Assembly (NCBI GenBank): GCA_017517685.1
Contig: JAFWYK010000003.1
Location: 68,860 to 132,859, forward strand
DNA from: Clostridia bacterium
GTDB taxonomy: Bacteria > Bacillota > Clostridia > TANB77 > CAG-508
Length of the DNA stretch: 64,000 nt
Direction: 5' to 3'
Part shown: piece after piece, positions 1 through 64,000 of the stretch
Layout of the letters: each line of letters opens with the position of its first letter
Numbering within the stretch: the stretch's first letter is position 1
Made by a program: the position numbers and the translations under genes
Notes under the pieces: model-generated
What the model was told of the DNA's origin: nothing
Seen by the model: only the letters and a program-made list of their open reading frames with translations
Database searches by the model: none

Positions 1-1
1 A

Positions 2-301
2 GTTAAAGAGAAATTAAGGAAGAGAAAAATTTTAGAAAATATAGAAGATTATGAAAATCTAGTATCAGAGAAGAATAGTTTAAATTTAGAAGATGATATA
101 CATGAATGTGAATGCGTTTCAAAATGTATTAAAAATTTAAAAGAGATTGATATTTTAATTCTTAACTATTTTTATTACCACTCTAAAACTACAAAAGAAA
201 TAGCTATAATGTTAAATGTTTCTGAAATAAATGTTAGATGTAGATTATTTAGACTAAGAAATAAAATAAGGAAGGAAATAAGTGATAAAGGAGGTGTTTA
301 A
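2..301 (+). CDS. ECF-type sigma factor, C-terminal part (5' end outside window)
   Basis: The reading frame is open from the window edge and stops at 299-301, giving about 99 residues. The last 50 form a sigma-70 region 4 helix-turn-helix: a helix ending in LNYFYYH, then TTKEIAIMLNVSE as the turn and recognition helix approach, then VRCRLFRLRNKIRKE, the usual promoter -35 binding helix of ECF factors. The preceding part (charged, with CECVSKC) is the linker from region 2, which lies outside the window. The next gene starts 2 bases after the stop and encodes a one-pass membrane protein, the classical sigma/anti-sigma arrangement, so the two are probably co-transcribed and functionally linked. 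The family call is firm; the regulon is unknown. Confidence 0.8.
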   Translation, partial: VKEKLRKRKILENIEDYENLVSEKNSLNLEDDIHECECVSKCIKNLKEIDILILNYFYYHSKTTKEIAIMLNVSEINVRCRLFRLRNKIRKEISDKGGV

Positions 302-303
302 AG

Positions 304-1398
304 ATGGATTATAGAGAAAAAACAAAACTAAAAATTTCTATATATAAAATGTCTGAAAAGGAGAAGCAAATGAATAAAGAAAAAAGTTTAATAAATAAAG
401 TTGCGATTGTTGCAAGTGTTGTACTTATTTTTTCTGGCATGAGCTATGCTACAACAAAAATAATTGAAAAGATTTGGAAAGAACCAGAAGTGATAACTGG
501 ATATTATAAAGAAGATGGAAGTAAAAATGAAAATCCTATAGAAAAAACAAATGAAGTAAATCTGTTATCTAATGAAGAAGTAGAAAACTTTGCTATCCAA
601 AAATTAAAAAAGTTTGGAAAAGGTGATAATAACATACTTAATGTAAGACTAGAAGATAGACCACAAAATACAAATTTAAAATATATTGTTGAAGCTGAAA
701 ATAGAATTTCGATTTCAGTAGATGCAACAAATAAGAATACTTGGGGATACTCAAATAATTTAGAAAATATAAGTGAATATAGAGGAAATAAAGAAGAACT
801 AGAAAAAGTAGTAAGAAATATTATAAAAGAACATGATATTGATCTTGAAGATTATAAATTAGTTAAAGTTAATACAAATACATCAAATGAAGAAACGGCT
901 TATATATGGTATTACTATTTTTATAAAGATTATGGAACATTTATAAATAAATATGAAGAAGTTGCGGTAGCTATTGTTCCAGAGATAAATGAAGTTTTTT
1001 GGTTTATAGTAAATCAAGATAAATTTGAAAATAATGAAATTTTAATTACAAAAGAAGATGCTAAGAATATTGCATTAGAGGCAGAAAAGAAAATTGAGAC
1101 AGGATATGAGATAGAAGACGTAGATGTAAAAATAGATATTGCTAAGATGAACAGCAGAGCGCATTTTAGATTGAATAATTATGAAATTTATAAAGCACAA
1201 ACTAATGGTGAGGTATCTATTGAAGATTTAGTGTATTATCGTACAGAAGATATTGTTAGAAGGTGTTATATGGTAACAATAATTTATAATATACCAAAAC
1301 ATAATTTAGATTCGATATTTACGTATTTTATAGATGCAACAACTGGAGAGATAATTGGTGGTAATGAACATTACTATACATCAGGAATAACAGAATAA
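304..1398 (+). CDS. One-pass membrane protein, putative anti-sigma partner with PepSY-like extracellular part
   Basis: 364 residues. A short basic cytoplasmic N-terminus (about residues 1-30) is followed by one membrane segment (about 31-50, VAIVASVVLIFSGMSYA), then a long acidic extracytoplasmic region. The region near 265-350 (ITKEDAKNIALEAE, later IDATTGEIIGGNEHYY) has the look of PepSY/YcdB-type repeats, in which a helix is followed by strands ending in 'D..TGEI'. The start is preceded by AAAGGAGGTG overlapping the end of the sigma gene. Position directly after an ECF sigma gene and the topology suggest it holds the sigma factor at the membrane or reads an envelope signal. That role is inferred from context; no named anti-sigma motif was identified. 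A strong terminator follows. Confidence 0.6.
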   Translation: MDYREKTKLKISIYKMSEKEKQMNKEKSLINKVAIVASVVLIFSGMSYATTKIIEKIWKEPEVITGYYKEDGSKNENPIEKTNEVNLLSNEEVENFAIQKLKKFGKGDNNILNVRLEDRPQNTNLKYIVEAENRISISVDATNKNTWGYSNNLENISEYRGNKEELEKVVRNIIKEHDIDLEDYKLVKVNTNTSNEETAYIWYYYFYKDYGTFINKYEEVAVAIVPEINEVFWFIVNQDKFENNEILITKEDAKNIALEAEKKIETGYEIEDVDVKIDIAKMNSRAHFRLNNYEIYKAQTNGEVSIEDLVYYRTEDIVRRCYMVTIIYNIPKHNLDSIFTYFIDATTGEIIGGNEHYYTSGITE

Positions 1399-1403
1399 AA
1401 AAA

Positions 1404-1441
1404 TAGAGAACTATTTTTTATAGATAGTTCTCTAATTTTTT
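1404..1441 (+). terminator. Intrinsic terminator after the sigma/membrane protein pair
   Basis: TAGAGAACTAT (1404-1414) pairs with ATAGTTCTCTA (1424-1434), an 11-bp stem with a 9-base loop followed by ATTTTTTTT. It ends the + strand unit and may also serve the convergent gene. Confidence 0.85.
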
Positions 1442-1501
1442 TGGTAAAAGCGTTTTTATTTAAAAATAATTATATTAATTTGTTATAATTTGCTTTTGAT
1501 A

Positions 1502-3652
1502 TTAGTGACCGCCGCCACCGCCGCCGCCACCACGACCGCCACCGCCGTAGCCACCGTATCCGCCTGAACGAGCAAAGCTTGAAGCGCTACGAGCTGATGA
1601 TCTAAATGAACGGCTAGAAACATAGAAACTTCTTGAACGATAATATGGGTTACTTAAGATTTGGCTTCTTTCAGCGAATTCTGGAGCATTGATTTCTAAC
1701 GCTTTAATTACTTTATCTGAAATACCAAATGCTGTTGCATAAACTAAGTAATGTTCCCATAAAGCTAAATCTGGAACTGAACGTTCATTCATAAGTGTAT
1801 CACTATCTAAGAATTTATATAATCCGTGCCATTTTACATATTCGTCTTCACCAAATTGAGTAAGTAGGATGTAGTTGTGAGCAAGATTTGTTAGTCTGTG
1901 ACCACCAAATATTAGTGATATTCCTAAAACAAATAATGCACCAAATGCTAATCCAAGACCAGCTTGGTAAATAAAATAATTACCTAAAGTTAATATTAAA
2001 AATCCTAATAAATAGTAGCAGAAACCTTCACCATTTAATGAATTATACGCTTGTTTATAATTTGCTTTTTGGAAATATTTTTGTGCTACACCAATATTTA
2101 TTGTAGAATTTTCAAGTCCTCTTACAAATGAATCTGTATAAGCATAATCTATTGAAATATTATCTTCTAAATCTTTCATTGTTGTCATACCACAAATAGA
2201 ATGTCTTACGATAACGTTAAAATATATTTTTTCAGTTTCTGTTAATGGTTCATATTCTTTTTCTGGTTCTTCAGGAATTTCTGGAATTATAGGTTCTGGA
2301 CTTATAGCTTCTGTAACTCCATATGTAGAAGAACCGTATTCAGTACTATATGTGCTTGTAGTAAATACAGGTTTTGGTCTATATAGAACTTTTAATTTTA
2401 CATTTGAGTTTATCCAATCTTTACTTGGATCGATTTTTTCAACTTTAATATATTCTTTTCTAACTAAACTTAAAAGTAGGGCAGCGAATATATCTTGTTT
2501 ATCTTTGATTTTTTTATCTTTAATAAAAGCAAGATCAGCAGCAAAAGAAGGGTCTAAGTTGCTTGGAATTTCTCTAAACATATCCATTTCCATAGATGGT
2601 TTATAGAAAGTATATTTGCTTTCGATTTTATCATCTGCTTTTAATAATTTTTTTACTATTATATATGAGAAGAAAAGTGAAAGAAGTAATAAGCAAACTT
2701 TTGCAACTTCTATACTTTTTCCTTCATTTACATATTCTTCATGTTCGTCTTTTAATTCTTCAAGTACAGGTTCGTTAGAGTAGTAGTTGTTTGGAGCATA
2801 AGCTGTGAATTTATTATAATCATCTCCAAAAGATACTAAGTCGAATTCTAAGTATTCTGTAGCTGGATCAAATTTTAAATCTTCTTTATCTAAGCTCATA
2901 GAGAATGTATGGTATCCAGGATTAATGTTTGGATCTTCTGTATAAGCAAAACTACGATTTTTTGTACCATATGTATTTACATAGTAGTTTCCTTTTTTAG
3001 GCATATCTTTATTTGGTATTAAAATTTCAGCATCAAATTTTTCTAAATGATTAACTGAGTTTTCTGAGAACATTGATACATATAGTTCTGAACAATCTCC
3101 ATAACGTAGAGCAGCGTTATACATATCATAATTAATAACAAATTGTACTTTTTCACGATAAATACCATTAACATAGAAGAATACACATTCATATAAATCA
3201 TAATATTCATCATATGGTCCTGGACTGTGATACCATTTATAAGGTCCATAATATGAAGATGTATAATCAGAATCATAGTAATAAAGTTTTGAACTTTCAG
3301 CATAAGGTATTTGTCTACCATCAGGTAAAATTTGAGTTACTGAATTAACTCTATAGCTAACTTTAAGTCCATCAACTTCATCTTCGCATAAGTCTCTCCA
3401 AAGTTCCCAAAATGGATTGCTTCTAAATGCAGAATGAATATCAAAAGTTATTTTTTCTGTAACATTTAAGCTGCCTCCATTTCCAAGGTCGTCATTAAGT
3501 TTGGCACTATAATCTAATTCTGTTATTCTTGCGTAGTCAAATGGGTTCAAACCAGCTTCTGTCAGTGAATCAAATATTGCAAAAAATAGTGGTAAGAAGA
3601 AAACTAAGCCAAAAAATAAAAGATAGATTGTAACAAGATTAATTTTTTTCAT
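1502..3652 (-). CDS. DUF2207-like membrane protein with glycine-rich C-terminus
   Basis: 716 residues from the ATG at 3652, chosen over an upstream in-frame ATG at 3685 because GAAAGGAA lies 10 bases before it. It has an N-terminal membrane segment (about 5-30, LLFFGLVFFLPLFFAIF) and a long extracytoplasmic domain containing 'LNVTEKITFDIHSAF', as in DUF2207 proteins. Then come a membrane helix near 325-345, a cytoplasmic-type region, a hydrophobic pair near 540-590, and a tail rich in Ser/Arg/Phe that ends in an almost pure glycine run plus His. This topology and the Gly tail are typical of DUF2207 (YciQ-like) proteins, whose biochemical role is not established. It has its own promoter, divergent from the aldo/keto reductase. 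The Gly tail uses GGC/GGT codons and forms a conspicuous GC-rich patch at 1502-1565. Confidence 0.75.
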   Translation of the reverse strand: MKKINLVTIYLLFFGLVFFLPLFFAIFDSLTEAGLNPFDYARITELDYSAKLNDDLGNGGSLNVTEKITFDIHSAFRSNPFWELWRDLCEDEVDGLKVSYRVNSVTQILPDGRQIPYAESSKLYYYDSDYTSSYYGPYKWYHSPGPYDEYYDLYECVFFYVNGIYREKVQFVINYDMYNAALRYGDCSELYVSMFSENSVNHLEKFDAEILIPNKDMPKKGNYYVNTYGTKNRSFAYTEDPNINPGYHTFSMSLDKEDLKFDPATEYLEFDLVSFGDDYNKFTAYAPNNYYSNEPVLEELKDEHEEYVNEGKSIEVAKVCLLLLSLFFSYIIVKKLLKADDKIESKYTFYKPSMEMDMFREIPSNLDPSFAADLAFIKDKKIKDKQDIFAALLLSLVRKEYIKVEKIDPSKDWINSNVKLKVLYRPKPVFTTSTYSTEYGSSTYGVTEAISPEPIIPEIPEEPEKEYEPLTETEKIYFNVIVRHSICGMTTMKDLEDNISIDYAYTDSFVRGLENSTINIGVAQKYFQKANYKQAYNSLNGEGFCYYLLGFLILTLGNYFIYQAGLGLAFGALFVLGISLIFGGHRLTNLAHNYILLTQFGEDEYVKWHGLYKFLDSDTLMNERSVPDLALWEHYLVYATAFGISDKVIKALEINAPEFAERSQILSNPYYRSRSFYVSSRSFRSSARSASSFARSGGYGGYGGGGRGGGGGGGGH

Positions 3653-3686
3653 CTTAGTCGAATTCCTTTCAAAATATATATACATA

Positions 3687-3715
3687 AGTATATAAATATT
3701 ACCAAAATTTGTAAA
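3687..3715 (-). promoter_or_regulatory. Promoter for the DUF2207-like gene
   Basis: On the minus strand, TTTACA (3715-3710) and TATACT (3692-3687) are separated by 17 bases, about 35 bases before the chosen start codon. A good match to the vegetative consensus. Confidence 0.6.
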
Positions 3716-3749
3716 GATATTTATTTTAGATTACATATCAGTATAAACC

Positions 3750-3778
3750 TTGAAAAAATCTTGATTTAGTGCTAAAAT
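3750..3778 (+). promoter_or_regulatory. Promoter for the aldo/keto reductase unit
   Basis: TTGAAA (3750-3755), a 17-base spacer and TAAAAT (3773-3778) preceded by TGC, an extended -10. The gene starts 60 bases downstream behind AAAAAGGAG. Confidence 0.65.
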
Positions 3779-3837
3779 GCAACTACCAAAAGAAATGTTT
3801 TTTGCACTAAAATTTTCATATAAAAAGGAGTAAAATT

Positions 3838-5016
3838 ATGGAGTATCGTTTTGATAAATATGGTAATAAAATATCTGTAATTGGTTATGGATGTATGAGA
3901 TTTACTCAAAAAGCCGGAAAAATAGATATAGATAAAGCTGAAAAAGAAATTATGACGGCTTTTAATAATGGTGTTAATTATTATGATACAGCATATATCT
4001 ATCCAGGAAGTGAAGCGGCACTTGGTGAAATATTAGAAAGAAATAAAATAAGAGATCAAGTTAAAATTGCAACTAAACTTCCACAATATATGATTAAATC
4101 AGTAGAAAGTGCAGAAAAATGTTTTAATGAAGAGTTAAAAAGATTAAAAACTGATCATATAGATTATTATTTTATGCATATGCTTACAGATGTAAAATCA
4201 TGGGAAAGATTAAAAGAGCTTGGAGTATTAGATTGGCTAAATGATAAAAAAGCAAAAGGACAAATTAAACAAGTTGGTTTCTCATATCATGGCAATTCAG
4301 ATATGTTCTGCAAGCTAATTGATGCAAATGATTGGGATTTTTGTATGATTCAATATAATTATTTAGATGAGCATAGTCAAGCTGGAAGAAAAGGTTTAGA
4401 ATATGCATCAAATAAAGGTCTACCAGTAATGATAATGGAACCGTTAAGAGGTGGAAGACTTGTAAATAACCTTCCAGAAAAAGCTAAAAAATTATTTGAA
4501 GAATATGAAATAAAAAGAACACCAGCTGAATGGTCATTTAGATGGTTGTGGAGTCAAAAAGAAGTAACATGCGTACTTTCTGGAATGAATTCAATAGAAA
4601 TGGTAGAAGCAAATTGTAAAGCAGCATCTACATCAAAAGTTGGTGAGTATACTGAAAAAGATCAAGAATTATTAAAGCAAGTTATAGCATCTATTAATGA
4701 AAAAATGAAAGTAGGATGTACAGGTTGTGGGTATTGTATGCCATGTCCTAAAAACGTAGATATACCAGGTACATTTTCAGCATATAATAAAAGATACACA
4801 GATGGTTGGTTTACTGGTATGAAAGAATATGTAATGTGTACTCTTTTAAGAAAAGACGCTACATCAGCATCAAATTGTGTTGAATGCGGAAAATGTGAAG
4901 GACATTGTCCACAAAAAATAGAAATAAGAAAAGAACTTAAAAATGCACAAAAGACTTTAGAAACACCTATTTATAAGGTTGCATCTAAATTTGTAAAATG
5001 GTTTATGAAATATTAA
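3838..5016 (+). CDS. Aldo/keto reductase with C-terminal ferredoxin-like 4Fe-4S domain
   Basis: 392 residues. Residues 1-270 follow the aldo/keto reductase barrel: GYGCMRFT near the start, 'NNGVNYYDTAYIYPGSE' carrying the catalytic Asp and Tyr, the Lys in 'IATKLP', and 'DYYFMHML' in place of the usual LxHxP strand. The C-terminal 100 residues hold two cysteine clusters, CxxCxxCxxCP (CTGCGYCMPCP) and CxxCxxCxxxCP (CVECGKCEGHCP), which should bind 4Fe-4S clusters. This two-part architecture is a common anaerobe family, annotated as 'aldo/keto reductase, predicted oxidoreductase'; the substrate is unknown. The downstream HD gene starts 14 bases after the stop, so the two are probably co-transcribed. 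Confidence 0.9.
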   Translation: MEYRFDKYGNKISVIGYGCMRFTQKAGKIDIDKAEKEIMTAFNNGVNYYDTAYIYPGSEAALGEILERNKIRDQVKIATKLPQYMIKSVESAEKCFNEELKRLKTDHIDYYFMHMLTDVKSWERLKELGVLDWLNDKKAKGQIKQVGFSYHGNSDMFCKLIDANDWDFCMIQYNYLDEHSQAGRKGLEYASNKGLPVMIMEPLRGGRLVNNLPEKAKKLFEEYEIKRTPAEWSFRWLWSQKEVTCVLSGMNSIEMVEANCKAASTSKVGEYTEKDQELLKQVIASINEKMKVGCTGCGYCMPCPKNVDIPGTFSAYNKRYTDGWFTGMKEYVMCTLLRKDATSASNCVECGKCEGHCPQKIEIRKELKNAQKTLETPIYKVASKFVKWFMKY

Positions 5017-5030
5017 AAGGGAAGTTGAAA

Positions 5031-6083
5031 ATGAAAAATTATCTAGAAAAAATTAATCCAACATTAAAAGAGTATTATGAAATATTATCTCCAGAAATAC
5101 CAGATTTTTTGGCGGATTATATTAATACTGAAGCTATGCAAAAACAAAATGGAATAAGCGTAACATGTGGTACTTATTATTCTGATATGTATGATCAAGT
5201 ATGGTATTCAAGCTTAGATCATAGTATTGCAGTAGCATTAATCATATGGAATTTTACTAAAGATAAGAAACAAACTTTATCAGGACTTTTTCATGATATT
5301 GCAACACCAGTATTTAAACATTGTATAGATTTCATGAATAAAGATTATGAAAAACAAGAGTCAACAGAAGAATTAACTACTAAACTTATTAAAGACTCTA
5401 AAGAGATAATGGATCTTTTAAAAAGAGATGGAATTAAAATAGAAGAAATAAATGATTATCATATATATCCGATAGCAGATAATGATACACCAATGCTTTC
5501 TAGTGATAGATTAGAATATACATTAAGTAATGGATATGGTGTAACTGAAAAATTATGGGGATTAGATGATATTAAAGAAGTTTATCAAGATATTGTAATT
5601 TTAAAAAATGAAAAAGGCATTGATGAACTTGGATTTAAGTCTATAAAAAAAGCAGAGAAATTTGTTCTAACAATGAGCAAACTATCAAGATTATATAGAA
5701 GAAATAAAACAAAATTTACTATGCAATTTTTAGCTGATACTATGAAGAAAATGTCAGAAGCAGGACTTGTTACAGTAGATGATTTATATAAGTATTCAGA
5801 AGCAGAAGTTATGAAAATGATAGAAGATTGTTCTTTAGAAAATGTATCAGAATGTTTTAAATCATGGAAAACTGCAAAACAAATTAAAGAATCTGACAAT
5901 AAGCCTGAAGATGTATTTTTTGTTAGTATTGATAATGTAAAAGTAAGATATATTAATCCGCTTGTATTAGTTGATGGAAAAGCAAAAAGAATAATGGATG
6001 TATCAGATGTTGCAAAAGATGCAATTGAAATAGCAAGAGAATATAAAACTAAAAAATATGCATATTTAGATTTTAAATATTAA
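5031..6083 (+). CDS. HD-domain phosphohydrolase
   Basis: 350 residues from the ATG at 5031, which has AAAAGGGAAG in front of it; an in-frame ATG at 4998 would lie inside the previous gene. The metal-binding pattern of the HD superfamily is visible: H in 'LDHSIAVALIIW', the His-Asp pair in 'LSGLFHDIATPVFKH', and a later Asp in 'SSDRLEYTLS'. HD proteins hydrolyse phosphate esters, most often of nucleotides. The C-terminal half (about 180-350) is not recognised. The next gene (a GNAT) begins 41 bases later, and the run of small nucleotide and stress enzymes downstream fits a house-cleaning role, but the substrate cannot be told from sequence. Confidence 0.8.
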   Translation: MKNYLEKINPTLKEYYEILSPEIPDFLADYINTEAMQKQNGISVTCGTYYSDMYDQVWYSSLDHSIAVALIIWNFTKDKKQTLSGLFHDIATPVFKHCIDFMNKDYEKQESTEELTTKLIKDSKEIMDLLKRDGIKIEEINDYHIYPIADNDTPMLSSDRLEYTLSNGYGVTEKLWGLDDIKEVYQDIVILKNEKGIDELGFKSIKKAEKFVLTMSKLSRLYRRNKTKFTMQFLADTMKKMSEAGLVTVDDLYKYSEAEVMKMIEDCSLENVSECFKSWKTAKQIKESDNKPEDVFFVSIDNVKVRYINPLVLVDGKAKRIMDVSDVAKDAIEIAREYKTKKYAYLDFKY

Positions 6084-6124
6084 TTTTTAATAATAAAAAA
6101 GAAAAATAAAAGGAGGAATAGATT

Positions 6125-6628
6125 ATGAATTTAGAAATTAGACAAATAACTTTAGAAGATATTCCTCATGTTGTAAAAATTCAAATAGCTGGATGGCAAA
6201 CAGCATATAGAGGAATAATTGATGATGAATATTTAGATTCACTTGATGAAGAATCAAAGAAAGTAAAACGAAAACGTGATTATAATAAATCTCCGTTTAT
6301 TGTGGCGGTATTAGATGGAAAAATAGTTGGTTTTTGTAGATATCTTTATGAAGTAGTATCAGATGATGGAGAAGGCTTTGAATCAGAGATTATGGCGTTA
6401 TATGTTATGCCAGAACTTAAAGGTAAAGGAATTGGAAAAGCAATTTTTTCTTATGTAAAAGAAGACTTAAAAAAACATGGAAAAAGAAATGCGATTCTTT
6501 GGTGTTTAAAAGAAAATTATCCATCAAGAGCTTTTTATGAAAAGATGGGTGGCAAGATTGTCGGTGAACATGGAATAGAAATAGGCTCTAAAATTTATCC
6601 CGAAGTCGGGTTTGGTTATACTTTATAA
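6125..6628 (+). CDS. GNAT-family N-acetyltransferase
   Basis: 167 residues, about the usual GNAT length. It begins with 'LEIRQITLEDIPHVVKI', followed by 'GWQTAYRGI' as in the RimI-like or phosphinothricin-acetyltransferase-like branch. The acetyl-CoA pyrophosphate loop is 'VMPELKGKGIGKAIF' (Q/R-x-x-G-x-G form), then 'ENYPSRAFYEKMGGKIVGE', the usual final strand and helix. AAAGGAGGAA stands 8 bases before the ATG. GNATs acetylate an amine or protein N-terminus; the acceptor is not predictable here. Confidence 0.9.
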   Translation: MNLEIRQITLEDIPHVVKIQIAGWQTAYRGIIDDEYLDSLDEESKKVKRKRDYNKSPFIVAVLDGKIVGFCRYLYEVVSDDGEGFESEIMALYVMPELKGKGIGKAIFSYVKEDLKKHGKRNAILWCLKENYPSRAFYEKMGGKIVGEHGIEIGSKIYPEVGFGYTL

Positions 6629-6679
6629 ATTTAAAAACAAAAACAAAATAAAGATAATTAAATAAAGGCGGGATTAAAT

Positions 6680-7465
6680 ATGGAAAATGTAAATGAAATT
6701 TTAAATAATTATTATTCAAATTATGATGAAGATGCAAGACTTACAAAAGATAGATCTCATCATATTGAGTTTATAACAACAGTAAATTATATAGATAAAT
6801 ACTTAAAATCAGGAGATAGAATTTTAGAAGTTGGAGCAGGTACTGGAAGATATTCCTTATATTATGCTTCAAAAGGATATAAGGTAAATTCTATTGAATT
6901 AATTGACTCAAATATTGATATTTTTAAAACAAAGATAAAAGATGATATGGATATTAATGTAGAGCAAGGTAATGCTTTAGATTTATCAAGATTTGAGGAT
7001 AATACTTTTGATGTTACATTAGTACTTGGACCACTTTATCACTTGTTTACTAAAGAGGATAAAGAAAAAGCAATTAGTGAAGCAATAAGAGTAACTAAAA
7101 AAGGTGGTATTATATATTTTGCGTATATAACTAATGATGCTGTTATAGTATCTTATGGATTAAGAAAAGGTAATCTTTTAAAAATTCCAGAATTAGTAGA
7201 TGAAAATTATAAAGTGAAAGATATACCAGAAGAGATTTTTTCAGCAAATTTAGTTGATGAGTTTAATTGTTTAATGGAAAAATTTGATGTTAAGTTTTTA
7301 CATAATGTTGCAACAGATGGAATATCAAATCATTTGGCAGAATATGTAAACAAATTAACAGATGAAGAATATGATATATGGGTGAAATATCACTTAAGTA
7401 CTGCTGAAAGAAAAGACTTATTAGGCCATAGTAGTCACATTCTTTATATATGCACAAAAAATTAG
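6680..7465 (+). CDS. Class I SAM-dependent methyltransferase
   Basis: 261 residues. Motif I is 'ILEVGAGTGRYSLYYA' (about residues 49-64), motif II an acidic strand end 'VNSIELIDSNIDIF', and motif IV 'FDVTLVLGPLYHLF', followed by 'AISEAIRVTKKGGIIYFAYI'. This is the Rossmann-type small-molecule methyltransferase pattern (Methyltransf_11/25). The C-terminal section with 'LLGHSSHILYIC' is common in uncharacterised Bacillota members. AAAGGCGGGA serves as ribosome binding site. It sits in a co-directional run with a GNAT and a Nudix gene 8 bases downstream. The target molecule is unknown. Confidence 0.88.
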   Translation: MENVNEILNNYYSNYDEDARLTKDRSHHIEFITTVNYIDKYLKSGDRILEVGAGTGRYSLYYASKGYKVNSIELIDSNIDIFKTKIKDDMDINVEQGNALDLSRFEDNTFDVTLVLGPLYHLFTKEDKEKAISEAIRVTKKGGIIYFAYITNDAVIVSYGLRKGNLLKIPELVDENYKVKDIPEEIFSANLVDEFNCLMEKFDVKFLHNVATDGISNHLAEYVNKLTDEEYDIWVKYHLSTAERKDLLGHSSHILYICTKN

Positions 7466-7473
7466 GAGTAAAA

Positions 7474-7893
7474 ATGAAAAAGTTAAATGTTATAATTGTT
7501 TATAATAAAGAAGAAAATAAAATATTAATGTGTAAAAGAGAAAAAGAACCTTATAAAGGAAAATATAACTTAGTAGGCGGAAAGCTTGAAGAAAATGAGG
7601 ATAGTTTAGAAGGCGCTTACAGAGAACTTGAGGAAGAAACTGGAATAACAAAAGATGATACTATTCTTACATATTTAATGAATTTTGAATATAAACTGTT
7701 AGATATGCAGCTTCAAGTTTTTGTAGGTAAATTAAATAAAGAAAAAACTCTTGTCGAAGAAGTTAATAAACTATATTGGATGGACTTAAATGAAAACTTC
7801 TTTGACGAGGAAAAATTTGCTGGCGAAGGAAACATAGGACATATGCTTTGCCAAGTAAATATAAATAAAAAACAGATTTTTGAAGGAGACTAA
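7474..7893 (+). CDS. Nudix hydrolase (MutT-like)
   Basis: 139 residues from the ATG at 7474, selected because TTAGGAG lies just upstream; an in-frame ATG at 7450 falls inside the previous gene. The Nudix box is complete (G-x5-E-x7-REUxEExGU): it begins at GGKLEENED, continues through EGAYRELEEETGI and has all glutamates. The segment before it, 'KILMCKREKEPYKGKYNLVGG', is typical of 8-oxo-dGTP or NTP pyrophosphatases. It is followed immediately by a Ham1-family gene, so two nucleotide-sanitising enzymes are adjacent. Substrate assignment within Nudix is uncertain. Confidence 0.9.
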   Translation: MKKLNVIIVYNKEENKILMCKREKEPYKGKYNLVGGKLEENEDSLEGAYRELEEETGITKDDTILTYLMNFEYKLLDMQLQVFVGKLNKEKTLVEEVNKLYWMDLNENFFDEEKFAGEGNIGHMLCQVNINKKQIFEGD

Positions 7894-8472
7894 ATGAAAA
7901 TGGATAACGAAATTATTATTGCATCAGGAAACAAAGGAAAAATAAAAGAGGCACAAGAAATACTTGCTGAATATAAAATAACACCAATAAAAGAACTTGG
8001 TATCGATATTGATGTTGAAGAAGATAAAGATACATTTGTAGATAATGCTATTAAAAAAGCTACAGAAATATCTATATATTTAAATGGTAAAAAATGTATG
8101 TCTGATGATTCTGGAATTGAAATACCATATTTAGACGGATTCCCAGGAGTATTTACAAAAAGATGGCATGCTGGAACAGATAGAGACAGAAATATGGAGA
8201 TTATTAGAAAATTAGAAGGTGTTTCAAAAGAAAATAGAAAAGTAATTTTCACAACAGCAATAGCACTTGCTGAAGGAGATAAATTAGTTACAGCTGAAGA
8301 AAAAATAGAAGGATACATATCTGAAGAGCCAAGAGGAAAAAACGGATTTGGTTTTGATGAAATATTTGAACTTGAAAATGGAAAAACTTTAGCAGAACTA
8401 TCTCAAGAAGAAAAAAATGAAATTAGTGCTAGAAAAAAAGCTTTAGAATCAATAAAAGCAAAATTAAAATAA
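7894..8472 (+). CDS. rdgB: RdgB/HAM1-type non-canonical purine NTP pyrophosphatase
   Basis: 192 residues. The Ham1 signature residues are present: 'IIIASGNKGKIKEAQEIL' (substrate loop SxNxxK), 'DTFVDNAIKKA', 'MSDDSGIEIPYLDGFPGVF' (metal-binding Asp pair), and 'GFGFDEIF' (aromatic base pocket). Near the C-terminus 'EEKNEISARKKALE' replaces the usual SHR motif. These enzymes hydrolyse dITP, ITP and XTP to monophosphates, keeping damaged purines out of DNA and RNA. The ATG follows the stop codon of the Nudix gene directly, with AAGGAG in the end of that gene, so the two are translationally linked. Confidence 0.9.
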   Translation: MKMDNEIIIASGNKGKIKEAQEILAEYKITPIKELGIDIDVEEDKDTFVDNAIKKATEISIYLNGKKCMSDDSGIEIPYLDGFPGVFTKRWHAGTDRDRNMEIIRKLEGVSKENRKVIFTTAIALAEGDKLVTAEEKIEGYISEEPRGKNGFGFDEIFELENGKTLAELSQEEKNEISARKKALESIKAKLK

Positions 8473-8501
8473 GAATAAATTTTACATAAAGAGGAAATTA
8501 A

Positions 8502-9305
8502 ATGAAATACTTATTATTAGCAGATATACATGGTAATGTTTTTGCTTTAGAAAATTGCTTAAAAAACTTATCACAAGATGAATTTGATGAAATTATATTT
8601 TTAGGAGATTACGTAAGTGATATTCCAAGAAGTCATGAAGTGTTAGAACTTATTCGCAAATGCCAAAGTGAATATAAATGTCATGTAATAATAGGAAATA
8701 GAGAAGAAAGGGTCTTAAGTTATATAAAAGGAGAACATCCTGATTGGACTTTAGATACAAGATTTGCAGATGCTGTTTATACTGCAAGTCAATTAACAGA
8801 AGAAGATGTAACATGGCTTGAAAGCTTGCCACAAGAAATTGTTTTAGAAGTTGAAAATAAAAAACTTCATATTTCACATGATTATGATAACGAAATAGAA
8901 GATGGCTTTGACTTTAAATTATTTGGACATGAACATAATCAATTTAACTATAAAAAAGATAATCTTCAAGTAATTAATCCTGGTTCTGTTGGAATAACTG
9001 TAGATGAAAAACCAGTTATGCAATATACAATTTTAGATATTAATCAAGAAGGTTATGAAATTAAAGATTTTAATATTTATTATGATATGTCAGAAGTAAT
9101 TGACTCAGTAAGAAATGCACCAACATATAATGCTCCATATAGATGGGGAAAACTACTTGAACTAATTTTATTAACTGGCATTGACTTTATTGATAAGTGT
9201 ATAAAGGAATATGATAAATTAAGAGCAAGTGATGGTGTGGAAGAAGATTCACTTGAATATTGGAATAGAGCATTAAATAACTGTAATGTATTTTGTGAAG
9301 AATAA
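8502..9305 (+). CDS. Calcineurin-like metallophosphoesterase
   Basis: 267 residues. The five-block metallophosphoesterase pattern is clear: 'LLADIHGNVFALE' (DxH), 'IIFLGDYVSD' (GDxxxD), 'VIIGNREER' (GNxE variant), 'LHISHDYD', and 'KLFGHEHNQF' (GHxH). The short N-terminal phosphoesterase domain (about 1-180, YfcE/Metallophos_2 type) is followed by about 85 residues of helical sequence of unknown function. GAGGAAATT precedes the ATG. Members include nucleotidases and cyclic-nucleotide phosphodiesterases; the substrate is unassigned. Confidence 0.88.
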   Translation: MKYLLLADIHGNVFALENCLKNLSQDEFDEIIFLGDYVSDIPRSHEVLELIRKCQSEYKCHVIIGNREERVLSYIKGEHPDWTLDTRFADAVYTASQLTEEDVTWLESLPQEIVLEVENKKLHISHDYDNEIEDGFDFKLFGHEHNQFNYKKDNLQVINPGSVGITVDEKPVMQYTILDINQEGYEIKDFNIYYDMSEVIDSVRNAPTYNAPYRWGKLLELILLTGIDFIDKCIKEYDKLRASDGVEEDSLEYWNRALNNCNVFCEE

Positions 9306-9330
9306 GTAGTATAAAAATTAAGAGGTATAT

Positions 9331-10047
9331 ATGAAAAGAGTTGCTGTAGCAATTGGCGGTGGAGATATTCCAGGATGGAATTTTAAAACTAAAGATTCAA
9401 ATCAAACTGAATATAATTTAAGAAAAATTGATGAATATATTAGAAGTTTATCTGATAAAGAAAATCCAAAACTTTTATTTATTGGAACAGCAACTAAAGA
9501 AAATATATATTATTTTAATGCTATAAAAAAGATTTATGAACATTTAGGATGTTTAGTAGATTATTTAGAAATAATTGATAAAGAAAATATAGAGAAAATT
9601 CATAGTAAAGTATTAGATGCTGATATTATTTATATTGGCGGCGGAAATACTAAATACATGCTTTCTGAATGGGAAAGAGTAAACTTAAAAGATGCACTTT
9701 TAAAAGCATATAATAATGGAACTATTTTAGCTGGATATAGTGCAGGAGCATATGCGATGTTTAATACAAATTATGAAGGTATCGATGGATTTAATATAAT
9801 TGATGCAGTAGTATGTGTGCATTATAACGAAAAATCAGATGAAAAGAAATCTATGTTTTTGGAAAAAATTAAAGAGATAGGAAAACCAGGGATAGCGCTA
9901 GATAATTCTGTAGCATTAGTTTATAAAAATGAAGAAATATTTTTAGTAAAAGAAACTGAAGAATTTAAAGGTTATAAATTTACTATTAAGAATAATAATT
10001 GTAGTGATAATAATAAAAGTACTATTATAGAGAAAGAGGAAATATAA
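9331..10047 (+). CDS. Peptidase S51 family protein (dipeptidase E-like)
   Basis: 238 residues. It starts with 'AVAIGGGDIPGWN', carries 'IIYIGGGNTKYMLSEW' and the nucleophile elbow 'LAGYSAGAYAMF', whose Ser is the S51 catalytic residue, then 'CVHYNEKSDE' with the candidate catalytic His. The family removes N-terminal aspartyl residues from peptides in the cytosol; close relatives without demonstrated activity are common. AGAGGTATAT is upstream. The next gene's ATG follows its stop codon directly, so the pair is translationally coupled. Confidence 0.85.
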   Translation: MKRVAVAIGGGDIPGWNFKTKDSNQTEYNLRKIDEYIRSLSDKENPKLLFIGTATKENIYYFNAIKKIYEHLGCLVDYLEIIDKENIEKIHSKVLDADIIYIGGGNTKYMLSEWERVNLKDALLKAYNNGTILAGYSAGAYAMFNTNYEGIDGFNIIDAVVCVHYNEKSDEKKSMFLEKIKEIGKPGIALDNSVALVYKNEEIFLVKETEEFKGYKFTIKNNNCSDNNKSTIIEKEEI

Positions 10048-10650
10048 ATGAAGGTATTATTTGCAACATCTAATCCGGCAAAAGTAAAAAGATATAAAGA
10101 ACTATTAAAAGATAATGGAATAGAGTTAATTACACTAAAGGATATTGATATAGATCTTGATGTTGAAGAAAGTGGAAAAAATGCATTAGAAAATGCGCAT
10201 ATAAAAGCTAAAGCTTACTTTGATAAACTAAATATTCCAACAATTGGAATGGATAACAGTTTATTTATAGAAGATATTAATGAAGATGAACAACCAGGAA
10301 CTCATGTAAGAAGAGTTGGTGGAAAAACTTTAACTGATGATGAAATGATTGAGCATTATACATCTTTAGTAAAAAAGTATGGAGATAAGCTTGTTGCTAA
10401 ATGGGTGTATGGAATGGTTATATATACAGAAAAAGGAATATTTGAATATACATGGAATAAAGATGACTTTTATTTTGTATCTAAACCATGTAGTTTAAGA
10501 AATCCAGGTTATCCACTAGATTCAATAGCGGTAGTACCTGAATATAATAAATATTTAGTAGAATTAACAGAAGCAGATAAACAAAAAACAGAAAGAACAA
10601 CAGCAACAGAAAAAGTAATTGAATTTATAGTAAATTCTGTAAAAAAATAA
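10048..10650 (+). CDS. Divergent Ham1/ITPase-family protein (second paralogue)
   Basis: 200 residues. The N-terminus 'KVLFATSNPAKVKRYKELL' and 'ESGKNALENAHIKAKAYF' match the Ham1 family, and the gene is a second, divergent relative of the rdgB gene 1.6 kb upstream. The metal-site motif DDSG is changed to 'GMDNSLFIED', the aromatic 'GYDPxF'-type motif to 'NPGYPLDSI', and the SHR-type C-terminal motif is absent ('KTERTTATEKVIEF'). Fold membership is likely, but activity on ITP/XTP is doubtful and another nucleotide may be the substrate. AGAGGAAATA serves as ribosome binding site inside the end of the preceding peptidase gene. Confidence 0.75.
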   Translation: MKVLFATSNPAKVKRYKELLKDNGIELITLKDIDIDLDVEESGKNALENAHIKAKAYFDKLNIPTIGMDNSLFIEDINEDEQPGTHVRRVGGKTLTDDEMIEHYTSLVKKYGDKLVAKWVYGMVIYTEKGIFEYTWNKDDFYFVSKPCSLRNPGYPLDSIAVVPEYNKYLVELTEADKQKTERTTATEKVIEFIVNSVKK

Positions 10651-10670
10651 AATAGTGGAGATTGCTAAAG

Positions 10671-11963
10671 ATGGAAAAAATAACTAAGAATTATAAGTTA
10701 ATATTGGTTTTGATTGTAGTACTAGCTATAAGTTTTAGACTTTTTTATATAATTAAAACAGATACGCTTGAATACCAATTTGATGTAGGTGGTAGAAATT
10801 TACCAATGGATTCAGTAGAAGAATATGATCGAATTTATTCAAATTATGCTGAAGAACCATATCTTGCAAGACATATTCACTATATAATGAAGCTTTATAA
10901 TGAAAAAGAACTACCAAAAGAAGTAATGGGACAATTTTATCATCCACCACTTCATCATGCGATAATGGCAGCGTTTTTAACGTTTATGGATAACTTTAAT
11001 GTTGGTTCGGATATTAAAATTGAAAGCATGCAAATATTAAGTGTTATTTATTCATGTATTACAATGTGGGCAGTATATTCGATGTTAAAAGAATTAGAGA
11101 TAAAACCAAAATTTAGAATTCTTCCAATGATTTTAATGGCTTTTTATCCACTTAATATTTTCTTATCAGGAAGTATTAATAATGATATGCTTGTTTTAAT
11201 GTTTTCAAGCTTAGCACTTTTATATACATTAAAATGGCAAAATAATCCTAGTATGAAAAATGCTTTTTTATTAGCACTATGGATAGGACTTGGTCTTATG
11301 ACTAAAACTTCTATTGTTGTAATGGTAATTCCTGCAGTATATGTGTACTTTAAAATGCTTACACAATATATAAAAGAAGATAAAAAAGTAGGTGGACTTC
11401 TTGTACAACTTGTAGTATTTGCAGCTGTATCTGGAGTACTTGGTCTTTGGTTTCAATTTAGAAGTTTATTAAATGGATTAAATACAATTGGAATTATACA
11501 ACCTTATGAAAATTTAAGTGTTGCGCATTATAGTTTATGGCAAAGATTTGGTCTAAGTAATATATTATTTATGAATGGATATAATTTGTGGAATTACTTT
11601 TTATATACATCACTTAATTTTGGACTAGTATATAATCAAACAATTCTAGAAGGTTTTGTTGCACTTGCAGCACTTATGCTTCTTTTAATATCTATATATT
11701 ACATTATAATAAATTATAAAGAAAATAAAATGCTAATGCTTACATATATATCTTGGTGGATTTCATACTTGTATTTAAATATAAGTATGCCATATTCATG
11801 TTCTATGAATTCAAGATATATGTTAATACCATTAATAATAGGATTCGTTATGATTGGTAAGGGATTAGAAAAAGAAGAGTCAAAAATGTTTAAAACGTTT
11901 ATATATGTATTAACAGCTGTTATTTGTATATACAGTTTAATTCGTTTTATAGCTTTTATATAA
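10671..11963 (+). CDS. Polytopic membrane protein, GT-C glycosyltransferase-like
   Basis: 430 residues from the ATG at 10671; GTGGAG 10 bases before supports it, while an in-frame TTG at 10662 sits too close to that site. About ten membrane segments are visible. The first is followed by an external loop ending in 'FYHPPLHHAIMAAFLTF', resembling the P-x-HH-type loop of ArnT/PMT-like (GT39/GT83) enzymes. 'PLNIFLSGSINNDMLVLMFSS' is also typical of this class, where a lipid-linked sugar is transferred outside the membrane. Donor and acceptor cannot be predicted. At least four other large membrane proteins of similar style occur in this window. Confidence 0.6.
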   Translation: MEKITKNYKLILVLIVVLAISFRLFYIIKTDTLEYQFDVGGRNLPMDSVEEYDRIYSNYAEEPYLARHIHYIMKLYNEKELPKEVMGQFYHPPLHHAIMAAFLTFMDNFNVGSDIKIESMQILSVIYSCITMWAVYSMLKELEIKPKFRILPMILMAFYPLNIFLSGSINNDMLVLMFSSLALLYTLKWQNNPSMKNAFLLALWIGLGLMTKTSIVVMVIPAVYVYFKMLTQYIKEDKKVGGLLVQLVVFAAVSGVLGLWFQFRSLLNGLNTIGIIQPYENLSVAHYSLWQRFGLSNILFMNGYNLWNYFLYTSLNFGLVYNQTILEGFVALAALMLLLISIYYIIINYKENKMLMLTYISWWISYLYLNISMPYSCSMNSRYMLIPLIIGFVMIGKGLEKEESKMFKTFIYVLTAVICIYSLIRFIAFI

Positions 11964-11975
11964 AGGAGAAAAATT

Positions 11976-12530
11976 ATGAGTAAATTATTAATTATTGTAG
12001 ATATGATTAAAGGATTTGTAAATGAAGGGGCAATACATGATAAAGGTATAGCAAATATTATTCCAGAGACAATAAATTATATTGAAAAATTTATTAATGA
12101 AGGAAATAAAGTTTTATTTATTAAAGACGCTCACGATGAAGATGCAGTTGAATTTAATGATTTCCCAAAACATTGTTTAAAAGGTACTAGTGAGTCAGAA
12201 TTAGTTGATGAATTATTAAAATATGAGAATGATCAAAATTCTATTGAAAAGAATTCAACAAGTGCTATGTTCGCACCAGGATTTGTTGAATATATAGAAA
12301 AAATAAATGATTTAGAAGAAATAGTAATAGGTGGTTGTTGTACGGATATTTGTGTATTAAATTTAGCTATCCCACTTAAAAATTATTTAAATCAAGTTGA
12401 TAAGAAAATTGCAGTTATAGTGCCAAAATCAATTGTTGAAACATATCATGCAGAAGGTGTTCATGATAGAGAAGAATATAATGAAATGGCATATAAATTA
12501 ATGAGTCAATCTGGAATAAAAGTTATTTAA
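11976..12530 (+). CDS. Isochorismatase-family cysteine hydrolase (nicotinamidase-like)
   Basis: 184 residues. The three catalytic residues of the family are in place: Asp in 'LLIIVDMIKGFVNEG', Lys in 'NSIEKNSTSAMF', and Cys in 'IVIGGCCTDICVLNLA' with the expected cis-peptide-type context. 'FIKDAHDEDAVEFNDFPKHC' supplies the metal- or substrate-contact segment, as in nicotinamidases (D-x-H). The most likely reaction is deamidation of nicotinamide to nicotinate for NAD salvage, but the family also includes other amidases, so the symbol is not assigned. AAAGGAGAAAA precedes the start; the gene follows the membrane protein by 12 bases. Confidence 0.85.
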   Translation: MSKLLIIVDMIKGFVNEGAIHDKGIANIIPETINYIEKFINEGNKVLFIKDAHDEDAVEFNDFPKHCLKGTSESELVDELLKYENDQNSIEKNSTSAMFAPGFVEYIEKINDLEEIVIGGCCTDICVLNLAIPLKNYLNQVDKKIAVIVPKSIVETYHAEGVHDREEYNEMAYKLMSQSGIKVI

Positions 12531-12621
12531 TTTTGTTCACATATATTTTACAATTACTTAATATTAATTTAATATTTTTCAAATACAATCACTATAGAAT
12601 ATAAAAAGAAAGGGTGGTTGA

Positions 12622-13362
12622 ATGATAGAAAATGAAGTAGGAGAGTATTTAATTAATATTGAGAATAGTTTAGTAAATAGAGAAAAGATAGATATAAACG
12701 ACAAGAAATTCGAAAAAGTGATGTTTTTATATAGAGCAGCACTAAAAGAATTAAAGACAAAAATTGATATACTTCAAGAAGAATTAAAACTGTTTTCAGG
12801 CTATGAACCTGTAGAATATGTTATTACTAGAATAAAGAAACCAGAAAGTATTTTAAATAAACTTGAAAGAAAAGATTTAGAGCCAACATATGAAAATATG
12901 TTTGAAAAAATAGATGATATAGCCGGTATAAGAATTGTATGTAACTTTAAATCAGATGTTTATAAATTAGTAGATATTATTTCTAGTTTTCAGGATGTCA
13001 GACTGTTAGATAAAAAAGATTATCTAAAGAATCCCAAAACAAGTGGCTATAGAAGTTATCATATAATTTTAGAAGTTCCAGTAAATTTTTCTTCTGGAAT
13101 AATGTATGTTAAAGTTGAACTACAAATTAGAACTTTAGCAATGGATTTTTGGGCAAGCTTAGAACATAAATTAAAATATAAAAATCAAAGAATATCAAAA
13201 CAAGATTCTAAAAATCTTATTAAATATGCAAAAATCATCGATAATATTGATGAAAATATGTTAAATATATCAAATAGAAATAAAAAAGAAGAAAAAGTAA
13301 ATTTGATTTTAGAAGCAGCAGAAGAAAATACTAAAGCAAAGAAATTTACATTTAAATTATAA
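12622..13362 (+). CDS. Small alarmone synthetase (RelA/SpoT domain only)
   Basis: 246 residues with one RelA/SpoT synthetase domain and no HD hydrolase, TGS or ACT domain, the arrangement of RelQ/RelP-type (p)ppGpp synthetases. Visible motifs are 'VITRIKKPESILNKLERK' (ATP-binding basic strand), 'IDDIAGIRIVCNF' with the acidic metal ligand, 'KNPKTSGYRSYHIILEV' (GTP-binding G-loop with the stacking Tyr), and 'VELQIRTLAMDFWASLEHKLKYK'. It makes pppGpp or ppGpp from ATP and GTP/GDP in stress. AAAGGGTGG lies upstream after a 91-base AT-rich gap. A terminator follows closely. Confidence 0.92.
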   Translation: MIENEVGEYLINIENSLVNREKIDINDKKFEKVMFLYRAALKELKTKIDILQEELKLFSGYEPVEYVITRIKKPESILNKLERKDLEPTYENMFEKIDDIAGIRIVCNFKSDVYKLVDIISSFQDVRLLDKKDYLKNPKTSGYRSYHIILEVPVNFSSGIMYVKVELQIRTLAMDFWASLEHKLKYKNQRISKQDSKNLIKYAKIIDNIDENMLNISNRNKKEEKVNLILEAAEENTKAKKFTFKL

Positions 13363-13368
13363 AAGTAG

Positions 13369-13393
13369 GCTCTTAAATTTTAAGAGCTTTTTA
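13369..13393 (+). terminator. Intrinsic terminator after the alarmone synthetase gene
   Basis: GCTCTTAA (13369-13376) pairs with TTAAGAGC (13380-13387) around a 3-base loop, followed by TTTTTA. Confidence 0.75.
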
Positions 13394-13551
13394 AAAATAA
13401 AGTTAGATTGCTTCCAGGAAAATATAGTGGAAATCTTATAGGAAATGATGATATAGCTAATACTTCTATTAGATTTGAGTTTGATGTAACAAATGACGGT
13501 ATAATAAATAATGCAAAAGCACTAATAGAAGATATCAGTGGCAATTTATAG
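13384..13551 (+). pseudogene. Possible gene remnant, about 55 codons open to a stop
   Basis: In the frame ending at the TAG of 13549-13551 the sequence is open from 13384 and reads as protein-like text (LLPGKYSGNLIGNDD, then TSIRFEFDVTNDG and AKALIEDISG). There is no ATG and no ribosome binding site; the only candidate start is a TTG at 13408. It abuts the terminator on the left and the HD gene's GGGAGAAG site on the right. It looks like the 3' end of a gene whose beginning was deleted, but a chance open frame in AT-rich DNA cannot be ruled out. Confidence 0.35.
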
Positions 13552-13560
13552 GGAGAAGAA

Positions 13561-14349
13561 ATGATAGATATTGAAAAAGCAGAAAAAGCATTTAAAGAAT
13601 ACTTAAAAGGATATGATGTTCAAGATGAAAAAGTAGCATTAAAAATAAGACATACGTATGGTGTTGTTAAAGCAAGCCAGTATTTAGCAAAAGCAATTGG
13701 TTTAGATGAAGAAAATACAAATCTTTCAATGCTAATTGCATTGCTTCATGACATAGGAAGATTTGAACAATCAAAAGCAAGTAGCGATGTTTATGATAAT
13801 GCTGATAAAACTTTTTTTGATCATGGCGAATATGGAGTAAAAATTCTATTTGAAGATGGATTAATAAGAAACTTTGTAGAAGAAAATACATATGATAATA
13901 TAATTAAAGTTTCAATATTAAATCATAATAAACTTGCAATTGAAGAAGGCTTAACAGATAAAGAATTACTTCATGCAAAACTAATTAGAGATAACGATAA
14001 ATTAGATAACTTTAGAGTAAAACTTGAAGAAAGCTTTAAAGTACTTTTAGGTACTGATGATTTAGAAAAAGTTTCAAACGAAGAAATATCTGAAAATATT
14101 TATCAAGATTTCTTAAAAGAAAGACTAATTGTATATGGTGATGTAAAAACAGACATAGATAGATGGATTAGTTACATTGCATATATATTTGATTTTAACT
14201 TTTCAGAATCACTTGAGTATTTAAAGAATAACGATCTTATAAATAAGAACTTTGATAGAATAGAATATAAAAATCCAAAAACAATAGAAAAAATAAATAA
14301 CATGAAATCTTTGGCAGAAGAATATGTAAATAGAAGATGTAAAAAGTAA
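13561..14349 (+). CDS. HD-domain hydrolase
   Basis: 262 residues. The HD signature is complete: H in 'IRHTYGVVKASQYLAKAIGL', the pair in 'MLIALLHDIGRFEQ', H in 'DHGEYGVKILFEDGL' and 'ILNHNKLAIEEGL', and the final Asp in 'KLIRDNDKLDNFRV'. This set of His residues is typical of HD-domain phosphatases related to YedJ/YfbR-like groups that act on nucleotides or small phosphoesters. GGGAGAAG is directly upstream of the ATG. It is isolated between two terminators, which suggests its own transcript, although no good promoter was found apart from possible readthrough. Confidence 0.85.
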   Translation: MIDIEKAEKAFKEYLKGYDVQDEKVALKIRHTYGVVKASQYLAKAIGLDEENTNLSMLIALLHDIGRFEQSKASSDVYDNADKTFFDHGEYGVKILFEDGLIRNFVEENTYDNIIKVSILNHNKLAIEEGLTDKELLHAKLIRDNDKLDNFRVKLEESFKVLLGTDDLEKVSNEEISENIYQDFLKERLIVYGDVKTDIDRWISYIAYIFDFNFSESLEYLKNNDLINKNFDRIEYKNPKTIEKINNMKSLAEEYVNRRCKK

Positions 14350-14356
14350 ATAAAAG

Positions 14357-14388
14357 CGCTCTAATTATTATAAATTAGGGCGTTTTTT
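14357..14388 (+). terminator. Intrinsic terminator after the HD gene
   Basis: CGCTCTAATT (14357-14366) pairs with AATTAGGGCG (14373-14382), one G-T wobble, followed by TTTTTTG. Confidence 0.85.
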
Positions 14389-14461
14389 GTTTAAAAATAT
14401 AATAAAATACTCTAAATTTGTTAATATTGCCGCAAAACCTACGGAAATAAGCAAAAAATGC

Positions 14462-14490
14462 TTGAAATCAGGCTCGATTTCTGGTATAAT
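14462..14490 (+). promoter_or_regulatory. Strong promoter for the deaminase-like gene
   Basis: TTGAAA (14462-14467), a 17-base spacer and a perfect TATAAT (14485-14490). Start codon 51 bases downstream. Confidence 0.8.
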
Positions 14491-14540
14491 ATAGAATTAA
14501 CAAGTTAAATTAAGAGAAGAAAGTGAGGAGTTTTTAAATA

Positions 14541-17051
14541 ATGGAAAAGAAATTAGTATATTTCAACAGATTTTATATAGATAAAGAGAAAGATATTGTA
14601 GTAGAGCTATATAAAACAGGAGAGGCAGATGAACTAACTTATATTATAAGAACTCCTAATCATAAAAGTGGAAATTTAATATCAAATTTAGCAAAAATTT
14701 GTGGCATGGATTTTACTAGAGACGAAAATGGTCTTAAAGTAATTAAAGGGAAAATACCAGCTTCATTAAATGGAGATAATGAAGAAGTATACATATTTAG
14801 ACTTGCTGGAATGAAAATAGCAAATATCTATAATAATAGAATTGAAGTAAAAGCTATGATGCCAGCAATTACTAAAACACTAATGTCACAAACAAAAGAT
14901 TATAAATTTGATATCAAGAAAACAATTGTTAAATCATATATATTTAAAAAATCAAAATTTAGAACAGACCTTCATACACATATGAATGCAAACTTAACTC
15001 CTGATGTTTTAATTTCATTAGGAATTGTACATCAAGTAAGATATCCATTATATTATGTTAAAAAATTAGGTCTTAAATTATCAGCTAAACAAGAAAAATC
15101 TGTTTTAAAAGCAAGAAAAGAAGTTGAGAAACAATTTGCTGATTCAGAACTTGTTGGTAAATATTTAACAAGAAAAATTGATGATAATACATTTATCAAC
15201 TTCGCTGATTTAATTCTAAATAATATCCAAAATGCTGAAGAAAATATTGGAAAAATTAGAGCTAGTTTAGCTTTATTAAAAGATGGTCAATCAGTATTTA
15301 CAAACTTAGAGAAAGTTTATATTTATAGATATGTTTTCTGTAAGGGAAAACCATCTGATAATAAAATTAGATTAACAACTAAAAAGGTAGAAGCTATACC
15401 AGAAGAAGATGTTGTTAAATATGTTAAGAAAATATTAGAAGATAAAAAAACAGGAAGTATATATGAGAATAACTCTTTAAGACAAGATAAATATTTATGG
15501 ATAGCAAGAGAATATAAAAGACAAGGTATTTTATATACAGAAATTGCTGATACGGATTTAACAAAACCAGGTGAACCTGCAATTAAATTATTAGAAGAAG
15601 TTCATGAAATAATGCCAAAAATAGAAAAAGAAACTGGAGTTTCAATTAGATTATTAGTAGGTATTAGAAGAATTCCTTTAACAATAATTAGAGATCAAAA
15701 AACAAGTTCAAATTACTTAAGAGAAAATTTAGATGTTTTAAAAGCAGTAGCCAAAAGTCCATACGTAGTAGGTAGTGACTTTATTGGTGAAGAAATTAAT
15801 GATATTGCAGAATTAAAACCAGTAATTAGAGAACTTGTACAATATGCAGTAACAGAAGACGAAGGATTTACTGTAAGAATTCACGCAGGTGAAAATGATT
15901 GTTTAAGAGAAAATGTTGCAAGATCAATTGAATGTATAAAAGAATCATTAAAACCAGGACAAAAAATGCCACGTTTTAGATTAGGACATGGACTTTATAC
16001 AGCTGATTTAAATTCTGAAGAAGGTAAAGCCTTAATGAAAGAAATGGTAGATACAAAAGCTGTACTAGAATTTCAATTAACATCAAATGTTAGATTAAAC
16101 AACTTAACAGATATTGAAAGACATCCATTAAAACAATACTTAGCAGCAGGTGTAAGATGTGTTCAAGGAACAGATGGATGTGGATTCTATGGTAGTGATA
16201 CTATGGACGAACAATTAGCACTTCATAATTTAATTGGATTAAATGATGATGATTTTGCTAAAATGAGAAAAGTTGAAGATGAAATAATTTCAGATAGAAA
16301 AAAATACTTTAAAGAAAAATCTAAAAAATTCGAAGAATTCTTAGCAGGTAGAACAATTAGAGAAGCAGTTCTTGACTTAGAAAACAAAAACTTTGAATTA
16401 AGTAAAGATAATGTTATTGAAATGAGAATTTCAAATAAATTAGATTCAGAAACAGAACTTAAAGGAAAAGTTAAAAACTTACCAGAAAATAAAATTCCAA
16501 TAGTTATAGCAGGTGGAAGCTTTAATGCAAAAAATAGAGAAACGGTTTTAGATGAAACTGGAAGAAATGCTATTAAAAAATTAATTGAAACATTAAATGA
16601 TGAAAAAGTATATTTCGTAGTTGGTCATAAAATGAGTGGTTATGAAAAAGCTATTTTAGATGCATCAAAAGAATTAAATAAAAAATTTGAAATTGATGCT
16701 ATAGTACCAAAAGAAGTTTCAGCTGAAGAAGTAGATGGATTATTAAAAGAAAATATTAATGGTGTACGTATTTCTACAGAAAGAGAAGAAATGGGTATTT
16801 ATAAAAGTTTTAACTATGAAATCTTTGAAAGAAGAAATTCAATAGTAGTTGCATTTGATGGTAACTCTCCAGTATCAAATTTAGTTCAAGAAGCTAAAAA
16901 TGGTAAAGGAAAAGCTAAAATCTATGTTAACTCAGATGTTGAAGCATTAAAAGATAAAGCTAATTCATTAGATGGATATGTTAAAAAATTCAAAATTAAC
17001 GATGATTTAGCAGAAGCTATATTAAAAGATCATCCAGAAATTGGTGTATAA
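14541..17051 (+). CDS. Large adenosine-deaminase-like amidohydrolase with extra N- and C-terminal domains
   Basis: 836 residues, roughly twice a normal adenosine deaminase. Residues 1-135 are not recognised. A metal-dependent deaminase barrel spans about 136-600: 'RTDLHTHMNANL' (zinc His pair), 'FTVRIHAGEND' (zinc His and catalytic Glu), 'RLGHGLY' (catalytic His), and 'VQGTDGCGFYG', where the usual TDDP reads TDGC. One of the two aspartates that contact the metal and purine is therefore replaced. Residues about 645-836 form a separate alpha/beta unit starting 'IPIVIAGGSFNAKN' and containing 'VYFVVGHKMSGYEKAIL', reminiscent of SLOG/LOG-type Rossmann-like nucleotide-sensing domains. The gene is monocistronic with its own promoter and terminator. 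Purine deamination is inferred; the altered TDD motif and the extra domains make the substrate uncertain. Confidence 0.75.
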   Translation: MEKKLVYFNRFYIDKEKDIVVELYKTGEADELTYIIRTPNHKSGNLISNLAKICGMDFTRDENGLKVIKGKIPASLNGDNEEVYIFRLAGMKIANIYNNRIEVKAMMPAITKTLMSQTKDYKFDIKKTIVKSYIFKKSKFRTDLHTHMNANLTPDVLISLGIVHQVRYPLYYVKKLGLKLSAKQEKSVLKARKEVEKQFADSELVGKYLTRKIDDNTFINFADLILNNIQNAEENIGKIRASLALLKDGQSVFTNLEKVYIYRYVFCKGKPSDNKIRLTTKKVEAIPEEDVVKYVKKILEDKKTGSIYENNSLRQDKYLWIAREYKRQGILYTEIADTDLTKPGEPAIKLLEEVHEIMPKIEKETGVSIRLLVGIRRIPLTIIRDQKTSSNYLRENLDVLKAVAKSPYVVGSDFIGEEINDIAELKPVIRELVQYAVTEDEGFTVRIHAGENDCLRENVARSIECIKESLKPGQKMPRFRLGHGLYTADLNSEEGKALMKEMVDTKAVLEFQLTSNVRLNNLTDIERHPLKQYLAAGVRCVQGTDGCGFYGSDTMDEQLALHNLIGLNDDDFAKMRKVEDEIISDRKKYFKEKSKKFEEFLAGRTIREAVLDLENKNFELSKDNVIEMRISNKLDSETELKGKVKNLPENKIPIVIAGGSFNAKNRETVLDETGRNAIKKLIETLNDEKVYFVVGHKMSGYEKAILDASKELNKKFEIDAIVPKEVSAEEVDGLLKENINGVRISTEREEMGIYKSFNYEIFERRNSIVVAFDGNSPVSNLVQEAKNGKGKAKIYVNSDVEALKDKANSLDGYVKKFKINDDLAEAILKDHPEIGV

Positions 17052-17060
17052 TAAATAAGA

Positions 17061-17094
17061 AATAAAGGTTATGAAAGTAACCTTTATTTTTTTT
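17061..17094 (+). terminator. Intrinsic terminator
   Basis: AATAAAGGTTA (17061-17071) pairs with TAACCTTTATT (17078-17088), an 11-bp stem with a 6-base loop followed by a T run. Confidence 0.9.
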
Positions 17095-17128
17095 ACTTTA
17101 AATTGCGATTACATTTGTGTAACATGTA

Positions 17129-17157
17129 TTGAATCATAGACGTGGTATTGGTAAAAT
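17129..17157 (+). promoter_or_regulatory. Promoter for the 220-residue unknown gene
   Basis: TTGAAT (17129-17134), a 17-base spacer and TAAAAT (17152-17157) preceded by TGG (extended -10). Confidence 0.65.
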
Positions 17158-17179
17158 ATGATAAAAGAGGTACAAAAGC

Positions 17180-17842
17180 ATGAATTTGAATGAAACAAAT
17201 GTAAGTGAATACGGAAAAGATACTAATGAAAATGCAATGAAGAAATTGTATTTTAAGGTGTATGATGTTATTAAAGATGCTAAAATGCAAAAACTTGCTG
17301 TAGATAGCTGTAATATTAAAGCAGAAGGAATATCATTTATTGGTAACTTTACTGGTAAAAATACACTTCAACTTGAAAGAATTAAAAATGTTAAATTAAA
17401 AATTGAGTTATTACAATCAAAAAAAGTAAGACCTCAATCAGAATATGATACAAAAGATATGATGGCTGATATTTATGCTTGTGCCATTTCAGATTTAGGT
17501 GGTAATTTCACATATGCTATGAGATCAACATATGAAGAGATTAAAACAAAATTTGGTCATGAGGATATAACTGATGAAAAAATGTATGAACTTGCTGCAA
17601 GAAAAGTTACACAAGGTCAATCATATTTGCCAGTAATTCATAAAGAAAAATCTTTAGGTGCTATATTTGGAGATATAAAAACTCAAATAGAATACTTTAG
17701 ATTAGAAAATAAAAAATTAGAAAATGAAATTATTCTTGAACGTGGAAAGAGCCAATTTGGTACGTTTGATTATGTTGGTAAAAATGCTGGCATAATTATT
17801 CCAACAAACGTTAAAAATGCTAAAAAAGCCTTGACAAACTAG
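17180..17842 (+). CDS. Unknown soluble protein
   Basis: 220 residues, no signal peptide or membrane segment. A central part has 'FIGNFTGKNTLQLERIKNVKLKIELLQ' and 'DMMADIYACAISDLGGNFTYAM', and a helical stretch near 175-195 (IKTQIEYFRLENKKLENEII) could form a coiled coil. The ending is 'GKNAGIIIPTNVKNAKKAL'. I do not recognise the family. AGAGGTAC lies 8 bases before the ATG and a good promoter precedes it. The position directly upstream of rpmF is usually held by a DUF177/YceD gene in Bacillota, but this sequence does not resemble that family. The rpmF promoter overlaps its 3' end. Confidence 0.7.
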   Translation: MNLNETNVSEYGKDTNENAMKKLYFKVYDVIKDAKMQKLAVDSCNIKAEGISFIGNFTGKNTLQLERIKNVKLKIELLQSKKVRPQSEYDTKDMMADIYACAISDLGGNFTYAMRSTYEEIKTKFGHEDITDEKMYELAARKVTQGQSYLPVIHKEKSLGAIFGDIKTQIEYFRLENKKLENEIILERGKSQFGTFDYVGKNAGIIIPTNVKNAKKALTN

Positions 17843-17859
17843 AAAAATGGTTGTATACT
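17831..17859 (+). promoter_or_regulatory. Promoter for rpmF
   Basis: A consensus TTGACA (17831-17836), a 17-base spacer and TATACT (17854-17859). The -35 box lies within the last codons of the preceding gene. It leaves a leader of roughly 65 bases before the rpmF start. Confidence 0.8.
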
Positions 17860-17930
17860 AGTTTAGTAACTTTACGGAATAAATTTTATTTTGACATATA
17901 TATAAAAGTCACTAAAGGAGGGATTTTAAG

Positions 17931-18116
17931 ATGGCACAACCAAAAAGAAGATGGTCAAAAGCTAGAACTGGATTAAAAAGATCAACATGGAAATTAGAAG
18001 AAGAAAACGTTTCAACATGTTCAAATTGTCACCAACCAGTAAGACCACATACAGTATGTTCAAACTGTGGTTACTATGATGGAAAAGAAGTAATTGCAAA
18101 AAAAGCAAGTAAATAG
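17931..18116 (+). CDS. rpmF: 50S ribosomal protein L32 (zinc-binding form)
   Basis: 61 residues, the normal L32 length. It begins 'MAQPKRRWSKARTGLKRSTW' and carries the four-cysteine zinc ribbon C-x2-C ... C-x2-C ('CSNCHQP' and 'CSNCGYY'), the C+ paralogue type used when zinc is available. It is a component of the large ribosomal subunit near the peptidyl transferase centre. AAAGGAGGG precedes the ATG. It is monocistronic with its own promoter and terminator, and the usual downstream fatty-acid or plsX genes are absent here. Confidence 0.97.
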   Translation: MAQPKRRWSKARTGLKRSTWKLEEENVSTCSNCHQPVRPHTVCSNCGYYDGKEVIAKKASK

Positions 18117-18126
18117 TTTATTATGA

Positions 18127-18153
18127 AAAACGTCTTGAAAAAGACGTTTTTTT
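18127..18153 (+). terminator. Intrinsic terminator after rpmF
   Basis: AAAACGTCTT (18127-18136) pairs with AAGACGTTTT (18141-18150) around a 4-base loop GAAA, followed by TTT. Confidence 0.9.
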
Positions 18154-18166
18154 GTTTACAAAAATG

Positions 18167-18195
18167 TTGACAAGTCTTAAAAAAGTTTATAAGAT
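18167..18195 (+). promoter_or_regulatory. Likely promoter for the HNH nuclease gene
   Basis: TTGACA (18167-18172) with TAAGAT (18190-18195) at 17 bases, or TATAAG at 15 bases. Placed between the rpmF terminator and the HNH gene. Confidence 0.5.
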
Positions 18196-18251
18196 AGAAG
18201 CGGTTCAAAAATGGAAGCGATATGTGATTCAATGTGAATGAGGTGATGTGA

Positions 18252-18911
18252 ATGAATATTTTATTACCTAAACCACCATTTGTGTTTAACAATGGTGCAG
18301 CAGTCGTTGAAGGCAATTTGCTATACATTTACCGGCCAGTTGATTTCAGGGAGTTGATGTATGCTCTTACTAACGCAATATATAACGAAGGCAAAACTTG
18401 TTATTATTGTGGGGCAGATATCACTGAAAAGCAACGTACGATGGATCATAAATATCCTGTGGACTTTGGTGGACCTACGATTACTAATAATTTAGTGCCT
18501 ACATGTAAAAAGTGTAACACTACAAAAGGTAATTTGATGGAAGACGAATTCAAAAAGTTCATGGCGATAGGAAACGCAGAAGAAGCAAAAGCATTCAGAG
18601 TAGGAATAGAAAGAGGTCATCGGAAAATTCATACGGGTAAAGTTAAAGTGATTCCCGAAGAATGGATCTGTCCAAAAGATTATCCTATTAACGAAATTGA
18701 AATGCGTATGCAGATTACAGTTCCCCTCGGTAGAGGTTATGAACACGTTTCTAAGAGGTTCGCTAAGTACGGAAAAGTGCTTAAACCTGTAATCATCAGT
18801 ACAAACAAGAAATTGTTGGACGGATTCAATGTGTGCTTGTTTGCCAAGGTGCATAATCAATGGGATCGAGTGAATATCATTAAGCTCGATAACGTCATTG
18901 TAATGTACTAA
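18252..18911 (+). CDS. HNH endonuclease, probably horizontally acquired
   Basis: 219 residues. The HNH nuclease core is at about residues 50-95: Cys50/Cys53 ('CYYCGAD'), 'TMDHKYPVDFGG' (Asp65-His66, catalytic), Asn80 ('TNNLVPTCKKCN') and Cys85/Cys88, so the treble-clef zinc site is complete. The flanks (1-45 and 100-219) are unrecognised. AGGTGA lies 5 bases before the ATG. Base use differs from the neighbours: CGG, CGT, CTC, GGG and CCC codons are visible in this gene but rare around it, and it is framed by its own promoter and a long structured terminator. This suggests transfer from another genome, as a free-standing phage-type or homing-type HNH gene. No intron or toxin/immunity partner is seen next to it. 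Confidence 0.85.
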   Translation: MNILLPKPPFVFNNGAAVVEGNLLYIYRPVDFRELMYALTNAIYNEGKTCYYCGADITEKQRTMDHKYPVDFGGPTITNNLVPTCKKCNTTKGNLMEDEFKKFMAIGNAEEAKAFRVGIERGHRKIHTGKVKVIPEEWICPKDYPINEIEMRMQITVPLGRGYEHVSKRFAKYGKVLKPVIISTNKKLLDGFNVCLFAKVHNQWDRVNIIKLDNVIVMY

Positions 18912-18920
18912 CCAAAGGAG

Positions 18921-18972
18921 AAAGCCCCTTTACCGATGCTTCATAGAAGCTAGGAGTAAGTGGGCTTTTTTC
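18921..18972 (+). terminator. Long two-part hairpin terminator after the HNH gene
   Basis: AAAGCCC (18921-18927) pairs with GGGCTTT (18962-18968); a second helix TTTAC/GTAAG and an inner helix GCTTC (18938-18942)/GAAGC (18946-18950) continue it. TTTTTT follows. It is more GC-rich and longer than the other terminators here. Confidence 0.8.
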
Positions 18973-18974
18973 TA

Positions 18975-19003
18975 TTGATTAAAAAAATTAATAATGATAT
19001 AAT
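18975..19003 (+). promoter_or_regulatory. Promoter for the dCMP deaminase unit
   Basis: TTGATT (18975-18980), a 17-base spacer and TATAAT (18998-19003) preceded by TGA (extended -10). Confidence 0.7.
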
Positions 19004-19027
19004 CTTCTGGGATTTAAGGAGTAAAAA

Positions 19028-19525
19028 ATGGAAGATAAAAGAATAGATAAAATTAATTATTATTTAGATATAGCAGAAACAGTAGCATCACGTGCTACTT
19101 GTTTAAGAAAAAAGTATGGAACAGTTATTGTAAAAGATGATGAGATTATTTCTACAGGATATTGTGGAGCTCCACGTGGTAGAAAAAATTGTTGTGATTT
19201 AGGATATTGTACTAAAAAGCAATTATTACCAAATCAAAGACATGGTGGATATGACGCTTGTAGATCAGTACATAGTGAGCAAAATGCAATAATTAGTGCA
19301 TCAAGACAAGAAATGATTGGTTCTACTTTATATTTAGTTGGATATAGAACAGAAAATCATGATTATGAAGAAGGTGCAGCACCTTGTTTAATGTGCAGAA
19401 AATTAATAATTAACGCAGGAATAGATAAAGTAATTGTAAGAGTTAATAAAGAAGAATTTAAAACATTTTTAGTTCAAGAATGGATTGAAAATGATGAATT
19501 ATTAAATGGTCAATTACAATATTAA
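19028..19525 (+). CDS. dCMP deaminase (ComEB-like cytidine/deoxycytidylate deaminase)
   Basis: 165 residues. The zinc deaminase site is complete: 'SVHSEQNAI' (H-x-E, zinc ligand and proton shuttle) and 'PCLMCRKLIINAGI' (P-C-x2-C). 'CLRKKYGTVIVKDDEIISTGYCGAPRG' is the normal dCMP deaminase N-terminal segment, and the inserted 'CCDLGYC' cysteines plus a His are those of the structural zinc site seen in dCMP deaminases. The enzyme makes dUMP from dCMP for dTTP synthesis. TTAAGGAG precedes the ATG. A GT-C-like membrane protein gene follows 17 bases later. Confidence 0.92.
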   Translation: MEDKRIDKINYYLDIAETVASRATCLRKKYGTVIVKDDEIISTGYCGAPRGRKNCCDLGYCTKKQLLPNQRHGGYDACRSVHSEQNAIISASRQEMIGSTLYLVGYRTENHDYEEGAAPCLMCRKLIINAGIDKVIVRVNKEEFKTFLVQEWIENDELLNGQLQY

Positions 19526-19542
19526 AAAAGAGGTAATGAAAA

Positions 19543-21231
19543 GTGAAAGAAAAAATTATTGCTCATAGAAAATTAATAGATATATTTGTAATAATACTTG
19601 TAGGTACATTTTTGTGTATACCACTTCTTGGTAATGTAGATGTATATAAAGATGATGGAATTCAACATATAGCAAGAGCTTTTGGGACAAGTCTTGAAAT
19701 AAAAGAATCATTTTTCCCAAATGTTATTTCAAATTTTGCAAATGGATTTGGTTATTCATGGAATTTGTTTTATGGATCGTTAACATCATATTCGCTTGTA
19801 ATAATTAGTCTATTAACAGGAAACTTTATAAATGCATATAAAATATTTGTGTATATTTGTTTATTCTTGTCTGGAATTACTATGTATAAATTTATGCATA
19901 GTTTAACTAAAAACAATAATGCATCTATTTTAGCAAGTATATTATATATGACATTTCCTTATCACTTAACAGATTTATATATTAGAAATGCTTTAGGAGA
20001 ATATGTATCATTTGTATTTATTCCACTGGTATTTTTAGGTATTTATAATTTGTTTTATATAGATGATAAACTTAAAAGTCCAGCTTTAACAATTGGTGCT
20101 TGTGGACTTATATTAACTCATAATATATCAACAGTACTTGTTGCATTTTTTGCAATGTTGTTTGTAGCAATAAATATTACAAAATTAAATGATAAGAAAA
20201 TTAAAAAAGCATTTATACTAAATGTTGTGTTTATAATATTATTAACAGCCCTTTATTGGGTACCATTACTTGAAACATTGTTATTTGCAGATTATCAAGT
20301 ATATGAAGATGGAATGATGGCTACAAAAGAATCATTCTTAGAATCAAGACTTGATTTTACACAATTATTTGTTACTAGAAATGATGGTTCATTTGTTTTT
20401 GAATTAGGACCACATTTTATGATAATGTTTGCAATATCATTAATTGGATTTAGAAAAACAAAACATAGATTAAAAGAAATACATATTTTTTGTGTAGTTT
20501 CTGCAATTTTATCAATTTGGATGTCAACAAAATTATTTCCATGGGGATTATTTCCAGAAGAGATATCAATAATCCAATTTTCATGGAGATTATTAATGAT
20601 GTCAGGATTTTTCTTAAGTACAGTATGTGCACTTAATGTCTTTGCATTAATTAAAAACTTTAATGTTAAAGATGTTTTAGTTATTTCTGTTATATCAATT
20701 CTATATGTATGTGCATTCGTTGGATATGTAGTATATGATGATGGAATTAAAGATATAAATACATATACACTTGGAGTGTTAACAGGTAAAGAATATGAAG
20801 TTATAGCTGGAACTGCAAAAGGTGAATATTTGCCAACTAAAGCTTATGATAATAGATTTTATCTTGCTTCAAGAGATAACGATGTATTTACTTTAGAAGG
20901 AAAAGCAGTAATAGAGGATATAAAGAAAGATGGAACAAACTTAACAGCAAAAATTGAGACGTTTGATGCTGAATATACTCTATTTGAGTTACCTTATTTA
21001 TATTATCCAGGATACACTGTAAGATTTGATGGAACAATACTAGATTGTGTTGAAACAGAAAATGGTTTTATTGGATTTTTTATACCACAAAAAGATAAAG
21101 GAACATTAGAAGTTGAATATACAGGAACAAAAGCAATGGGAATTAGTTTACTAATTTCTTGTATAACATTAATAGTATTTGGAATATATACAATAAAAAA
21201 AGAGAAAAAGCCTATAACACTTGAAAAATAA
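19543..21231 (+). CDS. Polytopic membrane protein, PTPS-related/GT-C-like
   Basis: 562 residues starting at GTG 19543 with AGAGG 11 bases upstream. An acidic pair appears in the first external loop ('VYKDDGIQHIARAF'), in the position where GT-C glycosyltransferases carry their catalytic acids. About 11 membrane segments follow, with 'IRNALGEYVSFVFIPLVFLGIY' and 'LTHNISTVLVAFFAMLF', which resemble the 6-pyruvoyl-tetrahydropterin-synthase-related membrane family (PF10131). The last 130 residues contain a beta-rich external segment before a final helix. Probably sugar transfer from a lipid carrier outside the membrane; the substrate is unknown. The der promoter overlaps its 3' end. Confidence 0.65.
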   Translation: MKEKIIAHRKLIDIFVIILVGTFLCIPLLGNVDVYKDDGIQHIARAFGTSLEIKESFFPNVISNFANGFGYSWNLFYGSLTSYSLVIISLLTGNFINAYKIFVYICLFLSGITMYKFMHSLTKNNNASILASILYMTFPYHLTDLYIRNALGEYVSFVFIPLVFLGIYNLFYIDDKLKSPALTIGACGLILTHNISTVLVAFFAMLFVAINITKLNDKKIKKAFILNVVFIILLTALYWVPLLETLLFADYQVYEDGMMATKESFLESRLDFTQLFVTRNDGSFVFELGPHFMIMFAISLIGFRKTKHRLKEIHIFCVVSAILSIWMSTKLFPWGLFPEEISIIQFSWRLLMMSGFFLSTVCALNVFALIKNFNVKDVLVISVISILYVCAFVGYVVYDDGIKDINTYTLGVLTGKEYEVIAGTAKGEYLPTKAYDNRFYLASRDNDVFTLEGKAVIEDIKKDGTNLTAKIETFDAEYTLFELPYLYYPGYTVRFDGTILDCVETENGFIGFFIPQKDKGTLEVEYTGTKAMGISLLISCITLIVFGIYTIKKEKKPITLEK

Positions 21232-21249
21232 CGGAAAATGTTATATAAT
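21221..21249 (+). promoter_or_regulatory. Promoter for der
   Basis: TTGAAA (21221-21226), a 17-base spacer and TATAAT (21244-21249), beginning inside the end of the upstream gene and 32 bases before the der start. Confidence 0.75.
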
Positions 21250-21280
21250 ATGTAAACTAAAAAAGAAAAGGAGAGAAAAA

Positions 21281-22609
21281 ATGGCTAAACCAATAGTAGC
21301 AATAATTGGAAAACCAAATGTAGGTAAATCTAAATTTTTTAACTATGTTGTTGGACAACGTATTTCTATAGTTGAAGATACACCAGGTGTAACAAGAGAT
21401 AGAGTATATGCAAATGCAACATGGAGAGATAGAGAATTTACTTTAATAGATACAGCTGGTATTGAACCAGAATCAGATGATATTATTATTTCTCAAATGA
21501 GAGAACAAGCTAATATCGCAATTGGAGTAGCAGATGTTATTTTATTTATAACAGATATAAAACAAGGTGTTACAGCTGCTGATATGGAAATTGCAATGAT
21601 GCTAAAAAAATCAAATAAACCAATCATTTTAGCATGTAATAAATCTGATAATTATGGAGAACCACCAGCAGAATTATATGAATTTTATAATTTAGGTCTT
21701 GGAGATCCACATCCAGTGTCTGCGGCAAATGCAATTGGAATTGGAGATTTATTAGACGAAATTTACTATAAATTACCACCAAAAGATGAAGAAGAATCTG
21801 ATAATGAAAGAATTAAAGTCGCAATTATTGGAAAACCTAATGTTGGTAAGTCTTCTTTAGTAAATAAAATCTTGGGTGAAGAAAGAAGTATTGTTAGCAA
21901 TATTGCTGGAACAACAAGAGATGCTATAGACTCTGAATTTGAAAATGAATTTGGAAAATATACATTTATTGATACAGCAGGAGTAAGAAGAAAATCAAAA
22001 GTTAATGAATCAATTGAAAAATTCAGTGTTATGAGAACTTTATTTGCTATCGAAAGAGCTGATGTATGTCTAGTTTTAATAGATGCAACAGAAGGTGTAA
22101 CAGATCAAGATGCTAAAATACTTGGAGAAGCACATGAAGCCGGAAAAGGTATAATAATAGTAGTTAATAAATGGGATGAAGTTGAAAAAGAAACTGGAAC
22201 TTTAGAAAGATATAAAAAAGAAGTATATGAACAAATATCATATGCATCATATGCACCAGTTATATTTATTTCAGCTAAAACAGGACAAAGAGTTAATAAA
22301 TTATTTGAAATGATAAATAATGTTGCTGAACAAAATGCAAAAAGAATTTCTACTTCAGTTATTAATGAAGTAATTAACGAAGCTATTGCTGTTGTTCAAC
22401 CACCAACAGATAAAGGAAAGAGATTAAAAATCCTATATGGAACACAAGCTTGTTCTAAACCACCAACATTTGTCATATTTGTTAATAATAAAGAATTATT
22501 CCACTTCTCATATCAAAGATATTTAATAAATTGTTTTAGAAATAACTTTGGTTTAGAAGGAACGCCGGTTAGATTAATTGTTAGAGAAAAAGGCGAAAAT
22601 GAGAATTAA
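21281..22609 (+). CDS. der: Ribosome-assembly GTPase Der (EngA)
   Basis: 442 residues from ATG 21281, preceded by AAAGGAGAG; longer in-frame starts would begin inside the promoter. Two tandem GTPase domains are visible: G1 'GKPNVGKSKFFNYVVG' with 'DTAGIE' and 'NKSD', and again 'GKPNVGKSSLVNKILG' with 'DTAGVRRKSK' and 'NKWD'. They are followed by the KH-like domain (about 350-442) with 'KRLKILYGTQACSKPPTFVIFVN'. Two fused G domains are unique to Der, which acts in 50S subunit maturation. The first domain has Lys-Phe after GKS where Thr-Leu is more usual, a mild variant. Confidence 0.96.
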   Translation: MAKPIVAIIGKPNVGKSKFFNYVVGQRISIVEDTPGVTRDRVYANATWRDREFTLIDTAGIEPESDDIIISQMREQANIAIGVADVILFITDIKQGVTAADMEIAMMLKKSNKPIILACNKSDNYGEPPAELYEFYNLGLGDPHPVSAANAIGIGDLLDEIYYKLPPKDEEESDNERIKVAIIGKPNVGKSSLVNKILGEERSIVSNIAGTTRDAIDSEFENEFGKYTFIDTAGVRRKSKVNESIEKFSVMRTLFAIERADVCLVLIDATEGVTDQDAKILGEAHEAGKGIIIVVNKWDEVEKETGTLERYKKEVYEQISYASYAPVIFISAKTGQRVNKLFEMINNVAEQNAKRISTSVINEVINEAIAVVQPPTDKGKRLKILYGTQACSKPPTFVIFVNNKELFHFSYQRYLINCFRNNFGLEGTPVRLIVREKGENEN

Positions 22610-22636
22610 AAATCCTTTTTAAGGAGATATGTGTCT

Positions 22637-24364
22637 ATGAAAAATAAGGTATTATTGATATTGTTCGTGATTTCAATTATTGCTGTTACTATATTAAAGA
22701 GTATGTTTGTATGCGATTTACCAATTGTTGCAAATATTGGTCTTGGTGTAGATGATGCATTAATGATTGATATAACAAAACATTTATCAAATGGTCAATG
22801 GGTTGGAAATTATGGAGATGTTATTATTTCTAAAGGTTTAACGTTTCCGTTTTTACTACTTGCTAGCTATAATTTAGGAATAGATTATATTACAATGATG
22901 ACTGTAATTTATTCGCTTGCATGTTTAGTATTAATACTTGTTTTAAGTAAAAGAATAAAAAATAAGTTTATGCTATTTTTGATATATGTAATTACACTAT
23001 TTGTACCAATAATGTATTCTTATCAAGTAATGCAAAGAATTTATAGAAATGCACTAATACCTTCATTTGCTATTTTAATTATTTCTGGATATACGTATTT
23101 ATTGTTTTCAAGAAATGAAGAAAAAAGCTTTTGGAAAAGATTTTTAGTATCGTTATTAACAGGTTTTGTTCTTGCACTATTTTGGTATACAAGAGAAGAT
23201 TCAATTTGGATGATTCCATATATCGCTTTTATGAGTTTATCAATACTTGTTGCTACAATAGTTAAGAATAAGAAAATTAGTAAAGAATTATTCATAAATA
23301 TACTTTTACTTATAATTCCAATTATAATGATATTTGGATATAGACACATAATATGTACTCAAAATGAAAAACATTTTGGAGTATATACTGTATATAATAA
23401 TGAGTCATATAATAAAGCTATGAAAAGCTTAAAGAAAGTTAAAAAATATGATTATTATGATAATATAGATTACACTGTAGCAAAATTAAAGAAAGTTGCT
23501 GAAGTTTCATGCTTAGATGGAATATATGGAACATTAGAAGGATTAGTATATGGATATTCATTATTTGATAGTAGCCCTGAAGAAGGTGAAGTGGCAAATG
23601 GATGGTTTCCATGGGCATTAAAGTCTGCATTAAACCAACATGGTTATTATTCTACAGCTCAAAATATAAATAATTTTTTTGATGAACTTCATAATGATAT
23701 AGAAGCAGCTTTAGCTGATGGAAGATTAGAATATGAGGATGTAAAACCTGATCTTAAAACGCAAATAACTAAAGTTTTTAAAGCAGCGTATTTAACATTT
23801 AAAGCTGTTTTAAAATATGAAGATATATATTTTAGAGTTGAACCATCAGAATATAAACAACAAGATAAAGAAGCTTATTTAAATTTTTATAAGTATACAG
23901 GAAATCATTTCTTCGTTCAAAATGTAGAATCAAAAGAAGAAGTTAATTTAACAAATAATCCTGATAATTATAAAGAAATTGTAAATAAAAAAGCCGATAT
24001 AATTGAAAAGTTAATAAAGATATATAAAGTATTAAATCTAATTACTTTTGTTTTAGCAATAGTGCTTTATATCATTTTTACTATTATAGTTTTTGTAGGG
24101 CTATTTAAGAAAAATCTATCAAGATTTGAAATGTGGGCAGTAATTTCTGGAGTTTTAGGAGCAATGTTTACATTAATAATGGGAATTGCTTATGAAACAG
24201 CATTTAATGCATATGTAATTACAGCAATGTATTTATCAGCTGTATATTCATTAATGTTAATATTCTCAATGTTAATGATTGGACAATTCATAAAAATAAT
24301 TGTAGAAAAAGTAAAAGAGAAAAAAGAAATAAATCAAGAAGTTACTGTTAAAGAAAATGCGTAA
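22637..24364 (+). CDS. Large polytopic membrane protein of unknown function
   Basis: 575 residues from ATG 22637 (AAGGAG 10 bases upstream); an in-frame GTG at 22631 is also possible. About 8-9 membrane helices lie in the first 235 residues, then an external domain (about 240-450) with 'YYDNIDYTVAKLKKVAEVSC' and 'NGWFPWALKSALNQHGYY', then 4 helices near the C-terminus. A short external motif after the first helix ('GLGVDDALMIDITKHL') carries the paired acids expected of GT-C type enzymes, and 'WYTREDSIWMIPYI' is common in uncharacterised glycosyltransferase-like Bacillota proteins. Assignment as a glycosyltransferase is a guess from topology. A terminator follows. Confidence 0.6.
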   Translation: MKNKVLLILFVISIIAVTILKSMFVCDLPIVANIGLGVDDALMIDITKHLSNGQWVGNYGDVIISKGLTFPFLLLASYNLGIDYITMMTVIYSLACLVLILVLSKRIKNKFMLFLIYVITLFVPIMYSYQVMQRIYRNALIPSFAILIISGYTYLLFSRNEEKSFWKRFLVSLLTGFVLALFWYTREDSIWMIPYIAFMSLSILVATIVKNKKISKELFINILLLIIPIIMIFGYRHIICTQNEKHFGVYTVYNNESYNKAMKSLKKVKKYDYYDNIDYTVAKLKKVAEVSCLDGIYGTLEGLVYGYSLFDSSPEEGEVANGWFPWALKSALNQHGYYSTAQNINNFFDELHNDIEAALADGRLEYEDVKPDLKTQITKVFKAAYLTFKAVLKYEDIYFRVEPSEYKQQDKEAYLNFYKYTGNHFFVQNVESKEEVNLTNNPDNYKEIVNKKADIIEKLIKIYKVLNLITFVLAIVLYIIFTIIVFVGLFKKNLSRFEMWAVISGVLGAMFTLIMGIAYETAFNAYVITAMYLSAVYSLMLIFSMLMIGQFIKIIVEKVKEKKEINQEVTVKENA

Positions 24365-24390
24365 AAAAGAATAAATAAAATATAAAAAAG

Positions 24391-24424
24391 AAGTCTAATT
24401 ATTTAAAAGTAATTAGACTTTTTC
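24391..24424 (+). terminator. Intrinsic terminator
   Basis: AAGTCTAATT (24391-24400) pairs with AATTAGACTT (24411-24420), extended by one more pair inside, followed by TTTCTTTT. Confidence 0.85.
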
Positions 24425-24458
24425 TTTTATGAAAATCGTGTAAATTATTAACAAAATG

Positions 24459-24487
24459 TTGACTATTAAGCCATTTTATAATATTAT
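24459..24487 (+). promoter_or_regulatory. Promoter for the plsY-gpsA unit
   Basis: TTGACT (24459-24464), a 17-base spacer and TATTAT (24482-24487), 57 bases before plsY. Confidence 0.6.
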
Positions 24488-24543
24488 AGGCTTAGAGTTT
24501 TTATACATAAAAACGTACTTAGTTTAAGGAGGAAAAAATACAT

Positions 24544-25269
24544 ATGGCAGCATACATAATTATAGCTTTAATTGCTTATGCAATTGGAAGTGTAAATTTT
24601 TCTGTTATCATCAGTAAAAAAATGGCAGGATTTGATGTTAGAGAAAAAGGAAGTGGAAATGCAGGTTCTACTAATGTTTTAAGAACTGTTGGAAAAAAAG
24701 CGGCAGCTATAACATTAGTATGTGATATTTTAAAAGGTGTAGTAGCTATTTTAGTTGCTTTAGTAATTGGATTATTTGCAAAAGAATCAAGTAAAGCAAT
24801 ATTAGTTGAAGTAGCGGCTTTAGCTGTAGTACTTGGACATACTTTTCCAATATTCTTTGGATTTAGAGGTGGAAAAGGTGTTGCTACAAGTTTAGGTATT
24901 ATATTATTAATTAACTGGAAAATTGGGTTAATTTGTTTAGTATTTGCTTTAACTCTTATGGCATTAACAAGAATGGTATCACTTGGATCAATTTCAGCAT
25001 CAGTTTTATTTGCTGTTTTAACAATGTTTATAACAGATTCTTATGTAGCAGGAATTGAACATGATTTTTCATTTGTTGTATTTGGTGTTTTACTAGCAGA
25101 TTTTGTTATATTTAATCACAGAAGTAACTTAAAAAGAATATTAAATGGAACAGAAAATAAATTAGGTTCTAAGAAAAAAGATTCTCAAGAAGAACCTAAA
25201 AAAGAAGAAAAAGTTGAAGAGAAAAAAGAAGAAAATAAAGAAGAAACAAAAAAAGAGGAAGTTAAATAA
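24544..25269 (+). CDS. plsY: Glycerol-3-phosphate acyltransferase PlsY
   Basis: 241 residues. The three conserved cytoplasmic loops are present: 'GSGNAGSTNVLRTVGKKAA', 'GHTFPIFFGFRGGKGVATSLG', and a third with 'IFNHRSNLKRILNGTENKLG'. Five membrane segments fit the family. It acylates glycerol 3-phosphate from acyl-phosphate, the first step of phospholipid synthesis. The last 35 residues are a Lys/Glu-only tail (SKKKDSQEEPKKEEKVEEKK and onwards) that ordinary PlsY proteins of about 200 residues lack. gpsA, which supplies its substrate, follows 42 bases later in the same unit. Confidence 0.95.
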   Translation: MAAYIIIALIAYAIGSVNFSVIISKKMAGFDVREKGSGNAGSTNVLRTVGKKAAAITLVCDILKGVVAILVALVIGLFAKESSKAILVEVAALAVVLGHTFPIFFGFRGGKGVATSLGIILLINWKIGLICLVFALTLMALTRMVSLGSISASVLFAVLTMFITDSYVAGIEHDFSFVVFGVLLADFVIFNHRSNLKRILNGTENKLGSKKKDSQEEPKKEEKVEEKKEENKEETKKEEVK

Positions 25270-25311
25270 TATAATTTCAACAAATAAACTTACGAAAAAG
25301 GAGAATATTGA

Positions 25312-26298
25312 ATGAAGAAAATTGCAATAATAGGAAGTGGAAGTTGGGGAGCAGCTTTAGGAATTTATTTGGCTAACAATGGTAACAAAGTAAGCTTATG
25401 GTCTTTTAACGAAGAAGAAATGAATTCTATTAATAACGAGAGAAAATGTATCTTTTTACCAAAGGCGGTAGTTCCTGAAAATGTTGATTGCTCAACAAAC
25501 TTTGAAGAAGTTTTAGATGGAGCTGAAATTATTTTACATGTTACACCATCAAAATTTGTTAGAAACACAATAAAACAATATAAAGAATATGTAAAAGATA
25601 ATCAATATCTTGTTATGTGTTCAAAAGGATTTGAGGCAGAAACAAATTTAACTTTAGATGAAGTTATGAAAGAAGAATTACCAAATATTAAATGTGGTAT
25701 TTTATCTGGACCAAGTCATGCTGAAGAAGTTTCATTAGATATTCCTACAGCATTAGTTGTTGCATCTGAAAGTGATGAATTAAAACAAGCAGTTGTAGAT
25801 GTATTTAAAAGTACAAAAATGAGATTATATACATCAAAAGATGTTAAAGGTGTTGAATTAGGTGCAGCACTTAAAAACATTATAGCATTCTGTGCTGGTG
25901 TATCTGTTGGATTAGAACTTGGAGACAATACTTTTGCAGCATTAGCTACAAGAGGATTAGTTGAAATCGCAAGATTAGGAACAGCTATGGGAGGAAATGA
26001 AAAAACATTCTATGGTTTAACAGGTCTAGGTGATTTAATAGTAACATGTGGAAGTCAACATAGTAGAAATAGAAGAGCTGGAGTTATGATTGGAAAAGGT
26101 TATTCAATTGATGAGGCTAAAAAGGAAATTGGTATGACAATTGAATCTATAGATAATATTGATGTAGCATATAAACTTGCAAAAAAATATAATGTTGAAA
26201 TGCCAATAGTAAATGCGGTATATGATGTATTATATAATGGACTTGATCCAAAAACAGCAGTTGATAATTTAATGACAAGAAGTCTAAAAGAAGAATAA
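25312..26298 (+). CDS. gpsA: NAD(P)-dependent glycerol-3-phosphate dehydrogenase
   Basis: 328 residues, the usual length. The Rossmann loop is 'IAIIGSGSWGAALGIYLANNG' (GxGxxG), followed by 'SKGFE' and 'GILSGPSHAEEV' typical of GpsA, and the catalytic Lys in 'VELGAALKNIIAFCAG' with 'TFYGLTGLGDLIVTC' near the substrate site. It reduces dihydroxyacetone phosphate to sn-glycerol 3-phosphate for PlsY. AAAAGGAGAA precedes the ATG. Confidence 0.96.
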   Translation: MKKIAIIGSGSWGAALGIYLANNGNKVSLWSFNEEEMNSINNERKCIFLPKAVVPENVDCSTNFEEVLDGAEIILHVTPSKFVRNTIKQYKEYVKDNQYLVMCSKGFEAETNLTLDEVMKEELPNIKCGILSGPSHAEEVSLDIPTALVVASESDELKQAVVDVFKSTKMRLYTSKDVKGVELGAALKNIIAFCAGVSVGLELGDNTFAALATRGLVEIARLGTAMGGNEKTFYGLTGLGDLIVTCGSQHSRNRRAGVMIGKGYSIDEAKKEIGMTIESIDNIDVAYKLAKKYNVEMPIVNAVYDVLYNGLDPKTAVDNLMTRSLKEE

Positions 26299-26314
26299 AA
26301 GGAGGATTTTTAAA

Positions 26315-26788
26315 ATGAATTTTTTTGACAAATTAGGAAAAAAAGCAAACGAAACATTCCAAGTAACAAAAGAAAAAGCAACAAATTTAACAGAGGAAAT
26401 TAAAATTAAAACAAAAATTAACGAAAAGAATGACAAAATTGAAGAATTATACATTGAAATTGGAAAATTTGTTTATACAGAATTAAAAGATGGAAGAGAT
26501 GCAGATAGAAACGTTGTTACAGAAAAATGTAATGCAATCTCAGCATTAAATGATGATTTAGAAAAATTAAGAGCTGATTTATTAGCACTTAAAAATATTA
26601 AAAAATGCGTAAAATGCGGAAAAGAAATGGATTTAAATTCAGAATTTTGTTCAAACTGCGGTGAAAAACAACCAAAAGTTGAACCAAAAGTTGAAGTTAA
26701 AAATGAAGAACCAGAAAACGCACAAGATGCAAATGTAATTGAAATTAATAATGTTGAAGAAAATAACAACAACGGTGAAAATCAATAA
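26315..26788 (+). CDS. Coiled-coil protein with C-terminal zinc ribbon
   Basis: 157 residues. The first 90 are a long amphipathic helix region (KLGKKANETFQVTKEKATN, then NEKNDKIEELYIEIGKFVYTEL), followed by a zinc ribbon C-x2-C ... C-x2-C ('CVKCGKEMDLNSEFCSNCGEKQP'), and an acidic disordered tail with Asn repeats. This architecture recurs in many clostridia-type genomes without known function. AAAGGAGG is 10 bases before the ATG. It follows gpsA by 16 bases and precedes dtd by 16, so it is likely in the same transcript. Confidence 0.8.
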   Translation: MNFFDKLGKKANETFQVTKEKATNLTEEIKIKTKINEKNDKIEELYIEIGKFVYTELKDGRDADRNVVTEKCNAISALNDDLEKLRADLLALKNIKKCVKCGKEMDLNSEFCSNCGEKQPKVEPKVEVKNEEPENAQDANVIEINNVEENNNNGENQ

Positions 26789-26804
26789 GAAGTAGGATAG
26801 AATA

Positions 26805-27245
26805 ATGAAATTAGTAGTACAAAGAGTATTAAATGCACAAGTAGATGTTGATGGAAAAACAGTAGGTAAAATTGATAAAGGTTTTATGGTTTTATGTGGA
26901 ATTACTCATGAAGATACAGAAAAAGAAGCTGATGTTTTAGCGAGAAAACTATGTAATTTAAGAGTATTTGAAGATGAAAATGGTAAAATGAATTTATCAC
27001 TAAAAGATGTGGGTGGGGAATTACTTATTATTTCTCAATTTACTCTTTATGCAGATACAATGAGTAGTGGAAATAGACCAAGCTTTATTGCAGCTGCAAG
27101 ACCGGAAAAAGCTGAACCATTATATGAATACTTTTTAGAAAAATGTAGACAAGAAAACATTAAAGTAGAAAAAGGAATATTTGGTGCTGACATGAAAGTT
27201 AGTTTAGTAAACGACGGACCAGTAACAATTATTTTAGAGAAATAA
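26805..27245 (+). CDS. dtd: D-aminoacyl-tRNA deacylase
   Basis: 146 residues, typical length. It begins '[18 protein letters not shown]' and carries the catalytic-site signatures '[22 protein letters not shown]' (SQFTLxA) and '[11 protein letters not shown]' (GPxT, the cross-subunit cis Gly-Pro motif). It hydrolyses D-amino acids from tRNA, protecting translation. AAGTAGG is a weak ribosome binding site; likely read with the preceding gene. Confidence 0.96.
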
Positions 27246-27246
27246 T

Positions 27247-27531
27247 TTAATATGGGTATCTCTCGTATAAATATTTAACTATATTATTTAGATTGCTTTC
27301 AGTGACGCAGATAAATACATCTTCGTCTAAACTAATCCAAAGATTAATTTCATAGTTATCTTTATTATCAATAAAACAACTCATGATATTAATCATATCA
27401 ATTGGATTATCAAAATATTCTTGATAATGTAAATTATAATTAAAATCAGGAAGATTCTTAGAATAGTAATGTTCTAGGAATCTTTTTATTTCGTTATCCT
27501 TTTCACTATAAAAATTGATATTTGCTTTCAT
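27247..27531 (-). CDS. Small protein of unknown function
   Basis: 94 residues on the minus strand, converging on dtd with one base between stop codons. GAGGT precedes the ATG by 5 bases. The composition is acidic and aromatic-rich (FLEHYYSKNLPDFNYNLHY, INLWISLDEDVFICVT, NIVKYLYERYPY), with no membrane segment and no known motif. The pattern of short strands and helices looks like a folded small domain rather than chance. It lies just downstream of the asd terminator, so it needs its own promoter; none is obvious. Confidence 0.6.
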   Translation of the reverse strand: MKANINFYSEKDNEIKRFLEHYYSKNLPDFNYNLHYQEYFDNPIDMINIMSCFIDNKDNYEINLWISLDEDVFICVTESNLNNIVKYLYERYPY

Positions 27532-27568
27532 ATATACCTCACGATAGTATTAGTATATGAAAAATGGA

Positions 27569-27600
27569 CAAAAAAATACCCATAAATAAATATGGGTATA
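27569..27600 (-). terminator. Intrinsic terminator of asd (minus strand)
   Basis: On the minus strand TACCCATA (27598-27591) pairs with TATGGGTA (27584-27577), followed by TTTTTTT (27576-27570). Confidence 0.85.
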
Positions 27601-27605
27601 AAAGA

Positions 27606-28604
27606 TTATTTGTTATCAAATTCAATTAATTTTTGAACTATTTGTACTGCATTTGAAGCAGCTCCTTTTCTAATGTTGTCTGCAACACACCAGAAGTTAA
27701 TTCCAGAGTCAACGCTAAAGTCTCTTCTAATTCTTCCAACAAATGATTCATCGTGTCCTGTAGCATTAATTGCTAGAGGGTAGATATTGTTTTGTGGATC
27801 ATCTTCAACAATTACACCGTTTGTGCTTTTTAGTACATCTATTAATTCATTTAAATCAAATTCATTTTCAAACTCAACATTTATTGATTCACTATGTGAA
27901 TTAACGACAGGAACTCTAACTGTTGTAGCTGTTATTCTTAAATCAGGTCTTTTTAAAATTTTTCTTGTTTCGTTTATCATTTTTTCTTCTTCACGAGTGT
28001 AACCGTTTTCCATAAATGTATCAATATGTGGTAAGCAGTTATTAAAAATAGGGTGAGGGAATTTAACAGGATCTTCACCATTCATGCCACGTTCTAAATC
28101 AGTAACACCTTCATGACCAGCACCAGATACTGCTTGATAAGTTGAATATACAATTCTTTTAATTTTATATTTTTCATCTAAAGCTTTTAATGGTATTACA
28201 GCTTGAATAGTTGAACAATTAGGGTTAGAAATAATTCCTTTATTGTTTAATATTTCTTCTGAGTTAACTTCTGGAACTACAAGTGGAACATTTTCATCCA
28301 TTCTAAAAGCACTACTATTATCTACAACTACGCAACCTTTAGATGCTGCGATAGGAGCAAATTTTTTTGAAATATCAGAACCGGCTGAAAAGATAGCAAA
28401 ATCATACTTGTCATCGAAAGATGATTCTTTTAATTCTTTAACTATACATTGTTTTCCTTTAAAAAAGAATTCAGTTCCGGCTGATCTTCTAGATGCAAAA
28501 AAGTCAACTTGAGAAATAGGTAAGTTGTATTCTTCTAAAATTTCAATTACTTTTCTACCAACTAAACCAGTAGCTCCAACTACTGCTAATTTATATTCTT
28601 TCAT
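27606..28604 (-). CDS. asd: Aspartate-semialdehyde dehydrogenase
   Basis: 332 residues. The NADP loop is 'LAVVGATGLVGRKVIEIL' (GATGxVG); the catalytic cysteine is in 'GIISNPNCSTIQAVIPLK', the active-site Gln/Gly region is 'YQAVSGAGHEGV', and the catalytic His is in the 'VPVVNSHSESINVEFE' segment. It makes aspartate semialdehyde, the branch point to lysine/diaminopimelate, threonine and methionine. AGGAGGTTATA precedes the ATG on the minus strand. No lysine riboswitch or T-box was seen in the 67 bases before it. Confidence 0.96.
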   Translation of the reverse strand: MKEYKLAVVGATGLVGRKVIEILEEYNLPISQVDFFASRRSAGTEFFFKGKQCIVKELKESSFDDKYDFAIFSAGSDISKKFAPIAASKGCVVVDNSSAFRMDENVPLVVPEVNSEEILNNKGIISNPNCSTIQAVIPLKALDEKYKIKRIVYSTYQAVSGAGHEGVTDLERGMNGEDPVKFPHPIFNNCLPHIDTFMENGYTREEEKMINETRKILKRPDLRITATTVRVPVVNSHSESINVEFENEFDLNELIDVLKSTNGVIVEDDPQNNIYPLAINATGHDESFVGRIRRDFSVDSGINFWCVADNIRKGAASNAVQIVQKLIEFDNK

Positions 28605-28671
28605 TATAACCTCCTAAAGTTATGTAAAAATTTGTTTGATATATTATATTCCTAAAATTAATTAATGTATA

Positions 28672-29529
28672 CTAATAATCTACTCTTACATATAATTCAT
28701 AATAAGCTTGATCTTCTAAATATTCAACAAACTCATCAAATGAATCAAATTCATCTTGGTATCCAGAACGATATAAAACGCGAAGTTCATTATCTGTAAA
28801 ATAATCGTAGATATCAAAATCTTCTCTAAGTAATGTGTGTGTATTTTGGCTAGGAAGATTTTGAAATTCTTCTGGAGTTAGTTTGTTTTCGTAAGGTGTG
28901 ACTTCTACAGGTTTGTCCTCGTTAAGTAGTGGACCAGTAGATTTTCCTGACATATAATCATTAAATTTTCCAATTGTTGTAATAAATAAAACGCAATATA
29001 AAATAATTACTAATAATATTGCAAAAAATTTTTTATTTTTAGTAAGTGTATCAAAAATGTTCATCATTTTTGTTGGAATATCATTGTTAACCTTTTGATC
29101 TTTGTAATTAGAATTTGGTGTTTTAGAACGATGATAATCGGTATATCTTCTGTCAGCATGATAATTTGCAAAGTCGTTATAATTATATTCTCTACCAGGA
29201 TTAGCATTTCTATTTTTGTATTCGTCATAATAATTGCTAGGTGGTCTATCATATCTTGGTGGGGTATAGCTATAATTATCACTTGAAGAACTATAATAAC
29301 CTGAAATAGGAGTAGGAGGGAACATTTCTAAATCATATTGTTTTCTAGATTCTGGGTCAGATAAAACCTCATAAGCTCCATTAATTTCTTTTGCTTTCTT
29401 TTCGGCATATGTTTTATCACCTTGATAAAGATCAGGGTGATATTTTTTCATTAAGTTCTTGTAAGATATTTTAATTTCTTCTTGTGTAGCATCTTTTTTT
29501 ACACCAAGAATTTTGTAATAATTAGTCAT
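28672..29529 (-). CDS. Membrane-anchored J-domain protein with intact HPD
   Basis: 285 residues from ATG 29529 (GGAG 6 bases upstream); an upstream TTG at 29541 is unlikely. J domain at 1-65: '[20 protein letters not shown]', '[11 protein letters not shown]' with the HPD tripeptide that activates DnaK, and '[19 protein letters not shown]'. A Tyr/Asn/Arg-rich linker (about 70-155) leads to one membrane segment (about 170-190, [19 protein letters not shown]) and an extracytoplasmic C-terminus ending in '[20 protein letters not shown]'. It probably recruits DnaK to the membrane. The final motif is shared with the neighbouring gene upstream, showing a common origin. Confidence 0.85.
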
Positions 29530-29547
29530 AATAAACTCCAATTAAAT

Positions 29548-30372
29548 TTAATTGTTACTTGTATATAAATCATTAAAGTATTCTTTAAAATCAGCAAATG
29601 AATCAAATTCATCAGTATAATAATCTGTATAAACTTCACGAAGTTGAGCGTCTGTATAATAATCATTTATTTCATAATGTTTATAAGTACTTGTTGATGA
29701 AGAAGATGATGAACTTGGATTTATAGAATGAGGTCCATTTTTATAATCTAAGTTCTTGTCATAATATTGATCATAGGTGTTATATTCAGTGTCGAAAGTT
29801 AATGTAGACTCTTCATCAGTAGTAACTACATCTTTAACTAAATCACTTAAATCATTAAAAATTGATATTATTGGTGATAGGATTGAAAATGCAAAGAAAA
29901 GTATAATCATAGCGATTAAAAAATTTCTAAAAGCATTAGATACTTTTTTACCTGTAAAGTTTGAATAGTCTTGGATGTTTTCATCATCAAATATATCATC
30001 ACCATATGTCTTAATTGGATTTCTATATAAATCAAAGAATGATTTTTTAGAATTATATCGTTTCATAGCAATTTCAAAATCATGATGTTCGTGTGTACCA
30101 ATTGGGTCATCAACATACAATTCTTTATAAACATCTTTCTTTGAGACATGTGATTTTACATGTGTATCGTGTCTGTGATCAAAAGCTGCTCTTAATTGTG
30201 GATTAGATAAAATTTTGTAAGCTTTTTCTATATCTGCTAATCTTTTTACGGCATAGTTTTTATCACCATTATATTCTTTTAAATTATATTTGTTTTTGTA
30301 AAATAAATAAGATTTTTTAATTTCACTATCTGAAGCGTTATCTCTAACATTTAACATATCATATGGGTTCAT
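29548..30372 (-). CDS. Membrane-anchored J-like protein lacking HPD
   Basis: 274 residues. Residues 1-65 align with a J domain ('NPYDMLNVRDNASDSEIKKS', 'DIEKAYKILSNPQLRAAFDHR'), but where HPD should stand the sequence reads 'YKNKYNLKEYNG', so DnaK activation is not expected. A charged linker, one membrane segment (about 141-165, FLIAMIILFFAFSILSPII) and a Ser-rich extracytoplasmic part follow, ending with 'YYTDAQLREVYTDYYTDEFD', the same motif as in the downstream J protein 18 bases away. The two are a tandem duplication that diverged; this copy may act as a partner or competitor of the other. ATG 30372 has only a weak ribosome binding site. Confidence 0.8.
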   Translation of the reverse strand: MNPYDMLNVRDNASDSEIKKSYLFYKNKYNLKEYNGDKNYAVKRLADIEKAYKILSNPQLRAAFDHRHDTHVKSHVSKKDVYKELYVDDPIGTHEHHDFEIAMKRYNSKKSFFDLYRNPIKTYGDDIFDDENIQDYSNFTGKKVSNAFRNFLIAMIILFFAFSILSPIISIFNDLSDLVKDVVTTDEESTLTFDTEYNTYDQYYDKNLDYKNGPHSINPSSSSSSSTSTYKHYEINDYYTDAQLREVYTDYYTDEFDSFADFKEYFNDLYTSNN

Positions 30373-30496
30373 AAAAATACTCCATTTCTTAATATATTTT
30401 AAAATATTTTTTCACATATATTAATTATAATTAAAATCGACAAAAAATACAATGAAATTATTTAATATTTTACTGGTATAAATTGTAGTTAAAAAC

Positions 30497-30525
30497 TTGA
30501 AAAATACACAGAAATGTTATAAAAT
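30497..30525 (+). promoter_or_regulatory. Promoter for the miaB-mTERF-like-mutS unit
   Basis: TTGAAA (30497-30502), a 17-base spacer and TAAAAT (30520-30525), 25 bases before the miaB start. Confidence 0.6.
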
Positions 30526-30550
30526 AACTTGGTATTGGAGGAATTAAAAA

Positions 30551-31921
30551 GTGCAAGAAAATCAAGAAAAATTTATGGAAAAAGTTTATAACTTAAATCA
30601 AGGTAAAAACTTAAAGTATACTATTTTAACAATGGGGTGCCAACTAAATGAAAACGATTCTGAAAAAATTGCCGGAATGTTAGAGAAAATGTCTTATTCA
30701 GAATGTAAAGATGTTAAAGAAGCAGATTTAGTTATTTTTAATACATGTTGTGTTAGAGAAAATGCTGAAGAAAGATTATTTGGAAAAATCGGTGAGATTA
30801 AAAAATTAAAAGAATCTAAAGATGTAATTCTTGCCATTGGTGGATGTATGATGCAAGAAGAAGTTATGGTAGAAAAAATCAAAAAAAGCTATCCATTTGT
30901 TAATGTTATTTTTGGTACACATACACTTCAAAATCTTCCAGAAAATATTTATAAAGCAATAATTGAAAATAGAAAAGTAAAAGATGTTATTGATATAGAC
31001 GGTGAAATATATGAAGGACTTCCAATTAAAAGAAATGATAACTTTAAAGCTTCAGTAACAATAATGTATGGATGTAATAATTTCTGTACATATTGTATAG
31101 TTCCTTATGTAAGAGGAAGAGAAAGAAGTCGTGAGCCTGAAATGATTTTAGAAGAAGTTAAAGGTTTAGCAAAAGAAGGTTATAAAGAAATTACGTTGCT
31201 TGGACAAAATGTTAATTCATATGTAGGAAATGATAAAATTAGAAATTTTGCAGATTTATTAAATGAAGTATGTAAAGTTGATGGAATAGAAAGAATTAAA
31301 TTTATCTCTCCACATCCAAAAGATTTCACTGATGATGTTATAGATGCAATTGCAAATAATGAAAAAATTTGCAGAATAATACATCTTCCACTTCAATCAG
31401 GAAATACAAAAGTATTAAAAGAGATGAATAGAAAATATACAAAAGAACAATATTTAGTTCTTGCTGAAAAAATGAAAGAAAGAATACCAGGTGTTGTATT
31501 TTCAACTGATATTATTGTTGGTTTCCCAGGTGAAACTGATGAAGAATTTGAAGATACACTTGATGTTGTTAGAAAAGTAAATTTTGAACAAATATTTATG
31601 TTTATTTATTCAAAAAGAGAAGGAACAGTCGCAGCAGCAAGAGAAGATCAAGTTCCAGAAGAACAAAAACATGTTAGATTCGATAAATTAAAAGATTTAT
31701 ATGAATCAAGAGTTGATGAGAATAATGATAAATATTTAAATACACATCAAAAATTATTAATTGAAGGTAAAAGTAAAAATAACGCAGAAATGTTAGAAGG
31801 TAGAACTGATACTAACAAAGTAGTTGTTTTTAAACCAAGAGAAGGAAATAAAATAGGAGATGTAGTTTTAGTAAATATTACTGAAACACATAAATGGTAT
31901 TTAAAAGGAGAAATAATATAG
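30551..31921 (+). CDS. miaB: tRNA-2-methylthio-N6-dimethylallyladenosine synthase MiaB
   Basis: 456 residues from GTG 30551 (TTGGAGG 9 bases upstream). Domains in order: the methylthiotransferase N-terminal domain with three Cys for the auxiliary 4Fe-4S cluster ('MGCQLNENDSEKI', 'NTCCVREN', 'GGCMMQEE'), the radical-SAM domain with CxxxCxxC ('YGCNNFCTYCIVPYVRGRE'), and a C-terminal TRAM domain (about 385-456). The 'CQLNENDSEK' and 'PYVRGRERSR' forms are those of MiaB rather than MtaB or RimO. It modifies A37 of tRNAs reading UNN codons. Head gene of a unit that ends with mutS. Confidence 0.95.
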   Translation: MQENQEKFMEKVYNLNQGKNLKYTILTMGCQLNENDSEKIAGMLEKMSYSECKDVKEADLVIFNTCCVRENAEERLFGKIGEIKKLKESKDVILAIGGCMMQEEVMVEKIKKSYPFVNVIFGTHTLQNLPENIYKAIIENRKVKDVIDIDGEIYEGLPIKRNDNFKASVTIMYGCNNFCTYCIVPYVRGRERSREPEMILEEVKGLAKEGYKEITLLGQNVNSYVGNDKIRNFADLLNEVCKVDGIERIKFISPHPKDFTDDVIDAIANNEKICRIIHLPLQSGNTKVLKEMNRKYTKEQYLVLAEKMKERIPGVVFSTDIIVGFPGETDEEFEDTLDVVRKVNFEQIFMFIYSKREGTVAAAREDQVPEEQKHVRFDKLKDLYESRVDENNDKYLNTHQKLLIEGKSKNNAEMLEGRTDTNKVVVFKPREGNKIGDVVLVNITETHKWYLKGEII

Positions 31922-31922
31922 T

Positions 31923-32969
31923 ATGGTAATGGTAACAGGCTTTTCTGATGAAGAAAAACAAATACTAGAAGAATACTTAGAGAAGAACTTATCAGTTAGA
32001 GATATTGAAAAAAGGCATAAAGGTTTTGGTAGAACAAAGATTAAAAATGTTATAGATCGTTATGCTGTATTAAATGAAGAAACTGCTTTAGCAGTAAATT
32101 TAAAAAGATTAGAACAAAAATATCATCGTGAAGTATCTGAAGATGATATCGATAGAGATGAACTAACTGATGAACAAGTTCAAAGTGCTTACTATCAAAT
32201 TATCCAAGGAGAAAAAACTTTAACATCTTTAGCAGGTGAACTTGGAAGAAATAGAGATACTTTAAAAGGTGCGATAGAAGAATATTTAGGAGATAGAGAA
32301 TCTATTGCTGAATTTAGAGATGTTTTAAAAAGAAATCAAAAAGTAAGTAAAGATAGACAACGTTTCTTTGAATTAACACCAGAAGAAAAGAAACAAGCTA
32401 TATTCTTGCGCTTAAACTATAGAAGACGTTTAGTAGGAAAAAATGAATATAGTGAAGAGCTATTAGAGAAAAAATATACAAGAGTTATGAATTATTTTCA
32501 TAAGAGAAATTCAAAGATGGATGATCAAGAAGCGATGCTTTCAGATGAAGACATTTTAAAAATGCTTTATGATTTTCCAACACTTTTAGCTACAAGTATA
32601 TCTTCAAAAGTAAGACCTGTTATTAAACTGTTAGATTATAAATATTTGAATTTTAAAGATGCATCTAAAGTGTTAAGAGAAAATCCTGCAATTTTAGGAA
32701 CATCTATGGAGAGAACATCTCTTCAAATGAATATATTAAAAGATACAGATACATTAAAATATGCTTTAGAAAAACCAAGGACATTTAGAACATCACCTGA
32801 AATGATGTATGCTCTAATTGGAGCTTGGCAAGCTGAAAAACATACAAAATCACCATTTATTACATTAAAGAAAGCAGAGGCTTTATATAAAAAGACTCCT
32901 GATGAACTTCAAGAAGCTTATGATGTGACAGAAGAATATGGCGATGATGAATATTTTGACGGAAGATAA
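31923..32969 (+). CDS. HTH-containing protein with mTERF-like helical repeats
   Basis: 348 residues; ATG one base after the miaB stop, AAAGGAG in the end of miaB. The N-terminal half is basic and has two helix-turn-helix-like segments: 'LSVRDIEKRHKGFGRTKIKN' (about 22-41) and 'KTLTSLAGELGRNRDTLKGA' (about 98-117). The C-terminal half has repeated units of the form helix, Pro, 'xxLL/IL', helix: 'DILKMLYDFPTLLATSISSK' and 'DASKVLRENPAILGTSMERT', then 'TLKYALEKPRTFRTSPEMM'. This spacing (near 35 residues, Pro before Leu) is the mTERF motif pattern known mainly from mitochondrial and plastid transcription regulators. Similarity is by eye only. The likely role is nucleic-acid binding. No defined bacterial function is known to me. 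Confidence 0.6.
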   Translation: MVMVTGFSDEEKQILEEYLEKNLSVRDIEKRHKGFGRTKIKNVIDRYAVLNEETALAVNLKRLEQKYHREVSEDDIDRDELTDEQVQSAYYQIIQGEKTLTSLAGELGRNRDTLKGAIEEYLGDRESIAEFRDVLKRNQKVSKDRQRFFELTPEEKKQAIFLRLNYRRRLVGKNEYSEELLEKKYTRVMNYFHKRNSKMDDQEAMLSDEDILKMLYDFPTLLATSISSKVRPVIKLLDYKYLNFKDASKVLRENPAILGTSMERTSLQMNILKDTDTLKYALEKPRTFRTSPEMMYALIGAWQAEKHTKSPFITLKKAEALYKKTPDELQEAYDVTEEYGDDEYFDGR

Positions 32970-32981
32970 GGAGAATAGATT

Positions 32982-33536
32982 ATGGCAGATGTTGAAAATA
33001 TGGGAATAGACGAATATTTAAAAAAGATTGGATTTGAAGCAGAAGAAATTGAGGAAATTTTAGAGTATGCAAATTCTGAAATAGATAGAAAAGTATTACA
33101 CGAAAAAGTTAAATTTTTAATTTCATTAGGTTTAGAAGCAAGACAAATTAGAATAGTACTTGAAGAAGATTTGCTTTTTGTTACTGAAGATTTTGAATTA
33201 ATCAAAGAAAATGCTGCAGTCCTTACTAAATATTTAGATCAAGAAGAGATAAAAAATACTTTAGAGACTACACCTGAAATACTAACTGTTAGAAAAGAAG
33301 AATTAGAAAGAAATATTAATCTTTTAAAACTTGTAATCAATGATGAAGAATCTTTGAAAATTGTTATTCAAGATAGAGGAGAAATATTAACATATAAACC
33401 AGACTATTTAAGTGATAAATTTACATTTTTTGTAAGCAAAGGATTAAAAGAAAATATCTTAAAAATTATTATTGAAAATGTTGAGGTATTTGAACTTGAT
33501 AATGATGAAATAGATGTTGAAGAATTAAAATATTAA
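32982..33536 (+). CDS. Second mTERF-like helical-repeat protein
   Basis: 184 residues, ATG behind AAGGAG, 12 bases after the preceding gene. All-helical, acidic, with consecutive units of about 33-36 residues: 'KVKFLISLGLEARQIRIVLE' then 'DLLFVTEDFELIKENAAVL', 'IKNTLETTPEILTVRKEELE' then 'NINLLKLVINDEESLKIVIQ', 'DRGEILTYKPDYLSDKFTF' then 'FVSKGLKENILKIIIENVEV'. The 'TPEILTVRKEELERNI' unit is a near-textbook mTERF motif. There is no HTH part, in contrast to its neighbour; the two probably work together. Placed directly before mutS (19 bases), so co-transcribed with miaB and mutS. Function unknown. Confidence 0.6.
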   Translation: MADVENMGIDEYLKKIGFEAEEIEEILEYANSEIDRKVLHEKVKFLISLGLEARQIRIVLEEDLLFVTEDFELIKENAAVLTKYLDQEEIKNTLETTPEILTVRKEELERNINLLKLVINDEESLKIVIQDRGEILTYKPDYLSDKFTFFVSKGLKENILKIIIENVEVFELDNDEIDVEELKY

Positions 33537-33555
33537 AAAGGAAGTTGAAAAAAGT

Positions 33556-36165
33556 ATGGCTGAATTATCACCTATGATGCAAAGTTATCTAGAAACTAAA
33601 GAACAATATAAAGATTGCATTTTATTTTATCGTTTAGGCGATTTTTATGAAATGTTTTTTGATGACGCGATAGTAGCATCAAGAGAACTAGAAATTACAT
33701 TAACAGGTAGAGCATGTGGATTAGAAGAAAAAGCTCCAATGTGTGGAGTGCCACATCATGCTGCTGAAATATATATATCAAGACTAATTGCAAAAGGATA
33801 TAAAGTTGCTATTTGTGAACAACTTGAAGATCCAAAACAAGCAAAAGGAATTGTAAAAAGGGATGTTATAAGAGTAGTTACACCTGGTACTGTTATTGAA
33901 ACAAACATGTTAGAAGAAAAGAAGAATAACTACATAATGAGTATTGTTAAAAAAGGTATTTATTATGGAATTGGTGTTTGTGATATTAGTACTGGAGATT
34001 TTTATGCAACACAAATAAAATTATCAGAAAACAATTTTGAAAAATTATTAGATGAATATGCAAGATATTCACCAGCAGAGGTTGTAGTAAATCCTCAAAT
34101 GGGAAATTCTGAAAAAGAATTAAATATTTTAAGAGATAGAAATTCCACATTCGTTACTGTAAGAGAAGATGATATTTTTAATTCTGATAGTGATGTATTA
34201 TTAAAACTTTATACAATAGTTGATGGTTTTGATAAAGAAAAAGAATCATTTAATGATGAAGATTTAATTGCAAGTGCAATTAATGGTCTGTTAAATTATT
34301 TTACAGAAACACAAAAAGTTAAACTAGAACATTTAAATAAAATTAAAGTTTATGAAGTAAGAAAATATATGGCTCTAGACATTAATGCTAGAAGAAGTTT
34401 AGAGTTAACAGAAAGAATGAGAGATAAATCTAAAAAAGGTACATTAATTTGGGTTCTAGATAAAACTTCTACTTCAATGGGCGGAAGACTTTTAAGAAGA
34501 TGGATTAATGATCCACTTTTAGATGTTAATGAAATAACAAAAAGATTAGATTCTGTTAAAGAATTAAAAGATAATATGATGCTTCGTGGAGATATCATTG
34601 AGCTTTTAAGAAAAGTTTATGATATTGAAAGATTAGCGGGAAAAATTTCATATGGTAATGCTAATGCAAGAGATATGATTTCATTAAGAAATTCACTTTC
34701 TAATCTACCAGAATTAAAACAAGTGTTATCAATGACTACATCAAGTCTTTTAAAAGATTTACATCAAAGATTAGATGTGCTTAGTGATATTCATAAATTA
34801 ATTGATGATGCAATTGTTGAAGAACCACCAATTAGCGTTAAAGAAGGTGGAATAATTAAACCAGGCTTTAATGAAGAAATTGATTCTTATAGAAACGCAT
34901 CAACAGAAGGTAAAAACTGGATTATAGCATTAGAAGCTAAAGAAAAAGAATTAACAGGAATTAAAAATCTAAAAGTTGGTTATACAAGAGTATTTGGATA
35001 TTATATTGAAATAACTAAATCCTTCTTAAATCAAGTTCCTGATAGATATGTTAGAAAACAAACTTTAACAGGTGGAGAAAGATTTATAACTGAAGAGTTA
35101 AAAGAAATTGAAAATAAGATTTTAGGCTCAGAAGAAAAAGTTATTAATCTTGAATATGAAGAATTTACTAAAATTAGAAATGAAATTGCAAGAAATATTG
35201 AAAGATTACAAACAACAGCAAATAGTATTGCAAATGTCGATGTATTAACAAGTTTAGCAGTTGTTGCTGATAATAATAACTATGTGTATCCTGAAGTAGA
35301 TGATGGAGATATATTAGATATTAAAGGTGGACGTCATCCAGTTATTGAAAAAATGATAGATGATGGTACATTTGTTGATAATGATACATATTTAGATTGC
35401 GAGTCAACAAGAGTTGCGATTATTACAGGCCCTAATATGGCTGGTAAATCTACTTATATGAGACAAGTTGCTATAATTACATTAATGGCACAAATAGGAA
35501 GTTTTGTTCCGGCAACTGAAGCAAGAATTGGTATTGTTGATAAAATCTTTACAAGAGTTGGAGCTTCAGATGATTTAAGTAGTGGACAAAGTACTTTTAT
35601 GGTTGAAATGAATGAAGTTGCAAACATCTTAAAAGATGCAACACCAAAAAGTTTAGTAATATTAGATGAAATTGGTAGAGGTACATCAACATATGATGGA
35701 TTGTCTATTGCATGGGCTGTTGCAGATTATATAGCTGATAAAGAAAAAATAGGTTGTAAGACATTATTTGCAACACATTATCATGAACTTTTAGAGCTTG
35801 AAGAAAAGATAGATGGAATCAAAAATTTTTCAGTAGCAGTTAAGGAAAAAGGTGAAGATGTAATCTTCCTAAGAAAAATCGTTGAAGGTGGTACTGATGA
35901 AAGTTATGGTATCCATGTTGCAAAACTTGCAGGAGTTCCAAGAACTGTAGTTGCAAAAGCAACAAAAATATTACGTTCTTTAGAAAGAGGCGGAATAAAA
36001 GTAAAAGAAGAGAAAGAATCTAAAAAACAAGTTGAAGGACAATTTGACTTATTTAATATGCGTTTAGCGGATATTTCTCATGAACTAGATAAAATTAATG
36101 TAAATGAGCTTACACCAATTGAAGCATTAAATACATTAGTAAGATTAAAAGAAAGTTTAAAATAA
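33556..36165 (+). CDS. mutS: DNA mismatch repair protein MutS
   Basis: 869 residues, the normal MutS1 length. Mismatch-recognition motif in 'FYRLGDFYEMFFDDA' (Phe-x-Glu) near residue 35, connector and core domains with 'LDINARRSLELTE', then the ATPase: Walker A 'GPNMAGKSTYMRQV' near 625, 'GASDDLSSGQSTFMVEM' signature, Walker B 'LVILDEIGRGTSTYDG', and the 'TLFATHYHEL' His switch. A C-terminal clamp region ends in 'NELTPIEALNTLVRLKE'. It recognises mispairs and loads the repair machinery. No mutL lies in the window; here it is preceded by two mTERF-like genes. GGAAG is the ribosome binding site. A terminator follows. Confidence 0.97.
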   Translation: MAELSPMMQSYLETKEQYKDCILFYRLGDFYEMFFDDAIVASRELEITLTGRACGLEEKAPMCGVPHHAAEIYISRLIAKGYKVAICEQLEDPKQAKGIVKRDVIRVVTPGTVIETNMLEEKKNNYIMSIVKKGIYYGIGVCDISTGDFYATQIKLSENNFEKLLDEYARYSPAEVVVNPQMGNSEKELNILRDRNSTFVTVREDDIFNSDSDVLLKLYTIVDGFDKEKESFNDEDLIASAINGLLNYFTETQKVKLEHLNKIKVYEVRKYMALDINARRSLELTERMRDKSKKGTLIWVLDKTSTSMGGRLLRRWINDPLLDVNEITKRLDSVKELKDNMMLRGDIIELLRKVYDIERLAGKISYGNANARDMISLRNSLSNLPELKQVLSMTTSSLLKDLHQRLDVLSDIHKLIDDAIVEEPPISVKEGGIIKPGFNEEIDSYRNASTEGKNWIIALEAKEKELTGIKNLKVGYTRVFGYYIEITKSFLNQVPDRYVRKQTLTGGERFITEELKEIENKILGSEEKVINLEYEEFTKIRNEIARNIERLQTTANSIANVDVLTSLAVVADNNNYVYPEVDDGDILDIKGGRHPVIEKMIDDGTFVDNDTYLDCESTRVAIITGPNMAGKSTYMRQVAIITLMAQIGSFVPATEARIGIVDKIFTRVGASDDLSSGQSTFMVEMNEVANILKDATPKSLVILDEIGRGTSTYDGLSIAWAVADYIADKEKIGCKTLFATHYHELLELEEKIDGIKNFSVAVKEKGEDVIFLRKIVEGGTDESYGIHVAKLAGVPRTVVAKATKILRSLERGGIKVKEEKESKKQVEGQFDLFNMRLADISHELDKINVNELTPIEALNTLVRLKESLK

Positions 36166-36176
36166 AATAGTTACAG

Positions 36177-36225
36177 AAGATGAAAAGATAGATTTTAAAA
36201 TTTATTTTTTCATCTTTTTATTTTT
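36177..36225 (+). terminator. Intrinsic terminator after mutS
   Basis: AAGATGAAAA (36177-36186) pairs with TTTTCATCTT (36207-36216), a 10-bp stem with a 20-base AT-rich loop, followed by TTTATTTTT. Confidence 0.8.
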
Positions 36226-36233
36226 GAGGAGAT

Positions 36234-37253
36234 ATGTCTAGAAAAATTAATTTAAACAAACTAATTGAAAAAATGAATAAAAGATTTCCCGAAGGTTCGT
36301 TAAGTGAAATTGAAAAGGCAAGATATCTTTATATTGAACTTGGTAAACTTTTAAAATTTGATATAAATTATATTTCTTCATCTGAAAGAAAATCAGAAGA
36401 TGTTTATTGGAAGCCTGTGGATTTTGATAAAATTGAAGATAATGAATTTATATGTAGACAAATTGCTGAAATGTATGCTGAGCTTTTAAATAGAGCAGGT
36501 CTTAATGCAAAAAGGCATTATAGAACTATGGGAGAAGTTGTAGATGAATATTTTGATCCTACATGTAAACATGCTTATACTGTAATTAAACTTCAAGATG
36601 GAAGAAAGTTTATAGCAGATTTAGTATATGACCTTCCATTTATTCAAGGAGGAATGAATACTCTATTCTTTGGAGAAAAAGATGAAAGAAGAGAAGATAT
36701 TGTATTAATTAATCAAGATGAAGTTAGAGAAATTGATAAGAAAATTGGTTATTCATATCCAGTAGACTTATATAAGTCAGCATATGTTTATACAAACGAA
36801 TTTTATAAAATGATTAAAGAAGATTTAGAAAATCCAGAGCATTTAAAAGAATATATTGATGCAACATATCCTGAAACGGAAAGAAATGATATTCTTACAA
36901 GATATAAGCTTGATGCAATAACAAGATTTGTTGATACATCTAAAATGGGATTTAGAGAAGGTAGAATGTTTCTAGAAAGATTATTTGGAGAGTTTTTTTC
37001 AAAAGAAGAACGAGAAAGAATTACTATGAGTAATTTGATTACAGAAAATGAAAGAGAACATTATTATGGACCAACTAAAATGATGGAATGCTTTACATTT
37101 GATAGAGGTGATGGAATGTATGATTATTATATGTATGTTCCGGGAAATAAACTAGAAAGAATGTCAAAAGAAAAGATAAAAGTAATGATGAACATTGATA
37201 GTTATGTGCCAATAAGTAAAAAAGAAGAGATTCCTGGATTTGAGGATAGATAG
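36234..37253 (+). CDS. Transglutaminase-like cysteine protein
   Basis: 339 residues. A papain-like transglutaminase core is suggested by Cys74 at the start of a helix ('EFICRQIAEMYAELLNRAGLN'), His113 ('CKHAYTVIKLQDG') and Asp129 ('KFIADLVYDL'), the C-H-D order and spacing of the TGc fold, including 'LLNRAGLNAKRHY', which corresponds to the 'LRAxGIPAR' segment. The 200 residues after it are helical with no recognised domain. There is no signal peptide, so it is cytosolic, unlike many secreted TGc proteins. GAGGAG lies just before the ATG. It may be a protease, amidase or inactive relative; substrate unknown. Confidence 0.65.
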   Translation: MSRKINLNKLIEKMNKRFPEGSLSEIEKARYLYIELGKLLKFDINYISSSERKSEDVYWKPVDFDKIEDNEFICRQIAEMYAELLNRAGLNAKRHYRTMGEVVDEYFDPTCKHAYTVIKLQDGRKFIADLVYDLPFIQGGMNTLFFGEKDERREDIVLINQDEVREIDKKIGYSYPVDLYKSAYVYTNEFYKMIKEDLENPEHLKEYIDATYPETERNDILTRYKLDAITRFVDTSKMGFREGRMFLERLFGEFFSKEERERITMSNLITENEREHYYGPTKMMECFTFDRGDGMYDYYMYVPGNKLERMSKEKIKVMMNIDSYVPISKKEEIPGFEDR

Positions 37254-37268
37254 TAACATTAAAATAAA

Positions 37269-37315
37269 CTTCTTGCATAAAATATTAAGGAAAATATTTT
37301 ATGTAAGGAGTTTTT
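37269..37315 (+). promoter_or_regulatory. Long hairpin covering the ribosome binding site of the downstream gene
   Basis: The 5' arm 37269-37286 pairs with the 3' arm 37293-37310 over 18 bp (two G-T wobbles, at 37271/37308 and 37275/37304), loop AAGGAA. The 3' arm ends in TAAGGAG, the ribosome binding site of the ATG at 37320, and TTTTT follows at once. It can therefore be an intrinsic terminator of the preceding gene and a structure that hides the ribosome binding site of the next one. Confidence 0.8.
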
Positions 37316-37319
37316 GTTT

Positions 37320-39146
37320 ATGAGTGGAATTTCTGGAGTTGTGAATTTTGAAAAAGATATTTCGGATTTGCAATGTATTAAGCGTATGAGTAAAACCTTG
37401 TTAAAAAGAGGAGATAAAGATGATTATTATTTTTCTAAAAACTGCGTTATGTCAGTAAGAAGCATAAATGATAATAATCGCTTTGTAAGTTATAAAATAG
37501 ATGAAGTTACTTATTCAATTGTTATAGATGGAGAGATCTATAATAAAAAAGAATTATTAGAGAAGTTAAAAGAAAATGGATTTGTTTTTAAAACTGAGTC
37601 CGATTCAGAAGTGTTTATTAAAGCTTTTGTATTTTATGGTAAAGATGTTTGTGAGTACATTAATGGGGTATTTGCAGTAGCTATATGGAATGATAAGAAA
37701 AAAGAATTATTTGTAGCGAGAGATAGATTTGGGATAAGACCAATTTATTATTCTGTTTATGATAATCATTTTATTTATGGAAGTGAAATAAAAACAGTTT
37801 TAGAATTTCCTGGAATTGAAGCTGTTGTTGACAAAGAAGGTTTATGTGAGATTTTATCAGTTGGACCTTGTCATACACCTGGAAAAACAATATTTAAAGA
37901 TATTTTTGAATTAAAACCAGCAACATTTGTTGTGTATAATCAAAATGGATTTTTTGAAGAGAAGTATTGGACTTTAGAGAGTAAAGTTCATACAGATACT
38001 ATTGATGAGACGGCTGACAATATTAGATATTTACTTAAAGATTCTATTAAGAAACAAATGAATTATGATGATAATTTTGGAGTGTTATTATCAGGCGGAC
38101 TTGATTCAAGTATAATTGCAAAATTTGCAAATGTATTTTATAAAGAAAAGACAGGTAAAAGTATTAAGACGTTTTCTGTAGATTATAAAGATCAAGAAAA
38201 GAATTTTGTGAAAAATGATTTTCAACCTAATACAGATAATTATTATATAGACATTATGAAAGATTTTTTGAATGTAGAAAATGCAAAAATAGAGCTTGAT
38301 ACACCAGAACTTGCAGCGTATTTAGAAGAAGCGATGGTAAGACGAGATTATCCTGGCATGGCGGATGTTGATTCGTCATATCTCTTGCTTTTTAATAAAT
38401 TAAAAGGAAGTGTAAACACAGTATTAAGTGGAGAGTGCTCTGATGAAATATTTGGTGGATATCCATGGTATTTTAAAGATGAATTAATGAATTCGGGAAC
38501 GTTTCCATGGTCAAACACACTTACTGAAAGACAAAATCTTTTAAATAAAGAACTTACAAATAAGGTTGATTTAAAAGAATATGCAAATTTTAGATATAAC
38601 GAAGAATTAGAAAAAATTGAGTTTGCTGGATGTGAAAGTTTAGAGACTAAAAAACATAAAGAGTTAATGAGTTTAACTATGAATTGGTTTATGCAAACAT
38701 TAATAGATAGAACTGATAGAATGTGTATGTATAGTAGTGTTGGTGCTAGAGTCCCATTTTGCGATTATAGATTAGTTGAGTATGCATGGAATATTCCATG
38801 GGAGATGAAAGCGTATAAAGGAAGAGAAAAAGGTTTATTAAGATATTCTATGGAAGGATATTTGCCAGAAGATGTAATTTATAGAAAGAAAAGCCCATAT
38901 CCTAAAACACATAATCCAAATTATTTAGAAAAAGTATGTAAAATGTTTGAAGTAGTTTTGAAAGATTCAAATTCAAGAATTAAAGAAATATTAGATGAGA
39001 GAGCATTAAAAGAATTGTTAGAAACAAAAGGAAAAAGTTTTGTTAAACCTTGGTTTGGTCAACTTATGACAGGACCACAACTAATAGCTTATGTTTTACA
39101 ATTAAATATGTGGCTTGATAGATATCATCCACGCTTTGAAATATAA
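37320..39146 (+). CDS. Asparagine synthetase B homologue with Ser in place of the catalytic Cys
   Basis: 608 residues from ATG 37320. Residues 1-200 are a glutamine amidotransferase class II domain, but the N-terminal nucleophile Cys2 of AsnB (MCGI) is Ser here ('MSGISGVVNF'), and 'NGEIYN' reads 'DGEIYN', so glutaminase activity should be lost or weak. Residues about 220-560 are the synthetase domain, apparently intact: PP-loop 'GVLLSGGLDSSIIAKF', 'VLSGECSDEIFGGYPW', 'RVPFCDYRLVEYAWNIPWEMK' and 'YRKKSPYPKTHNP'. It may use free ammonia or perform another amidation. Translation start is buried in the hairpin at 37269-37310, implying structure-dependent expression. An upstream TTG at 37314 is not supported by spacing. 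Confidence 0.85.
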   Translation: MSGISGVVNFEKDISDLQCIKRMSKTLLKRGDKDDYYFSKNCVMSVRSINDNNRFVSYKIDEVTYSIVIDGEIYNKKELLEKLKENGFVFKTESDSEVFIKAFVFYGKDVCEYINGVFAVAIWNDKKKELFVARDRFGIRPIYYSVYDNHFIYGSEIKTVLEFPGIEAVVDKEGLCEILSVGPCHTPGKTIFKDIFELKPATFVVYNQNGFFEEKYWTLESKVHTDTIDETADNIRYLLKDSIKKQMNYDDNFGVLLSGGLDSSIIAKFANVFYKEKTGKSIKTFSVDYKDQEKNFVKNDFQPNTDNYYIDIMKDFLNVENAKIELDTPELAAYLEEAMVRRDYPGMADVDSSYLLLFNKLKGSVNTVLSGECSDEIFGGYPWYFKDELMNSGTFPWSNTLTERQNLLNKELTNKVDLKEYANFRYNEELEKIEFAGCESLETKKHKELMSLTMNWFMQTLIDRTDRMCMYSSVGARVPFCDYRLVEYAWNIPWEMKAYKGREKGLLRYSMEGYLPEDVIYRKKSPYPKTHNPNYLEKVCKMFEVVLKDSNSRIKEILDERALKELLETKGKSFVKPWFGQLMTGPQLIAYVLQLNMWLDRYHPRFEI

Positions 39147-39230
39147 ACTTAATATTTGTCTAAAAAAGAGTCAGAGCATAGAATTTTAGTGTAATAAAAT
39201 GGTAATAATACCTGAAAATCAGGCTAAAAT

Positions 39231-39259
39231 TTGCCAAACTTTAAAAAATGTAGTATAAT
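39231..39259 (+). promoter_or_regulatory. Promoter for the glucosaminidase gene
   Basis: TTGCCA (39231-39236), a 17-base spacer and TATAAT (39254-39259), 57 bases before the start codon. Confidence 0.7.
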
Positions 39260-39316
39260 TATTCTTGTTAAAAAATAAATTCAAATAAGAAAAGGACTAA
39301 TATAAGGAATAATAAT

Positions 39317-40075
39317 ATGGAAACTGAATCGAATGGAAGAAAAGTACTTTTTTCAATAAAAGTATCAACTCTTCTAGTAATAATTCTTACAATTACCGTA
39401 ACAATTTTAACATTTAATACTGTAAGAGAAAAAGTGATTAGTAAAACAAATGAAGAAAATCAAAAGTTAATGGCAACAAAAATAGTTCCAGAAAATAATA
39501 TAGTTGCCGAGATGGATGGAGAAGCCAATCCAATCAATGACAGATTTCATGTAACAGCTAGATCAATTGATAGAAGAGAATTAGAAAATTTAAAGATGCC
39601 AAAACCAGTTACAACACCAATAGAAGAAGTAACTATTTCAAAAGATATGGATTTAACTGTAAGAACAGGACTTTCAAAAGAAGATTTTGTTAAATTAATG
39701 ACAGACCTTGAGGAAGATACATCAGGATTTTTTGAAGAAAATGCAGGATTGATTTTTGATTATTGTGAAAAGTATCAAATTAATGAAATATTTTTTGTAG
39801 GATTAATTTCTGCAGAGTCTGGTTGGGGAATTGCAAGTAATCATAGAAATACACATAATTATATAAGTTTAATGTCTCATAGCGGATTAATAAGATATGC
39901 TTCTGTTGAAAGTGGATTAGAAAATGCAGCGAAAGTATTACATGATAAATATCTTACTCCAGGTGGAGCATTTTATTATGGAACAACATTATCTGGTGTA
40001 AAAACAAGATTTTGTCCAGCATCTGCAACATGGACTGACTTAGTTTATGGAAGAATGAAACAAGTATTAAATTAG
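39317..40075 (+). CDS. Membrane-anchored N-acetylglucosaminidase-type peptidoglycan hydrolase
   Basis: 252 residues. One N-terminal membrane segment (about 12-31, FSIKVSTLLVIILTITVTIL) anchors an external protein. The C-terminal 115 residues are a glucosaminidase/lysozyme-like domain: 'NEIFFVGLISAESGWGIASN' (catalytic Glu), 'NYISLMSHSGLIRYAS', 'ENAAKVLHDKYLTPGGAFYYG', ending 'CPASATWTDLVYGRM'. This pattern (Ser-x-x-Asn/Tyr-shape of GH73) cleaves the glycan strands of the cell wall. The linker is rich in Pro/Glu. It is monocistronic, with promoter and terminator. A role in growth or separation is likely, but unproven. Confidence 0.85.
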   Translation: METESNGRKVLFSIKVSTLLVIILTITVTILTFNTVREKVISKTNEENQKLMATKIVPENNIVAEMDGEANPINDRFHVTARSIDRRELENLKMPKPVTTPIEEVTISKDMDLTVRTGLSKEDFVKLMTDLEEDTSGFFEENAGLIFDYCEKYQINEIFFVGLISAESGWGIASNHRNTHNYISLMSHSGLIRYASVESGLENAAKVLHDKYLTPGGAFYYGTTLSGVKTRFCPASATWTDLVYGRMKQVLN

Positions 40076-40080
40076 AGTTT

Positions 40081-40107
40081 AAACCTCCTTTTTAAGGAGG
40101 TTTTTTT
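40081..40107 (+). terminator. Intrinsic terminator
   Basis: AAACCTCCTT (40081-40090) pairs with AAGGAGGTTT (40094-40103), loop TTT, followed by TTTT. The 3' arm resembles a ribosome binding site but no start codon follows at the right distance. Confidence 0.9.
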
Positions 40108-40178
40108 CGTGCCAAATTATGAGGTGAAAATGTAACAAAAATTTAATCTTTTAACCTACTAAAAAAGGGGAAAAAGTA

Positions 40179-40207
40179 TTGATTTTTTGAGCTTTTAATG
40201 ATATAAA
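40179..40207 (+). promoter_or_regulatory. Promoter for ftsY
   Basis: TTGATT (40179-40184), a 17-base spacer and TATAAA (40202-40207), just upstream of the ribosome binding site of ftsY. Confidence 0.55.
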
Positions 40208-40235
40208 TTAGGAGTATAAAATAAAAGGAGGAATT

Positions 40236-41141
40236 ATGGGCTTTTTTGATAAATTAAAACAAGGATTAGGGAAAACAAAAAGTTCAATTGATGAGAAAAT
40301 CAACAATGTTTTTAGCGTTTTCAGAAAAGTAGATGAAGAACTATTAGAAGAATTAGAAGAAGTTTTGGTAATGTCAGATATTGGTATGGAAACTTCTGTA
40401 AAAATTATAGATGATTTAAGAGTAAAAATTAAAAAAGAAAAAATTGAAGATGAAGAAGATGTAAAAAGAGCACTAAAAGAAATTATGAGAGATATTTTAG
40501 ATGTTGCTGAACCAAAATTAAATTTGGAAACAAAACCATCAATCATTTTAGTTATAGGTGTAAATGGTGTTGGTAAAACAACTTCAATTGGTAAAATTGC
40601 AAATAATTTAGTAAAACAAGGTAAGAAAGTTATTGTAGCTGCTGCCGATACTTTTAGAGCTGCTGCAGTTGAACAATTAGATATATGGGCAAAAAGATCT
40701 GGAAGTCAAATTGTTAAAAAAGAAGAAGGATCAGATCCAGCATCAGTTGTTTATGATGCAATACAAAAAACTTATGAAACAGGCGCTGATGTATTAATTA
40801 TAGATACAGCAGGAAGACTTCATAATAAAAAATATTTAATGGACGAACTATTTAAAATTAATAAAGTTATAGAAAAAGAAATGCCTGATGTTAGTAAAGA
40901 AGTTTTACTTGTTTTAGATGCTGAAACTGGACAAAATGCTATTAATCAAGTTAAAGCATTTAAAGAAACAACTAATATTACAGGAATAGTATTAACAAAG
41001 CTTGATGGAACAGCAAAAGGTGGCGTTGTTCTTGGAATAGTTTCAGAAAATCAAATACCAGTAAAATTTATTGGTGTTGGAGAACAAATAGATGATATGC
41101 AAGTATTTAATTCTACAGAATTTTTAGATGCAATAATTTAG
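40236..41141 (+). CDS. ftsY: Signal recognition particle receptor FtsY
   Basis: 301 residues with N and G domains only, lacking the long acidic N-terminal A domain of enterobacteria, as in Bacillota. N domain 'VDEELLEELEEVLVMSDIGM'; G domain motifs 'GVNGVGKTTSIGKIA' (G1), 'ADTFRAAAVEQLDIWA' (insertion box), 'DTAGRLHNKK' (G3), 'TKLDGTAKGGV' (G4) and 'GVGEQIDDMQVF' near the end. It receives ribosome-SRP complexes at the membrane. AAAGGAGG precedes the ATG. ffh is not in the window. Confidence 0.97.
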   Translation: MGFFDKLKQGLGKTKSSIDEKINNVFSVFRKVDEELLEELEEVLVMSDIGMETSVKIIDDLRVKIKKEKIEDEEDVKRALKEIMRDILDVAEPKLNLETKPSIILVIGVNGVGKTTSIGKIANNLVKQGKKVIVAAADTFRAAAVEQLDIWAKRSGSQIVKKEEGSDPASVVYDAIQKTYETGADVLIIDTAGRLHNKKYLMDELFKINKVIEKEMPDVSKEVLLVLDAETGQNAINQVKAFKETTNITGIVLTKLDGTAKGGVVLGIVSENQIPVKFIGVGEQIDDMQVFNSTEFLDAII

Positions 41142-41159
41142 AAAGGATTTTGATAGAAA

Positions 41160-44063
41160 ATGAAAGAAGAAAAAAATCAAGAAGTTAAAACAACAAAAGA
41201 TGACGTTAAAAAAAGTAAAATTGCATTAAGAACAATAGTTGTTTTAATTGCTGTTGCGGTTTTTGCAATTGCATGTTTTGTTTCTTACAGAGCAACATAC
41301 TTAAATGTAATAAGTGTTGGACAAGAATATGAAACAATTTTTAATCAAAAATATGAAAATAAAATGAGAATATTTGCTATAGCAGCAATTTCAATTTATT
41401 TTTACATTTTAATTAATACAGGCTTTATTAAAAAAGGCCTTAAAAAATTCTTTGAAGAAGAGAAAAAAGAATTTCCAAAATTACCAGGAAAAAGTACAAG
41501 TTTAATACTTTCTTTAATTGGTGGTGTGGTAGCTACAATAATGTTAGCTGACAAATATGCAATTTTTGCAAATGCAGCTGAATTTGGACAAGTAGATCCA
41601 GTATTTGGAACAGCACTTGAATATTACATGTTTATAATTCCATTTGTGCAAGAATTATTAATGTATTTAATTGGAGTAATAATTGTTACAATTGCTTATG
41701 TAGCTCTTTACTATGTAATTACATTAAATTCATTTTTTGATGGCGTTGATGTAGAGACATTAAAGAAAAATACTTTTATTAAACAAGAAATGTTTTTAAT
41801 AATGGTATTAGCGATTGTACTTTGCGTATATGTGTTTGTAGGAGCTCAAAACATTTTAACTGGAAATATGCTTTCAATTGGAGAAGATATTGATATAGAT
41901 ATAATTGGTGCTGGTAGCGCTGATGTATTAATTAAAGTTTGGGGTTATAGATTATTTAGCGTAGTAATATTTATAGCTGTAGCTAAATTATTATCTAATG
42001 TTAAAAAACAAAACTTCAAAAAAGGTATGATGTCAATATTAATGGTACCAGCATATTTAGTTTGTTTATTTGTAGTTATTGTTGGATTTGAAACACTAAC
42101 AGTTACAAACAATGAATTTGATGCTGAAAAAGAATATATTGGTTACAATATCAAAAACACAAAAGAAGCATATGGAATTGATATTGAACAAAAAAATATT
42201 GACGATTACAATACAATAACACTTGATCAAGTAAACTCTAATCAAGAAGTAATAAATAATATACCAGTAATAAACGAAGATGTAACATTAACAACAGTTG
42301 GAGAACATCAAGAAAATAGTGTTTATTATAGTTATGATAGAACATCACTTGCTTCATATGAAGTAGATGGAAAAAATAAATTAATTTATTTAACACCACG
42401 TGAAATATTAACAGAGTCTGCAAAAAGCTATAAAAACAGAACATATATCTATACACATGGTTATTCAGTTGTAGCAAGTTCTGCAAACGATGGTGATGGA
42501 GATGGATATGCAGAATACATATTGTCAGATTACACATCTCATGACAGTAAATTAAATATTAAACAACCAAGAATTTACTTTGGTTTAGAAACAGATAATA
42601 TAATCGTTGTTAATAGTGATAACGGAAAAGAATATGATTATCCAGAAACACCTTCAGTATTTGCTGAAAATGTTTATGATGGTAAAGCTGGATTAGAACT
42701 TGATTTATTAGATAGAGTAGTTTTAGGATTAAGTCAAAATGATGTTAAACTTGCTACTTTAAAAACAACAGATGATACAAAAATAATCGCTAACAGAAAT
42801 GTAATTGAAAGAGCAAAACAAATTTTACCAGATGTATTATATGATGAAGAACCATATTTAGTAATTTCAAATGAAGGTAAACTTGTATGGGTATTAGATG
42901 GATACACAAGATCTAATGCATATCCATACTCACAAAGAACAACAATTGATATTAAAGGATATAAAGAAGAATTAAACTATATAAGAAATTCAGTTAAAGT
43001 TTTAATCGATGCTTATGATGGAACAACAACATTTTATATAACAGATAAATCAGATCCTATAATTATGACATATAGAAATATTTATCCTGATTTATTCTCG
43101 GAAGAAGAAATACCAGCAGATATAGCTGCACATTTCGTATATCCTAAATTCTTATATAATATTCAATCAAATATGATTGATACTTATCATGATATAAGTG
43201 AAGATACATTATATAGAGCTGATGATATTTGGCAAGTGTCTAAAAAATCATCAACAGGTTCAGTAACAGGTGTTGCTATGGAACCATACTATACAATGTT
43301 AAAAACAATTGATTGTGAGAAACCAGGACTTGGTTTAGTTGTAACATATAATAAATATGGAAAACAAAATATTTGCTCATATTTAGTTGGAACTGTTACA
43401 AATGGAAAACCAAAATTATCATTATATAAATTTAAATCAGAAAGTAATGTTGTAGGAATGATACAACTTAACAACCAAATAGAACAAGATGAGACTATTT
43501 CAAAAGAATTAGAAACATTAAATACAAGTGGAACAAAATTAATTAAAGATATGATAATAGTTCCAATTAATAAATCACTTCTTTATATTGAACCAGTATA
43601 TCAAGTGATGTTAAATGAAAGTGAAATACCAGTTCTTAAAAAAGTAATAGTAGCTTCAGGAAATACAGTTGCTATAGGAGATACTTTAGAAGCTGCGCTT
43701 GTAAACTTATTTAGTGATGCTAATTCAGTAGACTTAGAGTTTATTAATACAGATAATATTGATGCTTTAATAGATTCTGTAATTAGAGCAAACCAAAATT
43801 TAAATGAATCATTAAATGCAAATGATTTTGAAATGATTGGTAAAGATATCACAAGACTTCAAGCTGTAATTAATCAATTACAAGTAGTAAGAGAAAATGA
43901 ATTAGAACTTGAAAAACAACAAGAAAATGTTGAAGATGATTCTGATGATAATAAAAACAAAAATGTTGTAGGAAATGAAGTAACAAATACTTCATCAAAA
44001 GCAAGAATGCTTAATGTAACAAATTCAATATCAAATACAGCTACAACAAACTCAGTAAGATAA
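41160..44063 (+). CDS. UPF0182 family large membrane protein
   Basis: 967 residues, the usual size of UPF0182 (COG1615). Seven membrane helices lie within about residues 20-315, including 'LRTIVVLIAVAVFAIACFVS' and 'GGVVATIMLADKYAIFANAA'. A large extracytoplasmic domain follows (about 330-900) with the family's 'SDEYIGYNIKNTKEAYGID'-like start ('FDAEKEYIGYNIKNTKEAYG') and 'PRIYFGLETDNIIVVN'. The acidic C-terminus is disordered. Function is unknown in all bacteria. AAAGGATTTTG precedes the ATG. A palindrome lies between it and pgsA. Confidence 0.9.
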   Translation: MKEEKNQEVKTTKDDVKKSKIALRTIVVLIAVAVFAIACFVSYRATYLNVISVGQEYETIFNQKYENKMRIFAIAAISIYFYILINTGFIKKGLKKFFEEEKKEFPKLPGKSTSLILSLIGGVVATIMLADKYAIFANAAEFGQVDPVFGTALEYYMFIIPFVQELLMYLIGVIIVTIAYVALYYVITLNSFFDGVDVETLKKNTFIKQEMFLIMVLAIVLCVYVFVGAQNILTGNMLSIGEDIDIDIIGAGSADVLIKVWGYRLFSVVIFIAVAKLLSNVKKQNFKKGMMSILMVPAYLVCLFVVIVGFETLTVTNNEFDAEKEYIGYNIKNTKEAYGIDIEQKNIDDYNTITLDQVNSNQEVINNIPVINEDVTLTTVGEHQENSVYYSYDRTSLASYEVDGKNKLIYLTPREILTESAKSYKNRTYIYTHGYSVVASSANDGDGDGYAEYILSDYTSHDSKLNIKQPRIYFGLETDNIIVVNSDNGKEYDYPETPSVFAENVYDGKAGLELDLLDRVVLGLSQNDVKLATLKTTDDTKIIANRNVIERAKQILPDVLYDEEPYLVISNEGKLVWVLDGYTRSNAYPYSQRTTIDIKGYKEELNYIRNSVKVLIDAYDGTTTFYITDKSDPIIMTYRNIYPDLFSEEEIPADIAAHFVYPKFLYNIQSNMIDTYHDISEDTLYRADDIWQVSKKSSTGSVTGVAMEPYYTMLKTIDCEKPGLGLVVTYNKYGKQNICSYLVGTVTNGKPKLSLYKFKSESNVVGMIQLNNQIEQDETISKELETLNTSGTKLIKDMIIVPINKSLLYIEPVYQVMLNESEIPVLKKVIVASGNTVAIGDTLEAALVNLFSDANSVDLEFINTDNIDALIDSVIRANQNLNESLNANDFEMIGKDITRLQAVINQLQVVRENELELEKQQENVEDDSDDNKNKNVVGNEVTNTSSKARMLNVTNSISNTATTNSVR

Positions 44064-44069
44064 ATATGT

Positions 44070-44092
44070 GCTAGCTAGAAATTCTAGCTAGC
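44070..44092 (+). repeat. 23-base palindrome between the UPF0182 gene and pgsA
   Basis: GCTAGCTAGAA (44070-44080) and TTCTAGCTAGC (44082-44092) are perfect inverted copies around one base. There is no T run after it, so it is not an ordinary terminator; it could be an RNA processing structure or a protein binding site. Confidence 0.7.
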
Positions 44093-44122
44093 CACTAAGT
44101 ATAAATAAAAGGAGAAAATAAA

Positions 44123-46752
<2,630 letters not shown>

Positions 46753-46772
46753 ACGAGAAGGAGAAAAGAAAA

Positions 46773-47471
46773 ATGAAAGAAGAAACAAAAGAAAACAATT
46801 TCAAAATCCATGATGCTATTATTTCATGGGCATGCATATTCTGGGCAATTGTTTCAATTGCTTTAATGTGCTATTTCACAGGAATGGAACAAGTAACATT
46901 TTCAATCATGACATTTGGACAATTGTTCATCGTAATGGGATTAATCTCATTTGTTAGAAAACAAATCATAATGGGAGGAGTTTTCACAGTAACAGGACTT
47001 GGATGTATTATAATCCCAGCTATTAATGAATGGGGAGGATTATTTACAGCTAATGTAAAATCAGATAGTATATTCCCAGTATTACTTACAACAGCTATTA
47101 CAGTTATCGGTTTTGCAATGTTAATTGTACCTGGTGTGCTTGAAAATATGGCTGAAAGAAGATGTAAAACAAAAGTTAAAGCAGAATGTGTTGATCTAAA
47201 ATCAGTAACTTTATCAAATGGAAATGTAGCATATGCACCAGTATATAGCTATACAGTTGATGGAAAAGTTTATTCTACATGTACAGAAAAATACAAAGTT
47301 AATTCAGTACCAACAGTTGGTTCAAGAATTGAATTTTGTGTAAATGCAAAAAAACCAGAAGATGTATATATCCCTGCAAGTAAAGCATCAAAAATGCTTA
47401 TATACATATTTGGTATGTCATTCTTATTAGCAGGATTAGGAATGTTAATTACTGTTTTAGGTGCAATATAA
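46773..47471 (+). CDS. DUF3592-like membrane protein
   Basis: 232 residues with about five membrane segments: four in the first 125 residues and one at the end. In between, an external beta domain contains 'VKAECVDLKSVTLSNGNVAYA', 'YSYTVDGKVYSTC' and 'VGSRIEFCVNAKKPEDVYIP', the strand order of DUF3592 (a small OB-like fold in membrane proteins). Function unknown. AGAAGGAGAAAAG is the ribosome binding site. It lies between ligA and ruvB with short gaps, so it is probably in one transcript with them. Confidence 0.75.
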   Translation: MKEETKENNFKIHDAIISWACIFWAIVSIALMCYFTGMEQVTFSIMTFGQLFIVMGLISFVRKQIIMGGVFTVTGLGCIIIPAINEWGGLFTANVKSDSIFPVLLTTAITVIGFAMLIVPGVLENMAERRCKTKVKAECVDLKSVTLSNGNVAYAPVYSYTVDGKVYSTCTEKYKVNSVPTVGSRIEFCVNAKKPEDVYIPASKASKMLIYIFGMSFLLAGLGMLITVLGAI

Positions 47472-47494
47472 TAATTGCTTGAAAGGAAATAGAC

Positions 47495-47734
47495 GTGAAC
47501 GAGAATTATACATTTGAGATGTTTTGGGAAGATTTAGATAATGGCTACAAAATATATTATACATATATGAATTGTAGATATTTAATATATAAACTAACAA
47601 AAAATTGTTATAAAAATGAGCTTATTACTGCTCCTGAAAAATGTCCACATCAAAAAAATGCGATTTTTACATTAAAAAGAGTTAAAGAAATATTCCCATT
47701 TATGGAAGAAATGGAATATGACACAGGGCTATAA
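47495..47734 (+). CDS. Small protein of unknown function upstream of ruvB
   Basis: 79 residues from GTG 47495 with GAAAGGAAA upstream. It is rich in Tyr and Cys ('[20 protein letters not shown]', '[17 protein letters not shown]'), has no membrane segment, and ends 19 bases before the ruvB start, whose ribosome binding site follows its stop. I do not recognise it; similar small proteins with a 'F.ff.d...G..i.f.y....' start are frequent in clostridia. Real because of its tight spacing and ribosome binding site. Confidence 0.65.
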
Positions 47735-47753
47735 AAAATTGTTTGGAGGAAAG

Positions 47754-48755
47754 ATGGACGAGAATTTATTAATTCCAAAGGTTCATGATATTGATGAAGA
47801 AATGACAGAAGTATCATTGAGACCTAAGTTATTAAAAGATTACATAGGACAAACAAAAGTAAAAGAAAGTATGAAAATATATATAGAAGCTGCGAAAAAA
47901 AGAGGTGAAGCTCTTGATCACGTGCTTCTATATGGACCTCCAGGTTTAGGAAAGACTACACTTTCAAACATTATTGCAAATGAATTAGGATCTAATATTA
48001 AGATTACTTCAGGACCTGCAATTGAAAGACCTGGTGATTTGGCTGCTTTACTTACAAATCTTCAAGAGAATGACGTTTTATTTATTGATGAAATTCATAG
48101 AATGAATAAAAGTATTGAAGAAATATTGTATCCAGCATTAGAAGATTTCTGCTTAGATATAATTATTGGAAAAGGTCCTACAGCAAAATCTATAAGACTA
48201 GATTTACCTAAATTTACTTTGGTTGGTGCAACAACAAGAGTTGGTTCTTTATCAACACCACTTAGAGATAGATTTGGAATAGTATCTAAACTAGAATTAT
48301 ATTCAGAGAAAGATTTATCAACTATAGTTGAAAGATCAAGTATGATTTTGGGAATTGATATAGATAAAGAATCTGCTTTAGAGATTGCAAAAAGATCACG
48401 TGGAACTCCAAGAATTGCAAATAGATTATTAAAAAGAGTCAGAGATTATGCTGCCGTACTTGGTAATGGTGAACTATCTTTAGAAATAACAAAAATGGCT
48501 CTTGATAGACTTGATATTGATGATTTAGGTCTTGATAATACAGATAGAAAAATTTTGGAAACAATAATTTATAAATATTCAGGAAAAGCAGTAGGTGTAG
48601 AAACATTAGCTGCAACAATTAATGAAGAAGTTGAAACAATCGAGGATGTATATGAACCATATTTAATGCAAATTGGCTTCTTGGCAAGAACACCAAGAGG
48701 AAGAGTTGTAACACCAAGTGGATATGAACACTTAGGTATTAAATATGAGGGATAA
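47754..48755 (+). CDS. ruvB: Holliday junction branch migration helicase RuvB
   Basis: 333 residues from ATG 47754, with TTGGAGGAAAG in front; an in-frame ATG at 47718 lies within the preceding gene. '[12 protein letters not shown]' is the N-terminal RuvB signature; AAA+ motifs are Walker A '[14 protein letters not shown]', Walker B '[11 protein letters not shown]', sensor 1 '[11 protein letters not shown]' and the arginine finger '[10 protein letters not shown]'. The C-terminal winged helix ends '[20 protein letters not shown]'. It drives branch migration with RuvA, which is not adjacent here as it is in many bacteria. Confidence 0.97.
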
Positions 48756-48770
48756 TAAGAGGAAAAAGTT

Positions 48771-50393
48771 ATGAAGCAACTAATAAAAAAAGAAAATGTT
48801 AAAGATTTCTTTAAAGTTAAATTAGTGAACTTTTTAAAAGAACATGGTATGTTTATTTTGTTTTCACTAATTATTCTTTGGGTAAGTTTATTATTAATTC
48901 AAATGGCCGATAATTATTTAATACATGATTATAGTTATGAAAAGCCAACAGAATTATTAATAGCATTATTTAATAGTAATTTTGCAAAAATTGCTACCAC
49001 AGGAACAAGTTTACTTATTTTGATTAATATGATTATTCTTATTATAATAAATAAGAAGGAATTAGATTTTTCAAAAATATTTTTAATGATTGTAATACCA
49101 CTTGGACTAATACACGTGTTTTTAAGTCCACTTGGAAGAGTTCCAGATGAAATATATCATTCAAGAAGAGCTTATGAAGTATCTCTTGGATATTTAATAA
49201 CAGATCTTGATTTTAGCAAAGATCCACATGAAATGGGAAGAATGTTACCACAAGATTTAAGAGTTGTTGAAAAAACTAATATTAGTTATCAAACAATGCA
49301 AGAAAGAATTGCATATGTTGAAGAAGTATATAGTGGAACTCAAGACTTTATGACATTCCCATATGTTGCGGTATATACATTTGTATCATATGTACCACAA
49401 GCTATTGGAATGGGATTAACTAGAATATTTACTGATAATATTTTAGTTCAGCTATATGCTGGTAGAATTGTGAATTTGGCTTTTTATATATCAATTGTAT
49501 ATTTTGCAATTAAAAAGTTACCATTTAAAAAATTAGCAGTTTTAATGATTGCGCTTCTTCCGATAGGACTTCAACAAGCAGCATCATTATCGCCAGATGC
49601 ATTAACAAATTCACTTTCAATATATTTTGTTTCTTTTGTTCTAAGCTTAATATATAAAGAAGAAAAATTAACAAGAAAAGATTATATTATGCTTGCGATT
49701 ACATCTATATTAGTCGCAATAATTAAGATTATATATTTACCACTTTGTGCTTTAATTTTCTTAATACCAGATAAGAATTTTGATAGTAAGAAAAAGAAAT
49801 GGATAATATTAATTGCAATATTTATAGTTTCAGTAGTACTTAATTTAGCTTGGCTTAAATTTGCAAATTCAAGATATCCACAAGCATATGAGGGGGCAAA
49901 TCAAAAACAACAAATAGCATTTATTTTAGAAGATCCATACAGATATATTCAAACATGTTTTAGAGATTTACATATGAGAATTGATTATTACGTGCTTGGA
50001 CTTGTTGGAAGAGATCTTTCTCATATTGATATAGATATGTCTTATATAATGGTGTTTGCACTACTTTCATTGTTGATATTTGCTTTTGTAGTAGATGATA
50101 ATGAAAAAATAAAACCAAACTTTATTATAAAAGGATATTTTTTCTTGATATTCTTAGCAATAGTTGCACTTTTGTATACAAGTGAATACTTAACATGGAA
50201 TGCAGTAGGAAATTATTGGGTAAATGGAATACAACCAAGATATTTTATACCAATGCTTTTATTAATAGCAGTTGTATGTAATATTAATAATATTAAGTTT
50301 GAAAAGAAATTAGATTATAGATACATATTTATGACTGTAATAACTGCAAATTTACATGCTATTGTAACAATGTTTAATATATTTATGAAATAA
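48771..50393 (+). CDS. DUF2142-type membrane protein (GT-C-like)
   Basis: 540 residues with about 11-12 membrane helices. After the third helix the sequence 'FLSPLGRVPDEIYHSRRAYEV' carries the P-x-DE-x2-H motif that defines DUF2142 and matches the catalytic acidic loop of GT-C glycosyltransferases. 'LLPIGLQQAASLSPDALTNS' is the second conserved family segment (Q-x3-S-x-D). Probably transfers a sugar from a polyprenyl carrier to a wall or capsule polymer. AGAGGAAAAAG precedes the ATG; the FAD oxidoreductase gene follows 23 bases on. Confidence 0.78.
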   Translation: MKQLIKKENVKDFFKVKLVNFLKEHGMFILFSLIILWVSLLLIQMADNYLIHDYSYEKPTELLIALFNSNFAKIATTGTSLLILINMIILIIINKKELDFSKIFLMIVIPLGLIHVFLSPLGRVPDEIYHSRRAYEVSLGYLITDLDFSKDPHEMGRMLPQDLRVVEKTNISYQTMQERIAYVEEVYSGTQDFMTFPYVAVYTFVSYVPQAIGMGLTRIFTDNILVQLYAGRIVNLAFYISIVYFAIKKLPFKKLAVLMIALLPIGLQQAASLSPDALTNSLSIYFVSFVLSLIYKEEKLTRKDYIMLAITSILVAIIKIIYLPLCALIFLIPDKNFDSKKKKWIILIAIFIVSVVLNLAWLKFANSRYPQAYEGANQKQQIAFILEDPYRYIQTCFRDLHMRIDYYVLGLVGRDLSHIDIDMSYIMVFALLSLLIFAFVVDDNEKIKPNFIIKGYFFLIFLAIVALLYTSEYLTWNAVGNYWVNGIQPRYFIPMLLLIAVVCNINNIKFEKKLDYRYIFMTVITANLHAIVTMFNIFMK

Positions 50394-50416
50394 TTTTTAG
50401 GAGGATTATTTAGAAA

Positions 50417-52009
50417 ATGAAAAAAGTAATTATTATAGGAGCTGGACCAGCGGGTTTAACAGCAGGTTATGAGCTTTTAAATGGAGAAGAAGGAAAAGAC
50501 TATGAAGTTGTTATTCTTGAAGAAACACAAGAGATAGGTGGTATCTCAAGAACAGTTAGATATAACGGAAATAGAATGGATATTGGTGGACATAGATTCT
50601 TTTCTAAAGATAAAAGAGTAATGGATTTTTGGGAGAACTTAATGCCAATCCAAGGTGAAAACTCTTTTGATGATGAAAAATTAGGAAGAGTAAAACCTTT
50701 AGTTGAAGGTGGACCAAATCCTGAAAAAGAAGATAGAGTAATGCTTGTTAGAACAAGAGTATCAAGAATTTATTATTTAAAGAAATTCTTTGATTATCCT
50801 ATTAGTTTAAAATTACAAACATTTACTAATATGGGATTAATCAGAACAATGAAATCAGGATTTAGTTATATTAAAGCTAAATTCTTCAAAAAACCAGATG
50901 ATTCTCTAGAAAATTTCTATATAAATCGTTTTGGTAAAACATTATATAGCATGTTCTTTGAAAAATATACTGAAAAATTATGGGGAAGACATCCAAGAGA
51001 AATCTCTGCTGATTGGGGAGCTCAAAGGGTAAAAGGTCTATCAATAACAGCAGTTATTAAAGACGCATTCTCTAAAGTATTTGGTGGAAAAAATAAAAAA
51101 TCAAAAGAAACTTCTTTAATTGAAGAATTCTGGTATCCAAAATATGGACCAGGTCAATTATGGGAAACATTAGCTGATGAATTCCAAAATAAAGGTGGAA
51201 AATTATTAAAAGGATATTCAGTTAAAAAAATAAATGTTGAGAAAAACAAAGTTAAAAGTGTTGTTTGTGAAGTAAATGGAACAGAAGTTATTTTAGAAGG
51301 AGATATCTTCATTTCAACTATGCCAGTAAAAGATTTAGTAAATGGATTTACTGGACAAAAAGTTCCAAAAGAGATTTCAGACATTGCTAAAGGACTTCCA
51401 TATGTTGATTTCCAAACAGTTGGTGTTTTAGTAAATAAAATGAAATTACAAAATAAAACAAAAATGAAAACACTTGGAAATATAGTTCCTGATTGTTGGA
51501 TTTATGTACAAGAACCACAAGTAAAAATGTTAAGACTTCAAATATTCAATAACTGGTCTCCATATTTAGTAAAAGATGCAGAAAATACTGTATGGATTGG
51601 TCTTGAGTATACATGCCAAGAAGGAGATAAATTCTGGAATATGGATGATAAAGAATTCTCAGAATTTGCAATTGATGAACTTGCTAGCATGAATATTATT
51701 GATAAAGAAGATGTAATTGATTTCCATAGAGAAAGAGTTAAAAAAGCTTATCCAGCATATTTTGATACTTATGAACATATGGATCAATTAGTTGAATACT
51801 TAGATAAAATTGGAAACCTTTATTGTATCGGTAGAAATGGACAACACAGATACAATAACATGGATCATTCTATGGCTACAGCTTTTGAAGCAGTTTCAAA
51901 TATTAAAACAGGAAAAACAACAAAAGAGAATATTTGGAATGTTAATACTGAACAAGAATATCATGAAACAAAATCTGATGAAGCTGAAGTTAAAAACGCA
52001 GCAAATTAG
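50417..52009 (+). CDS. FAD-dependent oxidoreductase, protoporphyrinogen-oxidase/UDP-galactopyranose-mutase-like
   Basis: 530 residues. The N-terminal FAD loop is '[18 protein letters not shown]' (GxGxxG), then '[20 protein letters not shown]' as in flavin amine oxidase-fold proteins annotated NAD(P)/FAD-dependent oxidoreductase. The middle has '[21 protein letters not shown]', typical of a group found next to polysaccharide glycosyltransferases and resembling UDP-galactopyranose mutases. The FAD-closing motif near the end is '[20 protein letters not shown]'. The lysine/acid tail is disordered. Context between two GT-C-like membrane proteins suggests sugar nucleotide or lipid-sugar chemistry, not haem synthesis; the substrate is uncertain. 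Confidence 0.82.
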
Positions 52010-52017
52010 TAATTCAA

Positions 52018-52052
52018 TATAGGCTGCAGAAAATGCAGCCTATAAATTTTTA
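52018..52052 (+). terminator. Intrinsic terminator
   Basis: TATAGGCTGCA (52018-52028) pairs with TGCAGCCTATA (52034-52044), 11 bp, loop GAAAA, followed by AATTTTTA. Confidence 0.85.
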
Positions 52053-52066
52053 TTACAAAAGGTAAA

Positions 52067-54040
52067 ATGAAAATGAAAAAATATTCGAAGATAATACTTT
52101 TCCTATTAGCAGTTATTTTGGCTGAAGTATTTATATTTAATATAACATCATTTAGATTGTTATTTGGTAATTATGAAAGAATAGAATATTCAAAAGCTGA
52201 TTTAGAAAAGTATAAAATTGATGATTACACATATGAAATAAAAGATATAAATAAAGAAGTTGGTACTGTTAAATTTGAAGTAAGTGATGATATACCATCG
52301 TTTAATTATTCATGGTCTTATTCAGATGCAACAAGCGAGTATTTTATGGATCTTCCATTAAAATACTATGTATCTGGTGAAGAAAGAACACAATATATGC
52401 CAGTATATTTGTCTGGAGAAACAAATTCATTAAAATTTAAATATTCTGAGATTAATAATATTGAAAAAATTGTGATTAATGAAAATATTCCTATTAAATT
52501 TAATTTTATGAGAGTAGGATTGGTTATTTTTATTGCTTATACTTTATATGCAGTTAAAAATTATAAGATATTTAGTATTGATTATGATAGAAAAAATGGA
52601 AAGCAAGAATTCGTTTTAATTTTTGTGCTTTTTGTTGCTTTAGTTATATTGGGATGGATTAATACTAATTCAATGAATGAATTAGATGGAAATATCTATG
52701 GAATAGATTTTGTTGATGCAATAATGAATAATCAACTTTATTTAGAGCAAGAACCAACAGACAAATTATTAAAAGTTAATGATCCATATGATCCAATTGA
52801 AAGAGCAGAGGAAGGCGTTATTAGAGGTGAAGATTATATATGGGATTTAGCATATTATAATGGACATCACTATGTATACTTTGGAATATTACCATTGCTT
52901 TTGACATTTTTACCATACCATATAATAACAGGTTCATATTTAGATATGTTTGTTGTTATATTTATTTTCTCGGTAATTGTGCTTGTATTATTAAAAGAAA
53001 TTATCTGCAAAATATTTGCTATCTTCTTTGAAAATGTTCCTTTTAAAGTCGTGTTCTATTCTTTAATAATGTTATTTGCAGGATCATTTATTTGGTATGC
53101 AAATGGAATGAGTAGAGTGTATGAACTAGCTATAATTTCTGGACTATGTTTTGTGCTTTTAGGAATTAATTTTATATTAAATTCAATTCAAACAGAAAAA
53201 AGAAAATATGCTAATATCTTTTTTGGATCTTTATGCTTAGCACTTTCTGTAGCATGTAGACCAACTGATCTTTTAGCATCATTATTGATAGTACCATATC
53301 TTTTAAATTTATTAATTATAAATGTTAAGAATTTTAAAACAGATAAAAAGTCTTTATTTAAATTAATATTAGCAGTAGCAATTCCATACTTAACAGTAGG
53401 AATTATGCTTATGTGGTATAACTATATTAGATTTGGCAATGTGTTTGATTTTGGGGCAGGTTATCAATTAACTATTAATAATATGAATAAGCTTGAAAAT
53501 AGATTTTCAGCAGGATTACATGGAATAATAATAAACTTATTTAGTATACCAACATTTACTACAGAATTTCCATTTATGGGGCATCATAATAATTTGCTTG
53601 CTTACTATGGTAATTATTATATTGAAAATATGATTGGTGGAGTATTTATACTTGTTCCAATCTGTATGATGAACTTTTTTGTATTTAAATCATTTAAAAA
53701 TTATAAAGATTTAAAACTTAAAATATTAATAAGCACTATGTTAATTGTTGGAACAATAAGTGCATTTTTAAGTGCTGTTATGGCTGGAAGTAATCAAAGA
53801 TATGTAATTGATTATGCGTGGCTTTATATAATATCTGGAATTTTAATATTTACAATATTATTTAAGAAATTAAAAACAGATGAAGGAAGAAAAATTTTCT
53901 TAAAAATATTAGCTGTTATTACTGTTGTTACATTACTTCTTGGAATTGTTTCAGGAATAATAACAGAACATGATTATTTCTTCTTCTTCTCTAAAGAAGA
54001 ATTCTTTAAAACAAGATATATGATATGTTTCTGGGAATAG
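52067..54040 (+). CDS. Large polytopic membrane protein, GT-C-like
   Basis: 657 residues (ATG 52067, or 52073 with better spacing to AAAAGG). One membrane segment, a beta-rich external region (about 30-145), then about 10 helices. After the third helix the external loop reads 'VDAIMNNQLYLEQEPTDKLL', then 'YIWDLAYYNGHHYVYFGILP', a common arrangement in uncharacterised Bacillota glycosyltransferase-like proteins. 'VACRPTDLLASLLIVPYL' (R-P-x-D) is the usual interior helix start in such proteins. A role in glycan or teichoic-acid-like decoration is inferred. The QueH fusion gene follows 12 bases later. Confidence 0.6.
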   Translation: MKMKKYSKIILFLLAVILAEVFIFNITSFRLLFGNYERIEYSKADLEKYKIDDYTYEIKDINKEVGTVKFEVSDDIPSFNYSWSYSDATSEYFMDLPLKYYVSGEERTQYMPVYLSGETNSLKFKYSEINNIEKIVINENIPIKFNFMRVGLVIFIAYTLYAVKNYKIFSIDYDRKNGKQEFVLIFVLFVALVILGWINTNSMNELDGNIYGIDFVDAIMNNQLYLEQEPTDKLLKVNDPYDPIERAEEGVIRGEDYIWDLAYYNGHHYVYFGILPLLLTFLPYHIITGSYLDMFVVIFIFSVIVLVLLKEIICKIFAIFFENVPFKVVFYSLIMLFAGSFIWYANGMSRVYELAIISGLCFVLLGINFILNSIQTEKRKYANIFFGSLCLALSVACRPTDLLASLLIVPYLLNLLIINVKNFKTDKKSLFKLILAVAIPYLTVGIMLMWYNYIRFGNVFDFGAGYQLTINNMNKLENRFSAGLHGIIINLFSIPTFTTEFPFMGHHNNLLAYYGNYYIENMIGGVFILVPICMMNFFVFKSFKNYKDLKLKILISTMLIVGTISAFLSAVMAGSNQRYVIDYAWLYIISGILIFTILFKKLKTDEGRKIFLKILAVITVVTLLLGIVSGIITEHDYFFFFSKEEFFKTRYMICFWE

Positions 54041-54052
54041 GAGATAAAAGTA

Positions 54053-55087
54053 ATGAAATTATTAATGCATACATGTTGTGCACCTTGTAGTATATATTGC
54101 ATAGATTCATTAAGAGGTGAAGGGATAGAGCCAGTTCTTTATTGGTTCAATCCTAATATTCATCCATATATGGAATATAAAGCAAGAAGAGATACTTTAA
54201 TAGAATATTCAAAATTAATAAATGCACAATTAATTATAAATGAAAATTATGGATTAAGAGAGTTTTGTAAAAACGTATCAGATGATATAGATAATAGATG
54301 TACAAATTATTGCTATTTAGTAAGATTAGAAGAAACAGTAAAATACGCTAAAGAAAACGGCTATGATGCGTTTACAAGTACACTTTTTGTAAGTCCATAT
54401 CAAAAACATGATGAATTAAAAAGAATTTGTGAAGAATTATCAAAAAAATATGATATAGAATTTTTATACAGAGATTTTAGACCAGGATTTAGAGAAGGAC
54501 AAAATAAAGCAAGAGAACTTGAACTATATATGCAAAAATATTGTGGTTGTGTATTTTCTGAGGAGATGAGATATTATAACCGCAATTCTATACAAACCAG
54601 TAATACCAATGGTTACGAGATACCAAAAGAACCTAGAATGCAGGTTAAAAAAATAGAAAATAAAGAAGATTATATTGATTTACTTTTAGAGGCAGATCCT
54701 TCAAAAGACATGATACATAAGTATTTGAACGATTCTGATGTATATGCATTAAAAAAAGAAGATGAGTTAATTTCTATTGCAGTTATTTTGCACATTGATA
54801 GAAAAACATTAGAATTAAAAAACATAGTTACAAAAGAAAATTTTAGAAATAAAGGTTATGCAAAAACACTTTTAAAATCATTATGTGGTAATTATAAACA
54901 GAAATATGACAGAATGTTGGTAGGAACAACAGAGAATAATATTCCTTTCTATGTTAAGCAGGGATTTGATAAATATGAGAAAACAATTAAAAATTTCTTT
55001 ATAGATAATTATAAAGAAGAAATAAAAGATGGAGAATTAACTTGTACTGATTTAATATATTATTCAAAAGATTTAAAGAAAAAATAA
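54053..55087 (+). CDS. queH: Epoxyqueuosine reductase QueH fused to a GNAT domain
   Basis: 344 residues. Residues 1-185 are QueH (formerly DUF208): 'MHTCCAPCSIYCIDSL' with the CCxxC cluster, 'PVLYWFNPNIHPYMEYKARR', 'CTNYCYLVRLEETVKYAKEN', 'FTSTLFVSPYQKHDELK' and 'YMQKYCGCVFSEEMRY', so all cysteines of the 4Fe-4S/diiron site are present. It reduces epoxyqueuosine to queuosine in tRNA. Residues about 200-344 are an added acetyltransferase domain: 'VTKENFRNKGYAKTLLKSLC' (CoA loop) and 'VGTTENNIPFYVKQGFDKYE'. The junction reads through without a stop. The acetyl acceptor is unknown. GAGATAAAAG is the ribosome binding site. Confidence 0.85.
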   Translation: MKLLMHTCCAPCSIYCIDSLRGEGIEPVLYWFNPNIHPYMEYKARRDTLIEYSKLINAQLIINENYGLREFCKNVSDDIDNRCTNYCYLVRLEETVKYAKENGYDAFTSTLFVSPYQKHDELKRICEELSKKYDIEFLYRDFRPGFREGQNKARELELYMQKYCGCVFSEEMRYYNRNSIQTSNTNGYEIPKEPRMQVKKIENKEDYIDLLLEADPSKDMIHKYLNDSDVYALKKEDELISIAVILHIDRKTLELKNIVTKENFRNKGYAKTLLKSLCGNYKQKYDRMLVGTTENNIPFYVKQGFDKYEKTIKNFFIDNYKEEIKDGELTCTDLIYYSKDLKKK

Positions 55088-55126
55088 AATATTATAGTTA
55101 TTGAAATAATATCTAACATATATAAG

Positions 55127-55155
55127 AAATCTAATAGAAATATTAGATTTTTTAT
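55127..55155 (+). terminator. Intrinsic terminator at the end of the core block
   Basis: AAATCTAATA (55127-55136) pairs with TATTAGATTT (55141-55150), loop GAAA, followed by TTTATTTT. Confidence 0.85.
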
Positions 55156-55187
55156 TTTGCCTTCAAAAAGGAAGGAGTAAAAAGAAA

Positions 55188-55811
55188 ATGAAAAAAAATG
55201 AAAACAACAAACCAAAAAATAATGAAAAAATTAAAAAAGAAACAGAAAAGATTAAAGAGATTATAAGAAAGGAGACAGGTATTTATATAAAGAAGATGAA
55301 CTCAAGAAACTTAAAGAAAGAATTTGAACAATTTTATTATATTATGGCATCAAATTATTATGAGTGTTTAACAGCAATAGGGTATTTAGATGAAATAGAA
55401 ACTGATTGCTTTGCTTGTATAAAAGATGATTACTTATCAGATTTTGTAAGGTCAATGAGTGCTATGATGAATAAAATATTTTGTGATGAAGAAAAAGACT
55501 TTTCAGATATAATGAATGGAATTATGAGAATGTTAATTTCTGAAGATAAAATTGTTAATATTATAAAAGACGATATACCTAATTGGGTAATATTAAGAAA
55601 AAAGATAAGACCAGGATTAGTAAATATTGTACCTTTATATGATAATTTAAATGAATACTATTTGAATTATTCATATAGTTATAATGTTCAAGAAGATATA
55701 AAACCTTTTATTGCAGGACTTAACAATTTATTTGGTAAATTAGCAGATGATGAGGAGTTTATATATGTTTCTACTCATTTACAAGATGATAGAGAAATAA
55801 CAGAGGAATAA
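55188..55811 (+). CDS. Unknown protein at the left edge of the accessory region
   Basis: 207 residues. A highly basic, charged start (about 1-45, Lys/Glu/Asn-rich) is followed by a globular acidic region with 'FYYIMASNYYECLTAIGYLD' and 'MNGIMRMLISEDKIVNII', and no membrane segment. I do not recognise it. GGAAGGAG stands 12 bases before the ATG. It is monocistronic between two terminators and precedes parA/parB, so it may belong to the same mobile element. Its function is not predictable. Confidence 0.6.
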   Translation: MKKNENNKPKNNEKIKKETEKIKEIIRKETGIYIKKMNSRNLKKEFEQFYYIMASNYYECLTAIGYLDEIETDCFACIKDDYLSDFVRSMSAMMNKIFCDEEKDFSDIMNGIMRMLISEDKIVNIIKDDIPNWVILRKKIRPGLVNIVPLYDNLNEYYLNYSYSYNVQEDIKPFIAGLNNLFGKLADDEEFIYVSTHLQDDREITEE

Positions 55812-55824
55812 ATATTCAAGACAA

Positions 55825-55855
55825 GAGTTAGCTTTTAGGAGTTAGCTCTTTTTTT
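55825..55855 (+). terminator. Intrinsic terminator before parA
   Basis: GAGTTAGCT (55825-55833) pairs with AGTTAGCTC (55840-55848), 9 bp with two G-T wobbles, followed by TTTTTTT. Two similar stems occur at 63133 and 63843. Confidence 0.8.
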
Positions 55856-55871
55856 GAGGAAAGGAGCAAGA

Positions 55872-56697
55872 ATGGGAAAGTGTCAGATAATTGCAATAGC
55901 AAATCAAAAAGGTGGAGTTGGAAAAACAACAACTACATTTAGTTTAGGAGTTGCACTTAGTAAACAAGGAAAAAGAGTATTACTAATTGATGCAGATCCA
56001 CAACGGAGATTTAACTACTTGTATGGGTTACTATAATCAAGATGAATTGCAGAATACTATTGGAACATTAATGTCTGATACTATATGTGATAATGAAATA
56101 AATGCAGAAAATGCTATTCTTCATCATAAAGAAGGAGTAGATTTAATTCCTGCAAATTTAGATTTATCAGCAATAGAGTTTTCATTAGTTAATGCAATGA
56201 GCAGAGAGTTCACGCTTAAAAATTCTATAAGAGGTATTAAAGATAACTATGATTATGTATTGATAGATTGTATGCCATCTCTTGGAATGATAACAATAAA
56301 TGCTCTGGCTTGTAGTGATAAGATAATAATTCCAGTACAGGGAGAATATCTGGCTGCAAAAGGAATGGGACATTTATTAAAGACAGTTACGAGAGTGCAG
56401 AAACAAATAAATCCAAATTTGAAAATAGGTGGAGTATTACTTACATTGGTAGATAAAAGAACAAATTTATCAAAAGATGTAAGAGATACTTTAATCGACA
56501 ATTATGGACAATATGTGAAAATATATGGTGCTGAAATACCAAAAGCAATAAATACTGCAAAATCAACATCAACAGGAAAGAGTATATTTGAATTTGATAA
56601 AAATAGTCCTGTTGCAAACGCATACAATAATTTAGCAAAGGAGGTATTAGAGAATGAAAGAACAAGACAAAAAGATGGTACTTCCAAAGTTAGATGA
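55872..56697 (+). pseudogene. ParA/Soj-family partition ATPase, split by a one-base frameshift
   Basis: The gene starts at ATG 55872 (GAAAGGAG upstream) with the deviant Walker A '[20 protein letters not shown]' and reaches '[10 protein letters not shown]'. One extra base near 56004 (CAA-C-GGA) then shifts the frame; the other frame continues correctly with '[19 protein letters not shown]', 'YVLIDCMPSLGMITINAL' (Walker B and switch) and an ordinary ParA C-terminus to 56697. Removing the C would give about 274 residues, a normal length. Either the copy is inactive, the sequence has an error, or the ribosome shifts frame here. It overlaps parB by 44 bases. ParA-type ATPases segregate plasmids and integrative elements. 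Confidence 0.85.
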
Positions 56698-57604
56698 TTT
56701 ATTCACAAGTCAAGAACAAAGAGATAATCCAGTTGTTGATGAGGTAAAGGAAATAGAACTATATAAAATAGGAGAATTTCCAGACCACCCTTTTAGAGTT
56801 ATAGATGATGATAAAATGGAAGAAATGGTTAAAAGTGTAAAAGAACATGGAGTTTTATTACCTGTTATAGTAAGAAAACGAGGAGAAGGAAATTATCAAA
56901 TGATTTCTGGACATAGAAGAAAAAGAGCGTGTGAACTTGCAGGAATAGATAAAATAAAATGTATTGTTAAAGACTTAACTGATGATGAGGCAACAATTCT
57001 TATGGTAGATAGTAATATTCAAAGAGAAGAAATATTGCCTAGTGAAAAAGCATTTGCATATAAAATGAAACTTGAAGCTATGAAACATCAGGGGAAAAGA
57101 GTTGATTTAGAAGAAAACGAAACTTCCGACCCAATGGGTTGGAAGTTAGAAAGTGCTAATAAATTAGGAAAAGAAGTAGGAGAAAGTATGACTAATATAA
57201 GAAGATATATTCGACTTACTTATTTAATACCAGAATTATTAGAACAAGTTGATAACAAAAGAATAGCTTTTAGACCAGCAGTAGAATTATCATATTTAAG
57301 TGAAGAAAATCAATATGTTGTAGAAAATATATTTGAATTTGATGAGGTAACACCTTCTTTAAGTCAAGCAATAAGATTAAAGAAATTAGAACAAGAAGGA
57401 AACCTAACAGAAGAAAAAATAGAAGAAATACTGCAACAGGAAAAGCCAAATCAAAAAGAATATATAAAGATACACAATGAAAAGATAGAAAAATATATTC
57501 CAAGTAGAGTAAAAGAATCTGGAAATGTTGAAGATTTTATTATTCAATGTGTGCAAGATTATATTAGGCGAGAACGAATAAAACAAGAAAGAAATTCCAG
57601 ATAG
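56654..57604 (+). CDS. ParB/Spo0J-family partition protein
   Basis: 316 residues. The ParB N-terminal nuclease-like/CTPase domain is clear: 'IELYKIGEFPDHPFRVIDDD', 'MVKSVKEHGVLLPVIVRKR', 'YQMISGHRRKRACELAGID' (GHRR) and 'DSNIQREEILPSEKAFAYK' (arm for CTP binding). An HTH region follows ('KLGKEVGESMTNIRRYIRLT') with 'KRIAFRPAVELSYLSEE'. This is the variant common on conjugative elements and plasmids of Bacillota, not chromosomal Spo0J. AAGGAGG lies 9 bases before the ATG, inside the end of parA. No typical chromosomal parS was found; a 10-base direct repeat follows the gene. Confidence 0.9.
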   Translation: MKEQDKKMVLPKLDDLFTSQEQRDNPVVDEVKEIELYKIGEFPDHPFRVIDDDKMEEMVKSVKEHGVLLPVIVRKRGEGNYQMISGHRRKRACELAGIDKIKCIVKDLTDDEATILMVDSNIQREEILPSEKAFAYKMKLEAMKHQGKRVDLEENETSDPMGWKLESANKLGKEVGESMTNIRRYIRLTYLIPELLEQVDNKRIAFRPAVELSYLSEENQYVVENIFEFDEVTPSLSQAIRLKKLEQEGNLTEEKIEEILQQEKPNQKEYIKIHNEKIEKYIPSRVKESGNVEDFIIQCVQDYIRRERIKQERNSR

Positions 57605-57652
57605 TGTGTGAACAAAATTAGATATATTTAGTTATATTTGTTTGTGTGAACA
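57605..57652 (+). repeat. Direct repeat just downstream of parB
   Basis: TGTGTGAACA occurs at 57605-57614 and again at 57643-57652, 38 bases start to start. It could be a partition or regulator binding site; it does not match the chromosomal parS consensus. Otherwise the 209-base gap to 57813 holds only AT-rich DNA and one promoter. Confidence 0.45.
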
Positions 57653-57762
57653 CTTTACAAAGTTTTCCCTTACAATCCCTTTTAAATACATACTATATTA
57701 CAAACTAAAAGATAATTATTATATTTAATTTATAAAAATAATATAAATAATAAATTACATAT

Positions 57763-57790
57763 TTGTTTTTATCTAAAAAAAGCATATAAT
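57763..57790 (+). promoter_or_regulatory. Promoter for the secreted small-domain protein
   Basis: TTGTTT (57763-57768), a 16-base spacer and TATAAT (57785-57790), 23 bases before the start codon. Confidence 0.5.
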
Positions 57791-57813
57791 TAAGCTATAA
57801 GGAGATGGTAGTA

Positions 57814-58509
57814 ATGAAGAGTAAAAAGATATTAGTTTTAATAATTATAGCCTTAATAGTGGCATTATTTGCGAATATGATGATTATAAAATCAAAGAAA
57901 TTAAGTTTAAGTAAAATAGAAAATGAGAAAGAGATTGTAACTGAAATAAATAATATTGATGACGAAGAAAAAGAAGATATTGAAGTGATTGTTGTTGAAA
58001 ACAATACAGAAGAACAAGAGATTGAAGAAAAAACACATTTAGAAGCGGATATTGTAAAAGTTAATAATACAAGTATTCAAGAAGAACCAAAGAAAAATCC
58101 AACTATTAGACAAGAGAATATAGCAAAAAATACTAATAAAAATGAAGAATCTAAAACTATTGAAAATGATGTTATAAAAAAAGAACAAATGTCTAATACG
58201 GTATTGGAAAATAATGCAAATGATAATAGAGAAAATAACGATGAAGATACGAATGGAACAAGAGTACAAGAAGAGAAAAAAAGTAAAGATAAAGTTACAA
58301 AAGAGCCTACACCAAGTGATTTAGCTTATTGGTGTGCAGAGGGTGGAACTCACCATATTGCAGGAGATGGGGCAAATGAACATGGATATTATTCGAGTTG
58401 GAATGAAGCTCAAATTGCTTTTGAAAATTATACAAAAGGATGGCCTTCTGTTCAATACAAAATAAGTCAATGTTTGTGTGGAAAATACTATTTCTGGGCA
58501 ATAAAATAA
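57814..58509 (+). CDS. Exported or membrane-anchored protein with small Cys/His-containing C-terminal domain
   Basis: 231 residues from ATG 57814, since AAGGAG lies 9 bases before it; an in-frame ATG at 57805 touches that site. N-terminal membrane segment (about 4-25, KILVLIIIALIVALFANMMI), no lipobox cysteine. A long disordered Glu/Asn/Lys-rich stalk follows (about 30-165). The last 60 residues look folded: 'LAYWCAEGGTHHIAGDGANE', 'GYYSSWNEAQIAFENYTKG', 'YKISQCLCGKYYFWAIK'. The cysteines and paired His could bind a metal. Architecture suggests a cell-surface displayed small domain. It directly precedes the giant adhesin gene, from which it is separated by a terminator. Confidence 0.6.
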   Translation: MKSKKILVLIIIALIVALFANMMIIKSKKLSLSKIENEKEIVTEINNIDDEEKEDIEVIVVENNTEEQEIEEKTHLEADIVKVNNTSIQEEPKKNPTIRQENIAKNTNKNEESKTIENDVIKKEQMSNTVLENNANDNRENNDEDTNGTRVQEEKKSKDKVTKEPTPSDLAYWCAEGGTHHIAGDGANEHGYYSSWNEAQIAFENYTKGWPSVQYKISQCLCGKYYFWAIK

Positions 58510-58533
58510 AATTAAATTAAATAAATTATATTT

Positions 58534-58569
58534 ATAAGCTTTAATTTTTTAGTTAAGGCTTATTTTTTA
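58534..58569 (+). terminator. Intrinsic terminator
   Basis: ATAAGCTTTAA (58534-58544) pairs with TTAAGGCTTAT (58553-58563), one G-T wobble, followed by TTTTTAT. Confidence 0.75.
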
Positions 58570-58587
58570 TGAAAGGATGATAAAAAT

Positions 58588-61500
58588 ATGAAAAGTAAAA
58601 CAAAGAAATTTATGGCAATTATATGTTTAGCATTATTGCTATTAACATCTTTGCCAATTAATACTTTTGCAGCATTTATTACTGATATGAATTCAAATGC
58701 ACAATTTGGTGTAATATCAGGAAGTTTAGCAAAAGTAGGACACGAATTACATTATGCTACTTATGATGGTCAAACTTATATAGCTTTTTGTTGTCAAAAG
58801 GGTGTAAAATCTCCTAACGGAAGTGAATATACTTTCAACGGAGATTTTTATGTTCAATATAAACAAAACTTACCACAATACGAGAAAATAGCTGAAATGA
58901 TATATTTTGGTTATACTATGAAATATGGTTTAGGGTTACCATCATCAGATGAAGCATATAGAGCAGCATGTTGTACTCAACAATATGTATGGGAGTATAT
59001 ACATAACAATATAAATAGTTCATTTGATGCATTCCCAAGAGATTCATGGAATGGAAATTTCATGTCATCAGGACACTATGCTAATTGGGTAGCAGAAGCT
59101 GAAGGATATTATAATCAGTATCATGGAAATACATCTTTTAATGGTTCAACACAAAGTGTTGCTATTGGAGATAGAAAAGTGATAACAGATAATAATGGAA
59201 AATTATCAGCATATCAATCATTTTCACAATCAAAAGATGGAGTAACATTTAGCCATACACAAGGAAGTAATGATTTAGTAATAACAATATCTGATAATTG
59301 TAATGTAGAAAATGTAACATTTAATTCAAGAGAATATGGGCTATATCAATTAATGCCAAATGGAAGTGCATATAATAGTTCTACAATGTCAAATTATATG
59401 TATTTTACATTTACTTCAGGTAGTGTTCAAAACTTAATATTTTCTAACTATGTTGATCCATCAGCATTTAGTGTTTCAGTTCATGTTGAAAGTGGAAAAA
59501 TAGAAATTAGAAAAACAAATAATATGGGAAATGCAGTTTCAGATTGTGTTTTTGGTCTATATAGAAATAATGAATGTACTGATTTAGTAAAGAAAGCAAA
59601 TACAAATAATGAAGGTAAAATTTTAATTGAAAAACTAAAACCTGGTACATATTTTGTAAAAGAAGAATCAGTTGCTAGTGGTTATTTATTAGATACAAGT
59701 ATTCAAAGAGTTAATGTAGCAGGTGGTCAAACAGCTAGTGTAACATTTAAAAATAACGAACCTACTGGACAAATAAAGATTTATAAAGTAAGTACAAATA
59801 ATGATAAAATAGCAGGAGCAGAATTTGAAGTAAAGGCAAATGAAGATATATATAATGTTGCGAAAACTAAAAAGTTCTATTCTAAAGGACAAGTAGTTGC
59901 TAAAATAACATCTAATTCAGATGGTGTCGCAACATTAAGTGATATTCCAGTAGGTAAATATATAGTTTATGAAACACAAGCACCTAAAGGATATTTATTA
60001 AATGAAACAATATTTAATGCTAATATTCAATATGTTAATTCTACTACACCAGTTATAGAATTAAAAATTGAAGGAGTAGTTGATACAGAGCCAAAAGGTT
60101 CTATTGAAATAATTAAAAAAGATAGTGAAACAGGAAGCATGGCACAAGGAGATGCTACACTAGAAAATGCAGTTTATAAAGTATTTGCTAATGAAGATAT
60201 ATACAATGTAGCTAAAAGTAAAAAGTATTATTCAAAAGGAGATTTAGTAGCAACAAGAACTATGGATAAATTCGGTAATACAACTCCTGTTGAAGATTTA
60301 CCACTTGGAAAATATATTGTAAAAGAAGATAAAGCTTCAGTTGGTTATTTATTAGATAAAACTGAATACCCAGTAAATTTAGAGTACAAAGACCAACACA
60401 CAAAAGTTATAGCAAATAAGACTACAAGTAATGAAGATGTAAAGAAAATGGGAGTTCACATCTTTAAATCTGGAATAAAAGTAAATTCAGGAGAAACACC
60501 AGGACTTGAAGGTGCAGAATTTACAATAAAATTAAATTCAGCTGTAGAAAGAGCATATTCACAAGGATATACTTATGCTGAAGTATGGAATGGTGTTGAT
60601 GAAAACGGAAATAAAGTTAATGTCGATACTAAAAGAGTAGCAGAGGCTCAAAAAATAGCTCCTACTTATGATGTATTAGTAACTGACAAAGATGGTAATG
60701 CATACACACAAAAGAACTTACCTTATGGTAAATATATCGTTAAGGAAACAGTTACACCAAAAGATTATGAAAGTGCAAGTGATTTCTATTTTTCTATTAC
60801 TCAAGACGAAAGTGAAATAAAAGAAATACCACAAAAAACAAAACATATTGTTGTTAATAATGAACAATTAGAAGCATATATAAAGTTAATCAAAAAAGAT
60901 TTAAAAACTGGAAAAGTTGTTACATTGACAAGTACAACCTTTGAAATAAAAGCTGAAAAAGATATTTACGATAGAGCAACAGGAAAAATAATATGGAAAA
61001 AAGGAGAATCAATTTCACAAAAAATTGGTAGTACAACATATACTTCATTTACAACAAATGCAGATAATATGATAGTACCAGATAAAAGCTTTACTAATAA
61101 CAAAGATGATAAAGGTTCAGTTGTTACTCCTTTACAATTACCAGTTGGAAGTTATGCAATTTATGAAATAAAAACTCCAAAAGGTTTCTTACAATTAGAA
61201 AAACCAGTTACTTTTGAAATAAAAGGAATAAGAGATTATGATAAAGATCAAGATGAAGATTTTATTAAAGAAGTTTTAATGAAAAATGAACAACCTACAG
61301 GCACTTTAATTATAAATAAAACAATAGCATTAAGAGAAGATGCTGACACATCATTGGTTGATACCTCTGATTTATCAGGTATTGAATTCAAACTTACTGC
61401 AAAAGAAGATATTATTGATTATGCAGATGGAAGCAAAATATATACTAAAGGTCAAGAAATAAAGAAATATAATTTGGATAAAAAAGGTAATTTAAAAGTT

Positions 61501-63123
61501 GATAATTTACCTATGGGAACTTATGAATTAGAGGAAACAAAAACTTTAGACGGATTAGTTTTAAATTGGACTAAATATGAAGTAAAATTTGAACAAAAAG
61601 ACTTAACAACAAAGGTATATGAAGATATTAAAGATATATCTAATGATACAACAATGTTTGAATTTTCTAAAAAATCTGTAACAGGAGATGATGAACTTGA
61701 AGGTGCAAAATTATCTGTTATTGATGAAAATAATAAAGTTGTTGATACATGGACATCTACTAAAAAGACTCATAAAATAGAGGGCTTGGTAGTTGGAAAA
61801 ACTTATAAATTAAAAGAAGAAATTGCACCTGATGGATATGTAAGAGCTTCTACAATAGAATTTAAAGTTGAAAGTACAACAAAAGTACAACAAGTTAAAA
61901 TGATAGATAAAATAGTAACAATGACAAAAGCAGATATAGGTGGAAAAGAAATTGAGGGTGCAGAAATTGTTGTTACTGATAAAGACGGAAATGTAATCGA
62001 TAGTTGGACATCTACAAAAGAAAGTCATAACATAAATGGAATAGAAGAAGGTAAAAAATATATTTTACATGAAGAATATGCTCCTGATGGATATGTTGTA
62101 GCAACAGATGTTGAATTTGAAGTTACAAATAAAAAAGATATTCAAAAAGTTGAAATGATAGACAAAATAGTAGAAATGAGCAAAGTCGATATTGCAGGAA
62201 AAGAAATTGAAGGTGCAACAATTCAAGTATTAGATAAAGACAACAAAGTAGTTGATGAGTGGGTATCTGGTAAAGAACCACACAAAATCAAAAATTTAGT
62301 TGAGGGAGAAACTTATACATTACATGAAGAAATAGTTGCAGATTCTTATGTAAAAGCAACTGATGTAGAGTTTATTGTAACACCAGATAAAGAAACACAA
62401 AAAGTAGTTATGATTGATAAATTAGTAGAAATAACAAAAACAGATATAACTAATGGAAACGAATTAGAGGGTGCAGAACTAGAAGTTATAGATGAAGATG
62501 GTAACACAATAGATAAATGGACATCTACTAAAGAACCTCATAAAGTAAAAGGTTTAGAAGAAGGTAAAACATATATCTTAAAAGAAACTACTGCTCCTTA
62601 TGGTTATGAAATTACTGAAGAAATAAAATTCACAGTAACAACTGATAAAGAAACTCAAAAAATAGAAATGAAAGATATGCCAATACTAAAAAATGTAAAG
62701 GTAATTAAGATTGATACTGAAACAAAAGAAGTTATTAAAGATAAATTCATATTTGCAATATACGAAGATCCAGAATGTACAAAACTTATTAAAGAGGTTA
62801 AATCTAATTCAGAAGATGGAACAGCTTTATTTGAAGAATTGAGATATGGAACATATTACATTAAAGAAATAAAAGCACCAAAAGATTATGAATTATCTGA
62901 TAAAGTTGTTAAAGTAGAAATCAATGACAAAGGTATATTTATAGATGATACACAAGTAGAAGAAAATGAAAATACAATAGAATTTACTTTTGAAAATAAA
63001 AAGATAGAAGTTCCTAAAACAGGAGTGGAAAGCAAAATAAAATTATTTGCAGGTTCAATTATTCTATCTTTACTAGGAATAGCTTATATTATAATTAAGA
63101 GTAAACAAAATAAAGATAAATAG
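58588..63123 (+). CDS. Giant wall-anchored adhesin: thioester domain, SpaA/Cna_B repeats, LPXTG-like signal
   Basis: 1511 residues. A signal peptide (1-28, LALLLLTSLPINTFA) leads to an N-terminal thioester domain: Cys68/Cys69 in 'TYIAFCCQKG' and Gln131 in 'ACCTQQYVWEYIH' match the Cys...TQ-x3-W pair that forms the covalent surface bond in Gram-positive adhesins. About eleven beta-sandwich units of SpaA/Cna_B type follow from about 300, each with a Lys near the start, 'LEGAEF'-like text and 'YxxKEExAPxGY' at the end, expected to form Lys-Asn isopeptide bonds. Four near-identical units of 85-86 residues lie at about 1020-1360. The end has sorting signal 'VPKTG' (about 1475-1479), a hydrophobic helix and a Lys-rich tail. 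It binds surfaces or host glycoprotein; the ligand is unknown. GAAAGGATGA is upstream. No sortase gene is in view. Confidence 0.92.
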   Translation: MKSKTKKFMAIICLALLLLTSLPINTFAAFITDMNSNAQFGVISGSLAKVGHELHYATYDGQTYIAFCCQKGVKSPNGSEYTFNGDFYVQYKQNLPQYEKIAEMIYFGYTMKYGLGLPSSDEAYRAACCTQQYVWEYIHNNINSSFDAFPRDSWNGNFMSSGHYANWVAEAEGYYNQYHGNTSFNGSTQSVAIGDRKVITDNNGKLSAYQSFSQSKDGVTFSHTQGSNDLVITISDNCNVENVTFNSREYGLYQLMPNGSAYNSSTMSNYMYFTFTSGSVQNLIFSNYVDPSAFSVSVHVESGKIEIRKTNNMGNAVSDCVFGLYRNNECTDLVKKANTNNEGKILIEKLKPGTYFVKEESVASGYLLDTSIQRVNVAGGQTASVTFKNNEPTGQIKIYKVSTNNDKIAGAEFEVKANEDIYNVAKTKKFYSKGQVVAKITSNSDGVATLSDIPVGKYIVYETQAPKGYLLNETIFNANIQYVNSTTPVIELKIEGVVDTEPKGSIEIIKKDSETGSMAQGDATLENAVYKVFANEDIYNVAKSKKYYSKGDLVATRTMDKFGNTTPVEDLPLGKYIVKEDKASVGYLLDKTEYPVNLEYKDQHTKVIANKTTSNEDVKKMGVHIFKSGIKVNSGETPGLEGAEFTIKLNSAVERAYSQGYTYAEVWNGVDENGNKVNVDTKRVAEAQKIAPTYDVLVTDKDGNAYTQKNLPYGKYIVKETVTPKDYESASDFYFSITQDESEIKEIPQKTKHIVVNNEQLEAYIKLIKKDLKTGKVVTLTSTTFEIKAEKDIYDRATGKIIWKKGESISQKIGSTTYTSFTTNADNMIVPDKSFTNNKDDKGSVVTPLQLPVGSYAIYEIKTPKGFLQLEKPVTFEIKGIRDYDKDQDEDFIKEVLMKNEQPTGTLIINKTIALREDADTSLVDTSDLSGIEFKLTAKEDIIDYADGSKIYTKGQEIKKYNLDKKGNLKVDNLPMGTYELEETKTLDGLVLNWTKYEVKFEQKDLTTKVYEDIKDISNDTTMFEFSKKSVTGDDELEGAKLSVIDENNKVVDTWTSTKKTHKIEGLVVGKTYKLKEEIAPDGYVRASTIEFKVESTTKVQQVKMIDKIVTMTKADIGGKEIEGAEIVVTDKDGNVIDSWTSTKESHNINGIEEGKKYILHEEYAPDGYVVATDVEFEVTNKKDIQKVEMIDKIVEMSKVDIAGKEIEGATIQVLDKDNKVVDEWVSGKEPHKIKNLVEGETYTLHEEIVADSYVKATDVEFIVTPDKETQKVVMIDKLVEITKTDITNGNELEGAELEVIDEDGNTIDKWTSTKEPHKVKGLEEGKTYILKETTAPYGYEITEEIKFTVTTDKETQKIEMKDMPILKNVKVIKIDTETKEVIKDKFIFAIYEDPECTKLIKEVKSNSEDGTALFEELRYGTYYIKEIKAPKDYELSDKVVKVEINDKGIFIDDTQVEENENTIEFTFENKKIEVPKTGVESKIKLFAGSIILSLLGIAYIIIKSKQNKDK
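61651..62668 (+). repeat. Four tandem in-frame repeats inside the adhesin gene
   Basis: Units of 255-258 bases (85-86 residues), each with an 'ELEGA/EIEGA'-like start, 'WTSTKxxHKI', 'ExxAPDGY' and ending in a 'MIDK' block at 61900, 62155, 62410 and (MKD) 62668. They are less identical at base level than at protein level, so the amplification is not very recent. Confidence 0.8.
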
Positions 63124-63132
63124 TAAATGATG

Positions 63133-63158
63133 GAGAGCTAGATTATTAGCTCTCTTTT
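63133..63158 (+). terminator. Intrinsic terminator after the adhesin gene
   Basis: GAGAGCTA (63133-63140) pairs with TAGCTCTC (63147-63154), followed by TTTTG. Confidence 0.8.
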
Positions 63159-63182
63159 GAATATTTGAAAGGAATGATAAAA

Positions 63183-63839
63183 ATGATTAAATTAGATAAA
63201 TTAGAAAAATTAGGTTGGGACTCTTTATCTTTTAGAGCGTATATTGTTAGACCAGAATTAGAATATGTAAGAGAAGATATTGTAACACATATAGATGGAA
63301 TGGATTTTGATAGTCAATATATAAAGGATTTCTTTATGAATATATATGTTACTAATCCTGATGAAGAAGAAAAAATGCAAATAGGTTCTATAAAAGGAAG
63401 ATTTTTTACACTTATGGATTTTACAAGATTTGGAATAACATTGAGTGATGTAGCAGATTGCAGAGGTTGGGATTTTGAGGCTATGGCTTCAGCTATAGTT
63501 GGTAAAGATGGAAATATCAAACCAGAAATTGCTGATGAAGATGATACAATAGTTTATATAGAGGACTTTTATATAAATAAACAATTCAGGAGTTGTGGTA
63601 TAGGCAGTTATATTATAGATAATCTTGAAGATATATTATATTACTATGCAAATACAATTATAGATAAAATAATAGTTTTACCACAGCCAAGAGTAGTAAA
63701 TAAAAGTAAGGGACTTCAAAACATTTCAGAAAAAAACAAGAAGAAAGATGTAATTATGAAAAGATTAGTTTCTTTTTATAATGAAAATGGATTTGAATTT
63801 ATTAAAAACACAAAATATATGGTAAAAAAAATAAGATAA
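63183..63839 (+). CDS. GNAT-fold protein
   Basis: 218 residues from ATG 63183, as GAAAGGA ends 9 bases before; an in-frame TTG (63165) and ATG (63174) are less well placed. The middle region has 'YIEDFYINKQFRSCGIGSYI', with the acetyl-CoA loop (R-S-C-G-I-G), and the C-terminus has 'MKRLVSFYNENGFEFIKNT', typical of GNAT strand 6/7. The N-terminal 100 residues are a non-standard extension with 'DCRGWDFEAMASAIVGKDG'. It sits in the accessory region after the adhesin; the substrate is unknown. Confidence 0.7.
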   Translation: MIKLDKLEKLGWDSLSFRAYIVRPELEYVREDIVTHIDGMDFDSQYIKDFFMNIYVTNPDEEEKMQIGSIKGRFFTLMDFTRFGITLSDVADCRGWDFEAMASAIVGKDGNIKPEIADEDDTIVYIEDFYINKQFRSCGIGSYIIDNLEDILYYYANTIIDKIIVLPQPRVVNKSKGLQNISEKNKKKDVIMKRLVSFYNENGFEFIKNTKYMVKKIR

Positions 63840-63842
63840 ATT

Positions 63843-63870
63843 AAGGGTTAGAAAAATCTAGCTCTTTTTA
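63843..63870 (+). terminator. Intrinsic terminator after the GNAT gene
   Basis: AAGGGTTAGA (63843-63852) pairs with TCTAGCTCTT (63857-63866), 10 bp with two wobbles, followed by TTTA. Confidence 0.75.
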
Positions 63871-63895
63871 ATTTGTTAAAAATAGGAGGTGTGAA

Positions 63896-64000
63896 ATGCC
63901 TAGAAAAAGAAATTTAAGAATGGAAACATATAACAAGTTAATAAGTATTGGGAAATCAACAGAAAAAGATATTTCTAATTTAAAAATAGAAGATTTAAAA
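63896..64000 (+). CDS. Start of an unidentified gene (continues beyond window)
   Basis: ATG 63896 with ATAGGAGGTG 6 bases upstream opens a frame that is still open at the window end (35 codons: MPRKRNLRMETYNKLIS and onwards). The basic start, rich in Arg/Lys, is compatible with a nucleic-acid-binding protein of the accessory element, but nothing further can be said. Confidence 0.6.
   Translation, partial: MPRKRNLRMETYNKLISIGKSTEKDISNLKIEDLK

Follow-up and report, generated by a model that had tools for sequence, protein, structure and literature searches.

Two adjacent mTERF-family proteins encoded between miaB and mutS in a Clostridia genome

mTERF proteins were regarded as an invention of eukaryotic organelles (mitochondria and chloroplasts) until pTERF was described in 2024. 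In a 64,000-nt stretch of DNA from an uncultured gut Clostridia bacterium (hereafter the window), two adjacent open reading frames, X and Y, lie between miaB and mutS and had been predicted, from the letters of the DNA, to encode mTERF-like proteins. Do these bacterial proteins belong to the mTERF family, and what might such a pair do between a gene for tRNA modification and one for mismatch repair?

Locus, architecture and family membership

The locus comprises the following features, in coordinates of the window.

30497–30525, + strand: operon promoter (TTGAAA-17-TAAAAT) upstream of miaB, the best promoter-like site on the + strand
30551–31921, + strand: miaB, tRNA methylthiotransferase, first gene of the operon (TIGR01574, E = 5.5e-155)
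31923–32969, + strand: ORF X, 348 aa, two helix-turn-helix (HTH) modules, mTERF motifs and a C-terminal cap (PF02536, AF2, structural matches)
31947–32066, + strand: HTH module 1 of X, residues 9–48 (AF2 helices 9–19, 25–31 and 37–48)
32169–32288, + strand: HTH module 2 of X, residues 83–122 (AF2 helices 83–94, 100–106 and 111–122)
32544–32837, + strand: mTERF motifs of X, residues 208–305 (AF2 helix triplets 208–241, 244–274 and 278–305)
32982–33536, + strand: ORF Y, 184 aa, about four mTERF motifs only, acidic (PF02536, AF2, charge)
33556–36165, + strand: mutS, mismatch repair ATPase, 19 bases 3′ of Y (NF003810, 1093 bits)

The intergenic gaps from miaB through X and Y to mutS are 1, 12 and 19 bases, and purine-rich ribosome-binding sites, read directly in the sequence, lie 5′ of each start (AAAGGAG, AAGGAG and AAGGAAG). 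No + strand terminator-like site was found within miaB-X-Y-mutS, and a promoter block, TTGAAA...TATAAAAT, is recognizable before miaB in 18 of 19 aligned genomes, with or without X/Y. These features make it most likely that X and Y are expressed from a single miaB-X-Y-mutS transcript. The original prediction had two adjacent mTERF-like proteins between miaB and mutS, co-transcribed with them; both open reading frames are where it placed them, packed into the miaB–mutS transcription unit. In the alignment of these 19 genomes, the region 5′ of miaB shows no conserved operator specific to X/Y. We rejected autoregulation through an operator shared among X/Y carriers, because the one promoter occurs in carriers and non-carriers alike and is accompanied by no further conserved block. 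Divergently from miaB, the window encodes two DnaJ-domain proteins with C-terminal extensions (28672–30372), and several relatives likewise seem to have DnaJ-like genes in divergent orientation upstream of miaB.

X and Y are mTERF-family proteins. First, both lie above the curated cut-off of the Pfam mTERF profile (PF02536, 23.1 bits): X scores 26 bits (E = 5.5e-6) over residues 207–275 and Y 34.1 bits (E = 1.8e-8), and at E ≤ 0.01 the profile matches 16 of 16 Y orthologs and 7 of 10 X orthologs. When a profile of the 16 Y orthologs was compared with all PDB sequences, the first 12 matches were all mTERF chains, led by mS93 (E = 1.6e-7) and MTERF1 (E = 3.7e-7) and reaching down to MTERF4, with exclusively mTERFs to E = 0.0017. 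Second, the AF2 models, confident for Y (pLDDT 92.6, pTM 0.86) and fair for X (pLDDT 84.8, pTM 0.57), each contain a superhelix of three-helix motifs of about 30–36 residues, and their best structural matches are human MTERF1, MTERF3 and MTERF4. For the Y model, mTERF or mitoribosomal mTERF-like chains fill Foldseek ranks 1–18 and VIA-align ranks 1–20 (MTERF1: Z = 14.5, 3.4 Å over 176 residues); for the X model, VIA-align ranks 1–18 are mTERFs over residues about 150–345, with Z up to 11.5.

This significance comes from profiles and folds, not from the local Pro/Leu motif. The peptides quoted in the original prediction are present, NPAILGTS at residues 254–261 of X and TPEILTVRKEEL at residues 97–108 of Y, and Y carries heptad motif residues P98, L101, L108 and L115, of which P98 and L115 are nearly invariant. 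A perfect P-x2-h-x6-h-x6-h motif occurs once in Y (shuffle P = 0.10) and not at all in X, which keeps the P and L in part only; we discarded the plain motif as mTERF evidence because it is not above shuffled chance. That result, the shortness and degeneracy of the mTERF motifs and the appearance of TALE chains lower in the Y fold list might suggest helical repeats of a generic kind (TPR-, HEAT- or TALE-like) whose mTERF label reflects a chance resemblance. We consider this highly improbable and reject it, as it is contradicted by the curated Pfam threshold, which both proteins exceed, by the mTERF-only PDB profile matches and by the fold comparison, in which the TALE repeats that come next after the mTERFs reach a Z of 6.2 and below, against 14.5 for Y with MTERF1. 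TALE and BurrH proteins do share with X and Y a helical-repeat superhelix able to follow DNA (VIA-align Z = 4.1–6.2), but they form a different repeat family of two-helix units with an RVD code and score far below the mTERFs. Profile search and structure prediction thus both bear out the mTERF-like nature that had been proposed for X and Y, with no other helical fold ranking best.

Organellar MTERF1, MTERF3 and MTERF4 are of the same PF02536 family and have the same three-helix superhelical fold. X and Y nevertheless differ from organellar mTERFs, which are defined by a eukaryotic nuclear gene and organelle targeting, in being encoded in an operon of a bacterial chromosome, as recovered in many independent assemblies; in addition, Y is acidic and short, and X is fused to HTH modules. 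The mTERF region of X consists of two clear motifs and a third, degenerate one within the C-terminal cap. Residues 1–55 structurally match ArdK (Z = 6.1), KorA (Z = 6.0) and sigma region 4 (Z = 5.9), HTH proteins that come after the 18 mTERF rows in VIA-align. A weak Pfam match to HTH_28 covers residues 93–122, and HTH profiles match up to 5 of 10 X orthologs. The two helix-turn-helix-like segments originally noticed in X are thus borne out by AF2 three-helix modules and HTH matches. With HTH matches over residues 1–55 and mTERF matches over the C-terminal part, the architecture of X reads as HTH–HTH–helical linker–mTERF.

Distribution among relatives and selection

The locus is readable in 48 of 53 genomes of the window's genus. 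The miaB–mutS interval of these 48 holds X and Y in 11, Y only in 8, a tandem-HTH protein only in 8 and nothing in 21; X without Y is found in none (11 with both, 8 with Y only). In a tree built on MiaB and MutS from 52 genomes (47 belonging to the window's genus and 5 to another), the locus changes state at least 17 times, which marks the X/Y unit as accessory and repeatedly lost or moved. The order miaB-X-Y-mutS, whose conservation had been left to be checked, is found in the 11 genomes of the genus and in one of another genus of the same family (G056; X-like, E = 4e-16; Y-like, E = 3e-24), and three genomes of that other genus (G065, G228 and G267) encode HTH–mTERF proteins without Y. In most other genera, miaB and mutS are adjacent with nothing between them. 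More broadly, 28 of the order's 287 genomes have PF02536 matches above the cut-off, against only 5 of 341 in a sample of the class and 2 of 348 in a sample of the phylum; the window's genome is part of both samples, and the class sample takes in further members of the order. None of 14 control genomes has a match. The named Y-bearing records are metagenome-assembled genomes (MAGs) of uncultured Clostridium or Clostridia, by title several from rabbit ('Lapin') and one from the mouse iMGMC set.

We rejected a core role in mismatch repair or as an accessory of MiaB, as the interval is empty in 21 of the 48 genomes of the genus and in most other genera. The patchy presence of X/Y even within the genus points instead to an accessory unit. 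The functional link to tRNA modification and mismatch repair drawn in the original prediction is accordingly doubtful, miaB and mutS adjoining without X or Y in most relatives.

Other proteins occupy the same interval. In twelve loci from other species and genera (L070, L074, L081, L096, L102, L104, L108, L111, L162, L196, L199 and L201), it encodes proteins of two or more HTH modules. Several are matched weakly but significantly by a profile of the N-terminal HTH part of X (best E = 3.3e-9, in a small database). Unlike X, they have no mTERF part and consist of repeated HTH modules over about 157–302 aa. A short mTERF gene and a weakly mTERF-like gene of 413 aa stand immediately 5′ of mutL (L138:6187-9750) in a different family of the order, so that a mismatch-repair neighbourhood recurs.

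Both X and Y are real, selected genes. In five close pairs, dN/dS is 0.05–0.27 for Y, 0.26–0.59 for X and 0.03–0.09 for mutS: Y is under strong purifying selection and is the conserved member, and X is the fast-evolving one, across all of its domains. In one of the close pairs, dS is higher in X and Y than in mutS, a hint of exchange. In genome G001 (L009:512-1492), X has an in-frame stop near its N terminus and Y is intact and 97% identical to that of a near relative, which fits decay of X before Y.

A possible, if doubtful, alternative treats the interval as prone to insertion and X/Y as its cargo: accessory genes, perhaps selfish or related to defence, placed there for housekeeping expression and having no link to translation or repair. 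An interval that is empty in most genomes and otherwise holds X and Y, Y, X or tandem-HTH proteins of different lengths, the frequent state changes across the 52 genomes, the fast evolution of X and the raised dS in one pair would all fit. Against it, the interval contains no transposase or integrase, Y is under strong purifying selection, and neither protein matches PADLOC defence families, by which we dismissed a known defence system. Searches for Y or an array of mTERF repeats in phages, for an array in plasmids and for either in viral contigs returned no matches, and the Y model has no convincing fold match in BFVD; a phage, plasmid or virus origin was rejected on these null results.

Tandem mTERF arrays and short acidic mTERFs

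The original prediction held that bacterial mTERFs are scarcely described. This was nearly right, except that prokaryotic tandem mTERF-like repeat proteins, pTERFs, were reported by Hu et al. in 2024 (PMC11417379), so that the kind is already known. According to the pTERF section of that paper, a pTERF is a tandem array of 3–11 similar repeat units, arrays of six or more units were screened, pTERF1/2 bind double-stranded DNA sequence-specifically (Kd of 1.87 nM for a pTERF array), and pTERF1 is without the conserved proline and leucine heptads (PMC11417379). HTH fusions, an acidic short mTERF partner and a conserved locus go unmentioned in the same section. Relative to the pTERF description there, the HTH fusion, the acidic partner and the miaB–mutS locus are new.

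Like X and Y, the pTERFs represent bacterial mTERF motifs in MAGs of gut Clostridia or Bacillota. They are unlike them in tandem identity: X has about three degenerate motifs and two HTH modules, and Y about four dissimilar motifs. Unlike pTERF1, compared here by its published description, Y and the arrays that we found in this order keep the proline/leucine heptads.

These arrays are long proteins of 35-residue mTERF repeats elsewhere in the order (for example, L119, L123 and L130), with Pro in 44 of 50 units and Pro plus hydrophobic heptads kept in most copies. X is homologous to their C-terminal part, the array cap aligning with the X C terminus at E = 5.7e-10 over 140 columns (hhalign). 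Beside the array, 13 of the 15 array loci have a short mTERF gene related to Y (profile–profile E = 3.3e-9), which in one case is fused to a third gene; its product is acidic in nearly all loci. The cross comparisons, X with the short protein and Y with the array, are much weaker. From these homologies, X/Y looks like a diverged, HTH-equipped array/short pair.

Several features of the array loci deserve record. Clusters such as L119:8502-12280, L123:8756-11978, L130:2586-5989 and L127:2583-4414 combine array genes, the short acidic mTERF gene and, as a third component, a gene for a conserved basic protein, about 150 aa long ('..YSEVLEILK..'), that has no Pfam match. Array units vary most at positions 14, 15, 17 and 20, which flank the conserved Pro and could be specificity residues. 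Beside rpoB/rpoC and the conserved basic gene, L136:8334-10982 encodes an 883-aa protein of near-identical 'GKAKEIKEIIKVLEEEGIGKEIIKTNGDILA' repeats, with mTERF-like spacing and without the proline, perhaps nearer the published pTERF1 type. In L188:6966-10757 and L189:5023-7000, genes for X-like HTH–mTERF proteins of about 500–545 aa have, directly 3′, the conserved basic gene known from the array clusters, an arrangement that bridges the two locus types.

Possible functions of X and Y

We propose, with a probability of roughly 0.45, that X is a DNA-binding regulator and Y its acidic, non-DNA-binding mTERF partner. Both would be translated from a transcript shared with miaB and mutS. X would bind duplex DNA at specific sites through its two HTH modules and short mTERF superhelix, as pTERFs do, and its targets need not be miaB or mutS. 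Y would not itself bind DNA, would associate with X, and would act as a co-regulator of X or a check on it. A precedent is MTERF4, which works through a protein partner.

Charge bears on both halves of this proposal. The window's Y has a net charge of −23 and a pI of 4.4, and all 16 orthologs lie between −11 and −32, with pI values of 4.2–4.8. Such acidity makes direct nucleic-acid binding by Y unlikely and a protein partner more likely; the 'DNA- or RNA-binding pair' of the original prediction therefore does not fit Y. X is basic in 8 of 10 orthologs, and the two HTH modules together with this charge suggest that X is a DNA binder. X always occurs with Y in the window's genus and the array/short arrangement is parallel, making X the obvious candidate partner. 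Some observations go against the proposal: in the window itself, X carries a slight negative charge (net −4), its mTERF motifs, about three, fall short of the six or more units of the arrays screened in the 2024 study, and a conserved operator specific to X/Y is absent from the region 5′ of miaB. X without Y in the three genomes of the other genus indicates that Y is not always needed. In the 8 genomes of the window's genus in which Y lacks X, Y acts alone, works with another partner or is decaying. The dependence of X and Y on each other is thus not absolute.

Could the target of Y, and perhaps of X, instead be RNA or the ribosome, as for MTERF3, MTERF4 and the mitoribosomal mTERF-like proteins? 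Co-transcription with miaB would fit, the best sequence match of Y is the mitoribosomal mS93, and MTERF3 and MTERF4 rank high; as MTERF4 uses a protein partner, even an acidic mTERF is conceivable in this setting. We nonetheless judge such a role unlikely, because every Y ortholog is strongly negative, the HTH modules of X point to DNA, and a patchy presence in the genus ill suits a ribosome assembly factor.

A narrower possibility is that Y is an antagonist, a DNA mimic or anti-factor that keeps X off DNA in the manner of an antitoxin. An acidic mTERF fold beside a putatively DNA-binding mTERF, repeated in the array loci, and the constant company of Y wherever X occurs in the window's genus are what it would lead one to expect. 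X-only genomes exist in the other genus (g12), however, Y persists without X in 8 genomes and no toxicity is known, and we regard this function as quite improbable.

Extending the proposal of a regulator X with an acidic partner Y to the array loci, we tentatively suggest that bacterial mTERFs may be a two-part system, in which a DNA-binding member (a tandem array or the HTH-fused X) is accompanied by an acidic short mTERF that sets its activity. Were this so, one undescribed regulatory module would exist in two forms, X/Y in the miaB–mutS operon and the array/short loci elsewhere in the order, and the short protein could be the inbuilt antagonist of a DNA-binding scaffold that is programmable.

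For the family, the presence in conserved bacterial operons of mTERFs that are fused to HTH modules, or acidic and free-standing, widens the bacterial branch and gives it a repeated two-gene form, and X/Y, sitting in a defined locus, make mTERF function testable there. The sequence match of Y to organellar mTERFs (E = 1.6e-7), together with its kept Pro/Leu heptads, may bear on the origin of the organellar family. The recurring acidic partner may also matter for the engineering of pTERF arrays as DNA-binding tools.
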